Source of the DNA: Myxococcales bacterium
Lineage (GTDB): Bacteria; Myxococcota_A; Polyangia; Haliangiales; Haliangiaceae
Length of the DNA stretch: 64,000 nt
Direction: 5' to 3'
Assembly (NCBI GenBank): GCA_016720595.1
Contig: JADKKI010000038.1
Span: 62,001 to 126,000 of the forward strand
The position numbers and the translations under genes are program-made. Positions 1-64,000 of this stretch are shown one piece after another; the stretch's first letter is position 1, and every line of letters starts with the position of its first letter. The notes beneath the pieces were generated by a model. The model saw only the letters and a program-made list of their open reading frames with translations. It made no database searches and was not told the origin of the DNA.

Positions 1-494
1 TGCTGATGGGCGCGCGCGTGATCGCTGCCGCCTCGACGGATGACAAGCTCGCGTTCTGCAAGCGGCACGGGGCGACCGACGTCATCAACTATACGACCGA
101 GGATCTGAAGGATCGGCTCAAGGCGCTGACCGGTGGCAATGGGGTGGACGTGGTCTACGATCCGGTCGGTGGATCGCTGGCCGAGGCGGCGCTCCGCGGC
201 ACCGCGTGGAAGGGCCGCTACCTCGTCGTCGGGTTCGCCTCGGGCGACATCCCGAGGATCCCGCTGAACCTCGTCCTGCTCAAGGGCTGCCAGATCGTCG
301 GCGTGTTCTGGGGCTCGTTCGCGATGCGCGATCCCGCAGCCAACCGCGCGCACGCGGAGCGGATCTTCCGCTGGGTGGCCGAGGGCAAGCTTCATCCAGC
401 GATCGACGCGGTGCTGCCGTTCGACAAGGCCGCGGAAGCACTGGGGCGCCTCGACACACGCAAGGTCATGGGCAAGCTCGTCCTGACTCCGTGA
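1..494 (+). CDS. Zinc-type alcohol dehydrogenase / NADPH:quinone oxidoreductase family protein, C-terminal part
   Basis: The 5' end lies outside the window; the frame is open from the first bases to TGA at 492-494. The roughly 163 visible residues match the C-terminal half of medium-chain (MDR) quinone oxidoreductases. They contain the region after the Rossmann glycine motif (a K-x-x-x-x-x-x-x-GA-x-x-VINY segment, typical of NADPH-binding MDR proteins), a [11 protein letters not shown] strand-turn, the [11 protein letters not shown] segment, and the usual end in which H-x-A-I-D precedes A-x-x-A-L and V-M-GK-L-V-L. The substrate cannot be deduced. No zinc ligands are visible in this half, which fits the zinc-free quinone-reductase branch. 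A lipoprotein gene starts 11 bp downstream on the same strand. Confidence 0.85.
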
Positions 495-505
495 GAGACT
501 GGGCC

Positions 506-1663
506 ATGCGCGCAGTGCTGGCGCTCGCCTTGGCGGGGTGTGGGTTTCACATCGCCCCGAGTAGCGACGTGACCTCGGATGATCAACCGCCGGGGATCGA
601 TGCGGACATCGATGGCCCCACGGTGGATGCGTGCGTCACGTTCTCGCACCACGTCGATACCTGCGCGCGGACCGGCGGTGACCTCACGCTGACCGGCATG
701 AACCGGCTCGACACCGACAGCGGCGTGATGATGGCGGGCGCGGCACCGGTCTCGGTGACCACGGGGCTCGTCACCACCACCACCAATGGTGTGCAGGTGC
801 GCGTGCTCTACGTCGGCTCGTTGACGTTCGCGGCGAATGCTCAGCTGCGGGCGGTGGGTTCGCTGCCCCTCGCGATCGTGGCGACCGGCAAGGTCTCGCT
901 CGGGATGGGCGCCGTGATCGATGTCTCCGTGGGCGGCGCGGGTGCGCAGACGACGTGCACCGGCGGGCCGGCGAAGGGCGAGGACAACACCTCGGGCGCC
1001 GCAGGCGGTGGTGGGGGAGGGTTCGGCGGCGCCGGTGGCAAGGGCGGCGATGGTGACAAGGACGGTGGCGGTAGCACGGGCGGTGCCGCAGGCGTCGCGA
1101 CCACGCTGCCTGCCGGGCCGCGGGGTGGCTGTCCCGGCGCGGCAGGAGGGATCGGAGGAGATCCGGGCGGCGAGGCTGGACCTGGTGGCGGTGCGATCTA
1201 TGTCGTGAGTGCCACCGAGCTCGAGCTGGTCGCCGGTGCGGCGATCACCGCGGGAGGTGGTGGCGGCGTGGGCGGCAAGAAGCAGGCGAGTCAGTACGGT
1301 GATGCCGGTGGCGGTGGTGGTGGCAGCGGGGGCATGATCCTTCTCGAGGCTCCGAAGATCCGTAGCGCGGGCGTCCTCGCGGCCAATGGTGGCGGTGGCG
1401 GCGAGGGCTCTGGCAATGGCTCGGCGGGGAATCCGGGCGCCGTGGGACCGGCGGGCACCACGCGCGCGAACGGTGGCTCCGGCGGCTCGTCGACGGGCAC
1501 CGATGGCGGCAAGGGCGGCGCTGGAGCGATGACCGCCGGCGATCCTCCGGGTGGTGCGCAGGCCGGTGGCGCGGGTGGTGGCGGTGGCGGCGTGGGCTTC
1601 ATCCGCGTGACGTCACCCGATCAGATGCTCGGCGCGATGGTCTCGCTGGCACTGAGCCTGTGA
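506..1663 (+). CDS. Glycine-rich lipoprotein (PGRS-like), 385 aa
   Basis: The ATG at 506 gives a very short leader with a lipobox ending ...LALAGC at residues 8-12, so this is probably an SPase II lipoprotein. The frame is open further upstream, but that reading overlaps the preceding gene and lacks a signal sequence. After a Thr/Asp-rich segment comes a region of about 120 residues that may form strands, then long Gly-Gly-Gly/Gly-Ala-Gly stretches (about residues 165-365) interrupted by short strand-like segments such as [18 protein letters not shown] and GGMILLEAP. This pattern is common in myxobacterial surface proteins. There is no recognisable enzymatic domain. The function is unknown; a cell-surface or matrix role is only a guess. 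Confidence 0.75.
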
Positions 1664-1677
1664 CCGAGACGGCTCCC

Positions 1678-1780
1678 GGAGATCAAAGCAAGGAAGCCAG
1701 GAATCCAGGTCGGAGGCATTGAGATGGCGTTGCCACTCAGTCCGCTGCCTGGCTTCCCTGCTTCCTTGCTTTGAACTCCC
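1678..1780. repeat. Palindromic repeat element, copy A
   Basis: This element fills the gap between two convergent genes. The left arm TCAAAGCAAGGAAGC (1683-1697) is the perfect reverse complement of GCTTCCTTGCTTTGA (1760-1774). The arms are built of 8-nt imperfect units of the GCAAGGAA / GCCAGGAA type. Both ends are conserved in a second element at 44243-44410 (GGAG-x-TCAAA at the left, TTTGAACTCC at the right, plus TCCGCTGC before the right arm). It could act as a bidirectional terminator or be a REP/MITE-like mobile palindrome. I see no coding capacity of its own. Confidence 0.7.
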
Positions 1781-1845
1781 ATCTTGCGATGGTTGCATTG
1801 CCGAGTTCCGCGCCGCGGTGCGCACCGCGGGATTCGGGACTTCGC

Positions 1846-2511
1846 TCAGGTGCGCGGGCGGGCGGCGAGCCAGTCGAGGATCGCGATCGCCTTCGCCTTG
1901 GTGAGTGCGCGCTCCTCCTTGTCGTGATCGCCACGCTTCACGAGATCCCACGACACGTCTTGCTTGCAGCCCTCGAACCACGTGCGGAGCTCCCGTGCGA
2001 GGTAGTGCAGTGGATTCGCGTCACCGACGAGGAAGTACGCGGGCAACGCGCGCTGCGGGCACTCCTCTGCGGGTGCTCGACCACCGCCGTGAAGCACCAC
2101 GCCGGCGAACTGCTCGGTCCACGCGGCGGCATGCATGCCGAGATACGTGGCGCCACCTGACCACCCCGCGAGGTAGATCCGCGCGGGATCGATCGCGGCG
2201 AGCTGCTGCACCGCGGTGACCTGCGCCGCCACCCACGCCGGGTCGCCGTTCCACGCCCACCAGCTACCCTTGCAGCGCTCCGCCACGGGGCACTCGAGCG
2301 AGAGCAGCGCCCAGCCGCGAGCCTTCGCCGCGGCACGCCAGCGCACCGCGGTGGTCCGCGCGTGATCGCGATCGCCATGCAGCACCACGAGCAGCGGCAC
2401 CGGCTCGTCCTGAGCGGCGGGCACGTCGAGCGTGCAGCTCGTGCATGGTGGCTTGGGCGATTCGGCGTGCGCCACGGTCGCCGTCAGGACCAGCGAGCCG
2501 ACCAGGAGCAT
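1846..2511 (-). CDS. Secreted alpha/beta-hydrolase, PHB-depolymerase/LpqC-like esterase, 221 aa
   Basis: The start at 2511 is chosen because it begins a clean signal peptide (MLLVGSLVLTATVAHA, cut before ES); the upstream in-frame extension is not signal-like. The protein has the layout of the poly(3-hydroxybutyrate) depolymerase/esterase family: a PLLVVLHGD strand and oxyanion segment near residue 40, the nucleophile elbow GWSGG (about residue 120), an LVGDANPLHY segment for the acid, and a GDHD segment near the C-terminus that can supply the histidine. CxxC near the N-terminus and paired cysteines (ECP, RCKG) suggest disulfides, which fits export. It faces the glycine-rich lipoprotein gene across palindrome copy A. 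The substrate is unknown. Confidence 0.75.
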   Translation of the reverse strand: MLLVGSLVLTATVAHAESPKPPCTSCTLDVPAAQDEPVPLLVVLHGDRDHARTTAVRWRAAAKARGWALLSLECPVAERCKGSWWAWNGDPAWVAAQVTAVQQLAAIDPARIYLAGWSGGATYLGMHAAAWTEQFAGVVLHGGGRAPAEECPQRALPAYFLVGDANPLHYLARELRTWFEGCKQDVSWDLVKRGDHDKEERALTKAKAIAILDWLAARPRT

Positions 2512-2732
2512 GCGCACCTCGTGATCATGGATCGCCCCGGCCGCGATGACCACACTGTAGGTAACGCGATCGGACGCGACGATGAATCGAAGCGCGACGA
2601 GCACATGACGCGCCGAAGCGTCGATCTCTCGACGATCGCGGGATGTGCGCCACCGCCACACAGCACGTGGCGCGGGTCACCACGAAACACTTCGATAATG
2701 CTGTTTCTCGACGAGGGCGTCATCATGGAGGG

Positions 2733-4646
2733 ATGAGATGGCAGTTGTTCGCCGTCGTGATCCTGGGATGCGCGGGCTCGTCGGCTCCGCGGACGGCTCG
2801 CACCACCGGCGCGATGGCGCCGACGGCGCAGGCCAGCGCCGAGCTGCGGTTCGCTTCGCGCGATCTCACCACGCAGGTCACCTGCCCTGATGCAGCGGTC
2901 CGCATCGACGGCGCGGTGATCTGCGCGAGCGAGGCGAAGGCTCAGGGCCTCACGATCGTCGATCTCGGCGATCAGTGGACGCCGACCTTGTTCGCGCCGC
3001 AGGCCGATGGCACCGCGCCGAACTTTCGCGCGACCTATCTCGCGCTCGCCAACGATCGCGGGCTCGATGGCAAGCCGCTCGGGGACACCGAGGAGCTCGC
3101 CGAGCTGTACGGCGTGGTGCCTTCGCTCGCGATCGCACGGACGCGACTGGCCGATGACGAGCGCCACGCCTGCAACGATCAGGTCGTGGCCGCTCCGATC
3201 CTGCTGCTCGACAAGCCGTACGCGCAGGATCACAAGGACGTGATCGCTGGTGCGAATGCCACACGCGCCGTCCTGGCCAAGCAGCTCGAGGCCGCGCGCG
3301 TGAAGCGGAACCTCCCCGATCTCGCAGCACTCGCGAACGTGCCGGAGCTCGCCGCCACCTATGCGCGCTGGAAGAAGGTCGACGATCTCCACCGCGGCCT
3401 GATCGCCGCGCAGCAGCGGCTCGTGTGCGAGCACTTCCTCGGCGCGAAGGACGCAGACGGCAGCATGACGTGGCGGACCTCCAACGCGGTGGAGCTGTTC
3501 CAGCGGCGGAACTTCCTGATGCCGAACGAGCGCCTCGATCAGGAGACCCGCGAGGCGATGCAGCTCGATAGCCGCGAGCTCGATTTCCGGCTCGCGCTGC
3601 GGATCCTGCGCGAGCGCGTGGTGGACGCGACCGGCCTGATCGAGGACGGGACGGCGAGTGGCGGCCCACAGCCGATCCTCGGGCGCATGCTCGATCCTTC
3701 GCCGATGCGCGCGGCGCGCGGTGGTGAGGCACCGCTCCTCGATGGCGCGCCGGATCTGATCGGTGCGGCCACCGAGGCCGCGGCGAAGGAGCTCGGGTGG
3801 ACGAGCCCCGCCGAGGTCCGCGCCTTCTTCGAGAGGCACCCCCAAGGGCTACGGGTCGCGATCTCGCTGCCCGCAGCGCCGGCCTATCACACGACGCACA
3901 TGGATCTCTCGGCCGAGATCGATCGTGGGGACATCTGGTACGACGAGGTTCCGATCGCGCGCAACGTCAAGCATCGGCCGACGCTCACGCTGTTCGTGAC
4001 AGAGAACGGCAAGCGCCGTCCGCTGATCCGCTGGCCGACCACGATCGGTGGCTGGTCCGACGTGCGGATGGGTGATGGCTACGTGGTCCGCAAGTGGAAG
4101 GAGTCCGACGTGGGCCCGCGCGTGTGGCGCGATCTCTATGCGGCGCCGACCTGGATGCCGCCGCCGACCACGCCGGATCGCGATCTCGTGAAGAACAACT
4201 ACAACGGCACGTGGTCGCTGAAGACCGACATCATGGGGCCCGGGCCGCACGCCGCGTTCGGCATGACGCTGCTCGTGCACCACCAGGTGGTGAAGCTGAA
4301 GGACGGCACCGAGCGGTTCGATGACAACGGCATCGGCACGCACGGCTCGGCGAGTGTCACCTCGATCGTCAACGGCACCAGCCACGGCTGCCACCGGCTC
4401 TACAATCAGCTCGCGGTGCGCCTCTCGGACTTCTTGCTCCACCACCGCGATCACCTGGTGAAAGGGGAGACGCCCGAGTTCTATCAGCGGATCGTGCGCC
4501 ACAAGGGCACGTTCGTCGCGAAGATCAAGACGCGTGGCTACCTCTACGAGATGACGCCGCCGGTGCCGGTGACGGTGAAGCTCGGCAACATCAAGTCCGC
4601 TCGCAAGGTCCCGCCGCGCGACTCGGCGCCCGCCCGCCCGGACTGA
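2733..4646 (+). CDS. L,D-transpeptidase (YkuD) lipoprotein, 637 aa
   Basis: The ATG at 2733 follows GGAGG closely and gives a lipoprotein leader (MRWQLFAVVILGC, lipobox Cys at about 13). The C-terminal region (about residues 390-620) carries the YkuD signature: GTHGSASVTS, then NGTSHGCHR, in which the Cys near residue 552 is the expected nucleophile. The family usually has SHGC(I/V)R, so His at the next-to-last position is a small deviation. The N-terminal 380 residues are helical and resemble no domain I can name; one segment (AVELFQRRNFLMPNERLDQETREAM) resembles a peptidoglycan-binding helix bundle. By homology it would form 3-3 peptidoglycan crosslinks or attach proteins to peptidoglycan from the inner face of the outer membrane. 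Confidence 0.85.
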   Translation: MRWQLFAVVILGCAGSSAPRTARTTGAMAPTAQASAELRFASRDLTTQVTCPDAAVRIDGAVICASEAKAQGLTIVDLGDQWTPTLFAPQADGTAPNFRATYLALANDRGLDGKPLGDTEELAELYGVVPSLAIARTRLADDERHACNDQVVAAPILLLDKPYAQDHKDVIAGANATRAVLAKQLEAARVKRNLPDLAALANVPELAATYARWKKVDDLHRGLIAAQQRLVCEHFLGAKDADGSMTWRTSNAVELFQRRNFLMPNERLDQETREAMQLDSRELDFRLALRILRERVVDATGLIEDGTASGGPQPILGRMLDPSPMRAARGGEAPLLDGAPDLIGAATEAAAKELGWTSPAEVRAFFERHPQGLRVAISLPAAPAYHTTHMDLSAEIDRGDIWYDEVPIARNVKHRPTLTLFVTENGKRRPLIRWPTTIGGWSDVRMGDGYVVRKWKESDVGPRVWRDLYAAPTWMPPPTTPDRDLVKNNYNGTWSLKTDIMGPGPHAAFGMTLLVHHQVVKLKDGTERFDDNGIGTHGSASVTSIVNGTSHGCHRLYNQLAVRLSDFLLHHRDHLVKGETPEFYQRIVRHKGTFVAKIKTRGYLYEMTPPVPVTVKLGNIKSARKVPPRDSAPARPD

Positions 4647-4656
4647 CGCTGCCGGG

Positions 4657-5322
4657 TCAGGCGCGGAGCTTGGCGAAGCGATCGAGCAGGTCGTGCTCGT
4701 CGAGCGCGTTCTCGAGGAGCGCCAGGAGCTCGATCACGTGCGCCACATCGAGCGAGTCTCCTCGGGTTGCGCACAGCTCGCGGATGTCCTCGAGGTCCTT
4801 GGGGCGGCCGGCGAGGACCTTGGTGACGATCAGGTTCTCGACCGAGATCACCGGGATCTTGCGCCGGCCGATCGCATGGAGGGTCACCTCATCGAGGAAG
4901 CGCTCCTCGAGCCCTGGGCCGGCGAGCACCACGTCCACGGGGAGCTTGCTCGCGCGATGGACGATCGGGATCACGCGCGTGGCCGCGATGAACGCCGCGT
5001 CCGCGAACCGTGCGACGAACCCAGCGCTCACGAGCTTGTCGAGGAGCATCTGTGCGGAGATTCCCTCGAGGTCGACCGTGAGATCGAGATCCGCGGTGGC
5101 GCGCGGGAACCCGTAGAGATTGACGGCCTGCGCACCGAACACGTACCAACGCAGGCCGAGGCGCTTCGCGACGTCAGCGAACGCGACGAGGACGTCCTTT
5201 ACCGCGGGCCGCTGTGACGGCCGTCGTGGTGGCTTGCCGGGTGGCTTGCCGGGCGGCCTGCTTCGGGGCCGTACACGCGAGGGCTTTGGCGACGCGGCGG
5301 TGCGTTTCGAGGTCTTCTTCAC
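4657..5322 (-). CDS. Nucleotidyltransferase-fold protein (AbiEii/MNT-like), 221 aa
   Basis: The start is GTG at 5322, preceded by GGAG seven bases upstream; no other ATG/GTG precedes the domain. After a basic Pro/Lys/Arg-rich N-terminal linker (residues 1-45), the nucleotidyltransferase core shows GAQAVNLYGFPRATADLDLT (the G...R.T.DLD metal-binding motif, two Asp), a later LPVDVVLAG strand with the third Asp, and the closing ISVENLIVTKVLAGRPKDLEDI, the usual tail of AbiEii/MNT-type nucleotidyltransferases. Such proteins often act as the toxin or antitoxin half of two-gene modules. The gene directly upstream (5174-5491) encodes a small helical protein and overlaps this one by 149 bp, so the two are probably translated together. 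Confidence 0.75.
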   Translation of the reverse strand: MKKTSKRTAASPKPSRVRPRSRPPGKPPGKPPRRPSQRPAVKDVLVAFADVAKRLGLRWYVFGAQAVNLYGFPRATADLDLTVDLEGISAQMLLDKLVSAGFVARFADAAFIAATRVIPIVHRASKLPVDVVLAGPGLEERFLDEVTLHAIGRRKIPVISVENLIVTKVLAGRPKDLEDIRELCATRGDSLDVAHVIELLALLENALDEHDLLDRFAKLRA

Positions 5323-5491
5323 GGTGCTGCTCCGTCGAGCCGACGCGTAGTTGTTCGGTGATCGCGAGCGCCTCGACGAGGCCACCGCGCTCGAGCCGGG
5401 CCCGCCAGTACGCGCGCTTGCGTGCACGCACCTGCGCCCAATCGCGTGCCAGGTAGGCACGAACCGACGCAGGATCGAGGGTGCGGGCCAC
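5174..5491 (-). CDS. Small basic helical protein, partner of the nucleotidyltransferase, 105 aa
   Basis: It starts at GTG 5491. A TATAGT hexamer lies just upstream on the minus strand (about 5498-5503) with only five bases to the GTG, so the transcript could be leaderless. The first 70 residues are strongly helical and Arg-rich (YLARDWAQVRARKRAYWRARL, then EEDLETHRRVAKAL). The last 30 residues are a low-complexity Ala/Thr/Arg tail encoded over the start of the downstream nucleotidyltransferase, so the true end or the relation of the two frames could differ (for example if a frameshift joins them). I cannot name the family. The context suggests a toxin-antitoxin-like pair. Confidence 0.55.
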   Translation of the reverse strand: MARTLDPASVRAYLARDWAQVRARKRAYWRARLERGGLVEALAITEQLRVGSTEQHREEDLETHRRVAKALACTAPKQAARQATRQATTTAVTAARGKGRPRRVR

Positions 5492-5575
5492 GGGACACTA
5501 TACCGCAGCGTCCGAGCCCCGATGGTCTGCCCGGGGGGCGCGCAACCCGCGCTCGGCGCGAGGTGTCTCGTAGGC

Positions 5576-6481
5576 GTGCGGCGCACCCTGGTCTGGATCG
5601 CGATGATCGGCGCGCTCGGCGTGCTCGCGATCCGCGTGTGGCCTGCCCCCGAGGCCGATCCGGCGCGCACCCTCGCCGTGGAGGAGGCGCCCGGGGAGAT
5701 CATCCAGCTCGCCAGCAGGTGGGACGTGCTCGACGAGGTCGGCTGCGCGGGGCCCGCCCTGCGGGAGCTGCGACGTCACCCGCACTGGCAGTTCACGCTG
5801 CAGGAGCGCGTGTGGGACGACGTGGTGGATGACTCGCCCGACGAGACGCTGGCGACCTTGCGGATCAGCGCCGACGCCGCGACGTGGACCGACGGCGATC
5901 TCCCGCAGTCCCTCGAGCTCGACGCCAAGGAGCGCGCCGAGGTGCTGGCCGCCGCGGAGCACTCGTGCGCGGAAGGCGAGCCCGGCCCCGACGATGGCTA
6001 CTCCGGCCACTACGTGACGATCTCGTACGGGCCGATGGTCCACAACGCGATCGAGCTGCCGAGCCGCTCGCGGGCCGCGAAGGACGTCTTGGCGGTCCTC
6101 GATCACGTGAGGTCACGCTACGTCGAGGCACGGCTCGCCGCGGCGCATGCGATGACCTTGACGCTCACCGGTCCGCGTCGCCGCGACGACACCTGGACGC
6201 GCTACACGCTCACGGTGCGCGGCGACGGACGGGTGCTCGATCACGAGGGCGAGGCGCTCCAGCCACTCGCCTCGATCGATCTGGTCGACGTGCTCGACTG
6301 GGCGCTGCAGCTCCCCGATCATGCCACCGGCCCGTACGCGCTGACGGGGACGCTCGAGATCGCGGGCACCAAGAAGCGCGTTGGCTTCCAGATGGCGGCG
6401 CTGGCGGACAACCCCTCGGCGTGGCGCAGCCAGTTCCTCGAGCTGCTCAGGCAGTGGTTGAACTACAACCTGCAGCGCTGA
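5576..6481 (+). CDS. Single-pass membrane protein of unknown function, about 301 aa
   Basis: The GTG at 5576 gives an N-terminal anchor (MRRTLVWIAMIGALGVLAIRVW). An ATG at 5522 in the same frame would add 18 residues and has no Shine-Dalgarno sequence. The rest is soluble: an HPHWQFTLQERVWDDV segment, several acidic helices, then two similar beta-rich stretches (LTLTGPRRRDDTWTRYTLTV and YALTGTLEIAGTKKRVGFQ). I recognise no family. It is divergent from the nucleotidyltransferase module. Its last 35 bp overlap the 3' end of the convergent ferritin-like gene. Confidence 0.6.
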   Translation: MRRTLVWIAMIGALGVLAIRVWPAPEADPARTLAVEEAPGEIIQLASRWDVLDEVGCAGPALRELRRHPHWQFTLQERVWDDVVDDSPDETLATLRISADAATWTDGDLPQSLELDAKERAEVLAAAEHSCAEGEPGPDDGYSGHYVTISYGPMVHNAIELPSRSRAAKDVLAVLDHVRSRYVEARLAAAHAMTLTLTGPRRRDDTWTRYTLTVRGDGRVLDHEGEALQPLASIDLVDVLDWALQLPDHATGPYALTGTLEIAGTKKRVGFQMAALADNPSAWRSQFLELLRQWLNYNLQR

Positions 6482-7778
6482 CCACCGCGAGCAGCCTCCG
6501 CGCCAGATCGCCTGTGGGCAGGCCGAGTGCCCGGGTCGCCTCCACGTTTGGCGCGTCGAGGGATCGGGCGAGCTCGGTGATCGCTGCGACGCGGGCCTCG
6601 GCCACGCGATCGCGCTGCACGGGAGACAGCGCCGCATCGATCCATTCGGCGATCGCGTGCGCGAGCGCCGCGTGCGCGAGCTCGTCCGCCGCGATCGCCG
6701 CGAAGTGCGCGCGCAGCGTTGCGTCCGCCGCCGTGCGCGCCTGCACCGTCGCGACCAGCGCCGCGTACGCCTCGCCGATGCAGCCCTCACGGGCGTTGTC
6801 GATCGCGAGCTCGACCAGGCTCCGCACCGGCAACTGATCCTGTGCGATCTCGGCTCGTTCATTTACGAGTCGTGCGCAGCGCTCGGCGTGGTCACGCTCC
6901 TCGACGGCCGCGCGCTCGGCGGCACGCCACAGCTCCTCCGGTGCACCGTGGGCGCGCAGCTCGCGCGCGATCCGCTCGAACGCACGCACGGACTCGGCCT
7001 CGTGGTGCATCGCGCGCACGAGGTGACCGCGCAGCGTGCCACCCGAGGTGACGTCCGCGAAGTCCTCCGGTCGCCGGCCGAGCGGGTGGCACGGGTCCGC
7101 GACGTCGTAACGGTCGGTGACGGTCCTCGCGCGCTCGGTGACCGCACCCCGGAGATCGACGAACAGCGTGAGCCGATAGTTCGTCACCGTCTCCCGCGCG
7201 TTCGCGGCGCCGCAGTTCGAGACCTCGGATCTCGCGCCGGCGGCGACCTCGTAGCCACCGGCGACCTGCCGCACGTGACCGTCGAGCGGGCCGCCATACG
7301 AGTGACCCGAGTCGCCCCACGACAGCTGCGCGCCGCCGACCCACGCGACCAGCAGGGCCTTCGCGGGGCTATCGATCGGCGCGGCCGCGCGCACGATCTC
7401 CGCGGCGGTCAGCCAGCGGCGCTCGGCACCGCGGATCACGAACACGAACCCGGTGGGCTCGCGCAGGAACTTCGCGACGTCGAGCTCGCACGATCGCTGA
7501 GCCTCCGCGAGGTACTTCACGTCGGCGCTGCTTCCCATCCCGAGCAGCGCGACGAGCTGCGAGCACTTGAAGCTGCCGTGCTCGATCGCGATGCTCGGGC
7601 CGGGGTGTCCGAAGTCGCCTGGATCGATCGTGGCCAGGTAGGTCGCGCCGGCGAGCGGCGGTGCATCGAACACCGAGAGCTTGGTGGGCGGTGACGTGCG
7701 CATCCACGCGGGGGCGGTGCCGCCGCACGCGCTGATCGCCAGCCACATCCAGGTGTCACGCCACGCACGGAGTCGCAT
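6447..7778 (-). CDS. Ferritin-like-domain lipoprotein, 443 aa
   Basis: The N-terminus has a leader ending AISACGG, consistent with a lipobox near residue 18. Residues 30-250 form a beta-rich domain without a recognised family. Residues about 255-420 form a four-helix region with the spacing of ferritin-like di-iron proteins: a glutamate in HHEAESVRAFERI, the pair EERDH (ExxH), then a glutamate in GCIGEAYAAL and DELAH (ExxH). Two E + ExxH sets are the hallmark of this fold; the metal content is inferred. The gene lies 8 bp downstream of the lipase gene on the same strand and is probably cotranscribed with it. Confidence 0.7.
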   Translation of the reverse strand: MRLRAWRDTWMWLAISACGGTAPAWMRTSPPTKLSVFDAPPLAGATYLATIDPGDFGHPGPSIAIEHGSFKCSQLVALLGMGSSADVKYLAEAQRSCELDVAKFLREPTGFVFVIRGAERRWLTAAEIVRAAAPIDSPAKALLVAWVGGAQLSWGDSGHSYGGPLDGHVRQVAGGYEVAAGARSEVSNCGAANARETVTNYRLTLFVDLRGAVTERARTVTDRYDVADPCHPLGRRPEDFADVTSGGTLRGHLVRAMHHEAESVRAFERIARELRAHGAPEELWRAAERAAVEERDHAERCARLVNERAEIAQDQLPVRSLVELAIDNAREGCIGEAYAALVATVQARTAADATLRAHFAAIAADELAHAALAHAIAEWIDAALSPVQRDRVAEARVAAITELARSLDAPNVEATRALGLPTGDLARRLLAVVSAAGCSSTTA

Positions 7779-7786
7779 GGCTCACC

Positions 7787-8746
7787 CTAACGCGCGTCGG
7801 GCTGGATCGGTTCAACCAGATGCCCTGCGGCCGGCGTATCGCCCAGCCGCGCCACGATGAACGCATACAGGCCGGCCGCGTCGAACGTGCCACCCACGGT
7901 GAACCGCCAGCCGACCTGCGCGAAGTGATCGGCCTCGATCTCGGCGAGCGTCTCGCCCCAGTACTGCGAGGACAGCGGCACCAGCCCATCGTTGGCGCCG
8001 GAGACCTTGCGGAGGTACGCGTGCGCGGCCATCAGGGGCAAGGGCACCGAGGTCTCGGCGCGGCGGATCCCGCCGACGACACAGGCGTAGCGCACGCCGG
8101 GGACGTCCGTGATCTCGGCGTTGAAGCTCTCGAGCGACGCGGTCGAGAGCCACTCGAGCGCCTCGAGCGGCATGCCGGCCGTCTTCGCGAGCTTGCGTGG
8201 CCACGCGAGGGGGCCCTTCAGCATGAGGTCCGCGATCGGCGTGCCGCGGTGCGGGGTCCCGATGGTGACCAGCGAGCGCACGCGGCTCGCGAGCCCGAGC
8301 TTGGCCAGCGCATAGCGCGCATCGAGCCCGCCGAGGCTGTGCGCGATCAGATCGATCCGCGCGTGGGGCAGGGCCTCGATCGCCGCGACCAGCTGCGCGG
8401 CCCGCGCCGGGACGCTCGACGCCATCGGCAGCTTCACCGCGTGTGCGTGACACCCCAGGGCATCGAGGTGCTTCGCGATCCCGCGGAAGTAGTCGAGCCG
8501 CGCACCCGGGACACCGATCCGATCGAACCCGAACAGGCCATGCACCAGGATCACCGGCAGGGGAGCGTCGCGCGCCAGCGGTGGTCCCGGGTGAGGGACC
8601 ACGCCCTCCATCGGGTGGTCGACGCTCTCCACGACCACCGGGGTCGGCTCCGGTCCACGCCGGCTGACGAGCACCAGCGCCGCGACCAGGAGCGCAACGA
8701 CGATCGTGATCACGAGGATCGTCAGCACGACACGAGAGGGTGCCAC
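7787..8746 (-). CDS. Membrane-anchored or secreted triacylglycerol lipase, 319 aa
   Basis: The N-terminus (residues 6-28) is a long uncleaved-looking hydrophobic segment, followed by a Pro-rich linker. The catalytic part follows true lipases of family I: the HGLFGFD oxyanion segment (about residue 68), the nucleophile elbow AHSLGG (Ser about 138), GTPHRGTPIAD after it, GANDGLVPL with the Asp and neighbouring calcium-site-like residues (about 250), and EADHFAQ with the His (about 273). The order and spacing match Pseudomonas/Burkholderia-type lipases, but no dedicated foldase (Lif) gene is nearby. It would hydrolyse long-chain acylglycerols in the periplasm or outside the cell. It probably forms an operon with the ferritin-like lipoprotein. 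Confidence 0.85.
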   Translation of the reverse strand: MAPSRVVLTILVITIVVALLVAALVLVSRRGPEPTPVVVESVDHPMEGVVPHPGPPLARDAPLPVILVHGLFGFDRIGVPGARLDYFRGIAKHLDALGCHAHAVKLPMASSVPARAAQLVAAIEALPHARIDLIAHSLGGLDARYALAKLGLASRVRSLVTIGTPHRGTPIADLMLKGPLAWPRKLAKTAGMPLEALEWLSTASLESFNAEITDVPGVRYACVVGGIRRAETSVPLPLMAAHAYLRKVSGANDGLVPLSSQYWGETLAEIEADHFAQVGWRFTVGGTFDAAGLYAFIVARLGDTPAAGHLVEPIQPDAR

Positions 8747-9001
8747 GACGCGCCGCGTTCAGCGATCCCTGACGCAGGTTCGGTGCGGCAGTTTGTCGCG
8801 CAGATCACCGCGAACTTTTGCCACAGCCGGTTTCTCGTCGGACCACGCGATAAGGGCATCCAACGATCGAACCCCGTGCGCACCACTGCGACAGCACGCC
8901 GCCCCAAGAAATCACCTCGCAACCTTGCGAAATGGTGTCGGGACGTGGTGCAAGGACAGCGCGCGAAACCGTGTTTTGTTCGCGCCAACGCAGGAACCTA
9001 A
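8747..9001. promoter_or_regulatory. Divergent region between the lipase gene and the respiratory operon, with a near-palindrome
   Basis: This 255-bp gap must hold the promoter of the large act-cta operon. A perfect palindrome TCGCAA-CC-TTGCGA lies at 8917-8930. It is extended by CACC (8913-8916) and GGTG (8934-8937), and its centre is about 78 bp before the actA ATG. It looks like a dimeric-regulator site. I see no convincing -35/-10 pair. AGGA at 8992-8995 is the ribosome-binding site of actA. Confidence 0.35.
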
Positions 9002-9643
9002 ATGCCGCGTTTCACATTCCCCGAGTGGACCGACACGCTCAAGAAGTGGATCAACCTCCTGGTCCTCGGTGCGCCGATCTATCTGGTCGCCCTGGTGGCC
9101 TACGGCGTCACTCCGGAGGCGATCCGGATCGGCTATCAACCGGACCAGCCGGTCCCGTATAGCCACGCCCTTCACGCTGGCGAGCTCGGCCTCGACTGCC
9201 GCTACTGTCACTCGACGGTCGAGCGCGCAGGCAAGGCGGCGGTCCCGCCGGCCGCGGTGTGCATGAACTGCCACTCGCAGGTGAAGAAGGAGTCCGATCT
9301 CCTCCTCCCGATCCGCCAGGCCTACGCGGAGAACCAGCCGGTCCACTGGACGCGTGTCCACGACCTGCCGGACTACGTGTACTTCAACCACTCGGCGCAC
9401 GTGAATGCCGCCGTGGGTTGCGAGTCGTGCCACGGCCGGATCGACCAGATGGTCAAGGTCTTCCAGTCGAAGCCCCTGACGATGTCGTGGTGCCTCGATT
9501 GTCACCGGAACCCGGAGCCGAACCTGCGCAAGGCCGATGCGGTCACCGCGATGGGATATCAGCCCGGCAAGGACGAAGGCGCTGCCGTGATGAAGGCGAA
9601 CAACGTCCACCCGCCCATCAACTGCTCGACCTGCCACCGCTAG
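9002..9643 (+). CDS. actA: Alternative complex III subunit ActA, pentahaem cytochrome c, 213 aa
   Basis: This is the first gene of the respiratory operon. An N-terminal membrane anchor (about residues 17-36) is followed by five CxxCH haem-c sites: CRYCH (66-70), CMNCH (87-91), CESCH (140-144), CLDCH (164-168) and CSTCH (208-212). The pentahaem layout with a single anchor is that of ActA in alternative complex III (quinol:electron-acceptor oxidoreductase), where it carries electrons on the periplasmic side towards cytochrome c or the oxidase. The start is fixed by AGGA six bases upstream. actB follows after 9 bp. Confidence 0.95.
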   Translation: MPRFTFPEWTDTLKKWINLLVLGAPIYLVALVAYGVTPEAIRIGYQPDQPVPYSHALHAGELGLDCRYCHSTVERAGKAAVPPAAVCMNCHSQVKKESDLLLPIRQAYAENQPVHWTRVHDLPDYVYFNHSAHVNAAVGCESCHGRIDQMVKVFQSKPLTMSWCLDCHRNPEPNLRKADAVTAMGYQPGKDEGAAVMKANNVHPPINCSTCHR

Positions 9644-9652
9644 GAGTCGAGG

Positions 9653-12600
9653 ATGTCCGCCAAAGAACCTGACGACCACGGCCACGACCACGATCACGGC
9701 CACGGCCACGATCATGCCCACGACGACCATGCCCACGACGATCACGCGCACGACGAGGTCGTGGCGCCGATCGCTCCGAACGAGCATGGCTACTGGCGCT
9801 CGCTGAAGGAGCTCGAGGGCAAGGCGAGCTTCCAGCTCGATCCCGCCTCCGCGCGCAACGAGTTCCCGACGGCGCCGGATCGCACGATCGATCCGATGCA
9901 CCGCCGTAACTTCTTCCAGCTGATGGGTGCCTCGATGGCGCTCGCCGGCGTCAGCGCCTGTCGCTACGAGAAGGAGGAGATCGTTCCCGCTCGCGCGCCG
10001 CCCCGAGGATCAGACCCCGGGCGTCACGCAGCAGTACGCCACCGCGTTCGATCTCGGCGGCGTCGGGCACGCGATCGTCGCCACCGCGTTCGAGGGCCGG
10101 CCGATCAAGCTCGACGGCAACCCCGAGCACCCGTTCGCTTCGGGCGGCGCCGTGCCGGGCACCCAGCGCCACGCGGGCCTGTCGACGTTCGCCCAGGCCT
10201 CGATCCTCCACCTCTACGATCCGGACCGCTCGCAGAACCCGACCTCGGGCGGCAAGGGCGCGTCGATGGAGGCGTTCCGCTCGGCACTCGCCGAGGTTCG
10301 CAAGGGCCTGTCGACCACCCGCATCCTCAGCGAGGCCTCGTCCTCGCCGACCGTCGCGTACCTCCGCGCGCGCCTCCTCGAGGCGAACCCGGGCCTCACG
10401 TGGCACGAGTACGAGCCGCTGTCCTGGGACAACGAGCGCGAGGGTACCCGCAAGGCGTTCAATCAGCCGGTGCGCGGAATCGCGCGGCTCGACAAGGCCG
10501 AGACGATCGTCACGATCGATTGCGACCTGTTCATCGAGCACCCGGCGGCGCTTCGCTACAGCCGTGACTTCGCGCGCAGCCGTCGCCTGAACGGCTCGCT
10601 CGGCATCGGCAAGATGAACCGCCTGTGGACGGTGGAGAGCACGTTCACCAACACCGGCGCGATGGCGGATCACCGCCTCGGGCTGCGCTCCGAGCTCGGC
10701 CTGCCGTTCGCGATGGCGCTCGACTCCGCCCTCGGCGGCGGTGGCGCTCCCAACGCGGAGTTCCTGAAGGAGAAGAAGGTCGCCGAGTTCATCAAGGTCC
10801 TCGCGGAGGAGCTGAAGCAGAACCGCGGCAAGGCCGTCGTCGTCGCGGGTCGTCGGCAGTCCGCCGATGTCCATGCGCTCGTCGCGCGGATCAACCAGTC
10901 GATCGGCGCCCCGGGCGCCACGCTCGACTACTACTTCGAGCCGGACCCGAACCGGCGCCCGCACGTCGAGTCGATCGCCGCGCTCACCAAGGACCTCGCC
11001 GCTGGCCAGGTCAAGCAGCTGATCATCCTCGGCGGCAACCCGGTCTACGACGCGCCGGCGGACCTCGACTTCACGGCAGCCCTCGGGCGCGTGCCGCTGT
11101 CGATCCACCTGCACGAGTACCAGAACGAGACCTCGCGGAAGACGACGTGGCACCTGCCGAAGTCGCACTTCCTCGAGGCCTGGGGCGATGCGCGCACGTG
11201 GGACGGCACCGTCACCGTGGCGCAGCCGCTGATCGCGCCGCTCTACGGCGGTGTCTCGACGATCGAGCTGCTCTCGATGCTGCTCGGCGAGGAGAAGGGC
11301 GGAGACGTCCTGGTCCAGGAGGCGCACGCCAAGCTCGGCGTCACCGCCGGCTGGCGCCAGAGCGTGCACGACGGCTTCGTGCCGAACACGCAGCTCCCCA
11401 CCGCGCAGGTCACGGTCGCCGGCTTCGCGCCCCCGCAGCTCACGCAGAGCCAGGCGGGTGGCACCAAGCGCGCGAACGGCGACATCGAGGTGGTGTTCCA
11501 CATCTCGCCGTTCAGCTACGACGGCCGCTACGCGAACAACGCGTGGCTGCAGGAGACCCCGGACTTCCTCACCAAGGTCACCTGGGACAACTACGCACTC
11601 GTCGGTCCCGAGACCGCCACGGCGCTCGGGCTCGAGAACGACACGATGATCACGGTCAAGGTCGATGGGCGCTCCATCGATCTGCCGTGCCACACGATCC
11701 CGGGGCAGGCCCGGTTCTCGGTCGGCCTCGTCCTCGGTGGCGGTCGCACGGCCGCGGGCCGGGTCGGCGGCCAGGACGGCGACACCGTCGGCTGGGACAC
11801 CAACAAGGTCCGCACCGTCGCGGGCTTCGACATCGCGGGCAAGGCGACGATCTCGCCGGCCGGCAAGAAGTACGAGCTCGCGAGCGTCCAGGAGCACTGG
11901 GATATCCGCGCGGGCATCGTGCCCTCGGTCAACAGCGAGGGCCTGCAGCAGCGGCTCCCCGAGCTGATCCGCGAGACCACCGCGAAGACGCTCAACGAGA
12001 ACAAGGACTACACGGCGGAGCCCGCCTCGGGCTTCTTCACGGATCCCAAGCGCGCCAGCAACAACGACGGTCCGACCCGCGCGGGCGGTCAGTCGCTGTT
12101 CAAGGAGCGGGACTACACCGGTCACCGCTGGGCGATGGCGATCGACCTCAACACCTGCACCGGCTGCAACGCCTGCATGGTGGCGTGCCAGTCGGAGAAC
12201 AACGTCCCCGTCGTCGGCCGCAAGGAGGTCACCGCAACCGCGAGATGCACTGGATCCGCATCGACCGGTACTTCAGCGGCAGCCCCGAGGAGCCGCACGT
12301 CGTTCACCAGCCGGTCGGCTGCCAGCAGTGCGAGCAGGCTCCCTGCGAGCAGGTGTGCCCGGTCGGCGCGACCTCGCACTCCGACGAGGGCCTGAACGAC
12401 ATGGCGTACAACCGCTGCATCGGCACGCGGTACTGCGCGAACAACTGCCCGTACAAGGTCCGCAAGTTCAACTTCCTCGACTGGAACAAGGAGTGGCGTG
12501 ACGCGCGCAACCGCGTGCGTCAGCTGCTGTTCAACCCGGACGTCACGGTCCGCATGCGCGGCGTGATGGAGAAGTGCACGTACTGCGTGCAGCGGATCCA

Positions 12601-12906
12601 GAACGGCAAGATCCGGGCGAAGGCGCAGATCCGCAGCGGGATGCGCCCGGGCACCGTCGATGGCGCCATCCCGGATGGCGAGATCGAGACGGCGTGCCAG
12701 GAGGCATGCCCGACCGAGGCGATCACGTTCGGCGATCTGTCGGACACCACGAGCCGCGTCGCGAAGCTGTACGACGACAACCGCGCGTACTCGCTGCTCC
12801 CCGAGCTCTACACCAAGCCCCGCACGCGGTTCTTGACGCGCGTGCGTAACCCGAACCCGGCGATGTCCTCCGCCGCGGCTGCCTCGGCGAACGAGGGGGA
12901 ACACTG

Positions 12907-12907
<1 letters not shown>
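9653..12907 (+). CDS. actB: Alternative complex III subunit ActB (iron-sulfur/molybdopterin-type), frame broken twice by single-C indels
   Basis: With two corrections the product is about 1084 aa. It has a His/Asp-rich N-terminus (12 His in residues 9-34), a YWRSLKEL segment, and an internal Tat/lipobox signal ([13 protein letters not shown] at 84-85, Cys 103). A molybdopterin-oxidoreductase-like domain without obvious cofactor ligands follows, then a C-terminal ferredoxin-type region with [38 protein letters not shown] and KCTYCVQ...CQEACP, fitting three [4Fe-4S] and one [3Fe-4S] cluster. The frame breaks at 9986-9988 (CCC where CC restores ...[14 protein letters not shown]) and at 12232-12233 (CC where CCC restores ...EVTRNREMHW). 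The two indels cancel, so the end of the gene is back in the starting frame. It couples to actC by a 1-base TGATG overlap. Confidence 0.9.
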
Positions 12908-14316
<1,409 letters not shown>

Positions 14317-14323
14317 GGACGTC

Positions 14324-15586
14324 ATGGCGAACCACGACGAACACAACCACGACCACGACGACGACCACGCGCCGGTGATCCATCCGGACGGCGAGCTGTA
14401 TGGCGTCCTGGCCGAGTACGACACCCCCGGTGAGCTTCTCGATGCGGCCCGCAAGGTCCGCGACGCCGGCTACACCGAGTTCGACTGCTACACCCCGTTC
14501 CCGGTCCACGGGATCGACGAGGCGATGGGGATCAAGCGGACGATCCTCCCGCTGATCGTCTTCGGCGGTGGAGCCACCGGCCTCCTGGGCGGCATCTTCC
14601 TGCAGTGGTGGATGAACGCCTACAACTGGCCGTGGAACATCGCCGGCAAGCCGAGCTGGTCGATCCCCGCGAACGTGCCGATCGCGTTCGAGGGCACGAT
14701 CTTGTTCTCGGTGTTCGCCTCGTTCTTCGGGATGTGGATCCTGAACAAGCTGCCGCAGGTGTGGCACCCGTTCTTCCGCTCGGACCGGTTCGCGCGCGTC
14801 ACCGATGACGCGTTCGTGCTCGGCATCGAGGCCAAGGACAAGCGGTTCGATCACCAGACCACCACCAAGCTGCTCAAGGACGCCGGCGCGATCGGGGTGG
14901 AAGACGTCCACCTCGAGGGTGACCCGGCGCGCAAGAACATGCCGAAGTGGATCACGGCGCTGATCGTCGCCTCCACCGCGTTCGCGTTGATCCCGTTCGC
15001 GATCGCCGCGAAGGCCCGCAACTCGCACTCGAGCGAGCCGCACCGCCACATCTTCCCGGACATGGACTTCCAGCCGAAGTTCAAGTCGGACACCGCGATC
15101 GACCTGTTCCCCGATGGCCGTGCGAACCGCGGCGAGATCACGGGCACGATCGCCCGCGGGTCGCTCAACGCGGACGACACGTTCTACCGCGGCATCGAGA
15201 ACGGGACCTGGACCACCGGCTTCCCGAAGCAGCTCGAGATCAACGACGCCCTGGTCAAGCGTGGCCAGGGTCGGTTCAACATCTACTGCTCCGCGTGCCA
15301 CGGCTACGATGGCCGCGGCAACGGCGCCGTCCCTCAGCGGGTGGCGCTGGGTGGTGGAGCCTGGCAGGCACGCAACCTCGTCGAGGCGAATGGCGCCGCG
15401 GTGATGATGCCGAACGGCCAGCTGTTCAACACGATCTCGAACGGCTTCAACACGATGATGGGCTACGCCAACCAGATCCCGCATGCGGACCGGTGGGCGA
15501 TCGTCCTCTACGTTCGCGCCCTCCAGCGCTCGCAGAACGCGACGCTCGAGGACGTGCCCCCCGATCAGCGTGGCTCGATCCGCTAA
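14324..15586 (+). CDS. actDE: Alternative complex III ActD-ActE fusion: DUF3341 membrane domain plus monohaem cytochrome c, 420 aa
   Basis: Residues 1-20 are His/Asp-rich. Residues 20-190 are ActD: a soluble segment (YGVLAEYDTPGELLDAARK, YTPFPVHGID) and two membrane helices (about 68-92 and 121-142), matching DUF3341. A third helix (about 205-228) then leads into an ActE-type domain with one haem site (YCSACHGYDGRGNG, about 321-334) and Met-rich segments that can supply the axial ligand. In Rhodothermus and Flavobacterium complexes actD and actE are separate genes; here the reading frame is continuous and there is no start site at the junction. The third helix would take the place of the ActE signal anchor. 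AAGGA precedes the start. Confidence 0.9.
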   Translation: MANHDEHNHDHDDDHAPVIHPDGELYGVLAEYDTPGELLDAARKVRDAGYTEFDCYTPFPVHGIDEAMGIKRTILPLIVFGGGATGLLGGIFLQWWMNAYNWPWNIAGKPSWSIPANVPIAFEGTILFSVFASFFGMWILNKLPQVWHPFFRSDRFARVTDDAFVLGIEAKDKRFDHQTTTKLLKDAGAIGVEDVHLEGDPARKNMPKWITALIVASTAFALIPFAIAAKARNSHSSEPHRHIFPDMDFQPKFKSDTAIDLFPDGRANRGEITGTIARGSLNADDTFYRGIENGTWTTGFPKQLEINDALVKRGQGRFNIYCSACHGYDGRGNGAVPQRVALGGGAWQARNLVEANGAAVMMPNGQLFNTISNGFNTMMGYANQIPHADRWAIVLYVRALQRSQNATLEDVPPDQRGSIR

Positions 15587-15598
15587 GCGGAGGAACCT

Positions 15599-16909
15599 AT
15601 GAGCAGCCTACAAAAGACCCTCCATCCCGACGAGAAGATCAAGGCCGGCAAGATCGGAGGCACGCTGACCAAGGCGGGCCTCGGGATCGCGGTCGTGTTC
15701 CTCCTGGTCTCGATCGTCCTCACGCTCACCGGAACCGCGAACAGCGGTCACGACAGCAAGTGGGCCCGGTTCTTCCACGCCTACGTGATCGGCTGGAGCT
15801 ACATCTTCACGCTCTCGCTGGGCATGCTGTGGCTCGTGATCCTGCACTACCTCGTGCGCGGTCGCTGGGTCACGGCGGTCCGCCGGATCGCCGAGGCGAT
15901 GGCCAGCGCCTTCCCGGTCATCTTCATCGCCGGGCTCGGGTTCATCATCCCGCTGCTCGCCGGCTACAAGGATCTCTACTACTGGGCGCATCCCGACGCG
16001 CACAACCACGAGCTCAACCATCACCTGCTGCACAAGCTCGGCTGGCTGAGCCCGACGTTCTTCGCCGTGCGCTTCGTGATCTACGGCGTCGCCTTCAGCG
16101 CGCTCGCCGGGTACTTCTCCAAGAAGTCACGCGAGCAGGACGAGACGGGTGACCCCAAGATCTCCGAGACCCTCCGCATCGCCTCCGCGCCGGCGATGAT
16201 CCTGTTCGCGATCGTCACCTGCATGGTGGCCTTCGACGTCCTCATGTCGATCGCGCCGAAGTGGTTCTCCACGATCTACGGCGTGGCGTTCTGGGGCTCG
16301 GGCTGCGTCGCCTCGTTCGCCGCGCTCGCGCTCCTGGTGCTGTTCATCCAGCGCTCGGGCCGCCTCAAGCACTCGATCAACGCCGAGCACTATCACGACA
16401 TCGGCAAGTGGATGTTCGCCTTCACGTTCTTCTGGGCGTACACCGCGTTCTCGCAGTTCATGCTGCAGTGGTACGGCAACATGCCGGAGGAGACGCACTG
16501 GTACAAGTACCGGATGTTCGGCGAGTGGCAGTACGTGTCGATCGCGCTGCTCGTCTGCTACTGGGCGTTCCCGTTCGTGTTCCTGCTGTCGCGGTGGACC
16601 AAGCGGATCGTGCCGGCGCTGATGTTCTTCGCCGTGTGGCAGCTGGTGTTCCACTGGCTCGACCTCTACTGGAACGTCATGCCGAGCTACGACTGGCAGG
16701 TCGTCTATCACGACGGGGCGCGCATCGTGGCGGGCCCGCTCACCGGGAACCCGGACCTCCACCACATCGGCGCGTCGCCGGTGGATGTCACCGTGTGGCT
16801 CGCTCTCGTCGGTATCTGGATCGCCGCCGTCGGGCGCAACCTCACCGGCAACCTGATCCCGATCAAGGACCCGACGCTTCCGTTGTCGCTGGCCCACGAA
16901 GTTCAGTAG
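15599..16909 (+). CDS. actF: Alternative complex III subunit ActF, NrfD-like membrane subunit, 436 aa
   Basis: A strong GGAGG ribosome-binding site lies six bases before the ATG. The product is a polytopic protein of about ten helices. Typical segments are GWSYIFTLSLGMLWLVILHYL, AFPVIFIAGLGFIIPLLAGY, the WAHPDAHNHELNHHLLHKLGWLSPTFF loop, AFTFFWAYTAFSQFMLQWYGNMPEETHWY and the FVFLLSRWTK turn. These match ActF, the second membrane subunit of alternative complex III, related to ActC. It closes the ACIII part of the operon and is followed after 17 bp by a small membrane protein. Confidence 0.93.
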   Translation: MSSLQKTLHPDEKIKAGKIGGTLTKAGLGIAVVFLLVSIVLTLTGTANSGHDSKWARFFHAYVIGWSYIFTLSLGMLWLVILHYLVRGRWVTAVRRIAEAMASAFPVIFIAGLGFIIPLLAGYKDLYYWAHPDAHNHELNHHLLHKLGWLSPTFFAVRFVIYGVAFSALAGYFSKKSREQDETGDPKISETLRIASAPAMILFAIVTCMVAFDVLMSIAPKWFSTIYGVAFWGSGCVASFAALALLVLFIQRSGRLKHSINAEHYHDIGKWMFAFTFFWAYTAFSQFMLQWYGNMPEETHWYKYRMFGEWQYVSIALLVCYWAFPFVFLLSRWTKRIVPALMFFAVWQLVFHWLDLYWNVMPSYDWQVVYHDGARIVAGPLTGNPDLHHIGASPVDVTVWLALVGIWIAAVGRNLTGNLIPIKDPTLPLSLAHEVQ

Positions 16910-16926
16910 GCGGAGAGGCAAAAATC

Positions 16927-17517
16927 ATGTCTGGCCCCAAGCGCAATCCCGACACGCTCAACACCATCGGCATCGTCGTCGTTGGTATCTGCGGCGCCGT
17001 GCTCGTCTACGTCACCATCGTCGCGCTCCAGGCGTTCTACGTGAACGACACCTCGGAGATCCAGACGATGGCGGACTACGGTGGCAACGACACCAGCGCC
17101 CGCTCGATCAAGACGACGCAGATCCACAACATCACCGATGTCGGCGCGAACGCCGTCGCCGCGCCCAAGCCGGGCGAGACGCCGAAGTCCGCGACCTACC
17201 GGGTGAACATCGACCAGGCGATGAAGCTGGTCGTCGAGAGCGCGAAGGTTGATCCCTCGATGCTCGTTCCTACCCAGGGGCGCGCGGACAAGGCGACGAT
17301 CAAGCCGATCTACGGTCGCCCGCAGCCGCTCCCGGCGCCGACGCCGCCGCCGGCTCCGAACGATGGCGCGGGCTCGGGTGCAGGTTCGGGATCCGCGGCT
17401 CCGCCGACCACGCCCGCGGGCGCGGGCAGTGGAAGCGCGGCTCCGGTCGTGACTCCGCCGACCGCAGCGGGTTCGGGTTCGGGCTCGGGCTCGGCCGCGA
17501 AAGGCAATGCGCCGTAA
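16927..17517 (+). CDS. Small single-pass membrane protein of the ACIII-caa3 operon, 196 aa, function unknown
   Basis: A GGAGAGG ribosome-binding site precedes the ATG at 16927. Residues 14-38 form one transmembrane helix (IGIVVVGICGAVLVYVTIVAL) with a short cytosolic N-terminus. A periplasmic segment of about 80 residues follows, with a helix ATYRVNIDQAMKLVVESAK, then a low-complexity Pro/Gly/Ser/Ala tail (about 120-196) with repeated GSGSAAP-type units. The tail resembles the GSAAAPAT linker of CtaC encoded two genes downstream. It overlaps the SCO gene by 11 bp. It matches no ACIII or oxidase subunit I know. A role as an accessory subunit or assembly factor joining the two complexes is inferred from position only. 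Confidence 0.8.
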   Translation: MSGPKRNPDTLNTIGIVVVGICGAVLVYVTIVALQAFYVNDTSEIQTMADYGGNDTSARSIKTTQIHNITDVGANAVAAPKPGETPKSATYRVNIDQAMKLVVESAKVDPSMLVPTQGRADKATIKPIYGRPQPLPAPTPPPAPNDGAGSGAGSGSAAPPTTPAGAGSGSAAPVVTPPTAAGSGSGSGSAAKGNAP

Positions 17518-18412
17518 CGGCCACATCGCGGTGGTCGTGATCGGTCTCCTCACGGGGACGGTCAGCGCACATCCGCAGGGTGAGAGCCCGAGCGAGCAGA
17601 TCCTCCCGCCGCCGCCGACCTACAAGGCCAACGGTGTCACGGTGGACGAGCAGATCGGCGCGCGCATCCCCCTCGATGCCGCGTTCCGCACCAGCGATGG
17701 GCAGCGCGTCACGCTGGGCGAGCTCGTGCACGGCGAGCTGCCGACGATCTTGACCTTCAACTACTCCGACTGTCCGATGCTGTGCAGCCTGCAGCTCAAC
17801 GGCCTGTCGTCGGCGCTTCCGAAGATCGCCGAGCCGGTGACGATGCCGGGCCGCGGTGATGACCCGGTCGCGTTCAAGACCGGTCAGCAGCTGCGGATCA
17901 TCACGATCGATCTCGAGCCGAACGAGCCGCTCGACAAGCTCACGAAGATGAAGGAGCGCTACATCGGCAAGCTGCCCGAGGCGCAGCGGGCCGCGGCGCG
18001 CAAGGGCTGGACGTTTCTCGCGGCTGCCACGCCGGGAGATGGTGCGGCGATCCGTCGCGTCGCCGAGAGCGTCGGCTTCAAGTACGTCTACGTCGAGGAT
18101 CGCGCCGAGTGGGCGCATCCTGCTGCCCTGATCTTCCTCAGCACCACCGGCGTCGTGACCCGCTATGTCTACGGGATCGAGTTCGATCCCCAGGTGATGC
18201 GTGACTCGATCGTCAAGGCGGGGCTGGCGGAGCCCGCGACCGCCGTTGGATTCATGAATCGCTGCTATCACTTTGACCCCGACGCGAACAGTCACACGCG
18301 CGCCGGAGTGCTCGCCCTGCGGCTCGGTGCCGTGGGGTTCCTCGTGTTGCTGGTCGGAGGGCTTGGCTTTGTCCATACCCGCCGTCGCCGGCGCGTCCCG
18401 GGAGAATCATGA
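17507..18412 (+). CDS. SCO1/SenC-family copper chaperone, 301 aa
   Basis: A signal peptide (residues 1-21, ending VSA) precedes a thioredoxin-fold SCO domain with the copper-binding CxxxC in SDCPMLCSLQ (Cys 89 and 93) and the distal His in EWAHPAAL (about 204). These are the three copper ligands of SCO proteins, which insert or reduce the CuA centre of cytochrome oxidase subunit II. Unusually for the minimal family, a C-terminal transmembrane helix (about 263-290) follows the domain, so the protein is tail-anchored and faces the periplasm. The gene overlaps its upstream neighbour by 11 bp and the subunit II gene by an ATGA, so it is made with its client. Confidence 0.92.
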   Translation: MRRNGHIAVVVIGLLTGTVSAHPQGESPSEQILPPPPTYKANGVTVDEQIGARIPLDAAFRTSDGQRVTLGELVHGELPTILTFNYSDCPMLCSLQLNGLSSALPKIAEPVTMPGRGDDPVAFKTGQQLRIITIDLEPNEPLDKLTKMKERYIGKLPEAQRAAARKGWTFLAAATPGDGAAIRRVAESVGFKYVYVEDRAEWAHPAALIFLSTTGVVTRYVYGIEFDPQVMRDSIVKAGLAEPATAVGFMNRCYHFDPDANSHTRAGVLALRLGAVGFLVLLVGGLGFVHTRRRRRVPGES

Positions 18413-19824
18413 AGTCCATGACCCGCTTCATCGCGACGGTCGCGGTCACGGCGACCATCGCCACCGTCATCGTCGTCAAGCTGTTCGGCTCCCCCTCGGC
18501 GCAAGCCGAGCCGATGGGTGCGCCGGCGAACGTAACCCTCGAGCCGATCCAGATCGCGCAGGCCGACACCGGCTCCGCTGGTTCGGCGGCGGCTCCGGCC
18601 ACCGGCTCGGCGGCGGCGCCGGCTACCGGCTCGGCGGCGGCTCCGGCTACCGGCTCGGCGGCGGTTCCGGCCACCGGCTCGGCGGCGGCTCCGGCCACCG
18701 GCTCGGCGGCGGCTCCGGCCACGGGTTCAGATGCGGGCTCGGCAGCGGGCACTCCGGCGCCGGCCGCAGGCGCAGGTTCGGGCTCCGCGGCAGCCGCACC
18801 CCAGCCCGTCGAGCTCGCCTGGTACGACAAGCTGGTCCAGCGCCCGGTCGAGGAGAGCGGCAACTTCTGGATGCCGAAGGCCGTGAACGATGTCGCCGAT
18901 GACTCGGACTTCATGTTCATCACGGTGCTCGGCCTGTCGACGTTCTTCTTCATCGCGATCGCGGTCGCGGTGATCTACCTGACCATCAAGTACCGCCACC
19001 GCCCCGGTCACAAGGCCGAGCCCTCGTCCGCGCACAACGATGCACTCGAGGTCACGTGGACCGTGATCCCAACGATCATCTGCGTGTTCCTGTTCTATTA
19101 CGGCTGGCGCGCGTACATCCACATCGTCACCCCGCCCCAGAAGGCGATCGAGATCAACGTCCTCGCCCAGCGCTGGTCGTGGAACTTCACGCACTCGAAC
19201 GGCGTCGAGGACTCGGACCTCCATGTCCCCGTCAACATGCCGGTGCGCCTGGTGATGACGTCGACCGACGTCCTTCACTCGTTCTACGTCCCCGTGATGC
19301 GGACCAAGCAGGACATCATCCCGCGCCGCTACACGTACGTCTGGTTCAACGCGACCAAGCCGGGCACGTACCGCCTCAACTGCGCGGAGTACTGCGGCAC
19401 CAACCACTCGCAGATGGGCATCACCGCCCCGAGCCCCGAGTTCCCCACCGGCCGCCGCGCCGTCGTCGTCGTCCACGATCCGGGCGGCTACGAGCGCTAC
19501 CTCGCCGACAAGGCCGCCGCCTCGCAGCACATGGAGCCCGACAAGCTGGGCCGGATGCTCTACGAGAAGAAGGGCTGCGTCGCCTGCCACACTGTCGACG
19601 GCAGCGCCCGCGTGGGCCCGACCTTCGCCCACGACTACGGCACCGAGGTGCCGCTCGCGGACGGCTCCAAGGTCCTGATGGACGAGAACTACATCCGCGA
19701 GTCGCTCCTGGCACCGCAGGCCAAGGCGCGTCCCGGCTATCCGCCCTCGATGCCCTCGTTCGAAGGCCAGCTCAAAGAGAATGAGATCGTGGGCATCATC
19801 GCCTTCATCAAGTCGCTCAAGTAG
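18409..19824 (+). CDS. ctaC: Cytochrome c oxidase subunit II, caa3 type with fused cytochrome c, 471 aa
   Basis: The layout is: an N-terminal hydrophobic leader, a low-complexity linker with about six 8-residue GSAAAPAT repeats (58-107), two transmembrane helices (about 166-190 and 215-240), and the CuA cupredoxin domain with His in TSTDVLHSFY (about 290) and CAEYCGTNHSQM (Cys 325 and 329, His 333, Met 336). The C-terminal cytochrome c domain has CVACH (390-394) and a later Met-rich segment PSMPSFEG. The fused haem makes this a caa3-type enzyme able to take electrons directly from ACIII. The long repeat linker ahead of the first helix is unusual for the family. It overlaps SCO by ATGA; ctaD follows after 6 bp. 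Confidence 0.96.
   Translation: MKSMTRFIATVAVTATIATVIVVKLFGSPSAQAEPMGAPANVTLEPIQIAQADTGSAGSAAAPATGSAAAPATGSAAAPATGSAAVPATGSAAAPATGSAAAPATGSDAGSAAGTPAPAAGAGSGSAAAAPQPVELAWYDKLVQRPVEESGNFWMPKAVNDVADDSDFMFITVLGLSTFFFIAIAVAVIYLTIKYRHRPGHKAEPSSAHNDALEVTWTVIPTIICVFLFYYGWRAYIHIVTPPQKAIEINVLAQRWSWNFTHSNGVEDSDLHVPVNMPVRLVMTSTDVLHSFYVPVMRTKQDIIPRRYTYVWFNATKPGTYRLNCAEYCGTNHSQMGITAPSPEFPTGRRAVVVVHDPGGYERYLADKAAASQHMEPDKLGRMLYEKKGCVACHTVDGSARVGPTFAHDYGTEVPLADGSKVLMDENYIRESLLAPQAKARPGYPPSMPSFEGQLKENEIVGIIAFIKSLK
18581..18729 (+). repeat. 24-bp tandem repeat in ctaC encoding GSAAAPAT units
   Basis: About six near-identical 24-bp units (core GGCTCGGCGGCGGCTCCGGC with two alternating endings) lie head to tail. 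They differ by only a few bases, mostly synonymous; one unit has Val for Ala. The repeat lies between the leader and the first transmembrane helix of CtaC. Such arrays are prone to copy-number change. Confidence 0.85.
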
Positions 19825-19830
19825 GAACCC

Positions 19831-21728
<1,898 letters not shown>

Positions 21729-21732
<4 letters not shown>

Positions 21733-23159
21733 GCGACCAGTCGCACGCCGCGCACGGCGACGATCATGGGCACGGCGACGCCTCGCCGTACATCCAGCAC
21801 CACTACGACGACGCGCAGCACCAGTTCGATTCCGGCAAGCTCGGGATCTGGCTGTTCCTGGCGCAGGAGGTCCTGTTCTTCTCGGCGCTGTTCGTCGCGT
21901 ACATCCTCTACCGGTATCACCACCCGGAGATCTATTCGTACGCGCACAAGTACCTCGACGTGAAGATGGGCGCGATCAACACCGCCGTCCTGATCTTCTC
22001 GAGCCTCACGGCGGCGTGGGCCGTGCGCTGCGCACAGCTCAATCAGCGCAAGGGCCTGATCCTCTGCATCGTGGTCACGCTCGGCTGTGCGTGCACGTTC
22101 CTCGTCGTCAAGTACTTCGAGTACACGCACAAGGTCCACGAGCACATCCTGTTCGGGCGCTACTTCGATCCGTGCGTGAGCTCGGGTGGGAACGAGCTGC
22201 TCACCAAGAACAACGAGTGCCCCGGTAGCAAGTCCACGATCGAGTGGGACTACGGCACGGCCAAGGCCAAGGAGGGCTGCTTCACCGCGATCGGGATCGA
22301 CACCGATCGCGCCGAGGAAGGCATCCAGGCCGATTGCACCGTGTTCGAGGCCACCGGCGCGATGGCGAAGGACAAGGACGGCAAGCAGGAGTGGGTCGAG
22401 AAGTCTCGCAAGCCGATCGCGAACCGCTGCGCCGAAGAGGTGTTCGGTCACGCCGAGGGCGACGACGCTCAGATGTCCCACGCGGAGGCACCTGCCGCCG
22501 CGAAGAAGGAAGCGTTCCCGTGCTGGAAGCCTGCGATCCAGCCCGCGGTCTGCCGGGATGGCTGGTTCTTCGCCTGGAGCTGCGACGGCCCCGTCTGCAA
22601 GGCTCCGTCGGGTGGTGAGGGGCCGTTCGTCTCCGCCAACAAGTGTCTCGAGGCGCGCTCTAACAAGGAAGCCGCGCTCAAGGGCGAGGGCACGCCCTGG
22701 GTCTCGGAGTGCGCGGACGGCCATGGCGCCGGCATCCTCGTCGAGTACGGCGATCACGCCGAGCGCGGCGACACCATCCGCATCAAGGCCGAGTGCAAGG
22801 GCCCGGCGGCGCCGGTCGCGCGCGATCCGCTCTCGGACAAGGACACCGAGCTGGTCGTCGGGCAGAAGGCGGTCAAGCGCCGGGTGCCGATGAGCACCCA
22901 CGAGGCGCACGAGCGTGAGGCTGCGGGCCCGCCGCCCGAGCACACGAACATGTTCTTCACGATCTACTTCGCGATGACGGGCCTCCACGGCGTGCACGTG
23001 CTGTTCGGCGTGTTCGTCTTCATCTGGCTGCTGATCCGCGCGATCAAGGGTCAGTTCACCCCGGACTACTTCGGGCCGGTCGACTTCGCTGCGCTGTACT
23101 GGCACATCGTCGATCTGATCTGGATCTTCCTGTTCCCGCTCCTCTACCTGATCCACTGA
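21729..23159 (+). CDS. ctaE: Cytochrome c oxidase subunit III with a large Cys-rich periplasmic insertion, 476 aa
   Basis: The start is GTG 21729, overlapping the ctaD stop. The oxidase core is normal but split. TM1-TM3 are in residues 38-130 ([53 protein letters not shown]) and TM4-TM5 are in residues 407-476 ([38 protein letters not shown]). Between them lie about 260 extra residues (about 145-404) with 12 cysteines (149, 164, 184, 203, 234, 265, 275, 285, 290, 306, 328, 356), many charged residues and no membrane helix. Five-helix bacterial subunits III are usually about 200 residues. By the known topology the TM3-TM4 loop is periplasmic, so disulfides are plausible. The N-terminus is His-rich. 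Confidence 0.9.
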
Positions 23160-23166
23160 GGACCCC

Positions 23167-23550
23167 ATGGCCACCGCACATCACGACGACCACGACGACC
23201 ACGGGATCTCCCACACCGCCTCGATCAAGGTGCTGCTCTCCACGGGTGGCTCGCTGCTGCTGCTCACGATCGTGACGGTGCTCGCGACGAAGATCGATTT
23301 CGGGGCGAACATCAACCTCGCGGTCGCGATGTTCATCGCCGTCATCAAGGCGACGCTCGTCGTCCTGTTCTTCATGCACCTCAAGTACGACAAGATCTTC
23401 CACACGGTGATCTTCACCAGCGCGATCCTCGCGGCCGCGCTGTTCGTGGGCTTCACGCTGATGGACTCGGGTCAGTACCAGCAGACGAACATCTGGAACC
23501 CGGATCACCCGCCGATCGCGCCGAACGGTCCGCGCCCGATCTCCGGCTAG
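23167..23550 (+). CDS. ctaF: Cytochrome c oxidase subunit IV-type small membrane protein, 127 aa
   Basis: GAGGA precedes the start. It has a His/Asp-rich N-terminus (residues 5-17) and three transmembrane helices (about 23-42, 50-70 and 78-98) with the family motif AVIKATLVVLFFMHLKYD, typical of bacterial cytochrome c oxidase subunit IV (CtaF/CyoD-like). The C-terminal tail is Pro/Asn-rich. It is the last gene of the oxidase group, 7 bp after ctaE. The subunit probably stabilises CuB binding in subunit I, by analogy with the family. Confidence 0.9.
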   Translation: MATAHHDDHDDHGISHTASIKVLLSTGGSLLLLTIVTVLATKIDFGANINLAVAMFIAVIKATLVVLFFMHLKYDKIFHTVIFTSAILAAALFVGFTLMDSGQYQQTNIWNPDHPPIAPNGPRPISG

Positions 23551-23561
23551 GTTCGCGACCG

Positions 23562-24419
23562 GTGCCGGTCGGCACGCGCACGCTCGACATCGTCGATGCG
23601 GTGCAAGGCGCGGTGATCCCGACCCGCCTGCTGTACCCGACTCTGGCGGCCTCCGGCGTCGAGGCCTTCGGTCCCTACGCGCTCGACGTCGCCGTCGGCG
23701 CGCCGCTCGAAGGTGCCGACCATCCCGTCGTCGTGATCTCGCACGGCACGGGTGGCTCACCGTGGCTCTACCGCGACCTCGCGCACCACCTCGCGCTCTC
23801 CGGCTTCGTGGTGGCAATGCCCGAACACCCGGGCAACAACCGCAACGACAACCACCTCGCGGGCACCCCCGCCTTGCTCGCGCATCGGCCGCGTCACCTG
23901 CGCCTGGTGCTCGACGCTCTCGACGCCGACAACGCCGCCAGCGCCCCGCCGCGCGCCGCCGTCATCGGCCACTCGCTCGGCGGCTACACGGCGCTCGCGG
24001 TCGCCGGCGGCCAGCCCTCGGCGCTCCCCAACGAGACGCCCGACGGTCGCGCGCATCCGGTGGCCGTGATCAAGGATCCGCGCGTGCGTGCCCTCGTGCT
24101 GCTGGCCCCCGCGACACCTTGGTACATGGCCACGGGCGCCCTCGCGGGGGTCGACGTCCCCGTCCTCATGTACTCGGGCGAGCGTGACGCGCTGGCCCCA
24201 CCGATGTTCACCGACATCGTGCGGCGCGACGTCCGCGAGCTCGATCATCGCGTGGTCCCGAATGCCGGCCACTTCTCGTTCGCGAGCCCGTTCCCGCCGG
24301 CGATGACGAGCCCGAGCTTTCCGCCGTCGCAGGATCCGCCGGGGTTCGATCGCGCGGCCTATCAGCCGCTGCTGCACGCGGAGATCACGGCGTTCCTGCG
24401 GCGCGTGCTGGCGGCGTAG
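23562..24419 (+). CDS. Alpha/beta-hydrolase, dienelactone-hydrolase/PAF-acetylhydrolase-like, 285 aa
   Basis: It starts at GTG 23562, 11 bp after ctaF, and may be read through from the respiratory operon. It has a VVVISHGTGGSPWLY oxyanion region, the nucleophile elbow GHSLGG (about residue 136), an acid in YSGERDALAPP (about 208) and a His in NAGHFSFASPF (about 244). The arrangement resembles the predicted dienelactone hydrolases and platelet-activating-factor acetylhydrolase-like esterases. There is no signal peptide, so it is probably cytoplasmic. No functional link to respiration is evident. Confidence 0.75.
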   Translation: MPVGTRTLDIVDAVQGAVIPTRLLYPTLAASGVEAFGPYALDVAVGAPLEGADHPVVVISHGTGGSPWLYRDLAHHLALSGFVVAMPEHPGNNRNDNHLAGTPALLAHRPRHLRLVLDALDADNAASAPPRAAVIGHSLGGYTALAVAGGQPSALPNETPDGRAHPVAVIKDPRVRALVLLAPATPWYMATGALAGVDVPVLMYSGERDALAPPMFTDIVRRDVRELDHRVVPNAGHFSFASPFPPAMTSPSFPPSQDPPGFDRAAYQPLLHAEITAFLRRVLAA

Positions 24420-24650
24420 CAGGCGCTGGCCTCCGGGCATCTCGCCGGTTGCCGCTGGTGGCCGCGGACCCATAGCCGATAGCGGATCGTCGCGGCCAAG
24501 CAAAGCAGAAGCGGATGCTCCCACTGCGTTCGACGGTCCCGGGAGATGCGGTCGGGACCGGCGGCGGCGACCCGGCGGAGCACACTCCGTCACGAGAGGT
24601 TCGCCCGGGCAAGATCCACGCCGATCACCGTCGCAGATCGCTCGGCTTCG

Positions 24651-24722
24651 CTGTGGGTTCTGATGACCAGCCGCCTCTCGCCGGTACGCGCATCGCTCGC
24701 GGCTGCTCACAGAACCGCACAG
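24651..24722 (+). repeat. 72-nt imperfect hairpin upstream of the transposase
   Basis: The outer arms CTGTGGGTTCTG (24651-24662) and CAGAACCGCACAG (24710-24722) pair with one bulge. Inner arms AGCCGC (24669-24674) and GCGGCT (24699-24704) extend the stem. Such structures are the usual substrates of HUH/Y1 transposases, but nothing here proves that role. Confidence 0.5.
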
Positions 24723-24740
24723 CGCTGGCCTTCGCGCCAA

Positions 24741-24778
24741 CCTTCCGTTTCGAACCTTGGGGTTCGAGGAGAGGAAGG
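24741..24778 (+). repeat. Short hairpin with perfect 7-bp stem
   Basis: TCGAACC-TTGG-GGTTCGA (24750-24767) forms a perfect stem with a 4-nt loop, and CCTTCC (24741-24746) can pair with GGAAGG (24773-24778) outside it. It lies 113 bp before the chosen transposase start. It may be a terminator-like or transposase-recognised structure. Confidence 0.45.
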
Positions 24779-24890
24779 GAGGGGAGTCAGATGATTGTCA
24801 CCGTGATGAAGCGGTCGCAGACAATGGATGGCAAAAATATCGGCGAAATCAAATGGGCGAAGCTCGTGCCGATTGCTACAAGGAGGAATC

Positions 24891-25682
24891 GTGACGGCGA
24901 CGAAGCGGACCAAGGCGCGCAAGCGCCACGTGCAGACGGAGCTGCTCAATGCGCGCGGCACGGCGCCGAAGTCCCGGCGCGGTGGCAAGCGGCGTGGTGC
25001 GGGGCGGCCGCCGAAGGGCGCGCGTGCTGGTTCGCCGCACAAGAAGCGCGAGGCGTTCAAGCCGAGCCAGCCGCTGCACATCGTGCTGCGCGTGGTGGGG
25101 GCGATGGGCGCGCTGCGCCGTCGCGAGATGTACCGGGCGCTGCGCTGGGCGACGATCGTGGTCGCGAAGCACGAGGACATGCGGATCATTCATCTCTCGA
25201 TCCAGCAGAACCACGTCCACCTGCTCGTCGAGGCTCAGCACAAGCAGGCGCTCGCTCGCGGCATGAAGGCGTTCCAGATCTCGGCTGCGAAGCTGATGAA
25301 CGCGGCGCTCGGGTGGAAGGTTCGCCGGCGCGGCCAGGTGTTCGAGGATCGCTATCACTCCGAGGTGATCAAGACGCCACGGCAGGCGCGCCACGCGCTC
25401 GCGTACGTGCTCAACAACTGGCGCAAGCACCAGCAGGATCGCGGCGTGCGTGCGCGGACCTGGCTCGTGGACCCGTTCTCCTCGGGCTGCTCGTTCGCGG
25501 GCTGGAAGCAGCTCGAGCACGCCACCGTGATGTGGAGGGTTCCGGCGACGTACGACGCGATGGCGGTCTGGCTCCCGAAGACCTGGCTCCTGCAGAGCGG
25601 CTGGCGCAGGTACGGCTTGATCGATTGCCACGAGGTGCCGAGCAAGAACCAGCTCGCGCGCCGCGCGAAGGCACGCGTTTAG
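24891..25682 (+). CDS. Y1 (IS200-like / REP-associated) tyrosine transposase, 263 aa
   Basis: The start is GTG 24891, preceded by a perfect AGGAGG four bases upstream; an in-frame ATG at 24828 has none. A basic N-terminus with an AT-hook-like segment (GGKRRGAGRPPKG, about 27-39) leads into the Y1/HUH domain: HUH metal motif NHVHLLVE (His 108 and 110), the following ARGMKAFQISAAKLMN helix, GQVFEDRYHSEVI, and the candidate catalytic Tyr in HALAYVLNNWRKH (about 172). This arrangement fits REP-associated tyrosine transposases (RAYTs), usually single-copy host-domesticated genes, better than classical IS200. It appears intact. Hairpins lie directly upstream and a hexanucleotide repeat directly downstream. 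Confidence 0.88.
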   Translation: MTATKRTKARKRHVQTELLNARGTAPKSRRGGKRRGAGRPPKGARAGSPHKKREAFKPSQPLHIVLRVVGAMGALRRREMYRALRWATIVVAKHEDMRIIHLSIQQNHVHLLVEAQHKQALARGMKAFQISAAKLMNAALGWKVRRRGQVFEDRYHSEVIKTPRQARHALAYVLNNWRKHQQDRGVRARTWLVDPFSSGCSFAGWKQLEHATVMWRVPATYDAMAVWLPKTWLLQSGWRRYGLIDCHEVPSKNQLARRAKARV

Positions 25683-25688
25683 CGTTCA

Positions 25689-25731
25689 CGGCATCGGCAT
25701 CGGCATCGGCACCGGCATCGGCATCGGCACG
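25689..25731 (+). repeat. GGCATC hexanucleotide microsatellite
   Basis: Six to seven copies of GGCATC (one is GGCACC) directly follow the transposase stop codon, in the gap before the convergent amidase gene. The same hexamer type builds the array at 48449-48580. Confidence 0.85.
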
Positions 25732-25776
25732 GCGCTGTGTAGGGTCGCGCTCGGGTTGTGCCGGGCGTCCGCTGGC

Positions 25777-26505
25777 TCAGTCCGCGAGCTGTTCCGTGAT
25801 CGCCTCGGCGATCGCGTTGGCGAGCTGCTGCTGGACCGCGGGGTCCGCGAGCTCCTTGCCCTCGACGGGGTGATCGAGGAAGCCGACCTCGACGAGGACG
25901 GCGGGCATCGTGGCGCCGAGCAGCACGTGGTGCGCATCCTGGCGCACGCCGCGATCGCCCTCCTTGCCGCGCCGATCGCGGAGCGAGCGCTGCATCCGCG
26001 AGGCGAGATCTGCGGCCTCCCACTGCGAGGCGCCGCGCTCGACGTCGTCGAGGACGAGGGCGATCTCGGGATCCACGCCCGGGCGTGGCGTGGTGGTGTC
26101 CGAGCGCAGGGCGCGGCCATCGATGTCGACGCCGCGGGCGGTGAGCACGAAGGTCTCGTAGCCGCGCTGCGTGCGGGTGGGAGAGGCGTTGGCGTGGATC
26201 GAGACGAACAGGTCCGCCGGCCGTCGATCGGCGATCGCCACGCGCTGGCGGAGCGTGAGCGTGCGGTCGTCGGAGCGGGTCAGCTCGACGGTGATGTTCG
26301 CGGCGCGGAGCTTGGTCGCGACGAGGTTCGCGATGACGAGCGTCAGCTGCTTCTCGTGCAACCCGGCGCCCTTGGTGCCGGGATTCGAGCCGCCGTGGCC
26401 AGGATCGAGCACGACGATCGGCTGCGTGGGTGAGCCGATCGCGGAGCCGCTGGTGAGAAGCAGAGCGACCAAACCGGCGAACCAGGACGCGCTGTTTGCC
26501 TTCAC
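25777..26505 (-). CDS. N-acetylmuramoyl-L-alanine amidase (Amidase_3), secreted, 242 aa
   Basis: The GTG at 26505 gives a good signal peptide (MKANSASWFAGLVALLLTSGSAIGS); a second GTG one codon upstream is equally possible. The zinc amidase core is complete: LDPGHGG (His 37), GLHEKQL (Glu 51), VSIHANAS (His 104) and LVEVGFLDH (catalytic Glu about 206). The protein is close to the bare catalytic domain, without AMIN or LysM modules. It cleaves the lactoyl-peptide amide bond of peptidoglycan in the periplasm, probably during division or remodelling. It diverges from the membrane protein gene at 26597. Confidence 0.92.
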   Translation of the reverse strand: MKANSASWFAGLVALLLTSGSAIGSPTQPIVVLDPGHGGSNPGTKGAGLHEKQLTLVIANLVATKLRAANITVELTRSDDRTLTLRQRVAIADRRPADLFVSIHANASPTRTQRGYETFVLTARGVDIDGRALRSDTTTPRPGVDPEIALVLDDVERGASQWEAADLASRMQRSLRDRRGKEGDRGVRQDAHHVLLGATMPAVLVEVGFLDHPVEGKELADPAVQQQLANAIAEAITEQLAD

Positions 26506-26559
26506 CACATGTAGGTATCGCCCGAGCTGGGCGCAGCGCCCCAGTTTTTGGCGCCGTCC

Positions 26560-26605
26560 TTGACCCAACTGTCCTAGAAGGCTACGTTTTTCGGACTTGT
26601 CCGAA
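26560..26605 (+). promoter_or_regulatory. Candidate promoter and palindrome at the start of the membrane protein gene
   Basis: TTGACC (26560-26565) and TACGTT (26583-26588) are separated by 17 nt and would start transcription close to the proposed TTG codon at 26597. A 16-bp perfect palindrome TTCGGAC-TT-GTCCGAA (26590-26605) covers that start and may be an operator. This is sequence reading only. Confidence 0.35.
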
Positions 26606-28453
26606 CGCCGCTTCCCAGGGCCCCTGGCCACCACCATTGCCGGGGTCGTGGTGATCATGGCAGCGGCGTGGATCGCCGTGATGCGGGGGCGCGTCGACAT
26701 CCGCAATGGCCTGCTGTTCGCGACGGGCGCGATGCTCGTGCTCAACGGCTGGCTCGGGCTCGCGCGTGCGCAGCGCGAGGCCGCGGTGGCGCCGACGGCG
26801 CGGACCGACGACCCACCCGCGGTGGCCAAGGTCGCGGTGCTCGATCGGATCACGGTGACGCACGTGCTGCTGGTCGTGGCGGTGCTCGAGGTCGCGATCA
26901 ATCGGATGGCGGTGCCGCTGCTCCGGCCCGCGTCGGGGCCGTACCCCGGCTGGTACACCGCGCTCGATTACTTCGCGCTGTTCTTGTTCTACTTCGCGGG
27001 CGTGCTCGCCGCGCTCGCGATCGGCATGCGCTGCGCAGCGGCGGTCAGGTCCAAGGTCGGGCTCCGCGATCTGGTGGCGATCGGGCTGGTGGGGATCGCG
27101 GCCGCGTTCGCCGCGGTGCCGCTGATCGTCTCCGTGCCGGCGGCTCTGACGATCCTCCTCGAGGCGATGTTCGCGATGGCGGTGATCGCGGTGTGCGTCA
27201 GCGCGATCGGGAAGGGGCGCGATCTGGGGCTCCAGGTCGGGCTCCCGGTGATCGCGGTGCCGCTGCTCCTCCACACCGCGAACTCCCTCGGTTCGGTGTT
27301 CCTGTGGCCCGAGAATCAGTTCGATGGGCCGGGGACGCAGCTCGTGGCGGTGGGCGTGATCGCGCTCGCGCTGGCTGCGCTGGTCTCGCCGTACTGCTTC
27401 GCGCCGCGCCCGTTCGCGCGTGCGGTGACCCGGCCGGGACCGGTGGTGATCGCGATGGGCTCGGCGGCGCTGGGAGCGGTGCTCGCGCGCGCGTACTACC
27501 CGACCGTGGCCAAGGCCGCGGCCCTGGCGATCGGCGTCGAGATGAACGAGGCGCAGGCCGATCCGCGGCTCGCGCTGTACCTGCTCGCGGTCGCGACCCT
27601 CGCCTGGACCCTCGCCTCGTGTGCGTGGGCCGCGAGCGAGGCGCGCCGGAAGGTGGGGCTCGGTCTCGCGTTCGTGCTGCTCGGTGGCTATGGCTTCCAC
27701 TGGTCGCACCACTACCTGCTGCCGCTGCTCGGCATCCTGATGATCGCCGACGCGTCTCGCCGCGTTCGCGAGGACGAGCTCTCGCGGATCCCGATCGCGA
27801 GCGAGACCCCCCCGATCCCCGATCCCACCTGGTCGACGTATACGGGCGCGCTGGTGGCCGGCCTCAAGCGCGAGCTCACCGATGTGCACAGCCTGACCAC
27901 GCGCGGCGAAGGTGGCCTGGTCTCGACGGTGATCGTCGGAGATGCCGCCGGGATGGAGGTCCGCGTGCGGGTCGAGCGGATCGATGGCTGTGTCCTCGCG
28001 CTCGATGTGGTGCTCGGCCGCGAGATCGACGAGCTGCGGGGCGCGACCCTGACGATGTGGGCGATCGCGCCGCGCGCGCTCGGCACGAACCCGGCAGGGC
28101 CACCCGCCGCACCGTTGTTCAAGACCGGCGATGCGCAGTTCGACGAGCGGTTCAAGACCCGCGGTAGCGCGCTCGCCTTCACCCAGCTGCTCGACGAGGA
28201 TCTGCGCACCCGCGCCGTGCTCGCGCTCGATGGTTGGCTCGCGTACTGGGACAAGGAGGGGTTGCGCTACCGCGTGTACCCCGGTCGCGGTGCGCCGCTC
28301 GATCACCCGATGCCGCTGTCCGATCTCGCGCTCGGGCGCTCGGCGACCCAGGCCGAGCGCCTCGTCGTGGTGGTCGAGCTGCTCGTCCAGATCGCCAAGC
28401 GGTGCCTCCCGGAGACGCCGCACGCCGAACCCTCGGAGCTGGAGGTCTCGTGA
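26597..28453 (+). CDS. Polytopic membrane protein with soluble C-terminal domain, 618 aa, function unknown
   Basis: The frame is well supported, but the start is uncertain: TTG 26597 keeps the first helix whole, while GTG codons near 26648 would cut it. About ten transmembrane helices occupy residues 10-400 (for example ATTIAGVVVIMAAAWIAVM, YFALFLFYFAGVLAALAIG, PVVIAMGSAALGAVLARAY). A soluble region of about 210 residues follows, with two structured stretches (GAEGMEV-like beta strands near 450 and WLAYWDKEGLRYRVYPG near 555). I cannot assign a family. The GTGA overlap with the M28 peptidase gene shows translational coupling. Confidence 0.75.
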   Translation: MSERRFPGPLATTIAGVVVIMAAAWIAVMRGRVDIRNGLLFATGAMLVLNGWLGLARAQREAAVAPTARTDDPPAVAKVAVLDRITVTHVLLVVAVLEVAINRMAVPLLRPASGPYPGWYTALDYFALFLFYFAGVLAALAIGMRCAAAVRSKVGLRDLVAIGLVGIAAAFAAVPLIVSVPAALTILLEAMFAMAVIAVCVSAIGKGRDLGLQVGLPVIAVPLLLHTANSLGSVFLWPENQFDGPGTQLVAVGVIALALAALVSPYCFAPRPFARAVTRPGPVVIAMGSAALGAVLARAYYPTVAKAAALAIGVEMNEAQADPRLALYLLAVATLAWTLASCAWAASEARRKVGLGLAFVLLGGYGFHWSHHYLLPLLGILMIADASRRVREDELSRIPIASETPPIPDPTWSTYTGALVAGLKRELTDVHSLTTRGEGGLVSTVIVGDAAGMEVRVRVERIDGCVLALDVVLGREIDELRGATLTMWAIAPRALGTNPAGPPAAPLFKTGDAQFDERFKTRGSALAFTQLLDEDLRTRAVLALDGWLAYWDKEGLRYRVYPGRGAPLDHPMPLSDLALGRSATQAERLVVVVELLVQIAKRCLPETPHAEPSELEVS

Positions 28454-29913
28454 AGCCCGTCCTCGCCTTGCTCGCCGTCGCCGCGTGCGCCGGCCCCTCC
28501 CAGGGCGGCGATCACGTCGCGGCCTGGATCTCCGATACCAGCTCGTACGGGCCGGCCCTGACGCCCACCGTCTCGATCGCCGATCGCTACCGCGAGGTCG
28601 CGGCGAACATCCTCGCCGCCGGGCACGCGGATCGCGGTGCGTACGCCAAGCTCGCCTTCCTGACGGATCGGATCGGGCACCGGCCGAGTGGCTCGCCCGA
28701 GCTCGAGCGCGCCGTCGCGTGGGCGGCGCAGGCGATGAAGGACGATGGCCACGTGGTGCGCACCGAGAAGGTCATGGTCGGGCACTGGGTCCGCGGGGTC
28801 GAAGACGCGGCCTTGCTCGCGCCGGTGGCTCGCCCGCTGCCGGTGCTCGGACTCGGCGGCACCGTGCCCACGCCGAAGGGCGGGCTGACGGCGAACGTCG
28901 TCGTGATCCACGACTTCGCCGAGCTCGCGACCCGCGCCGCGGAGGTCAAGGGCGCGATCGTGCTCTACGACGTGGCGATGCCGCCATGGTCCGAGACCAA
29001 GGGCCACGCCGGCTATGGCGTGGCCGTGCCGTACCGCACGGCGGGGCCCTCGCTCGCGGCGAAGCTCGGTGCGGTGGGGGTGCTGATGCGCTCGGTGACC
29101 CCGCACAGCCTGCACACCCTGCACACGGGCGCGCTCAGCTATGACCCCGCGCAGCCCAAGATCCCGGCCGCGGCGGTCACCGTCGAGGACGCCGAGCTGA
29201 TCACGCGGCTCGCGGCGACCGGCCCCGTCCAGGTCCGCCTCCACCTCGAATCGCAGCAGCTGCCGGATGCCGAGAGCGCCAACGTGCTCGGCGAGCTCAC
29301 GGGGCGCGAATTCCCCGACGAGGTCGTGGTGATCGGCGGCCACCTCGATTCGTGGGACGTGGGGCAGGGCGCGCACGACGACGGCGCCGGCTGCGTGACG
29401 ATGATGCAGGCGATCACGATCCTCAAGAAGCTCGGCCTCCAGCCCCGCCGCACGATCCGGGTGGTGCTGTTCACCAGCGAGGAGAAGGGCGTGTGGGGTG
29501 CCAAGGCCTATGCCGCGGATCACGCGGCCGAGCTCGGCAAGACCGTGCTCGCCGTCGAGAGCGATGGCGGCGGGTTCTCCCCACGTGGGTTCTCGCTCGC
29601 GAGCAAGCCGGAGATCAAGGATCGCGTGCTCGCGCGTCTCACCGACCTCGCCTCGCTGCTCCAGCCGATCGATGCCGCGCGGATCCGGCCCTCGGATCAC
29701 GCGGGGACCGACGTCGAGCCGATGATCGCCAGCGGCGTGCCCACGCTGAACCTCGACTCCAACAACCGCACCTACTTCGACATCCACCACAGCGAGGCCG
29801 ACACGCTCGACAAGGTGGATCCGCAGCAGCTCGCCGATGCGGCGGCGGCGATGGCGGTCCTCGCCTACGTGGTCGCCGATCTCCCGGAACGTCTCGACGC
29901 TCCCGCGCCGTGA
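28450..29913 (+). CDS. M28-family metallopeptidase lipoprotein, 487 aa
   Basis: It starts at GTG 28450 with GGAGG four bases upstream. A lipoprotein leader ends LLAVAAC (about residue 14). A PA-like insert (about 130-250, with VKGAIVLYDVAMPPW) precedes the peptidase core. Zinc ligands and catalytic residues of clan MH are in place: GGHLDSWDVGQGAHDDGAG (His 298, Asp about 309), TSEEKG (Glu 344 and 345), VESDGGG (Asp about 372) and DIHHSEADTLD (His about 446). Related enzymes are glutamate carboxypeptidase-like or aminopeptidases that act on peptides outside the cytoplasm. Its TGA overlaps the next ATG by one base. Confidence 0.92.
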   Translation: MKPVLALLAVAACAGPSQGGDHVAAWISDTSSYGPALTPTVSIADRYREVAANILAAGHADRGAYAKLAFLTDRIGHRPSGSPELERAVAWAAQAMKDDGHVVRTEKVMVGHWVRGVEDAALLAPVARPLPVLGLGGTVPTPKGGLTANVVVIHDFAELATRAAEVKGAIVLYDVAMPPWSETKGHAGYGVAVPYRTAGPSLAAKLGAVGVLMRSVTPHSLHTLHTGALSYDPAQPKIPAAAVTVEDAELITRLAATGPVQVRLHLESQQLPDAESANVLGELTGREFPDEVVVIGGHLDSWDVGQGAHDDGAGCVTMMQAITILKKLGLQPRRTIRVVLFTSEEKGVWGAKAYAADHAAELGKTVLAVESDGGGFSPRGFSLASKPEIKDRVLARLTDLASLLQPIDAARIRPSDHAGTDVEPMIASGVPTLNLDSNNRTYFDIHHSEADTLDKVDPQQLADAAAAMAVLAYVVADLPERLDAPAP

Positions 29914-30452
29914 TGGTCGGCTGGGTCGCGCGCGCGCTCGAGGGGCCGCTCGTCGTTCGCGGCGCTGCGCTCGAGCCGCTCGACGCCATTGTCGTCCTCG
30001 GCGCCCCGCTCGCGCCCGGCGATGCCCTGAGCCCCGTGCTCGCGGAGCGCGTGCGCGCGGCGGCGCAGCTGTTCCACGCGGGCGGTGCGCCGCTGGTGAT
30101 CGCCACCGGCGGCATCACGCGGGGCGCCCAGCGCGCCGAGGCGTGCGTGCTCGCAGAGGCCCTCCAGGCGGCGGGTGTGCCCGAGGTCCTCGTCGAGGAT
30201 GCCGCCCTGACCACCGCCGACAATGCGCGGCTGACGGCGGCGCTGCTCGCACCGCGGGGTGCGCGGCGGGTGTGGCTCGTCACCCAGCCGTTCCATGGCC
30301 GGCGAGCCGCGCGGTTGTTTCGCGCCGCGGGGCTCGAGCCGCAGGTCTGGCACATCGCCGACAGCCTCGAGTACACCGATCGCCGCCGCGCGGTGCGCTG
30401 GCTCGTGCGCGAGTATGCGGCGTGGGTACGGCTCCTCGCCCGGGGCGGTTAG
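29913..30452 (+). CDS. YdcF/DUF218-family protein, 179 aa
   Basis: The ATG shares its A with the M28 stop codon. The DUF218 features are LDAIVVLGAPLA, ERVRAAAQLFHAGGAPLVIATGG, the acidic EDAALTTADNARLTAALL segment that usually supplies metal or substrate ligands, and RVWLVTQPFHGRRA. Members of this family are linked to envelope metabolism (SanA/ElyC/YdcF), and some bind S-adenosylmethionine. Here there is no transmembrane anchor, so it would be the soluble form. The final YTDRRRAVRWLVREYAAW is also typical. Confidence 0.85.
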   Translation: MVGWVARALEGPLVVRGAALEPLDAIVVLGAPLAPGDALSPVLAERVRAAAQLFHAGGAPLVIATGGITRGAQRAEACVLAEALQAAGVPEVLVEDAALTTADNARLTAALLAPRGARRVWLVTQPFHGRRAARLFRAAGLEPQVWHIADSLEYTDRRRAVRWLVREYAAWVRLLARGG

Positions 30453-30472
30453 TTCGCCGTCGATCTAGATCT

Positions 30473-31120
30473 CTATCGCTCGGCGTTCTTCACCGTCGCT
30501 GCGATCGCATGGTCGAGCTTGTCCGTGATGTCCTGCTCGGCCGCGTATTCGAAGGCTCGCTGGATCTCGTCGGACCGCGCCGTCTTCTTGACGTGGACCG
30601 ACCCGATCTCGCCGCCGCGGACCTCGATCGTCGACATGCACGTCGGCTTCGCGTTCAGATCGAACACGACGACCCGGCCCTTGATCGTGGCCGGGCTGAT
30701 CAGCATCGACGCTCCGGCGACCGGTGCTTCGACCTCGTCCATCGCGAACAGCGCGAGCCCCTGCAGGTCCCCGAGGTTCTTGACGGCACGTTCGACGCTG
30801 GACGCGTCTCTCGACCTCAGGTCGTCGAAGTAGCGATCGTCGTTGTTCGGTCGCGCGTACCCCGGGATCCTCGCGTCGCCCTTGCCGCCGGTCATCACAT
30901 CGGCGGTCTCTCTCGACAGTACCTTCACGCCTGCGCCCGGGTGACACGTGGGCAGGCTCGTCGTCGCTCCGGGGAGCGCCGCGACCGAGCGGCGGACGAG
31001 ATCGAGCCTGGCCGTCGCGATCTTCGCGATCGCCGGATCCAAGACGGGCTCCTCGGGCTCGGCGCGCCGCTCCTTGCATCCGCTGACCGCGATCACCGCG
31101 ACCAGCCACTTGCCAAGCAT
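30473..31120 (-). CDS. Lipoprotein of unknown function, 215 aa
   Basis: The leader MLGKWLVAVIAVSGC ends in a lipobox Cys at about residue 15. The mature part is mixed alpha/beta, with two Cys (in LPTCHPG and KPTCMS) that may pair, a stretch KGRVVVFDLNAKP and a helical C-terminus. I recognise no domain. The gene is convergent with the YdcF gene, 20 bp away, and is followed on the same strand by further envelope genes. Confidence 0.75.
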   Translation of the reverse strand: MLGKWLVAVIAVSGCKERRAEPEEPVLDPAIAKIATARLDLVRRSVAALPGATTSLPTCHPGAGVKVLSRETADVMTGGKGDARIPGYARPNNDDRYFDDLRSRDASSVERAVKNLGDLQGLALFAMDEVEAPVAGASMLISPATIKGRVVVFDLNAKPTCMSTIEVRGGEIGSVHVKKTARSDEIQRAFEYAAEQDITDKLDHAIAATVKNAER

Positions 31121-31203
31121 CGAACGACGATCGCACCACCGGGGCGGAGGGGCAACCTTCCGCCCGGTGGTGCGTGCAACTCCGCCCGCGGGCCGTTGGT
31201 CGC

Positions 31204-32106
31204 TCAGAACACCTTGTCGAACGCAGGCAGGAGCGAGGGCAGAGAGGTCTCGGGGATCGCCGCGTCGACGGTCACCTCGGCACCCTTGCCGCCGATCTTG
31301 ATCGCCTGGAAGATCTTCTTCAGCTCGGGCTGCTTCGCCGCGCGCTCGATGCCCTTCTTCGGCATGCTCTTCATCTCGGCGCGGCCCTTGTCGCCGTCCT
31401 TCGGGGTCATCGCGGTGATCCGCAGCGCGAACTTCAGGGTGCTACCGAGGGTGAGCGTGCCCCAGCCGCCCTTGACCCCATCGTCGTTGACCGCGAACGC
31501 GGCCCACACGGCCGGTGGCGTACCGACCTTGCCGAGGTAGGTCGCGAGATCCCCGGTCGCCGCGGCACCGACCATCATCGCGTCGAGCGGCGCATGGCCG
31601 TTCTCCTCGACCGAGATCGCGACGACGTCGGGCGCGAGCCACGCCGCGTACAGCTTGTCGGTCTCCGAGGTGACCGAGTACTCGGTGAGCTTGGTCTTCG
31701 GATCGGCCTTCGCGACGAGCTTGACCTTCGGATCGACCTTCGCCATCACCTTGGTGATGCAGTCGGTCAGCTTGGTCTGATCGGTGCCCGCGAGCCCGAT
31801 CACGATCACGGCCTTCTCCTTGTTGTCGACGGCGAACGCGATGTCGCCGAGCATCGCCGGCAGCTCCATCCCGCAGGTCGCCTTGACCACGTCGAGCATG
31901 GCGCCGACGTCCTTCTCCTCCTTGACGATCCACTCGACGAGCTTGCCGAACGAGGGCGTGCCGCGGAGGGCCGTGGCATCGGCGCCGCCGACGATCATCG
32001 TGCCCGCAGGGAGCTTGCCCTTGAGCGCGGCCCACGACTTCGATTCGGCCGAGGCGTTGCTCGCGACGAGCGACAGCCCGGCCACCACCAGGAGAGACTT
32101 GATCAT
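31204..32106 (-). CDS. Periplasmic protein of unknown function, 300 aa
   Basis: The signal peptide MIKSLLVVAGLSLVASNASA is cut before ESKSW. The mature protein is Lys/Ala-rich, with alternating strands and helices (GTMIVGGADATALRG, AVIVIGLAGTDQTKLTDCITKVM, KLYAAWLAPDVVAISVEENG). The layout, with paired strand-helix repeats and a two-Cys set, resembles uncharacterised myxobacterial exported proteins. I cannot name a family. It lies 14 bp downstream of the OmpA-family gene and is probably cotranscribed with it. Confidence 0.8.
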   Translation of the reverse strand: MIKSLLVVAGLSLVASNASAESKSWAALKGKLPAGTMIVGGADATALRGTPSFGKLVEWIVKEEKDVGAMLDVVKATCGMELPAMLGDIAFAVDNKEKAVIVIGLAGTDQTKLTDCITKVMAKVDPKVKLVAKADPKTKLTEYSVTSETDKLYAAWLAPDVVAISVEENGHAPLDAMMVGAAATGDLATYLGKVGTPPAVWAAFAVNDDGVKGGWGTLTLGSTLKFALRITAMTPKDGDKGRAEMKSMPKKGIERAAKQPELKKIFQAIKIGGKGAEVTVDAAIPETSLPSLLPAFDKVF

Positions 32107-32120
32107 CCGCGGAGCATAGA

Positions 32121-33419
<1,299 letters not shown>

Positions 33420-33494
33420 CAGCAAATCATATCCCAGGCGGGGGCGCCGCGCTCTTGCACCCACCTCGATCGAAGGGGCAAGCTCACCCGGTCG

Positions 33495-35189
33495 ATGCTC
33501 ACCTTCAGCTCAAATCCCGACGTCGCCGAGCAGCAGATGAACGCCATCATCTTCTACCTGACGGCGTTCGGGTACATCGATGGCGAGTTCGACTTCACCG
33601 AGAAGACGTTCGTCCGCATCTATATCCGCCAGCTGGTCACCGCGCGCGCCAAGGCCGCGATGCCCGATGCCGACGCCAAGACCCGCGACGAGGTCGTCAA
33701 CAAGTTCGTCGGGCACTTCCACGAGGTGTTCGAGCAGATCGATCACGGCGTGAAGGACCTGTTCGACGAGGCGGTCGCCGATGGCGAGGACGTCGAGAAG
33801 TTCGTCTACGCGAAGCTCAAGCTCCGCAGCTACGAGATCTTCCAGACCTTCGAGCGCGATAACCAGCACGAGCTGCTGGCCACGATCGACGAGCTGATCT
33901 ACGCCGATGGCACCGTCCACCCGGCCGAGAAGAAGTTTCGCGACGAGCTCGAGGCCCTGCTCGATTCCACGTCGACCTTGTCCCCGGCGGACATCGAGAT
34001 CCTGCGGGATCAGAGCCGCGTGGCGATCGCCCAGCCGATCGCCGGAGCGCGGAGCCGGCTCGACGACCACCCGTTCTTCGCCGGGTTCGAGCAGCACTAT
34101 TCGGCCGATCCGGGCCGGATCAAGACCCAGGTCGATGCCGATCTCGATCTCATGCACCGCTTCGTCGCCAAGCTCACCGAGCAGCGGCTCGCGGGCACCA
34201 ACCGGCTGACCGGCCGCACCTCGATCGCGGACTTCGCGGGCGAGCGGCCGTTCCTCGACGGGTACGTCTACGTTCATCCGGCCGAGCCCAACAAGGTCTA
34301 CGAGCTCACCGTGCTCGGCGATCTGCACGGCTGCTACAGCTGCCTGAAGGGCGCGCTGCTGCAGGCCGACTTCTTCGCCAAGCTCGAGGCGTGGAAGCTC
34401 GACAAGACCAAGCCCGAGCCCAAGCTCGTGCTGCTCGGGGACTACATCGATCGCGGCCGGTTCAGCTACAACGGCGTGCTCCGCGCGGTGATGCAGCTCT
34501 ATCTCGCGGCGCCGGACCACGTGTTCCCGCTCCGCGGCAACCACGAGTACTACATCGAATATCGCGGGCGCATCTACGGCGGCGTGAAGCCCGCCGAGGC
34601 GATCAACACGCTGATCGGCCACATGTCCGGCGAGGTGTTCGCCGAGTACATGAAGATGTTCGAGGAGCTCCCGAACATGCTGTTCTTCGACGATCTGATG
34701 TTCGTCCACGCGGGCATCCCGCGCGACGCGGACATCAAGTCGAAGTTCGTGGACATGTCATCGCTGAACGATCCGGATCTCCGGTTCCAGATGCTGTGGA
34801 GCGATCCTTCGACGGCAGACTACATCCCCGATGATCTCCAGGCGCAGAACGCGCGGTTCCCGTTCGGGAAGCTGCAGTTCGAGGCGTTCATGCAGAAGCT
34901 CGGCTGCTCGATGATGGTCCGTGGCCACGAGAAGGTGGATGCGGGCATGCGGTCGATGTACTCGGACTCCACGTCGCTGATCACGCTGTTCTCCGCCGGC
35001 GGCGCCGACAACAACGATCTCCCGCCGGACTCGAGCTACCGCACCGTGACGCCGATGGCCGCCACGATCCGGCTCGAGAACGGGACCGCACAGGTCACGC
35101 CGTGGCTGATCGACTACAAGCGGTTCAACGATCCCAAGCGCAACCGATTCTTCGCCTCCGCGCCCGAGATCGAGCACAAGGTCGGCTGA
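33495..35189 (+). CDS. PPP-type metallophosphatase with N-terminal TerB-like region, 564 aa
   Basis: The ATG at 33495 is the first plausible start after the divergent OmpA gene. Residues 10-170 hold two TerB-like motifs (FGYIDGEFDFTEKTF and IYADGTVHPAEKKF). Residues 265-510 form a Ser/Thr phosphatase of the PPP fold with all metal motifs: LGDLHGCY (about 275), LLGDYIDRG (about 313), LRGNHEYY (about 348), FVHAGIP (about 404) and VRGHEKVDAG (about 475). PPP enzymes remove phosphate from Ser/Thr. The gene is convergent with a Ser/Thr kinase gene 32 bp away, so the two may act on common targets. The TerB-like part suggests metal or membrane-stress sensing. Confidence 0.85.
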   Translation: MLTFSSNPDVAEQQMNAIIFYLTAFGYIDGEFDFTEKTFVRIYIRQLVTARAKAAMPDADAKTRDEVVNKFVGHFHEVFEQIDHGVKDLFDEAVADGEDVEKFVYAKLKLRSYEIFQTFERDNQHELLATIDELIYADGTVHPAEKKFRDELEALLDSTSTLSPADIEILRDQSRVAIAQPIAGARSRLDDHPFFAGFEQHYSADPGRIKTQVDADLDLMHRFVAKLTEQRLAGTNRLTGRTSIADFAGERPFLDGYVYVHPAEPNKVYELTVLGDLHGCYSCLKGALLQADFFAKLEAWKLDKTKPEPKLVLLGDYIDRGRFSYNGVLRAVMQLYLAAPDHVFPLRGNHEYYIEYRGRIYGGVKPAEAINTLIGHMSGEVFAEYMKMFEELPNMLFFDDLMFVHAGIPRDADIKSKFVDMSSLNDPDLRFQMLWSDPSTADYIPDDLQAQNARFPFGKLQFEAFMQKLGCSMMVRGHEKVDAGMRSMYSDSTSLITLFSAGGADNNDLPPDSSYRTVTPMAATIRLENGTAQVTPWLIDYKRFNDPKRNRFFASAPEIEHKVG

Positions 35190-35221
35190 CCCGCTGCCGG
35201 GACGCGCCAAGGGGCTGACGC

Positions 35222-37030
<1,809 letters not shown>

Positions 37031-37054
37031 TGCGGTCGAGCGTACACTCGGGCG

Positions 37055-37345
37055 GTGAGCTGGTGGTACGTCTACGTCGCACGCTGCGCCGATGACACGC
37101 TCTACTGTGGGATCGCCCGCGATGTGGCCGCGCGGATCGCCGCGCACGATGCCGGCACGGGGGCGCGGTACACGCGGGGACGCGGGCCGCTCCGGGTGCT
37201 CCTGACCCGGCGGTGCCGCACCAAGGGCGGTGCGCTGCGGCTCGAGTACGCCGTCAAGCAGCTGTCGCGCACGGAGAAAGAGGCGCTGGTGATCGCGCCC
37301 AAGGCGCGGATCGATGCGCTCGCGCGCAAGGCGATGCGCGTCTAG
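37055..37345 (+). CDS. GIY-YIG domain protein (UPF0213/YhbQ-like), 96 aa
   Basis: It starts at GTG 37055. The whole protein is a GIY-YIG domain: WYVYVARCADDTLYCGIA (a YVY-x-x-x-YCGI variant of GIY...YIG), RIAAHDAGTGARYTRGRGP, then RLEYAVKQLSRTEKEALV with the family's Glu. Stand-alone proteins of this size belong to the UPF0213 group, of uncertain role in DNA repair or recombination. Its promoter must overlap that of the divergent kinase gene. Confidence 0.88.
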   Translation: MSWWYVYVARCADDTLYCGIARDVAARIAAHDAGTGARYTRGRGPLRVLLTRRCRTKGGALRLEYAVKQLSRTEKEALVIAPKARIDALARKAMRV

Positions 37346-37378
37346 ATCTCGCGTCGGCGCTCGGCGATACTCGTGGCG

Positions 37379-38329
37379 ATGCCTGTGCAGAACATCCCCG
37401 TGGTCGATCTCCGCGACTGGGCGAGTGGCGGTGCGGCGCGGCAGGGCTTCGTCAAGACGGTCGGAGGCGCGCTGTCCGACACCGGCTTCTTCGCCGTCAG
37501 GAGCCACGGCGTCGGCGACGCGCTGATGGAGCGCGCGTACGGCGTGGCGAAGGCGTTCTTTCACCTCCCTGCCGAGACCAAGGCCCGCTACCACGACCCC
37601 GCGAAGAAAGGGCAGCGCGGCTTCACCGGGTTCGGGCGCGAGCACGCGAAGGACTCGACGGCCCCTGACCTCAAGGAGTTCTGGCAGGTCGGTCGTCCCG
37701 ACGTGCCCGACGATCATCCGGTGCATCGCATGTTCGGGCCGAACTTCTGGCCGAGCGAGGTCCCCGCGTTTGGGCCGACGTTGGTCGAGCTGTACCGCCA
37801 CCTCGAGCAGCTCGGCGGGATCCTGCTCGAGGCGGCGGCCGAGTACCTCGACGAGCCGGCGCGCCAGTTCCGCGAGATGGCCACCGACTCCGACACCATC
37901 GTCCGCGTCCTCTACTACCCACCGGTCGCCAAGGACGTGCCGCCGGGTGCCGTGCGCTCGGCCGCCCACGAGGACATCAACCTGATCACGCTGCTCTCCG
38001 GCGCTACCTCGGAGGGCCTCGAGCTCAAGCGGCACGACGGCACGTGGATGCCGATCCACACCGGCTTCGACACCATCGTCGTCGACGCGGGCGACATGCT
38101 CCAGAACGTCACCAACGGGCTCTACAAGAGCACCACCCATCGCGTGGTCAACCCCGGGGACAGCTCGAGCGAGCGGTTCTCGATGCCGTGCTTCATCCAC
38201 GCCCGCACCAACGTCAGCCTGGCGCCGCTCGCGAGCTGCATCGCGCGCACGGGCGGTACGGCCCGGTACCCGAGCCTGACCGCTGGCGAGTACCTCGAGC
38301 AGCGCCTGCGCGAGATCGGCCTCGCATAG
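37379..38329 (+). CDS. 2-oxoglutarate/Fe(II) oxygenase, isopenicillin-N-synthase family, 316 aa
   Basis: The ATG at 37379 is preferred; a GTG two codons upstream is also in frame. The protein has the N-terminal DIOX_N part (IPVVDLRDWASGG, SDTGFFAVRSHGV) and the catalytic jelly-roll with Fe ligands in AAHEDINLITLL (His and Asp, about 200-202) and TTHRVVNP (His about 255), and the 2OG-binding Arg in SERFSMP. Family members oxidise or desaturate small molecules, including antibiotics and hormones. The neighbours do not reveal the substrate. It follows the GIY-YIG gene by about 30 bp. Confidence 0.9.
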   Translation: MPVQNIPVVDLRDWASGGAARQGFVKTVGGALSDTGFFAVRSHGVGDALMERAYGVAKAFFHLPAETKARYHDPAKKGQRGFTGFGREHAKDSTAPDLKEFWQVGRPDVPDDHPVHRMFGPNFWPSEVPAFGPTLVELYRHLEQLGGILLEAAAEYLDEPARQFREMATDSDTIVRVLYYPPVAKDVPPGAVRSAAHEDINLITLLSGATSEGLELKRHDGTWMPIHTGFDTIVVDAGDMLQNVTNGLYKSTTHRVVNPGDSSSERFSMPCFIHARTNVSLAPLASCIARTGGTARYPSLTAGEYLEQRLREIGLA

Positions 38330-38391
38330 CGTCAGCGGTGGTGAGCCATTCCTCGTCGTGCTGCGGCCCGCGCCGTGCGCATACTCTGGGG

Positions 38392-39801
38392 ATGGTTGTC
38401 CGTGCCGCCCTCATCCTCGCCTTGCTCGCCGGTGCCGCAGGGCTCGCCGCCGCGAACGGGCGCCCGGCGGCGACCTCGACGATCAACTTTCGCCAGGGCC
38501 ACGAGCAGGACATCGCCGCGGGGATGACGTTCGGCTTGCTGCTGTCCCACGATGGCGGCGCGAGCTGGCGTTGGATCTGCGAGCTCGCGGTGAAGTACGG
38601 CGGAAACTTCGATCCGGACTACGCGTACACCGCGAGCGGCGTGCTGTTCGGGACCACGTTCGACGGCTCGCTGGTGAACCGCGATGGCTGCACGTTCGAC
38701 TCCACGGTGTTCGGCAAGGCGATGTTCTCGACGATCACCGTCGGTCCCGATGGCGCGTTGCTGTTCGCCGCCGCGGAGGCCGCGTTCGCTCCGAGCCCGG
38801 GCGATGCGAAGGTCTACCGGAGCACCGACGATGGGGTGTCGTTCCCCGGCATCGCCACGGCGGGCCAGGTCGGTGACTGGTACAGCAGCATCGAGGTCGC
38901 ACCCACCGACCCGACCCGCGTCTATCTGTCCGGATATCGAAGCACACCGTCGGGCCGCACCTGGCAGTTCTACAAGAGCATGGATGGCGGTGCGAGCTTC
39001 GCGCCGGTCGCCTCGGTCCCTCCGACGCCGAGTGAGAACACATCGATCGACATCAAGGGGATCCTGCGCGGTGATCCGGACACGCTGTTCGTCGTGCTGT
39101 CGGAGGCTCCGGATCGGCCGAGCTCGCTGTATCGCAGCCGCGACGCCGGCGCGACGTGGACCAAGCTGCTCGATCGGCCCGAACCGATCTCGTTCGTGAT
39201 CCGAGCGAACGGCGACCTGGTCGCGGGGACCGTCACCTCCGGAACGGTGGTCTCGCGTGCACCCTCGCTCGGCGATGCCTGGGAGCCGGTGCCCTCCGCG
39301 CCGCACCTCAACTGCCTCGTCGAGAACGCCGCCGGCGAGGTGTGGGCGTGCACGCAGAACTACGGATCTTCGCCCGGCATGGTGCCCGTGATCCCTTCGG
39401 ACGGCGCCGGGATCATGAAGACGACCGATCTCGTGACCTGGACGCCGGTGCTCCGCTACCAGGACATCGCCGGGCCCGTGGAGTGCCCCGGCGGGACGCG
39501 TCAGCACGACGAGTGCGTCTACGACTGTCGCGAGCCCGTCTACGCCGTCGATCCTGCGATGTGCCCGAACGTCGCGCCGGCGTACTGGTGCGCGTTCCGC
39601 CGGCAGCTCGACATCACGACCGACGTGATCGACTGCGCCGAGCCGACCGACGCGCCACCGCCCCAGACGACTCCGGCGAAGGATCCAGGCTGCTGTGACA
39701 CAGGGGCCGGGGGAGGGCCGACGGCGCTCCTGACCGGGCTGGTCCTCGCCGGGGCCGTCACGGCGAAACGCCGTCGCCACAGGGCGCGTCAGGGAGCGTG
39801 A
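38392..39801 (+). CDS. Secreted beta-propeller-like protein with MYXO-CTERM tail, 469 aa
   Basis: The signal peptide MVVRAALILALLAGAAGLAA is cut before NGRP. The body has BNR/Asp-box-like motifs (SHDGGASWRWI, RSTDDGVSF, KSMDGGASF, RSRDAGATW), which mark a sialidase-like or sortilin-type propeller. A Cys-rich region follows (about 370-450). The C-terminus has the sorting pattern of Myxococcota: GCC, a Gly-rich spacer, a hydrophobic helix (ALLTGLVLAGAV) and a basic end (KRRRHRARQG). By analogy this is processed by a myxosortase and the protein is surface-anchored through Cys. A close paralogue follows 58 bp downstream. Confidence 0.88.
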   Translation: MVVRAALILALLAGAAGLAAANGRPAATSTINFRQGHEQDIAAGMTFGLLLSHDGGASWRWICELAVKYGGNFDPDYAYTASGVLFGTTFDGSLVNRDGCTFDSTVFGKAMFSTITVGPDGALLFAAAEAAFAPSPGDAKVYRSTDDGVSFPGIATAGQVGDWYSSIEVAPTDPTRVYLSGYRSTPSGRTWQFYKSMDGGASFAPVASVPPTPSENTSIDIKGILRGDPDTLFVVLSEAPDRPSSLYRSRDAGATWTKLLDRPEPISFVIRANGDLVAGTVTSGTVVSRAPSLGDAWEPVPSAPHLNCLVENAAGEVWACTQNYGSSPGMVPVIPSDGAGIMKTTDLVTWTPVLRYQDIAGPVECPGGTRQHDECVYDCREPVYAVDPAMCPNVAPAYWCAFRRQLDITTDVIDCAEPTDAPPPQTTPAKDPGCCDTGAGGGPTALLTGLVLAGAVTAKRRRHRARQGA

Positions 39802-39859
39802 GCGGGGCCACGGCGTTCGGGTTTCCTCCTGGCACCCGGGCGCGATACCTTCGGAGTCC

Positions 39860-41242
39860 ATGCTGAGGAAGCTCGCGATCGTAGCTGTACTGGCGGCCGC
39901 AGGGCTCGCCCACGCGAACGGTCGCGCGCCGAACACCTCGACGATCAACTTCCGGCAGGGCAACGACGCCGACATCGCCGCGGGCATGACGTTCGGGATG
40001 GTGATCTCGCACGACAGCGGCGCCACCTGGCACTGGTTCTGCGAGAAGGCGATCCTGTACGGCGGGATGTACGATCCCGACTACGTCTACACCCCCTCGG
40101 GCGCGGTGTTCGCGACCACGTTCGATGGCTCGCTGGTGATGCGCGATGGCTGCTCGTTCCAGCCCACGCAGTTCGCGAAGAAGTTCTTCTCGTCGATCAC
40201 GCAGGGCCCCACGGGTGCGCTGTTCATGGCCGCCGCCGACGTCGGCGACGTCAGCACGCCCGGTGACGCGAAGATCTACCGGAGCACGGACAACGGCCTG
40301 ACGTTCCCGACGTCAGCCACCGCGGGCATGGTCAACGATTGGTACAACAGCATCGAGGTCGCGCCGACGGATGCGACCCGGGTCTACCTCTCGGGCTACC
40401 GGCTGACCGGCGGCGTGCGGAGCTTCCAGATCTACAAGTCGGTCAACGGCGGGACGAGCTTCACGCCGGTCACGTCGACCGGGTTCACGACCTCGGACAA
40501 CTCGTCGATCGACATCGTCGGGATCAAGGCAGGCACGCCGGACACGGTGTTCGTGCGCGTCACCCTTCAGAACGGCGGGATCGGCGACGCGATCTGGCGG
40601 AGCGACAACGGCGGCACCAGCTGGACCAGGATCCTCGAGAAGACCGACGAGATCGCCTTCGTTGCCCGCGCGAACGGGGACCTCGTCGCCGCCACGCGCA
40701 ACAGCGGCACGTTCGTGGCGCGCGCGGCGACCCCGACCACCTGGGAGACGGTCGCCGGCGCGCCGCACATCAACTGCCTCGCCGAGAACGCCGCCGGCGA
40801 ACTGTGGGCGTGCACGCAGAACTTCGGCGCGATGCAGACGCCCTCCGACGGGGCCGGCATCATGAAGACCACGGACCTGACCTCGTGGACCAGCGTCCTC
40901 AAGTATCAGGACATCGCGGGCCCGGTGGAGTGCACGGCCGGCACCCGGCAGCACGATCAGTGCGTCTACGACTGCGCAGACATGACCTACGAGGCGAACC
41001 CGGCCACCTGTCCGAACCTCGTGCCACGTGCATGGTGCAGCCTGCGGAACCAGCTCGGCATCAGCTCGACGGTGCTCGAGTGCCCCGCGCTATTCGACGA
41101 GCCCCCGGGGCAGGATCTGACCCAGAAGCCGCCGAAGGGCTGCTGCGAGACTGGTGATGGCGGCGGCGGACCAGCGGCGCTGGTCATCAGCCTGGCGGTT
41201 GGTACAGTGATCGTGCGGACCCGGCGCCGCAAGGTCCGTTAA
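39860..41242 (+). CDS. Secreted beta-propeller-like protein with MYXO-CTERM tail, paralogue of the preceding gene, 460 aa
   Basis: It is alignable end to end with the preceding gene: the same TSTINFRQG segment after the signal peptide, the same Asp-box spacing (SHDSGATWHWF, RSTDNGLTF, KSVNGGTSF, RSDNGGTSW), the same HxNCLxENAAGExWACTQN region and the same Cys-rich end (QHDQCVYDC). The tail is CC, Gly-rich spacer, hydrophobic helix (ALVISLAVGTVIV) and RTRRRKVR, so it too should be sorted to the surface. The two genes are a tandem duplication whose copies have diverged considerably, and both look intact. Confidence 0.88.
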   Translation: MLRKLAIVAVLAAAGLAHANGRAPNTSTINFRQGNDADIAAGMTFGMVISHDSGATWHWFCEKAILYGGMYDPDYVYTPSGAVFATTFDGSLVMRDGCSFQPTQFAKKFFSSITQGPTGALFMAAADVGDVSTPGDAKIYRSTDNGLTFPTSATAGMVNDWYNSIEVAPTDATRVYLSGYRLTGGVRSFQIYKSVNGGTSFTPVTSTGFTTSDNSSIDIVGIKAGTPDTVFVRVTLQNGGIGDAIWRSDNGGTSWTRILEKTDEIAFVARANGDLVAATRNSGTFVARAATPTTWETVAGAPHINCLAENAAGELWACTQNFGAMQTPSDGAGIMKTTDLTSWTSVLKYQDIAGPVECTAGTRQHDQCVYDCADMTYEANPATCPNLVPRAWCSLRNQLGISSTVLECPALFDEPPGQDLTQKPPKGCCETGDGGGGPAALVISLAVGTVIVRTRRRKVR

Positions 41243-41244
41243 CC

Positions 41245-42267
41245 ATGCTCAGTCGCCTCGATCGTCTCGCCTATCGCTCCCAGCACCTCGGCTTTCTGAT
41301 CAACGCCACCGTCCTCCAGGAGGCGGCACGCCTGGTCACGCGCACGCCGCGCCCCAAGGTCGATGCGACGCAGCTCCGCGCCCTGCTGCGCCGTCGGGAC
41401 GAGCTGCACGCGCGCGATCTCGCGAACGTCGATGCGGGGATGTATCCGCGCGAGCTGCTGTTCGATCTGCCGGTGCGGCAGTACATGCGCGCCTTGCCGC
41501 AGCTGATGCGGGACACCCCGAACGTGGTGCGCCGGATGCGGCGCGGCGACTACAAGGACATCCCGGCCGTCGACAAGCAGCAGTACCCGGCCTACTACCG
41601 CCGCAACTTCCACTGGCAGACCGACGGCTACTTCAGCGACCACTCGGCCGAGGTCTACGAGCTCGGCGTGGAGCTGCTGTTCCGCGGCACGGCCGATGTG
41701 ATGCGCCGCCAGATCATCCCGCCGATCACGCGCCACGTGCAGTCGCACGGCGGGCGAGAGCGGATGCGCCTCCTCGACATCGGGTGCGGCACCGGGCGCA
41801 CGCTGCATCAGATCTCCCGCGCGCATCCGGCGATGCAGCTGCACGGCGTGGATCTATCGCCGGCCTACATTCGCACGGCGCGGCGCCGGCTCGCCGATGT
41901 CGCGGAGCTGACGCTGGCGGTGGAGAACGGCGAGGCGCTGCCGTGGGCCGATGCCACGTTCGACATCGTGACCAGCACGTACATGTTCCACGAGCTGCCG
42001 CGCAACGCGCGCCGGAACGTGGTGCGCGAGATGCTGCGGGTGGTGAAGCCGGGCGGGCTGCTCGTGATCGAGGACTCGGCGCAGCTCGGCGAGAGCGCGG
42101 AGATCGCGACGGCGCTGCGCGAGTTTCCGCGCGAGTTCCACGAGCCGTTCTACGCGGACTACCTCGAGGACGATCTCGGCGCCCTGGTCGGCGAGGTCGG
42201 CTTCCCGGGCGCCACCACCGAGGCGCATCTGGTCGCCAAGGTCGTCATCGCACGTCGTCCCACCTGA
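41245..42267 (+). CDS. Class I SAM-dependent methyltransferase, 340 aa
   Basis: The ATG is 2 bp after the preceding stop codon. Residues 1-165 form a helical N-terminal region with a conserved-looking stretch (YRRNFHWQTDGYFSDHSAEVYELG). The Rossmann methyltransferase core follows: motif I LLDIGCGTGRTL (about 175), motif II LHGVDLSPAYI, motif III/IV ENGEALPWADATFDIVTSTYMFHEL, and VKPGGLLVIED. The substrate is unknown. The next gene downstream encodes a haem-oxygenase-like protein; a metabolic link would be speculation. Confidence 0.87.
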   Translation: MLSRLDRLAYRSQHLGFLINATVLQEAARLVTRTPRPKVDATQLRALLRRRDELHARDLANVDAGMYPRELLFDLPVRQYMRALPQLMRDTPNVVRRMRRGDYKDIPAVDKQQYPAYYRRNFHWQTDGYFSDHSAEVYELGVELLFRGTADVMRRQIIPPITRHVQSHGGRERMRLLDIGCGTGRTLHQISRAHPAMQLHGVDLSPAYIRTARRRLADVAELTLAVENGEALPWADATFDIVTSTYMFHELPRNARRNVVREMLRVVKPGGLLVIEDSAQLGESAEIATALREFPREFHEPFYADYLEDDLGALVGEVGFPGATTEAHLVAKVVIARRPT

Positions 42268-42402
42268 GGCGGCTGCACTCGCTGCGCGCTGGCGCACGTG
42301 CCCGCCGTGCGCGCCTCGTGCGGACCGCAGCTCAACCCCCGGAGATCCCGTGGTTCCACGTTGCGGCGCGATCGCTCCGAGAATTGCACCACCTCGTCGG
42401 AC

Positions 42403-43017
42403 GTGACCGCCCTGTCCTGGATGATCGAGCGCCTCGACCACGAGACGCGGGTGCATCACACCGATGCGGATCGAGAGCTCGATGCGCTGTTCCACGCGGA
42501 TCTGGGCCGGCTCGACTACCTCCAGTTCTTGATGCGAGCGTATGGCTTCGAGACGCCGCTCGACAGCGCGATCGCGATGACGCCGAACCTCGATCGGATC
42601 CTCGATCTGCCGCGGCGCTCGCGCGCCGGCTTCCTCGCGCTGGATCTCGTGGCGCTGGGGATCCGAGCCGCCGAGGTGACGCTCCTGCCCGTGTGCCTCG
42701 CGATCCCACAGTTTCGCAGCGTGTCGGAGGCGATGGGCTGGATGTACGTGCTCGAGAGGACCACGCTGTCGCACAACGTGCTGCGCCGTCATCTGAAGAC
42801 GCGGCTGCCGCTCGAGATCGAGGTCGCCTCTGCGTACCTCGGCTCGTACGACGGTGTGGCCGGACGGCGCTGGCAAGAGCTCGGCACCGCGCTCGATCAG
42901 GTGGCGCAGCACCCGGCGATCGCGGAGCGGATCATCACGTCGGCGGGGGATGCGTTCCGCTGCCGGCGGACCTGGGCGCGGCAAGAGGCCGCGAGCCTCG
43001 CGCGCTCGGTCGGCTGA
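42403..43017 (+). CDS. Haem-oxygenase-like (biliverdin-producing) protein, about 204 aa
   Basis: The start is either GTG 42403 or ATG 42421; neither has a strong ribosome-binding site. The all-helical fold shows haem-oxygenase features: the proximal helix ERLDHETRVHHTDADRELD, in which one His would bind haem iron; YLQFLMRAYGFETPLDSAI; ALGWMYVLERTTLSHNVL-type distal glycine region (EAMGWMYVLE); and VASAYLGSYDG near the end. Bacterial homologues often supply biliverdin to bacteriophytochromes, but no phytochrome gene is in the window. It could instead serve iron release from haem. Confidence in the fold is good, in the reaction moderate. Confidence 0.72.
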   Translation: MTALSWMIERLDHETRVHHTDADRELDALFHADLGRLDYLQFLMRAYGFETPLDSAIAMTPNLDRILDLPRRSRAGFLALDLVALGIRAAEVTLLPVCLAIPQFRSVSEAMGWMYVLERTTLSHNVLRRHLKTRLPLEIEVASAYLGSYDGVAGRRWQELGTALDQVAQHPAIAERIITSAGDAFRCRRTWARQEAASLARSVG

Positions 43018-43083
43018 ACCGCGTCGTGCGATCCTGGCGGCGGTGGCCACGGGTGCGCGGCCGAGCTGGCGTATCGTGCCGCC

Positions 43084-44208
43084 ATGGCCGATGACGCGCG
43101 CGCACGCCTCGATACTCACCGCACCGAGCTCGGGCAGATCGATCGCGAGATCCTCGCCCTGGTCTCCCGGCGCCAGGCGCTCGCGCAGAAGATCGGGCAG
43201 ATCAAGCGCGATGCCGGGATCCCCACCCGGGACTACCGCCAGGAGCGCGATGTCGTCGAGCGCGCACGGGCCTCGGCCGTGGAGCACGGGCTCACCGCGC
43301 AGCTCGGCGAGGAGCTGATCCTCGCGCTGATCCGCGGCTCGCTGACGATCCAGGAGAAGGACACCGTGGCGGCGGCGGGCGAGGGCAGCGGCCGGCGCGT
43401 GCTGGTGATCGGCGGCTGCGGCCACATGGGCCGGTGGTTCGTGCGGTACCTCGGCGCGCAGGGCTTCACCGTCGAGATCGCCGATCCGCACGGCACCGGA
43501 CCGGTGGGCATCGTCCACCACGCGGACTGGCGCACCGTCACGCTCGATCACGAGATGATCGTGATCGCGGCGCCGATGCCCGCGACCGCGGAGATCCTCG
43601 AGGCGATGGCCACCGCGCCGCCCAAGGGCGTGGTGTTCGATGTCGGCTCGCTGAAGAGCCCGCTCCGCAAGGGCCTGCAGGCGCTACGCGCGGCCGGCGG
43701 TCAGGTCACCTCGGTGCACCCGATGTTCGGGCCGGACACCGAGCTGCTCAGCGGGCGGCACGTGATCTTCGTCGATCTCGGCGCCCCGGCGGCCACGGCG
43801 GCGGCGCGGGCGCTGTTCGAGCCGACGATGGCGACGCTCGTCGAGATGGATCTCGAGAGCCACGATCGCCTGATCGCGTACGTGCTCGGGCTCTCGCACG
43901 CCCTCAACATCGCGTTCTTCACCGCGCTCGCCGAGAGCGGCGAGGCCTCGCGCAAGCTCGCCACGCTGTCCTCCACCACGTTCGATGCGCAGCTCGGCGT
44001 GGCCTCGAAGGTCGCCGCAGAGAACCCCGATCTGTACTTCGAGATCCAGACGCTCAACGACTACGGCACCGAATCGCTGGCCGCGCTGCTCTACGCCGTG
44101 GAGCGCCTGCGCAGCGTGATCCGCGCGGGCGATCTCGAGGCGTTCCGTGCGCTGATGACGCGCGGCAAGGACTACCTGGCGACCCGGGTACCTGCCGACG
44201 CGCGCTGA
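43084..44208 (+). CDS. tyrA: Bifunctional chorismate mutase / prephenate dehydrogenase, 374 aa
   Basis: Residues 1-90 are an AroQ-type chorismate mutase ([27 protein letters not shown], then [13 protein letters not shown]), with the Arg/Lys/Glu set of the active site. From about 103 the NAD-binding dehydrogenase begins ([14 protein letters not shown]), followed by [36 protein letters not shown] (substrate-binding His) and a helical dimerisation end. It makes 4-hydroxyphenylpyruvate from chorismate in tyrosine synthesis. Residues 87-93 (TIQEKDT) link the domains as in the enterobacterial T-protein. It is convergent with an SDR gene across palindrome copy B. Confidence 0.93.
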
Positions 44209-44242
44209 GGCCGGGCGCCGGTCTGTTCCATCGAACGCGTGC

Positions 44243-44410
44243 CCGGAGTTCAAACCAAGGAAGCCAGGAACCAAGGTCGGAGAACTTCAAAGGGAGTCTG
44301 CTGGTGCAACCGGGAACATGGGTGACAGCTATCTACCCGGATTGCACCGCCGCCCAGCAAGAAGACAGGTCCGCTGCTTGGTTTCCTTGGTTCCTGGCTT
44401 TGAACTCCGA
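44243..44410. repeat. Palindromic repeat element, copy B, with an inner hairpin
   Basis: The outer arms GGAGTTCAAA (44245-44254) and TTTGAACTCC (44399-44408) are perfect complements. Next to them both arms carry the unit GCCAGGAACCAAGG, with an extra CCAAGGAA unit in the left arm. An inner hairpin pairs GGTGCAACCGGG (from about 44303) with CCCGGATTGCACC (from about 44336), extended by CTGCTGG and CCAGCAAG. The ends match copy A at 1678-1780. The rest of the 290-bp gap (44209-44242 and 44411-44498) shows nothing else except short repeats of GTGGAG-T/C-TCCGA. Confidence 0.72.
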
Positions 44411-44498
44411 GTAGACCGCGTGGAGTTCCGAGCACGGAGCAGGCCGCGTGGAGCTCCGAACCGGCCTCCGAGTCCTGGCCTCCGCAGCGCGACGGGCG

Positions 44499-45488
44499 TC
44501 AGCGCAGCATGCCGTGGCTGCGGAACCACGCGAGCGCATCGGCGATCGCGGGCTCGAGCGGACCGAACGTGTAGCCGAGCTCGGTGGCCGCCTTCTCGCT
44601 CTTGAACCGGAACTTGTCGGTGTACGCGTAGCGGATGGTCGTCGAGTTCGCGAGCGGCTCCTTGCCGCGCGCCTCGAGGAAGTCGCCCCACTTGCCGAAC
44701 AGCCACGCGGCCGCGTGCGGCACGGCGAACCGCGGCGGCTTGACCCCGGCCACGCGCGCGATCGTCTTGAACACGTCGCCGTAGGACATGTCGTGGCCCG
44801 CGAGGATGTAGCGCTCGCCGCGACGACCTCTGTGCCAGGCGGCGATCATCCCGCGCGCCACGTCGCGGACATCGACGAAGTTGTTGTAGCCGGGCGTCCA
44901 GCCCGGAGCGCGACGGCGCACGACGTCGAGGATCATCCGCCCCGAGCTCGGCTTGGCATCGCGCGGGCCGAACATGTAGGTCGGGTTGACGATCACGGCG
45001 TCGAGACGATCGTGCGCGGCGTTGACCAGATCCTCGGCCTGGCGCTTCGTGATCGCGTAGGCGTCGATCAGGCCCTCCTGCTCGAAGTTCCAGGTCGCGG
45101 TCTCGTCGCACGGGCGCCCATCGGTGGACAGGCCGACGGCGACGACGGACGAGGTATGGACGAGCCGCGGCACGTTCGCCGCCAGCACCGCCGCGATCAC
45201 GTTGGCCGTACCGGTGACGTTGGTCTCGCGCATCTCCGGCTTGATCTCGCGGATCACGCCGAGCGAGGCCGCGCAGTGGAACACGGCGGCGCAGCCCTCG
45301 AACGCGCGCGTGAGGGCCGGTACGTCACCCAGGGCGGCCTCGCGCCAGGTGATCGCCAGATCGTCGAGCTGGCTGACCTTGCTGGTGCCGCGCCGGAGCG
45401 CCACCACCTCGTGGCCGGCGCCGACCAAGGCCGCGACCAGGTTCCCACCCAGGAGGCCACTCGCTCCGGTGACGGCGACGCGACTCAT
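44499..45488 (-). CDS. NAD-dependent epimerase/reductase (extended SDR, dihydroflavonol-reductase-like), 329 aa
   Basis: The ATG at 45488 begins directly with the cofactor motif VAVTGASGLLGGNLVAAL. Later motifs are VFHCAASLG, NVTGTANVIAAVL, VHTSSVVAVG and the active-site YAITKRQAE (Tyr about 143, Lys about 147), then IVNPTYMFGPRD and FVDVRDVARGMI. These are the marks of extended SDRs such as dihydroflavonol 4-reductase or hopanoid/sterol-associated sugar epimerases. The substrate is unknown. It is divergent from the phospholipase-like gene, with a 141-bp shared upstream region. Confidence 0.9.
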   Translation of the reverse strand: MSRVAVTGASGLLGGNLVAALVGAGHEVVALRRGTSKVSQLDDLAITWREAALGDVPALTRAFEGCAAVFHCAASLGVIREIKPEMRETNVTGTANVIAAVLAANVPRLVHTSSVVAVGLSTDGRPCDETATWNFEQEGLIDAYAITKRQAEDLVNAAHDRLDAVIVNPTYMFGPRDAKPSSGRMILDVVRRRAPGWTPGYNNFVDVRDVARGMIAAWHRGRRGERYILAGHDMSYGDVFKTIARVAGVKPPRFAVPHAAAWLFGKWGDFLEARGKEPLANSTTIRYAYTDKFRFKSEKAATELGYTFGPLEPAIADALAWFRSHGMLR

Positions 45489-45629
45489 CGGCGGCGAGCT
45501 TGGCACTTGTCCGGTGTGTCCGGCTACTTGGGCCGCCACCGGACGCTGGCGACCGGACAGGCCGGCCACTCGCAAGATCGCGAGATCGCTGGGCCCTGAC
45601 GCGGCGCGACGCTTGCTCTTCCGGCGGCC
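45489..45629. promoter_or_regulatory. Divergent region with four TGTCCGG-type boxes
   Basis: Two direct boxes (TGTCCGGT 45508-45515, TGTCCGG 45517-45523) face two inverted ones (ACCGGAC 45538-45544, ACCGGACA 45552-45559) between the SDR and phospholipase-like genes. The arrangement looks like a regulator-binding cluster. No clear promoter hexamers are seen. Confidence 0.35.
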
Positions 45630-47402
45630 ATGCTTCGCTTCAGCGCCCTCCTCGCCATGTTCTCCCTCGCTCTTGGCACCCTGCCAGCCTGTGTGGAGGA
45701 GGAGGCCGAGGACGGCGAGAACGATGCGTTCGCGGACGGCAAGGCCGACGGCGGCATCGATGAAGGCTCGCCCGAGGCACTCGGCGTGCTCGCCCTCGTC
45801 AACGACGCGGCGATGACCGCGGCCAAGCTGAAGGCCGATGCCCACGTCACCGCGCGCGTCGCCGGCAACATCGTCAAGCACCGCGATGGTGCCGATGGCA
45901 TGGCGGGTACCGCTGATGACGACAAGTACGATTCACTCGCCGAGCTCGATGCGATCCCCTACGTCGGCCCGACGACCCTGGGCGCGCTGCTCGAGGCGGC
46001 GCGCGACAAGGGCCTGGTCGGCGGTACCGGCGCGAAGATCTCGGTGATCTTCTCGCCCCAGGCGGCCGAGGCCACGCACAACGCGAAGATCGCATCCCTG
46101 ATCCGCGGTGCGCAGAAGACGGTGGACATCTCGATCTACAGCTACTCCGACGCCGGGATCTCCGCGGCGCTCGCCGATGCCACGAGCCGCGGCGTCAAGG
46201 TCCGGTTCCTGTTCGAGACCGCGAGCGACGATCGCAAGATCCTCGACGCGACGGCGGCCGCGGCGTCGAAGTCCGGCAAGCTCGAAGCGCAGGGCGTGGA
46301 CGTCCGCTGGGTCAACAAGATCCTCCACCACAAGTTCCTGATCGTCGATGGTCCCCGCGACGACAAGAGCCGCGCCGCGACGGCGAAGCTCGTCACCGGC
46401 AGCGCGAACTGGTCGAACACCGGCGCCACGGTCTACGACGAGAACACGCTGTTCATCGAGAACAGCCCGGAGCTCGCCGCGGCGTTCCAGCACGAGTTCG
46501 ATCAGCTGTGGTGGGGCTCGAAGGACTTCGTCGGCCCAGCGACGGCGCAGGGCCAGTCGGCCGCGAAGATCACGACCGCGGACGTCCCCGATCAGCCGGG
46601 CGTCGAGCTGCTGCTGACCTCGCCGAACTTCACGCTCGGCGGCAGCGAGCACGCGACCTGGTCGGTCAACAAGGCGAGCCTCGTGGTCTCCGATCAGTGG
46701 GTCGCCGCGATCGAGCGCGCCCAGACCTCGATCCACATCGCCTCCGGCCACATCCGGCTCCGTCCGGTGGCCGAGGCGCTGCTCGCCAAGAAGCACGATC
46801 ACCCGAACGTCGACATCAAGGTCTACCTCGATCAGCAGGAGTACATCTCTGCCTCGGGCGATGCGGCGCAGCAAGCCGAGGTGACCGCGTGCCAGGCGGC
46901 CGCGACCACCCCGGCGGCGAAGACCGAGTGCCTGCGCAATGACTTCCTGTTCTCGAAGGCGCTGGTCGATGCCGGTATCGACGTCCGCTTCAAGTCGTTC
47001 GCGTATCGCTGGGATGCGAGCTACGCGGCCCAGATGCATTCGAAGTACATGGTGGTCGATGGCAAGGAGATCATCTCCGGCAGCTTCAACCTCTCGATGA
47101 ACTCCGAGCAGGGGACGTTCGAGAACGCGCTGCACCTGACGAGCGCCGAGTACGCGCCGGTGTACGCGGCGTTCGAGCAGAACTTCGCCAAGATCTTCGA
47201 GACCGGCCGCGCGCAGAACCTCCTGACCTCTCTGCGCAGCACGATCTCGAGCGCGCCGACCATCCCGCTGACGTTCCCGCCGATGGCGCTGACGTACTCG
47301 GAGTTCGACAAGCTGCGCCAGCTGATCCGCGCCAACTGCCAGGTCGTCGATTCGACCGACTACCGGAACAACGCGCCGGCGCACAAGATCTGCCCCCGGT
47401 AG
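45630..47402 (+). CDS. Phospholipase-D-like lipoprotein, 590 aa
   Basis: A lipoprotein leader ends LGTLPAC (Cys about 21), followed by an acidic Glu/Asp-rich linker. A helix-hairpin-helix-like segment (DAIPYVGPTTLGALLEAA, about 110) precedes two PLD half-domains. The first HKD is HHKFLIVDG...GSANWS (His about 234, Lys 236, Asp 241). The second is MHSKYMVVDGKEIISGSFNLS (His about 470, Lys 472, Asp 477). Both motifs are complete, so a functional active site is expected. The substrate may be phospholipid or nucleic acid (nuclease members such as Nuc share this fold). Export to the cell surface is predicted. Confidence 0.9.
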   Translation: MLRFSALLAMFSLALGTLPACVEEEAEDGENDAFADGKADGGIDEGSPEALGVLALVNDAAMTAAKLKADAHVTARVAGNIVKHRDGADGMAGTADDDKYDSLAELDAIPYVGPTTLGALLEAARDKGLVGGTGAKISVIFSPQAAEATHNAKIASLIRGAQKTVDISIYSYSDAGISAALADATSRGVKVRFLFETASDDRKILDATAAAASKSGKLEAQGVDVRWVNKILHHKFLIVDGPRDDKSRAATAKLVTGSANWSNTGATVYDENTLFIENSPELAAAFQHEFDQLWWGSKDFVGPATAQGQSAAKITTADVPDQPGVELLLTSPNFTLGGSEHATWSVNKASLVVSDQWVAAIERAQTSIHIASGHIRLRPVAEALLAKKHDHPNVDIKVYLDQQEYISASGDAAQQAEVTACQAAATTPAAKTECLRNDFLFSKALVDAGIDVRFKSFAYRWDASYAAQMHSKYMVVDGKEIISGSFNLSMNSEQGTFENALHLTSAEYAPVYAAFEQNFAKIFETGRAQNLLTSLRSTISSAPTIPLTFPPMALTYSEFDKLRQLIRANCQVVDSTDYRNNAPAHKICPR

Positions 47403-47578
47403 ATCTTCAACGCAGGGATTCGCGCCAGCGCCCGCCGGGTTTCCCGACGTGAACGCGCGCAGTGTGGCGCTTGCGCTCCATGCGCGCCGTGCAAGTGGGC
47501 ATGGCGTGGGGCGCACGGTCTGGCCAGGCGTTTGCTCCATCGGGATTGCCGCCGTCGCGGCCCCCCTGAAGGACCTCC

Positions 47579-48194
47579 ATGCGCCACGTTCACCTCTCCT
47601 GTGCCCGCCCGCTCGTTCGTCCACGCGTTCTGGCGCGCATGCTCGCGCTGGCTGTGCCTTGCGCCCTCCTGGGCGCGTTCCCCAGCCTCGCCGCGGCGGA
47701 TCCGCTCCCACCGCGGGTCGGCCTCGAGCTCGGCGGTGGCCTGCAGGTCGGCAAGATCTACTGCGACAGTGACAACGGGTTCTGCAACGACTTTACAGAG
47801 GCCGGCGGCGTGAACCTCAACGCGGCGTTCTTCCTGTCGCCGAAGTTCGCGATCATGGCCGATGTGTGGGCGATGACTCATCGCGAGGACAACTTCACGT
47901 TCACGCACTACGTGAACACGATCGGCGTGAAGTGGCGCCCGCTGCCGATCCTGACCCTGACGGCGGGCATCGGCGCCGCGCACGCCACGCTCGACTATCA
48001 CGGTGTGGTCTCCGGCAGCGCGACCTCCGATGACGGGTTCGCGATCCTGGGCGCCGCGGCCATCGACGTCGTGCGCTCGCGCCACTGGGCGCTGTCGATC
48101 GAGGCCCGGTTCGGCAACGGGTTCTACGGCGACGACAAGAACAACGACGGCACCGCCGACGTGGTCGGGCGAAACGTCGGGCTCGGCGCGGCGT

Positions 48195-48214
<20 letters not shown>
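47579..48214 (+). CDS. Outer-membrane beta-barrel protein, 211 aa
   Basis: The ATG at 47579 is supported by AAGGA six bases upstream. The signal peptide has a long basic n-region and the core MLALAVPCALLGAFPSLAAA (21-40). The mature protein consists of alternating amphipathic strands (LELGGGLQVGKIY, GVNLNAAFFLSPKFAIMADVWAM, TLTAGIGAAHATLDYHG, LSIEARFGNGFYG) and ends in an aromatic residue (TVFGF), as barrel proteins inserted by BAM do. It has two Cys in a short loop. A calcium-site-like DDKNNDGTADV precedes the last strand. The function is unknown. Confidence 0.85.
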
Positions 48215-48740
<526 letters not shown>

Positions 48741-48784
48741 CCTCCGTTCGTGCTCGGCGGCCGCGCCGCGGTTACACGCGGCGG

Positions 48785-48997
48785 CTACCGGAGCACGGCC
48801 GCGTAGCGCTTGATGGTGCGCTGGAGTCGCGCGAGGGCGCGACCGATGCGGCGCTCGGCGCGGGCCGCGCTGCGTGCACGGCGGCGGGCGCGACGGTCGC
48901 GCCTGCGTCCGCGAGCAGCACCGGTGGTGTCGGTGGTGTCGGTCGAGGTCTTGGAGTCGGTGGAGTCAGTCGCAGAGGTCGATTCGAGGTCGGTCAT
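48785..48997 (-). CDS. Small Ser/Thr/Asp-then-Arg-rich protein, 70 aa
   Basis: The ATG at 48997 overlaps the stop codon of the Coq4-like gene (ATGA), the best evidence that it is translated. The first 25 residues are Ser/Thr/Asp-rich; the rest is very basic and helical (RRRDRRARRRARSAARAERRIG, written here only in part) and ends LQRTIKRYAAVLR. I recognise no family. It could be a small nucleic-acid- or membrane-binding partner. It could also be non-functional, because the Arg-rich composition is partly a GC effect. Confidence 0.5.
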   Translation of the reverse strand: MTDLESTSATDSTDSKTSTDTTDTTGAARGRRRDRRARRRARSAARAERRIGRALARLQRTIKRYAAVLR

Positions 48998-49773
48998 GCA
49001 GCAGCTTTCGTGGCAACAGGGTTGTTGGGGAGGCCGAGCATCGCGCGCACCTCGGCGAGGGGCGTGGCCCAGTGGTCCTCCCACGGGAACGTGACGAGCT
49101 TCTCGGCGCGGCGGCCGGTGCGGAACGCGGCGAGCACCTCGCGCGCGAGGGTCGGGTGCTCGCGGAGCCCGCGCAGCGTGCCGACCGTTGACAGGATGAA
49201 CGTGCTCGGCGCCCGGACCTGCGCGAACGTGAACGCCTGGAGCGCGATCTCGCCGGCGGGGTCGGTGTCGTGGCCGGTGACCACGTGCCACAGGTCGTGG
49301 GTCTGGCGCATCCGCTGGATCACGTAGGAGGCGCGCGGATCCGAGACGTCGGGCGGCGGGCCATCGAACACGTCCGGCGTGAAGCCGCGCGAGCGGAGGA
49401 AGTGGGCGTAGGCGTGGCCGAGGGTGCCGGCGGGCAGGGCGGCGAGCTGGTCGAGGTCGACGGTACGGGAATCGATCGCGCGGTGCTCGTCATAGAGCCG
49501 CGCGCCGCTCGGATCGGTGAAGAACCGATCGAGGCGCTTGCCCATCGAGCCGGCGTTCGCGAGGTTCGAGAACACGAGGACCTGCTCGGTCTCCTCGGGG
49601 TTGGCCACGACGCGGGCCAGGGCGCGCAGGGCGCGGGTCCAGCGCTGCGCGGGGGACAGGGAGGCGAGGTCGGTGGCGGGCGCAGGCGCGGTGGCGGGTG
49701 CGGCAGCGGGTGCGGGTGCCATGGCGGGTGCGGGAGAACTGGGGGTGGGGGAGGGGGTCTGGCTGGTCATCAT
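48994..49773 (-). CDS. Coq4-family protein, 259 aa
   Basis: AAGGAG lies six bases before the ATG at 49773. Residues 1-38 are a Pro/Ala-rich disordered tail. The Coq4 domain follows, with its metal motif HDLWHVVTGHDTDPAGE (HDxxH at 160-164 and Glu about 176) and LGHAYAHFL, ASYVIQRMRQTHD and FTFAQVRAPSTFIL around it. Coq4 acts in ubiquinone biosynthesis as scaffold or oxidative decarboxylase in eukaryotes and some bacteria; relatives also occur in other isoprenoid pathways. Here it is controlled from a divergent promoter shared with a TetR regulator, which is unusual for a housekeeping quinone gene. Confidence 0.85.
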   Translation of the reverse strand: MMTSQTPSPTPSSPAPAMAPAPAAAPATAPAPATDLASLSPAQRWTRALRALARVVANPEETEQVLVFSNLANAGSMGKRLDRFFTDPSGARLYDEHRAIDSRTVDLDQLAALPAGTLGHAYAHFLRSRGFTPDVFDGPPPDVSDPRASYVIQRMRQTHDLWHVVTGHDTDPAGEIALQAFTFAQVRAPSTFILSTVGTLRGLREHPTLAREVLAAFRTGRRAEKLVTFPWEDHWATPLAEVRAMLGLPNNPVATKAAA

Positions 49774-49795
49774 CGGCAGCTCCTTGGCTTCCGTA

Positions 49796-49842
49796 TTGTC
49801 ACGTTGATAATAGCCATCGATGGTCTGTTGTCAACGTGAAAA
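49796..49842. promoter_or_regulatory. Divergent coq4-like/tetR promoter with two inverted operator copies
   Basis: On the minus strand TTGACA (49834 to 49829) and TATTAT (49812 to 49807), 16 nt apart, form a near-consensus sigma-70 promoter for the Coq4-like gene. On the plus strand TTGGCT (49784-49789) and GATAAT (49806-49811), also 16 apart, could serve tetR. A 15-bp motif occurs twice in opposite orientation: TTGTCACGTTGATAA (49796-49810) and TTGTCAACGTGAAAA (49828-49842), with 9-bp cores that are exact reverse complements. One copy covers the minus-strand -10 and start region, the other the -35. Confidence 0.72.
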
Positions 49843-49890
49843 CAGTGAGCGATGGTCACCCACACCGGGGCAGGCGGGTATCATCGCGAG

Positions 49891-50577
49891 ATGGCTCGGA
49901 GTCGTCGGTTGATCCCTCGAAGGCCGCGCCGGGTCGCGCGGATCGCGCGCCGGCGGAGGGCTCCGGAGGAGGCGCGGCTCGAGATCCTCGACGCCGCCGA
50001 TCGCGTGTTCATCGAGTTCCAGCCCGATCAGGTCGGGCTCAAGGACGTCGGCCGCGAGGCCGGGGTCAGTCACGCGCTGATCACGCACTACTTCGGAACC
50101 TATGCGCAGCTGATCGAGGCCGCGCTCGAGCGGCGGATCCGCGCGTTGCGCGAGACGATGATCGAGCGACTGCGGCAAGCCGGTGCGCTGTCCCGGCCGA
50201 GGGAGCTGCTCGGGATCTTGTTCGCGGCGCTCGAGGATCCCGTGCACCTGCGGCTCATGCGGTGGCTGCTCGCGAGCGAGCGTCCGTCGGCCGCGCACGC
50301 GTTCGGCGTGCACGCGCAGGGGCTCCAGCAGATCTCCCGGCAGATCGCGACCTCGCTCGATCCCAACCCGACCCTCGAGATGATCGACAAGATCGAGCTC
50401 ACGCTGCTCACCGCGGTGGCGGCCGCGTATGGCTATGCGCTCGCGAAGTACGCACTGGTCGGCGCCCTCGGGCGCGAGGCCTCGGGCGCACTCGACGCCC
50501 AGGTCCAGGGCACCCTCGCCACGATGGTGCAGTCTCACCTCCGTGCCGAGCTCGGGATCACGATCCCGAGTCAGTGA
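49891..50577 (+). CDS. TetR/AcrR-family transcriptional regulator, 228 aa
   Basis: The ATG at 49891 (MARSRR) is preferred to the in-frame ATG at 49852, which adds 13 residues. After a very basic N-terminus comes the TetR HTH (about 33-78: ARLEILDAADRVFIEFQPDQ, then LKDVGREAGVSHALITHYFGT, with the YF of the recognition-helix end). The ligand-binding region is helical (LRALRETMIERLR, LRLMRWLLASERPSAAHAFG). The gene is divergent from the Coq4-like gene and the intergenic DNA carries two operator-like copies, so it probably represses both that gene and itself. The inducer is unknown. Confidence 0.88.
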   Translation: MARSRRLIPRRPRRVARIARRRRAPEEARLEILDAADRVFIEFQPDQVGLKDVGREAGVSHALITHYFGTYAQLIEAALERRIRALRETMIERLRQAGALSRPRELLGILFAALEDPVHLRLMRWLLASERPSAAHAFGVHAQGLQQISRQIATSLDPNPTLEMIDKIELTLLTAVAAAYGYALAKYALVGALGREASGALDAQVQGTLATMVQSHLRAELGITIPSQ

Positions 50578-50670
50578 TTCCAGCGAGATCGGTGATCTTC
50601 GACCTCGATCGTCGATTTCGGCGAAGAATCCTCCGGTTGCGGGCACGAAGGGGAAAACCAGGGAGGCGCG

Positions 50671-51621
50671 ATGCGCGAGATGATGAGCCTGCGACGAACC
50701 AGAGGCTGGCTGCTGGCCGTGTGTGCGGTGGCCGGTGTCGGATGTACCGAAGGAAGTTCCACCCAGGTGGTGACCGGACGGATCACGACGAGCGGTGCGC
50801 TCGCCGTGCGCGCCGTCACCGCCGACAGCACCGTCACCGCCGCGCAGGTGCGCAGCGATGGCTCGTTCACGCTCGCGCTGCCCGCGGGCAAGCGCTACCG
50901 GCTCGAGGTCCTGACCACGAGCGGCGTGCGCCATGTGCTCTCGCACACGACGACGGGGCTCGGTGCGCTGAGCTTCCAGGTCTGCGAGCCGGTGGATCCG
51001 TGGGACATCGGCGGTGTCGGCGATGGCAGCATGGGCCCGGGGACGGGTGGTGGCGGCGGCAACGGCGACCCGTGCGACCCCACCGATCCGAACTGCAAGC
51101 CGCTGCCGTGCATGGATCCGATGGATCCCACGTGTGGCTGCGATGCGAGCGGCGCGTGCCCGCCACCGCCTCCGCCGCCGTGCATGGATCCCTCGGATCC
51201 GAACTGCAAGCCGCCGGAGCCGTGTCAGCCCGGTGATCCGAGCTGCGGTACCATGTGCACGGATCCGACGGATCCGAACTGCATGCCGCCGCCACCGATC
51301 TGCGCGGACCCCACGGATCCGTACTGCAAGTGCGATGCGGCCGGGGCGTGTCCACCGCCGACCTGCAATGCGGGCGACACCATGTGCCCACCCGAGCCGC
51401 CGCCGCCTTGCGCGGATCCCACCGATCCGCAGAGTTGCAAGGATCCGTGCATGGCCGATCCCGCGACCTGCGGCTGCGCGATCGAAGATCCGAACTGCTG
51501 GCCCCCGCCGCAGCCGCCGGACTGCGACGCGGCAGGGACGATGTGTGATCCGGGCATGGGCGGCATGACGCCCGATCACCCGCCGGGCGACTTCGGTTGC
51601 AAGGAGCTCCCAGGCTCGTGA
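50671..51621 (+). CDS. Cys-rich lipoprotein with DPxDPxC repeats, 316 aa
   Basis: GGGAGG precedes the ATG at 50671. The leader ends CAVAGVGC (lipobox Cys about 25). A small beta-rich domain follows (about 30-105, carboxypeptidase-regulatory-like: VVTGRITTSGALAVRAVT, GSFTLALPAGKRYRLEV). Then come about 200 residues of low-complexity Pro/Cys/Asp repeats such as DPTDPNC, DPMDPTC and DPSDPNC, about eight times, separated by Pro runs. The regular Cys spacing suggests many disulfides or metal binding. The next gene encodes an outer-membrane protein with the same motif once. Stop and next start overlap (GTGA). Confidence 0.8.
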   Translation: MREMMSLRRTRGWLLAVCAVAGVGCTEGSSTQVVTGRITTSGALAVRAVTADSTVTAAQVRSDGSFTLALPAGKRYRLEVLTTSGVRHVLSHTTTGLGALSFQVCEPVDPWDIGGVGDGSMGPGTGGGGGNGDPCDPTDPNCKPLPCMDPMDPTCGCDASGACPPPPPPPCMDPSDPNCKPPEPCQPGDPSCGTMCTDPTDPNCMPPPPICADPTDPYCKCDAAGACPPPTCNAGDTMCPPEPPPPCADPTDPQSCKDPCMADPATCGCAIEDPNCWPPPQPPDCDAAGTMCDPGMGGMTPDHPPGDFGCKELPGS

Positions 51622-52727
51622 GTCGCGCGCCCGCGGCGCTCGCGCTCGCGCTCGCACTGTCCGCATCGCGGACGGTCCGGGCGGAGCCGTGCGCACCGCG
51701 GGCGGTGCTGACCGGAGATCGCGAGGCGGTCGAGCGGGTGGGCGCGGAGCTGGTGAAGCTCGGCGTGCAGCTCGCGGCCGCCACGCGGACGTGCCCGGCC
51801 GTGAAGGCCACCGTCGAGCTCGCCCGTGAGGGTGGGATCAGCGTCGCGGTGCAGGGGAGCGCACAGGGCAGCGAGGGCAGGGTGGTGAGCGATCCTGCGG
51901 TCGCGGCCGTCTGGATCGATGCGTGGGTCCGCGATGATCTCGACGTCGCGGGCTGGGCACCCGAGCCCGTGCCAGCACCTGCTGTAGGCGCGGCGTCGGG
52001 CACGTCTTCGCCCGCACTGGTGCCACCGCGCGATGTGCCGTCGTCGAGCGCATCGTCGGGTGCGTCGCTACTCGATCGGCTCGGCGTGGCCGCGTTCTAC
52101 GAACAGGCGTGGACCGACGACAACACCTCGTGGCGCGGCGGCAGCGTGGCCGCCTGCGTGCGGATCGGCGGGGTGTGTGTGGGAGGCCGGGTGCGTGCGT
52201 TGACCCAGCCGGATCAGATCGCGAACCTCACCGCGGCGGCGCGCTCGGATCTGTCCGTGTTCGCGACCGCGAGCGTCCCGGTCGCGCTCGGTCAGACCAT
52301 CCTCGCACCCGAGCTCGGGCTCGGCGTGGGGCGGTTCGCCACCCGGCGGGTCGAGGGCTGTTCCCCACCGATGCCACCGCCGAACTGTGACCCTTCGGAT
52401 CCGACGTGCGCGATGGACCCTGCACCCGCGTGCACCCCCGATGCGAGCGGCACGATGCCCGGCGGGGGCAAGCTCTACGTCGGCGATGGCTTCGAGACCG
52501 CGACGTACACGCCGCGGATCTCGCTCGCGCTGCGGATCTCGGTGCCTCTGTTCCACCGCGTGTGGCTCGACGGCCTGGTGTCGTACGCGCTGATGCCGCT
52601 CGGGCATGGCGAGGCGTACCAGGCGACCAAGGCGCCGCCGATGACGTCCGCCGATCAGATCGCGCTCCCGGGCGAACCGAGCGCGGGCTGGGGGCTCGGC
52701 GTGGGCCTGCGCGTGGGGGCGCCATGA
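51618..52727 (+). CDS. Outer-membrane/periplasmic protein of the ECF operon, 369 aa
   Basis: It starts at GTG 51618, overlapping the preceding stop codon. The signal peptide (ALALALALSASRTVRA) is followed by a domain of about 80 residues (VLTGDREAVERVGAELVKLGV, VWIDAWVRDDLDVAGW), a Ser/Pro/Ala linker, and a C-terminal beta-barrel-like region of about 220 residues. One barrel loop contains CDPSDPTCAMDP, the same motif as in the upstream lipoprotein. The last residues (LGVGLRVGAP) lack the terminal aromatic common in barrels. It overlaps the sigma factor start by ATGA. The function is unknown. Confidence 0.72.
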   Translation: MSRAPAALALALALSASRTVRAEPCAPRAVLTGDREAVERVGAELVKLGVQLAAATRTCPAVKATVELAREGGISVAVQGSAQGSEGRVVSDPAVAAVWIDAWVRDDLDVAGWAPEPVPAPAVGAASGTSSPALVPPRDVPSSSASSGASLLDRLGVAAFYEQAWTDDNTSWRGGSVAACVRIGGVCVGGRVRALTQPDQIANLTAAARSDLSVFATASVPVALGQTILAPELGLGVGRFATRRVEGCSPPMPPPNCDPSDPTCAMDPAPACTPDASGTMPGGGKLYVGDGFETATYTPRISLALRISVPLFHRVWLDGLVSYALMPLGHGEAYQATKAPPMTSADQIALPGEPSAGWGLGVGLRVGAP

Positions 52728-53347
52728 GCGCGGCGAAGCCGACGCCGGCCACCGGCGGGCAGATCGTCCCGCTGCGGCGACCCGAGGAGCGCCGGACCGC
52801 GCTCTCGGATCTCTCGGATGAAGCGCTGCTCGCCTCGTGCGGCGTCGGCGATCCGGCGGCGCTCGGCGCCCTGTTCGATCGCCACCACGAGGCGGTGTAC
52901 CGGGTGATCTCGCGCCTGCTGCGCATGGAGCCGGGCGAGACCGACGATCTCGTGCAGACCACGTTCATGACGGTGTGGCAGTCCGCGCGCGGCTACGCCG
53001 GCAAGGGCTCGGTGCGGAGCTTCCTGTTCGGCGTTGCGGCGAACACCGTGCGCCGGCACTTCCGGACCACGCGCCGTCGCCTCAACGCGTACGCGGCGTT
53101 CCCCGAGCCCCTCCCGGGCGGCGGTCCCGACGAGCAGGTGGCGCGGACGCAGCAGATGAAGCGCCTCGCCGCGGCGCTCGACGAGCTGCCACACGATCTG
53201 CGCGCGGCCTACGTGCTGTGCGATCTCGAAGATCTGCCGGGTGCCGAGGCCGCGCGGATCCTCGACGTGCGCGCGGGGACCCTGTCTCGACGCTTACACG
53301 ATGCCCGGCGTGCGCTGCGCGATGCGATCGAAGGAGGAGGCTCATGA
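52724..53347 (+). CDS. ECF-type RNA polymerase sigma factor, 207 aa
   Basis: Region 2 (about 35-105: LSDEALLASCGVGDPAALGALFDRHH, YRVISRLLRMEPGETDDLVQTTFMTVW, SFLFGVAANTVRRHFR) and region 4 (about 145-200: LAAALDELPHDLRAAYVLCDLEDLPGAEAARIL, GTLSRRLHDARRALRDAI) are both complete. It belongs to the ECF group. There is no classical zinc anti-sigma factor gene; the next gene, coupled by ATGA, encodes a membrane protein with a FecR-like domain that may fulfil that role. It probably controls its own operon of surface proteins. Confidence 0.92.
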   Translation: MSAAKPTPATGGQIVPLRRPEERRTALSDLSDEALLASCGVGDPAALGALFDRHHEAVYRVISRLLRMEPGETDDLVQTTFMTVWQSARGYAGKGSVRSFLFGVAANTVRRHFRTTRRRLNAYAAFPEPLPGGGPDEQVARTQQMKRLAAALDELPHDLRAAYVLCDLEDLPGAEAARILDVRAGTLSRRLHDARRALRDAIEGGGS

Positions 53348-54690
53348 CCGACGACACGTTGCGCGACCTCGGCAAGCAGCTCCCGCATGACCGTCCCGAT
53401 CTCGATCGACGCGAGCGTGTGCGTGCCTCGCTGCTCGCGGCCGCCTCGGCGCCGGCACAGCCGAGCACCCGACGCTGGCTGCTGGTCGGTGGCGGGTTCG
53501 CGGCGGGTGCGCTCGCAGCCGCCGCGATCGCGGTGCTGCTCGTTCGCCCGCACGCCGAGACCACGACGACCTCTCCCGGCGCGGCGCACGAGGCCTATGC
53601 GCGGATCGAGTCGTCGTCGGCGGCCGAGCTCGAGCACACGATGGTCGCCACGGCGAGCGGCACCGACGAGATCGTCCGCGTGCGCACCGGCAAGCTCCGC
53701 CTCGCCGTGCCGCCGACCCGCGCCGGCGATCGGGTGCGCGTATCGACGGGCGATGCGGACATCGAAGGCTCCGGCGAGTACGAGGTGGAGGTCGCCGCGG
53801 ATACCCTCGCGAGCGTGACCGTCCGCGCGGGCACGGCGACCGTCAAGCTCGCTGCCTCGACGCAGCCCGTGTTCCTCGCGGCCGGTCAGACCTGGCGCGC
53901 GAAGGTCCAGACCGCGGATCTCTCGCTGCCTCCGCCGCCGATGCCCGCGATCACCGCCACGCCGAGCGCCCCCGCGATCGCGACGGCTGCGCCCGCGACC
54001 GTGACGTCGTCGGGATCCCCGATCGAGACCAGCCTCCCGCCCGCGTCCGCGAGCACGTCCGTGCCCGTGCCCGCTCCGCGCGTGGTCACCCCACGCGTCG
54101 CGACGACCGCGTCGCCTGCTGCCCCGCGCACGGCCACGACGCCACGGGGCGCACCGCTCGAGACCGACCTCGGTGCACCGACCACGCCTCCCACGACGAC
54201 GGCCACGCCGCCGCCGTCGTCGACCACGCCGCGTGCTGCGGTGACCGCGCCGGTCGTTGAAGACCTGACCACCGGCGCACCGTCGCCAGCGATCGCGTCG
54301 CCGGCCCCCACCTCGACGCCAGGCTCCGAGGTCGAGCGTCACTTCCGTGCGGGCTGGTCGCTGCTTCGCGCGGGAAAGCTCGCCGACGCGATCACCGAGC
54401 TCGGCGCCGCGGCGGATGCGGGCGAGGGCCCGCTCGCGGCAGACGCGCGCTACTACCAGGCGGTCGCGCTCGTGAAGGCCAAGCGCGGCGCCGAGGCCGA
54501 GCGAGCGCTCGTGCAGTTCCTCGATCGCGGTACCACGTCGATCCGTCGCGGCCGTGCCGCGATGATGCTCGGCCGCCTGCTCGCGGATCGCGGAGATGCG
54601 GCCAACGCCCGGCTGTGGTTCGAGGTCGCGGCGCGTGATGCCGACGCCACCGTGGCGGCGGCCGCCCGGGCCGCGCTCGCGGCGCATTGA
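53344..54690 (+). CDS. FecR-domain/TPR membrane protein, putative anti-sigma partner, 448 aa
   Basis: The start overlaps the sigma factor stop (ATGA). A cytosolic N-terminus of about 45 residues (RDLGKQLPHDRPDLDRRERVR) precedes one transmembrane helix (about 46-66). The periplasmic part has a FecR-like beta domain (about 75-195: DEIVRVRTGKLRLAVP, VRVSTGDADIEGSGEYEV, VRAGTATVKL). A Pro/Thr/Ala-rich linker (about 200-330) and TPR-type helices to the end follow (VERHFRAGWSLLRAGKLADAI, ADARYYQAVALVKA). The layout fits a signal-transducing regulator that holds the sigma factor through its short cytosolic tail. Confidence 0.82.
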   Translation: MTDDTLRDLGKQLPHDRPDLDRRERVRASLLAAASAPAQPSTRRWLLVGGGFAAGALAAAAIAVLLVRPHAETTTTSPGAAHEAYARIESSSAAELEHTMVATASGTDEIVRVRTGKLRLAVPPTRAGDRVRVSTGDADIEGSGEYEVEVAADTLASVTVRAGTATVKLAASTQPVFLAAGQTWRAKVQTADLSLPPPPMPAITATPSAPAIATAAPATVTSSGSPIETSLPPASASTSVPVPAPRVVTPRVATTASPAAPRTATTPRGAPLETDLGAPTTPPTTTATPPPSSTTPRAAVTAPVVEDLTTGAPSPAIASPAPTSTPGSEVERHFRAGWSLLRAGKLADAITELGAAADAGEGPLAADARYYQAVALVKAKRGAEAERALVQFLDRGTTSIRRGRAAMMLGRLLADRGDAANARLWFEVAARDADATVAAAARAALAAH

Positions 54691-54720
54691 TCCGCAGGCG
54701 GGGTCAGCTACCATTGTCCC

Positions 54721-56085
54721 ATGTTCGCGATCCGCGCCCGCCCTCCACTCACGCTCGCGACGGTCGCCACGGTCGCCACGCTTGGGCTCGGTCTCCTCGC
54801 AACGCTGAGCGCGCTGGTCGAGACCCGTCCCACGCCTGCGACCGGGGTGCGCCGCTACGAGCTGCACGTCAAGCTCCGCGCTGAAGGGATGCAGCTCGCG
54901 AGCGCCGGGTTCGGGGCGCTGCAGGTCGCGCCGATGTTCGCGCCGGGCACGGCCGACGCGCGGGCACGCTGGATGGTCGTCACGGCGATGTCTGCGAGCT
55001 CCGCCGAGGCGCTGGTCGCACAGCTCGCCGCGGATCCCGCCGTCGAGCAGGCGTTCCTCGCGCCCGAGATCACGCTGCCCACCGAGGCCCGCGCACGCAC
55101 GCAGGCGCGAGCGGACGATCGGTGCCCGGTCACCACGCCCTCGTTCGAGACCTATCAGGGCTACCTCGGCCCGGCGCCGCACGGCATCGATGCGCCCGCG
55201 GCGTGGCAGCGCGGCCAGCGCGGGGCCGGCGTGTGGTTCGCCGATATCGAGGGCGGCTGGAATGCCGCCCACGAGGATCTCCCGGGGGACCGGATCCGGC
55301 ACGTCGGCGGCACGCCGATCAATGATCCGAGCTGGCGCGCGCATGGAACCGCGGTGCTCGGCGAGGTCGTCGGCGTCGACAACGGCAAGGGCGTGGTCGG
55401 CATCGCGCCGGAGGTCGAGCGCGTGTTCACGTCCTCGATCGGCGGCACCACCGTCGCCGTCGCGATCGATCGCGCGGCCTCGCAGCTGCGCCCCGGCGAC
55501 GTGCTGCTGATCGAGCTGCAGGGCGGTGGTCCGCGCGGACGCTACCTGCCGATCGAGTACTGGGACGACAACTTCGAGGTGATCCAGGCGGCCACCCGAC
55601 GCGGCGTGATCGTCATCGAGGCCGCGGGCAACGGCGGGGAGAACCTCGATCACAAGGCCTATGGCCGGAAGTTCGATCGCAGCCACCGCGATTCGGGCGC
55701 GATCATGATCGGCGCCGGTGGGCCAGCGCGCGAAGGCTTCTCGGATCGCGAGCGCCTCGAGTTCTCGAACTACGGTGGCCGGGTCGACGTGCAGGGCTGG
55801 GGGCGCAAGGTCGCCACGCTCGACTACGGCGATCTCCAGAGCTGCGCGGGCGCGGATCGCCACTACACCGACGAGTTCTCCGGAACGTCGAGCGCCTCGC
55901 CGATCGTGGCAGGGGCCGCCGTGCTGCTCGAGGGCAGCGCACGCCAGCGTGGCGCGGTGCTCACGCCGGCCGTGCTGCGCGAGCTGTTGCGCTCGACCGG
56001 GACTCCGCAGTCGGGAGACACCGCGAAGCAGATCGGCCCGCGGCCAGACCTAGCTCGGGCGTTCCAGGCACTCGGCGATCGCTGA
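54721..56085 (+). CDS. S8-family subtilisin-like serine protease, 454 aa
   Basis: Residues 15-37 form a signal anchor or signal peptide (TLATVATVATLGLGLLATL). A propeptide-like inhibitor region (about 45-125) precedes the catalytic domain with a full triad: Asp 175 in FADIEGGW, His 208 in RAHGTAVLG, Ser 390 in SGTSSASPIVAG. Asn in EAAGNGGE is the oxyanion residue. It lies 30 bp after the FecR/TPR gene and belongs to the same operon, so it may process the surface proteins or the regulator itself. Its last 36 bp overlap a convergent small reading frame. Confidence 0.92.
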   Translation: MFAIRARPPLTLATVATVATLGLGLLATLSALVETRPTPATGVRRYELHVKLRAEGMQLASAGFGALQVAPMFAPGTADARARWMVVTAMSASSAEALVAQLAADPAVEQAFLAPEITLPTEARARTQARADDRCPVTTPSFETYQGYLGPAPHGIDAPAAWQRGQRGAGVWFADIEGGWNAAHEDLPGDRIRHVGGTPINDPSWRAHGTAVLGEVVGVDNGKGVVGIAPEVERVFTSSIGGTTVAVAIDRAASQLRPGDVLLIELQGGGPRGRYLPIEYWDDNFEVIQAATRRGVIVIEAAGNGGENLDHKAYGRKFDRSHRDSGAIMIGAGGPAREGFSDRERLEFSNYGGRVDVQGWGRKVATLDYGDLQSCAGADRHYTDEFSGTSSASPIVAGAAVLLEGSARQRGAVLTPAVLRELLRSTGTPQSGDTAKQIGPRPDLARAFQALGDR

Positions 56086-56280
56086 GTCGGCGTCGAAGCC
56101 GCTCATCAGCACGAACCACACCGGGATCGGATCGCTCCGGTCGACCACGAGCTGGCCGAGCCGCTCGAGGGTCTTCACGTGCTCCGCCCGCTCCGCCGCA
56201 TTCGGCCGACTCCAACCCTTCTTTGCCACGAGGATCGAATCGGCCGGGTCACTGGTTCGTATAGATGAACTGATCCTCAC
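56050..56280 (-). CDS. Possible small protein, up to 76 aa
   Basis: The frame begins within the 3' end of the lipoprotein gene at 56249-56995 (GTG 56280) and ends within the subtilase gene. A GTG near 56231 would give about 59 residues. The sequence has a normal, non-low-complexity composition (LVAKKGWSRPNAAERAEHVKTLERL, here shortened, then IPVWFVLMSGFDADSAIAECL), which favours a real protein, but there is no ribosome-binding site and no known family. It may be translated by readthrough from the lipoprotein gene. Confidence 0.4.
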   Translation of the reverse strand: MRISSSIRTSDPADSILVAKKGWSRPNAAERAEHVKTLERLGQLVVDRSDPIPVWFVLMSGFDADSAIAECLERPS

Positions 56281-56995
56281 CGTTGGTGACGGTGACCAGG
56301 ACGATGGTGTCCGCCTTGGTCTGGGCGTCTGCGGCCGCCCACACCTGCGCCACCATGTCGGCGGCCTGATCGTCCCAGGCGAGCACTGCGAGGATCTGCT
56401 TGTCCCACTTGTCGGCGGCGGACACGTTCGCGGTGGAGGCGCGGATGTCGGCCAGCTTGCGCGTGATCAGCGGGGTCGCCACGGCCGCGGTGTACGGCTG
56501 GCCGAACGGGTACGCGACCGCGCGGGTGACGCTGACGCCGATCTTGTGGCCGCCTATCTCGACCTCGAGGTCCGTGATCTTCCCGGTGGTGTCGTAGACG
56601 ATCTCGGTCTCGGTCTTGAGGAACGCCGCGTGCTCGCAGCGCGCCAGCTGCTCGTACGCAAAGATCTCCGAGAGCCCCGAGCTGCCACCGGCGTTGGGCG
56701 TGGCGGCCAGGTGCTGTCCACCCGGCGTCAGCAGCGGCCGATCCGCGGGATCGACGTACGCCCGCGCGAAGGTCAGGGTGTCCCGGAACAGCTCCGGGGT
56801 GGCCCCGGTGAGCTGCATCTGCGCGAGCACGCCGCACATGCCGGACAGCTCGCCGAAGCCCGCCGCTGCGGTGGCGTCGGCCCCGGTGTCCTGGCCGCCG
56901 CCGCTGCCGTCGCTCGTTGTTGGCGCATCTGCGGCGGGCGAGCCAGCCGGCTCGCTGCAACCGATCAGAGCCAGGGCGAACATGGCGGCGCGCAT
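56249..56995 (-). CDS. Lipoprotein of unknown function, 248 aa
   Basis: The ATG at 56995 gives a leader MRAAMFALALIGC with lipobox Cys at 13; the frame is open upstream to 57046 but without a signal. After a Ser/Gly/Thr-rich linker, the mature protein has a helical first half (ELSGMCGVLAQMQLTG, DTLTFARAYVDP) and a beta-rich second half (TEIVYDTTGKITDLEVEIGG, HKIGVSVTRAVAYPFGQPYT, IVLVTVTNGEDQFIYTNQ). Two Cys may pair. I know no family. Upstream (56996-57118) there is a 123-bp gap with no clear promoter. Confidence 0.78.
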   Translation of the reverse strand: MRAAMFALALIGCSEPAGSPAADAPTTSDGSGGGQDTGADATAAAGFGELSGMCGVLAQMQLTGATPELFRDTLTFARAYVDPADRPLLTPGGQHLAATPNAGGSSGLSEIFAYEQLARCEHAAFLKTETEIVYDTTGKITDLEVEIGGHKIGVSVTRAVAYPFGQPYTAAVATPLITRKLADIRASTANVSAADKWDKQILAVLAWDDQAADMVAQVWAAADAQTKADTIVLVTVTNGEDQFIYTNQ

Positions 56996-57118
56996 GGGTG
57001 GCGCACCATACACGAGGCGATCCAGCTCCGGGCCGTGTGATTCCAAGAGGGAACACGCCGCTGACCGTCGGGTCTGCCGGCTACTCGAGTCGCCAGGCGC
57101 GTCGCGTCGTTCGGGCGG

Positions 57119-58789
57119 TCACCGCGGAGGCGAGGGGCCGTAGAGGGCGCGGAGGATGTCGTCGGCGCTCGCGGGCTTGACGATGTGCTCGTCGAACCCC
57201 GCCGCGAACGCCAGGGCGCGATCGCCGGCCTGGCCATAGCCGGTCATCGCGATCAGGCGGGGCGGGTCCGTGGTGATCGCCCGTCGCAGCTGCCGGGCGA
57301 CCTCGTATCCGTCCATGCCCGGGAGGCCGATGTCGATCAGCGCCACGTCGGGGCGCTCCGCGCAGATCGCCGCCACCGCCGAGGGGCCATCTTCGACGAT
57401 GGTGACCTGGTGGCCGCGCAGTCGCAGGAGATCAGCCAGCAGGTCGCGGAGATCGGGGGCGTCGTCGCAGACCACGGCGCGCAGCGAGGCCTTGCGCGGC
57501 CCGGTCTTGGTCCGTGCCAGCACGATCGGATCGAAGGCTCGTGCGTCGAGGCCGACCATGATCTCGAACGTGCTGCCGAGACCGAGCCCCGCGCTGGTCA
57601 CGCGGACGGTGCCACCGTGGAGCTCGACGAGGCGCTTGACCAGGCCGAGGCCGAGGCCGAGGCCGCCGGCGCCGTCGGAGGTCACGCGCTCCTGGACGAA
57701 CATGTCGAACACCCGCGGGAGGATGTCGGGGCGGATCCCCCGCCCGGTGTCGGTCACGCGGATGAACCCGTGGCCATCCTCGTGCCCCCACGCGATCGTC
57801 AGGTGACCGCCGGGCTCGGTGTACTTCGCGGCGTTGGTGAGCAGGTTGCAGACCACCTGGGTCAGGCGGACCGGGTCTCCATCGACGATCACCGGTAGCG
57901 CTTCGCCCACGATCTCGATCGTGTGGCTGCGCTGGGTGATCGCGGTCTGGCACTGCGTGATCGCCTCGTCGATGATCAGCGTCAACGCCACCGGCTCGCG
58001 GCGGAGCTCGAGCTTGCCCGCGTTGAATCGCGCCACATCGAGCAGATCATCGACCAGCCGCGTGATGTGGTGGACCTGGCGCTGCACGATCGCGCGGATC
58101 CGTGCGGGGACCGGCTGGTCGGGGTGGTGCTCGAGAACCTCGACCGCGGTCTGCAGCGGCTGGAGCGGGTTGCGCAGCTCGTGCGCGAGGATCGCGAGGA
58201 ACTCGTCCTTGCGGCGATTGGTCTCGGTGAGCTGCCGCATCTCCTGTTCGAGCGCCTCGGTCTCGAACCGACGCCTCTGCGCGAGCAAGGCCCGCTCGTG
58301 GGCGCGGGCCTGGGCCTCGCGGAGCTCGTCCGCCTTGGCCTTGAGCTCGAGCGTGCGCTCCTGGAGCTGGACCAGCACGCTGACCTTCCCTCGCACCACC
58401 TCGGGGCGGATCGGCTTCATCAGGAAGGCGAACGCGCCGAGCTCGTAGCCGCGGAGGTCGGCGGCATGGTCCCAACCCACGTCGGTGACGAAGATGATCG
58501 GCGTCGTGTGGTTCCGCGTGCTCGACCGCACGAGCCGCGCGGTCTCGAGGCCGTCCATGCCGGGCATCGCCACCCCGAGGATGATCACCGCGAAGTCGTG
58601 CACCCGCAGCTTGTCGAGCGCCTCGGTACCGGAGCGCACCAGGGTCAGCCGGCGCCCGAGCGGAGCCAGCGCGGCCTCGAGCGCGCCGAGGTTGGCCGGA
58701 TCGTCGTCTACCAGGAGGATGTCCCGCCCATCAGGGACGACGAGGACTTCGGACTCCCGCTCGCTGGCGAGCGGTACATCGGGCGACAT
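57119..58789 (-). CDS. Hybrid sensor kinase REC-HisKA-HATPase-REC with degenerate first receiver, 556 aa
   Basis: The ATG at 58789 starts just before the first receiver domain (about 22-135). It keeps the acidic pair (ILLVDDDPANL), the Thr (IIFVTDV) and the Lys (MKPIRPE), but the phospho-acceptor is Gly 72 (IILGVAMPGMDG), so it cannot be phosphorylated at the usual site. A coiled-coil (about 140-190) leads to HisKA (LAILAHELRNPL, His 203) and HATPase_c (NLLTNAAKY, DTGRGIRPD, GLGLGLGLVK). The second receiver (about 432-550) is normal (LIDIGLPGMDG, Asp 486). There is no membrane helix or sensor domain, so the degenerate receiver may be the input. Confidence 0.92.
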   Translation of the reverse strand: MSPDVPLASERESEVLVVPDGRDILLVDDDPANLGALEAALAPLGRRLTLVRSGTEALDKLRVHDFAVIILGVAMPGMDGLETARLVRSSTRNHTTPIIFVTDVGWDHAADLRGYELGAFAFLMKPIRPEVVRGKVSVLVQLQERTLELKAKADELREAQARAHERALLAQRRRFETEALEQEMRQLTETNRRKDEFLAILAHELRNPLQPLQTAVEVLEHHPDQPVPARIRAIVQRQVHHITRLVDDLLDVARFNAGKLELRREPVALTLIIDEAITQCQTAITQRSHTIEIVGEALPVIVDGDPVRLTQVVCNLLTNAAKYTEPGGHLTIAWGHEDGHGFIRVTDTGRGIRPDILPRVFDMFVQERVTSDGAGGLGLGLGLVKRLVELHGGTVRVTSAGLGLGSTFEIMVGLDARAFDPIVLARTKTGPRKASLRAVVCDDAPDLRDLLADLLRLRGHQVTIVEDGPSAVAAICAERPDVALIDIGLPGMDGYEVARQLRRAITTDPPRLIAMTGYGQAGDRALAFAAGFDEHIVKPASADDILRALYGPSPPR

Positions 58790-58937
58790 TGGGGGAGGTG
58801 AAATGCACGCGATGTGCCCAACCCCGCAGGTTCTGCGGCTCCGATCTCGCGTGCCTCCAGCGTCTGGAGGGGATGCGGGGCTGCCTACCGAGCGCGAGCG
58901 CACGGTGGGGCCGGCGCGCACGCGATCCGGCCGCGGT

Positions 58938-61900
58938 TCAGAGCCCGCTGCGCACGCTCACGGTCCCCGCGCCGGCGTTCGAGGTGGCGAGGTCGAGCTT
59001 GCCGTCCCGGTTCCAGTCCGCGAGCACGATGCCAGCTGGTCCGTTGCCGACCGCGACCGTGGTGGCAGCCGCGAAGCCGGAGCCGGAGTTGACGAGGATG
59101 CTCGCGGAGCCGCTGCCGGCGTTGGCCACGGCCAGGTCCGGCTTGCCATCGCCGTTGACGTCACCGATCGCGACCGCGACCGGCGTGGTGCCGGTTGGGT
59201 GGCCCACCGCGGCGGCGAACGAGGCGCCCGTGTTCGCGAGCGTGTAGACCATGCCGTCGCTCGAGCTGGTCACCGCGAGGTCGTACAGGCCATCGCCGTC
59301 GAGATCCGCGATCGCCACGCCGCTCGGGCTCGTCCCTGCCGCGAACGAGGCGGCGGCGCCGAACCCGCCGCTGCCGGTCCCAGCCAGCACGCTCACCGTC
59401 CCGCCGCCGTTGGCGACGACGAGGTCGAGGGTCCCATTGCGATCGACGTCCGCCACCGCCACCGCGCGCGGCGTGGTGCCGACGGTGAACGCCGTCGGCG
59501 CGCCGAACGTCCCGGCTCCGGTCCCGAGCAGCACGCTGACCGTGTTCGCGGTCGAGTTAGCCACGACCACGTCGAGGGTTCCGTTGCGATCGACGTCGGC
59601 GAGCGCGAGTGCGCGCGCTCCGGCGCCGGCGGCGAAGGTCGTGCCGGTTCCGAACGTGCCGGTCCCGGTGCCGAGGTAGATGCTGACGGTCCCGAACGTC
59701 GCGTCGGCGGTCGCGAGATCGGGCGCTCCATCGCGGTTGACGTCGCCGACGGCGATCGCGACCGGATCGATCCCGCCCGCGTAGAAGCTCGCCGGGGTGA
59801 AGCCGCTGCTGCCGCCGAGGATCACGCCGACCTGGTTGCCGGTACCGCCGGCGAACGCGAGATCCGGGTAGCCGTTGCGGTCGAGGTCTGCGAACGCGAC
59901 GCCCTGGGCGCCGACCGCGGACAGCGTGGTGTTGCCGGTGAACGCCCCGGTGGCGTTGCTCCCGACCACGCCGAGGAGCAGGCTGACGTTGGCGGCGCCA
60001 AAGGTCGCCACCGCCACGTCGACCTTGCCATCCTCGTTGAAGTCCGCGGTGACGAGGCCACGCGGGGACCCGGACACCAGGAACGACATCGGTGCGGCGA
60101 ACGAGCCACCCGCGCTGGTCAACACGGTGACGGTGTTCGAGGCCTCGTTGGTGACCAGGACATCGAGCCTGCCATCTGCGTTCGCATCGGCGAGGGTCAC
60201 CGCCGAGGGGTTCGCACCGACCGTGGTCGGGCTCGCCGCCGAGAACGCACCGCCACCCACGCCGCGCGCCACGCTGATCGTGTTGGCTCCGCCGTTGGTC
60301 GCGATCACGTCGAGCAGGCCATCGTTGTCGAGATCTCCGAGGGCGACCCCGGTCGGGGCCGCGCCGACCGCGATCGTCGTCAGCGCGCCGAACGTGCCGG
60401 TGCCGGTACCGAACCGGATGCCGACGGTGTTGGTGCCGCTGCTCGCGACGGCGAGGTCGAGCTTGCCATCGCGATCGAGATCGCCCACTGCGATCCCGAG
60501 CGGCGTGGTGCCGAAGGCGACGGAGGTCGCGGCGGCGAACGCGCCGGTGCCGGAGCCGAGCAGGATGCTCGCCGAGCTCGCACCCGCGTTCGCGGTGGCG
60601 AGATCGAGGTCTCCATCACGATCCAGATCGGCCGCGACGACACTGCGCGGGCTCGCGCCGACGGGGAGCGAGGTGCCGCTCGAGAACAGGCCGGTGCCCG
60701 CACCGAGGTGGAGCCGGACCGTGTTGTCATTCGCGCAGGCCACGGCGAGGTCGAGGTCGCCATCGCCATCGAAGTCGCCGGTCACGAGCGAGATCGGCCC
60801 AGCCCCGGTGGCGATGCCGAGCGGGGTGCCGAACGAGCCATCGCCGTTGCCGAGCAGCACGTCGACCGCATCGTTGGTGAATAGCGCGACGGCGAGGTCC
60901 TCGTTGCCGTCGCCGTTGAAGTCGCCGCGTGCGATCGCGATCGGGCGCGTGCCCGGATCCACGGGCACGTCGGTCGCGGGCCCGAGCACATCACACGTCA
61001 CGGTCACGAACACCGTGGCGGTGCTGCCGCCGTTGACCATGTACGTGAACGTGTCGGGGGTGCCACCGGCGTCCGTGTTGCAATAGCCTGCGGCTGGCTG
61101 ATAGGTCACGGCGAGCTGACCGCCGGTGATCACCACCGTGCCGTGCGCCGGCTGGACCACGGAGGCGACGATCTTGGGGCCACCGTCTCCATCGAGATCG
61201 TTCGCCAGCACGTCGACCGTGGTCGGCGCGCTGTTCTGGGCGACGGTGATGACGTCGTTCGTCGCGGTGGGCGGATCATCGACCGGCGTGACGATGATCG
61301 ACACCGTGGCGGTGGAGCCGCCGTTGAGCGTGTACGTGTACGAGTCCGGTCCGAAATAGTTCGGGTTCGGCTGGTACTTCACACCACCGGCGACGAACGT
61401 GATCACGCCGAACGTCGGCGGCGTGGTGGAGATGATCATCTTGGGGCCGCCATCGACATCGGTGTCGTTGCCGGTCGGATCGAACGTGTAGCTCGTGTCC
61501 TCGACGAGCACGATGCTGTCGTTGACCGCCACAGGCAGGTCGTCGATCGGCGTCACGGTGATCGAGACCGCTCCCACCGAGCCGCCGTTGAGCGTGTACG
61601 TGAAGGCGTCGGGCCCCGCGTAGTTCGCGGCCGGGGTGTAGGTCACGCCGGTGCCACCGCCGGTGATCACCACGGTGCCGTGCGCCACTGGCGTCACGCT
61701 GACGATCTGGAGCGGGCCGCCATCGATGTCGAGATCATTCGCGAGGACGTCGATCGGGGTCGGGCCGTTGTCCTCGGGGAGCGTGACCAGATCCGCGACC
61801 GCGACGGGTGGATCGTCGACGGGGGTGACGGTGACCGAGACGATCGCGAGAGACCCGCCGTTGAGCGTGTAGGTGAACGCGTCAGGACCGGCGTAGTCCA

Positions 61901-64000
61901 TCGCCGGCGTATACGTGACGCCGGTGCCGCCTCCGGTGATCGCCACCGAGCCATGCGCCGGCTGGGTCACGCTCATCACGAACTTGGGCCCGCCGTCGAC
62001 GTCGGTGTCGTTCGCGAGGACGTTGATCGGATTGGCGCCGCTGTCCTCGAGAACGGTGGCGCTGTCGGCGATCGCGACCGGCGCCTCGTCGAGATCGAGC
62101 ACGTTGATGATCAGGGCCTTCTCGAACACCTGACCGCCGCTGTCGGTGGAGCGGACGCGGATCGTGTAGACGTTCTTGGTCTCGTAGTCGAACACGCCGA
62201 CCGTGGTGACCAGGTCGCCGACGATCGCGAACGAGGCGTTGTCCGTGCTGCCGACGCCCGGCACCAGCGCGTACACGAAGGTCTGCGCCGGATCCGGGTC
62301 GACGGTGGTCAGCGTGCCGACGGTGGAGCCCGACGGAGAGTTCTCGACGATCGAGCTCGGGTTGAGGAGGATGTCGGTCGGCACGGAGCCCGTCGGCGAC
62401 ACGCCGGTGCCGGTGACCACGAGGGCCGGGGCGCCACCGGGTGTGGCGATCGCGGCGAGCGTGGCCATCGCCGGCCCGGCGACCACCGGGGCAAACCGGA
62501 TCTGCAGGATGCACGAGGCGCCCGCGGCGAGCGCCTGGCCCGAGCACGGGTCGGTGACGAGCTGGAACGGCCCCGCGCCGAGCGTGACGACGACGGGGCC
62601 CGAGAGTACCGAGCCGGGCGAGTTCGACAGCCGGAACCGCTGGAGCCCGGAGACCAGGTTGACCGGGATCGATCCGAAGCTCGTGCCGTCGAGCGCCGTC
62701 AGGGTCAGGCCCTCGGTGCCGGTGCCGGTGAGGCGCTCGGCGGCCGAATCGAACGGGCCCGCGCCGATCGAGAAGGTGATCGTCCCGAGCTTCGGCCCGA
62801 CGCTGGTGGGTGAGAACCGCACGCCAACCGTGCAGGTCCCGCCGGCGCCGCCGATCGTGGTGGGGCAGGTGGTGCTGATCGTCGCGTACTGCGCGGGTGC
62901 GCCGAACGCCTCGGTGATCGTGAACGGCTTCGCGGTGCTGGTGTTGTTGCGGACGGTGATCAGCACGTCCTGCGGGATCGTGGTGTTGACCGTGGAGATC
63001 CCGAAGTCATACGGATCGACGACGGGGCCGCTGTTGATCGCGATGATCTCGATCCGCGGGCGAGAGATCCCGACGAGCGCGGCGGTGGCGGTGCCGCCGG
63101 GCGTGGCGGTGGCGACGAGCGTCGCCGTGCGCGTGCCGATGCCGAGCGGAAGAAATGTCATCGTGACGGTGCACGTCGCGTCGGCGGCCAGCGTGGTGCA
63201 GGTCGTCGAATCGATCGAGAACTCGGCGGCGTTGGGGCCGGTGACCGACAGGTTGATCGGGCCGGTGGTGGCCTCGCCCGTGTTCTGGACGGTGAGCGTC
63301 TGCGCCGCGGTGGGATCACCGACGGTCGTCGTCGGGAACCCGTAGCTCGATGGGATGATGATGAGGCCGCCCGGGGCGATGCCATCTCCGGTCACGGTCG
63401 CGCTGACGGCGCCGCCCGGCGATGCGGTGACGCCGATCGTGGCGGAGACGACGCCGATCGCCGTCGGGGCGAACCGGACCTGCACGTCGCAGCTGCCGTT
63501 GGGAGCCAGGGTGAGCGTGCAGGTGGTGCCGGCGAGCTGGAACGCGGAGGCACCCGCACCGGTGAGCGACACCGCCGGGATGCCCGAGACCTGCCCGCCG
63601 GTGTTGGTCACCGTGAACGTCAGCGGCGCGGACATCGCGCCCATCGCCACCGAGCCGAAGCTGCGCGCGGCGGGCGAGATCGTGATCGCTGCACCGGAGA
63701 CGCCGAAGCCCGACAGCCCGGCGTTGACCGTTCCGCCCGGAGCGCCGGCGATGGTGATCGAAGCGTGGGCGACCCCGCCCGTCGTCGGCAGGAACGTCAC
63801 GGACAGCGTGCACTGCGCGCCGGGGGCGAGGGCGGTGCCGCTGCAGCCATCGGAGCCGGCGATCACCTGGAACTGGTTGGCCTGCGATCCGCCGAGCGTC
63901 GTCGACAACGGGCCCGACGTCGCGGCGGTGTTGTTGGTCACCGTGAACTGCCGCGCGGCGGCCGTCTGGCCGACGTTGGTGTTCGCGAACGCATGGGTGG
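58938..64000 (-). CDS. Giant surface protein: ASH repeats, Ig/cadherin-like repeats, FG-GAP propeller; N-terminus outside the window
   Basis: The frame is open to the right edge, so the start is missing; at least 1687 residues are seen. Three zones follow one another. About 64000-62390: at least five ASH/choice-of-anchor-D-type repeats (FxxxxVGQTAAxxxFTVTNN, SFGSVAMGAMSAPLTFTVTNTG). About 62350-60990: a cadherin-like domain then about five Ig-like repeats (VLANDTDVDGGP, TYTPAxDYAGPDAFTYTLNGG). About 60960-58938: about 14 FG-GAP/VCBS units with calcium loops (GDFNGDGNEDLAVA, ADLDRDGDLDLATA). Such proteins are secreted adhesins or matrix components. The stop is followed by the kinase gene 148 bp further on. 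Confidence 0.9.
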   Translation of the reverse strand, partial: THAFANTNVGQTAAARQFTVTNNTAATSGPLSTTLGGSQANQFQVIAGSDGCSGTALAPGAQCTLSVTFLPTTGGVAHASITIAGAPGGTVNAGLSGFGVSGAAITISPAARSFGSVAMGAMSAPLTFTVTNTGGQVSGIPAVSLTGAGASAFQLAGTTCTLTLAPNGSCDVQVRFAPTAIGVVSATIGVTASPGGAVSATVTGDGIAPGGLIIIPSSYGFPTTTVGDPTAAQTLTVQNTGEATTGPINLSVTGPNAAEFSIDSTTCTTLAADATCTVTMTFLPLGIGTRTATLVATATPGGTATAALVGISRPRIEIIAINSGPVVDPYDFGISTVNTTIPQDVLITVRNNTSTAKPFTITEAFGAPAQYATISTTCPTTIGGAGGTCTVGVRFSPTSVGPKLGTITFSIGAGPFDSAAERLTGTGTEGLTLTALDGTSFGSIPVNLVSGLQRFRLSNSPGSVLSGPVVVTLGAGPFQLVTDPCSGQALAAGASCILQIRFAPVVAGPAMATLAAIATPGGAPALVVTGTGVSPTGSVPTDILLNPSSIVENSPSGSTVGTLTTVDPDPAQTFVYALVPGVGSTDNASFAIVGDLVTTVGVFDYETKNVYTIRVRSTDSGGQVFEKALIINVLDLDEAPVAIADSATVLEDSGANPINVLANDTDVDGGPKFVMSVTQPAHGSVAITGGGTGVTYTPAMDYAGPDAFTYTLNGGSLAIVSVTVTPVDDPPVAVADLVTLPEDNGPTPIDVLANDLDIDGGPLQIVSVTPVAHGTVVITGGGTGVTYTPAANYAGPDAFTYTLNGGSVGAVSITVTPIDDLPVAVNDSIVLVEDTSYTFDPTGNDTDVDGGPKMIISTTPPTFGVITFVAGGVKYQPNPNYFGPDSYTYTLNGGSTATVSIIVTPVDDPPTATNDVITVAQNSAPTTVDVLANDLDGDGGPKIVASVVQPAHGTVVITGGQLAVTYQPAAGYCNTDAGGTPDTFTYMVNGGSTATVFVTVTCDVLGPATDVPVDPGTRPIAIARGDFNGDGNEDLAVALFTNDAVDVLLGNGDGSFGTPLGIATGAGPISLVTGDFDGDGDLDLAVACANDNTVRLHLGAGTGLFSSGTSLPVGASPRSVVAADLDRDGDLDLATANAGASSASILLGSGTGAFAAATSVAFGTTPLGIAVGDLDRDGKLDLAVASSGTNTVGIRFGTGTGTFGALTTIAVGAAPTGVALGDLDNDGLLDVIATNGGANTISVARGVGGGAFSAASPTTVGANPSAVTLADANADGRLDVLVTNEASNTVTVLTSAGGSFAAPMSFLVSGSPRGLVTADFNEDGKVDVAVATFGAANVSLLLGVVGSNATGAFTGNTTLSAVGAQGVAFADLDRNGYPDLAFAGGTGNQVGVILGGSSGFTPASFYAGGIDPVAIAVGDVNRDGAPDLATADATFGTVSIYLGTGTGTFGTGTTFAAGAGARALALADVDRNGTLDVVVANSTANTVSVLLGTGAGTFGAPTAFTVGTTPRAVAVADVDRNGTLDLVVANGGGTVSVLAGTGSGGFGAAASFAAGTSPSGVAIADLDGDGLYDLAVTSSSDGMVYTLANTGASFAAAVGHPTGTTPVAVAIGDVNGDGKPDLAVANAGSGSASILVNSGSGFAAATTVAVGNGPAGIVLADWNRDGKLDLATSNAGAGTVSVRSGL

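Follow-up and report, generated by a model that had tools for sequence, protein, structure and literature searches.

Among the closest described counterparts of the enzyme encoded at this locus is the ACIII-caa3 supercomplex of Rhodothermus marinus. Similar to what excerpts of its published account describe (PMC5928083), the locus combines a pentaheme ActA, a tethered cytochrome c and act genes followed by oxidase genes. Unlike that account, the window (the whole 64,000-nucleotide stretch of DNA that was analysed) encodes a subunit III with an added domain, ActD and ActE in one frame, and an ActF with a longer last loop. R. marinus has a periplasmic addition of its own, ActH, which is likewise lineage-confined and thought to steady the complex; however, ActH is depicted in the same excerpts as a separate helical protein (PMC5928083), whereas the CtaE domain is predicted to be mainly beta and is inserted in an oxidase subunit. 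Outer-side extra mass near Cox2/Cox3 or the cytochrome c site has also been described for complex IV, in the form of Cox6b/Cox12 and the Euglena helmet (excerpts of PMC6018760). There, the additions are separate mitochondrial subunits, and we liken them to the CtaE domain by position. Subunit III is one of the conserved core subunits of the enzymes that reduce oxygen, and the relatives compared here have short outer loops in it. The locus encodes a known kind of enzyme carrying a new part.

In the window, the genes follow the order actA-actB-actC-actDE-actF-actG-sco-ctaC-ctaD-ctaE-ctaF:

9002..9643, + strand: actA, a pentaheme cytochrome with five CXXCH motifs
9653..12907, + strand: actB region, open only in pieces and in two frames (9653-10567 and 10625-12907 in one, 9927-12395 in another)
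12907..14316, + strand: actC, NrfD-like
14324..15586, + strand: actD and actE in one frame, an ActD domain plus a cytochrome c
15599..16909, + strand: actF, NrfD-like ACIII membrane subunit (match to 6f0k_F, E 3.4e-64)
16682..16777, + strand: last periplasmic loop of ActF (residues 362-393), which is enlarged and contains a GPL motif
16915..17517, + strand: small protein, called ActG-like only from its place downstream of actF
17507..18412, + strand: SCO-like gene, with a CxxxC seen by eye
18409..19824, + strand: ctaC, subunit II with a CuA domain and a fused cytochrome c, caa3 type (COX2, COX2_TM and Cytochrom_C)
19831..21732, + strand: ctaD, subunit I, overlapping ctaE by 4 bases
21729..23159, + strand: ctaE, five-helix cytochrome c oxidase subunit III with a periplasmic insert (476 aa, COX3 match)
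23167..23550, + strand: ctaF, subunit IV

ActA, ActC, ActD, ActE and ActF are all encoded next to the oxidase genes, which identifies an ACIII gene cluster, with ActB in pieces. The actB gene is a single long frame in two loci that carry the same CtaE domain (1194 residues in L103 and 1075 in L104), and its fragmentation in the window reflects either assembly errors or a broken gene. CtaC has one CXXCH, at its C-terminal end, as befits a caa3-type oxidase. The product of 17507..18412, which we take to be an SCO-like copper chaperone, gave no Pfam match at E 1e-3; SCO was matched in the compared loci that reach it, and not in L142. ActD and a monoheme cytochrome (ActE) also share one frame in L097 and L098 and occupy separate stretches in genome G402 (L099), while excerpts on F. 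johnsoniae draw ActE with its own lipid anchor (PMC8552683).

The ctaE frame opens with GTG, and its product is divided as follows:

21816..22148, + strand: TM1-TM3 part of subunit III, the first COX3 half, residues 30-140
22149..22823, + strand: inserted disulfide-type domain, residues 141-365 as modelled, with eight core Cys
22554..22727, + strand: optional unit nested in the domain (residues 276-333), holding the variable Cys 285, 290, 306 and 328
22824..22937, + strand: poorly conserved linker back to TM4, with a conserved GPPP at its end
22944..23153, + strand: TM4-TM5 part of subunit III, the second COX3 half, residues 406-475

Pfam COX3 (PF00510) matched CtaE in two stretches that correspond to both membrane halves (E 9e-14; 52.4 bits against a cut-off of 23.8). 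A short TM3-TM4 loop is usual for COX3 but does not define it, so the membership stands. The best solved relative by sequence is subunit III of B. subtilis aa3-600, which aligned with residues 30-139 and 406-475, and the membrane part forms a five-helix bundle of the known subunit III fold (predicted helices 20-64, 66-75, 78-103, 107-136, 406-440 and 450-475). An earlier note on this DNA had placed an extra segment with 12 Cys at about residues 145-404, between TM3 and TM4. We located it at about 142-403 (22152-22937) and found exactly 12 Cys in it (149, 164, 184, 203, 234, 265, 275, 285, 290, 306, 328 and 356), the remaining four of CtaE (101, 113, 120 and 122) lying in the TM2-TM3 part. CtaE is akin to five-helix subunit III of, for example, the C. 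glutamicum and F. johnsoniae type; the loop has 22-33 residues in order outgroups and approximately 260 here. At identical cut points, the loop measures 269 residues in P0001 versus 22 in L092. Base composition by codon position within the insert (0.61, 0.52, 0.90) is coding-like, as it is in the flanks. From the topology of subunit III and from positively-charged residues seen by eye in the TM2-TM3 and TM4-TM5 (RAIKGQF) loops, we infer that the insert faces the periplasm.

A homologue search with CtaE residues 138-405 alone (E up to 1e-3) matched 285 protein clusters, 120 of which were listed; a profile search with the insert again returned 285, even up to E 10. The 120 matches listed by the profile search all contain COX3, and of the 120 listed by the first search 116 cover residues 138-405 completely, with identities from 33 to 100% among those listed. 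Organisms are named for nine rows among the matches listed (six Kofleriaceae, one Myxococcota, one Acidobacteriota and one Acidimicrobiia), and the last two may carry wrong bin labels. We aligned 121 proteins, namely the window CtaE and the 120 matches listed (of 285). Across this set, Cys 149, 164, 203, 234, 265, 275 and 356 are kept in 121/121 and Cys 184 in 120/121. The mean share of the commonest residue, again for the window protein and the matches listed, is 0.60 from C1 to C7, 0.50 in the nested unit and 0.88-0.93 in the membrane part. The CtaE insert is therefore conserved and is no assembly artefact.

Cysteines in the insert come and go in pairs. Among the window protein and the matches listed, 119 of 121 inserts have 8, 10 or 12 Cys (8 in 54, 10 in 21, 12 in 44, 9 in one and 11 in one), and the interval from C275 to C356 holds 0, 2 or 4 in all but one of the 121. 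In the same set of window protein and listed matches, Cys 306 and 328 occur together in 64 proteins and are jointly missing from the other 57; for Cys 285 and 290, 39 proteins have both, 77 have neither and five have 285 only. The distinct inserts from genome loci agree, having an even number of Cys in 22/22 (8, 12 or 14; one of the 22 is cut short). Neither CXXC nor CXXCH occurs in any of the 121 inserts (window and matches listed), and the domain consequently lacks the heme site of a c-type cytochrome; likewise, no column of this 121-protein alignment has His or Met at 85% or more. The paired Cys, together with the lack of CXXC/CXXCH and of conserved His/Met, point to disulfides rather than heme or metal. 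Based on the pairing pattern in the sequences, the eight-Cys core would contain four disulfides, and the nested unit would add one between Cys 285 and 290 and another between 306 and 328. Of the 16 genomes searched, 10 have a member of VKOR, an oxidase family that forms disulfides, and one has DsbB; these genomes seem usually to rely on VKOR, not DsbB, for disulfide formation. The earlier proposal of a disulfide-type domain on the periplasmic side is backed by this Cys parity and by the five-helix topology of subunit III.

Structure prediction of the insert gave a confident model (residues 141-365; pLDDT 92, pTM 0.86) with a mainly beta fold. The insert had no significant match in Pfam, in the PDB or by fold comparison. 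For the whole domain, fold comparison returned Ig-like beta sandwiches (e.g. FlaF, 6pbk), and for the nested unit only (model residues 136-192) the ribosomal-protein-like beta-alpha-beta fold of 5t2a_Q, both without significance. A literature search found no paper describing such a subunit III domain. The statement in the earlier note that no described domain has this pattern agrees with these profile, PDB and fold searches, none of which gave a family.

All inserts share the eight-Cys core, and the nested unit (276-333), which lies between C275 and C356, adds up to four Cys and is absent from the shorter 8-Cys forms. In the searches made, the domain was found only in CtaE, and in ACIII-linked operons where the operon could be read; it did not turn up as a separate protein, and all 120 matches listed have COX3. 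A search of ten genomes for the nested unit (E up to 0.1) gave a single match outside CtaE, at 0.099 to a 78-aa frame with a stop. The largest insert in a genome locus is that of L010 (genome G010, locus positions 1410-2417); it contains 14 Cys, and its nested unit is extended by a long addition.

The domain is confined to one lineage. Two narrow patterns, run against 84,980 species at one genome each, matched 46 stretches and yielded 13 loci. All 13 lie in members of a single myxobacterial family, and four of them have Kofleriaceae in their titles. The domain is carried by 23 of the 30 genomes of the family and by 23 of the 35 in the order, i.e. by none of the five outside the family. Among 377 genomes drawn evenly from the phylum, with six candidates scored per genome, six have the domain, all of that family, plus one chance match. 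Seven family genomes are without it: four gave no match to COX3, and the other three (G316, G394 and G395) have a domain-free CtaE, that of G394 being cut by a contig end. The domain is thus present in 23 of the 26 family genomes with a COX3 match. Other subunit III genes read in carrier genomes (L094, L095 and L096) have plain loops, and one of these three belongs to a second ACIII-caa3 operon (L139). The earlier note had held that its reading would fall if relatives lacked the segment and reads showed an assembly artefact, or if the segment matched a known common domain already described in subunit III. Outside this family relatives do lack it, members of the family retain it, and the searches matched it to no common domain already known.

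In a tree of CtaD, rooted at its midpoint and with long outgroup branches, the 17 carrier rows (two of them identical) form one clade (100/98), G316 and G395 adjoin it, and G402 and G059 fall outside. The window CtaD groups with the carriers and is 87% identical to that of L001. Along this tree, the TM3-TM4 loop measures 22 residues in G402 and 33 in G059 (at a slightly different cut), both order outgroups; 83 residues with 2 Cys in G316 and 98 with no Cys in G395, the nearest domain-free relatives; and 181-343 residues in the carriers measured. These lengths indicate stepwise growth of the loop. Most simply, a short loop grew, became the eight-Cys domain once and then took up further units. 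A lineage-specific disulfide-type domain with living shorter-looped relatives is a good case of a membrane enzyme gaining a new part.

The act-sco-cta order was seen in 12/12 carrier loci long enough to show it (L002, L003, L005-L009, L011, L012 and L102-L104, with actA reached only in L103 and L104); six more carrier loci, two of which are the same contig, end before the act genes. The same operon order occurs in the domain-free relatives L097, L098 and L099. Further, the carrier genome G004 has a second ACIII-caa3 operon, L139 (C214), with act genes including a one-frame ActDE, sco, a ctaC with a C-terminal CXXCH and a short-looped CtaE without the domain; it gave no ctaF match. Since L139 and the three relatives' loci are domain-free ACIII-caa3 operons, coupling to ACIII needs no such domain. 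The domain belongs to one particular ACIII-caa3 enzyme. A genome with ACIII-caa3 operons both with and without it offers a handle on how ACIII and caa3 hold together.

Outside CtaE, the clearest carrier-specific gain among the operon proteins compared is in ActF. ActF has ten TM helices with both termini inside, according to excerpts of two structural reports (PMC8076601, PMC5928083), which places its TM9-TM10 loop in the periplasm. This loop has 28-33 residues and a GPL motif in 13/13 carrier operons compared; in the five operons compared that lack the domain, which include the second ACIII operons L139 and L142, its lengths are 10, 11, 11, 11 and 21. Small carrier-specific gains were also seen in SCO (4 residues), the CtaF tail (6) and, in the two carriers compared, ActB (10, 5 and 5). 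None of at least 4 residues was found in ActA (three carriers only), ActC, ActDE, ActG, CtaC or CtaD.

Based on these observations, we propose as the likeliest role, with a probability of roughly 40%, that the domain acts as a built-in, lineage-specific clamp on the ACIII-caa3 supercomplex. CtaE is an ordinary five-helix subunit III whose TM3-TM4 loop, presumably periplasmic, has grown into a folded and probably disulfide-stapled domain, which most simply arose once, in one myxobacterial family, in an oxidase whose genes follow the ACIII genes. This anatomy is firm; the disulfide bonds themselves, the periplasmic site and the clamp role are deductions. The domain would stand beside the membrane part of the oxidase and fill the periplasmic space under ActA, next to ActF/ActC. 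There, it could steady the supercomplex and so keep the ActE heme and the tethered CtaC cytochrome c within mutual reach. We count the Cys parity, the lack of CXXC/CXXCH and of conserved His/Met, the presence of VKOR, the confident model, the single clade, the operon linkage and the ActF loop in favor of this proposal. In the published geometry, contacts in the F. johnsoniae supercomplex run through subunit III (PMC8361435); a domain that projects from subunit III into the periplasm would then occupy the space beneath the ACIII head. Docking on ACIII, as suggested in the earlier note, is plausible in light of the operon linkage, the ActF loop and this geometry, but L139 does without the domain, as do the operons of the relatives L097, L098 and L099. 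The longer loop is on ActF, yet the R. marinus fit, as excerpted, places the oxidase beside ActC (PMC5928083). Also, the domain and the longer ActF loop both set apart one and the same clade, which shows small gains in ActB, SCO and CtaF too; with the carriers forming one clade, the link amounts to about one event and is weak evidence alone. Finally, conservation in the domain is far below that of the membrane part, unlike what a tightly constrained interface would suggest. It is doubtful that all parts hold jointly, i.e. that an unseen fold arose by stepwise loop growth as a clamp of subunit III's own and that ActF grew a matching periplasmic loop.

The first of two main rival readings, which we consider unlikely, is that the domain forms a helmet over the electron entry of the oxidase, holding or screening the cytochrome c fused to CtaC without touching ACIII. 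One CXXCH lies near the C terminus in all 17 carrier CtaC proteins read, and the domain is acidic (median pI 5.3 and net charge -6; -10 in the window protein), which would suit a basic partner. Precedents are found in excerpts of PMC6018760, where Euglena complex IV has a helmet-like density over the cytochrome c site and Cox6b touches Cox2 and Cox3 on the outer side. However, CtaC has no carrier-specific insertion, and the four domain-free CtaC proteins read (L097, L098, L099 and L100) likewise have the fused cytochrome c motif.

The second, mostly neutral growth of the loop, is unlikely to the same degree. The domain would then be a stable ornament with, at most, a general stabilizing or protective effect. 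The increase in length by steps (22-33, 83-98, then 181-343 residues), the low conservation outside the Cys and the second, domain-free ACIII-caa3 operon of G004 are consistent with this, as are repeated insertions inside the domain. Besides the nested unit itself, the insert of G003 has a duplicate of that unit, placed between C203 and C234 (a model built without the duplicate matches it at E 2.1e-4; 3 of 1000 shuffled sequences scored as well). DUF3060 (PF11259) is a further insertion in three proteins scanned (P0076, P0108 and P0168), and in P0076 and P0108 it lies between C203 and C234. The listing gives the DUF3060 label to P0174 and P0196 as well, and the DUF3060 profile did not match the window CtaE. 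Nevertheless, practically every one of the 121 proteins (window and matches listed) retains the eight-Cys core, and nearly all COX3-bearing genomes of the family (23/26) retain the domain, whereas a useless domain of approximately 24 kDa on a respiratory enzyme should at times be lost.

Outward-facing modules often vary between lineages. The domain faces the periplasm, and its additions, including DUF3060, differ between lineages, but no cell-wall-binding family was matched and the domain was found only in CtaE, in ACIII-linked operons where readable, which makes it very improbable that the domain contacts the cell wall, a protein partner in the periplasm or anything else beyond the respiratory complexes. 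Binding of a metal (e.g. copper for CuA or CuB) or heme, the former suggested in the earlier note, would fit the many Cys and the adjoining SCO-like gene, but is disfavored to a similar extent by the missing motifs, the lack of conserved His/Met in the 121 proteins (window and matches listed) and the pairwise gain of Cys.

Other features of the locus were observed along the way. At 18583-18722, a 24-base unit is repeated in tandem within ctaC (5.8 copies, 94% matches); the repeat codes for a GSAAAPAT-type stretch ahead of the membrane helices. In ctaD, a repeat-rich C-terminal extension lies at 21647-21709. Among the 11 inner carriers of the CtaD tree, 10 have a protein of 613-666 residues, compared with 543-573 residues in L008 and in the remaining ten rows. 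Downstream of ctaF, the product of the frame at 24828-25682 resembles a REP-associated tyrosine transposase, judging by eye from its HVHLL motif.
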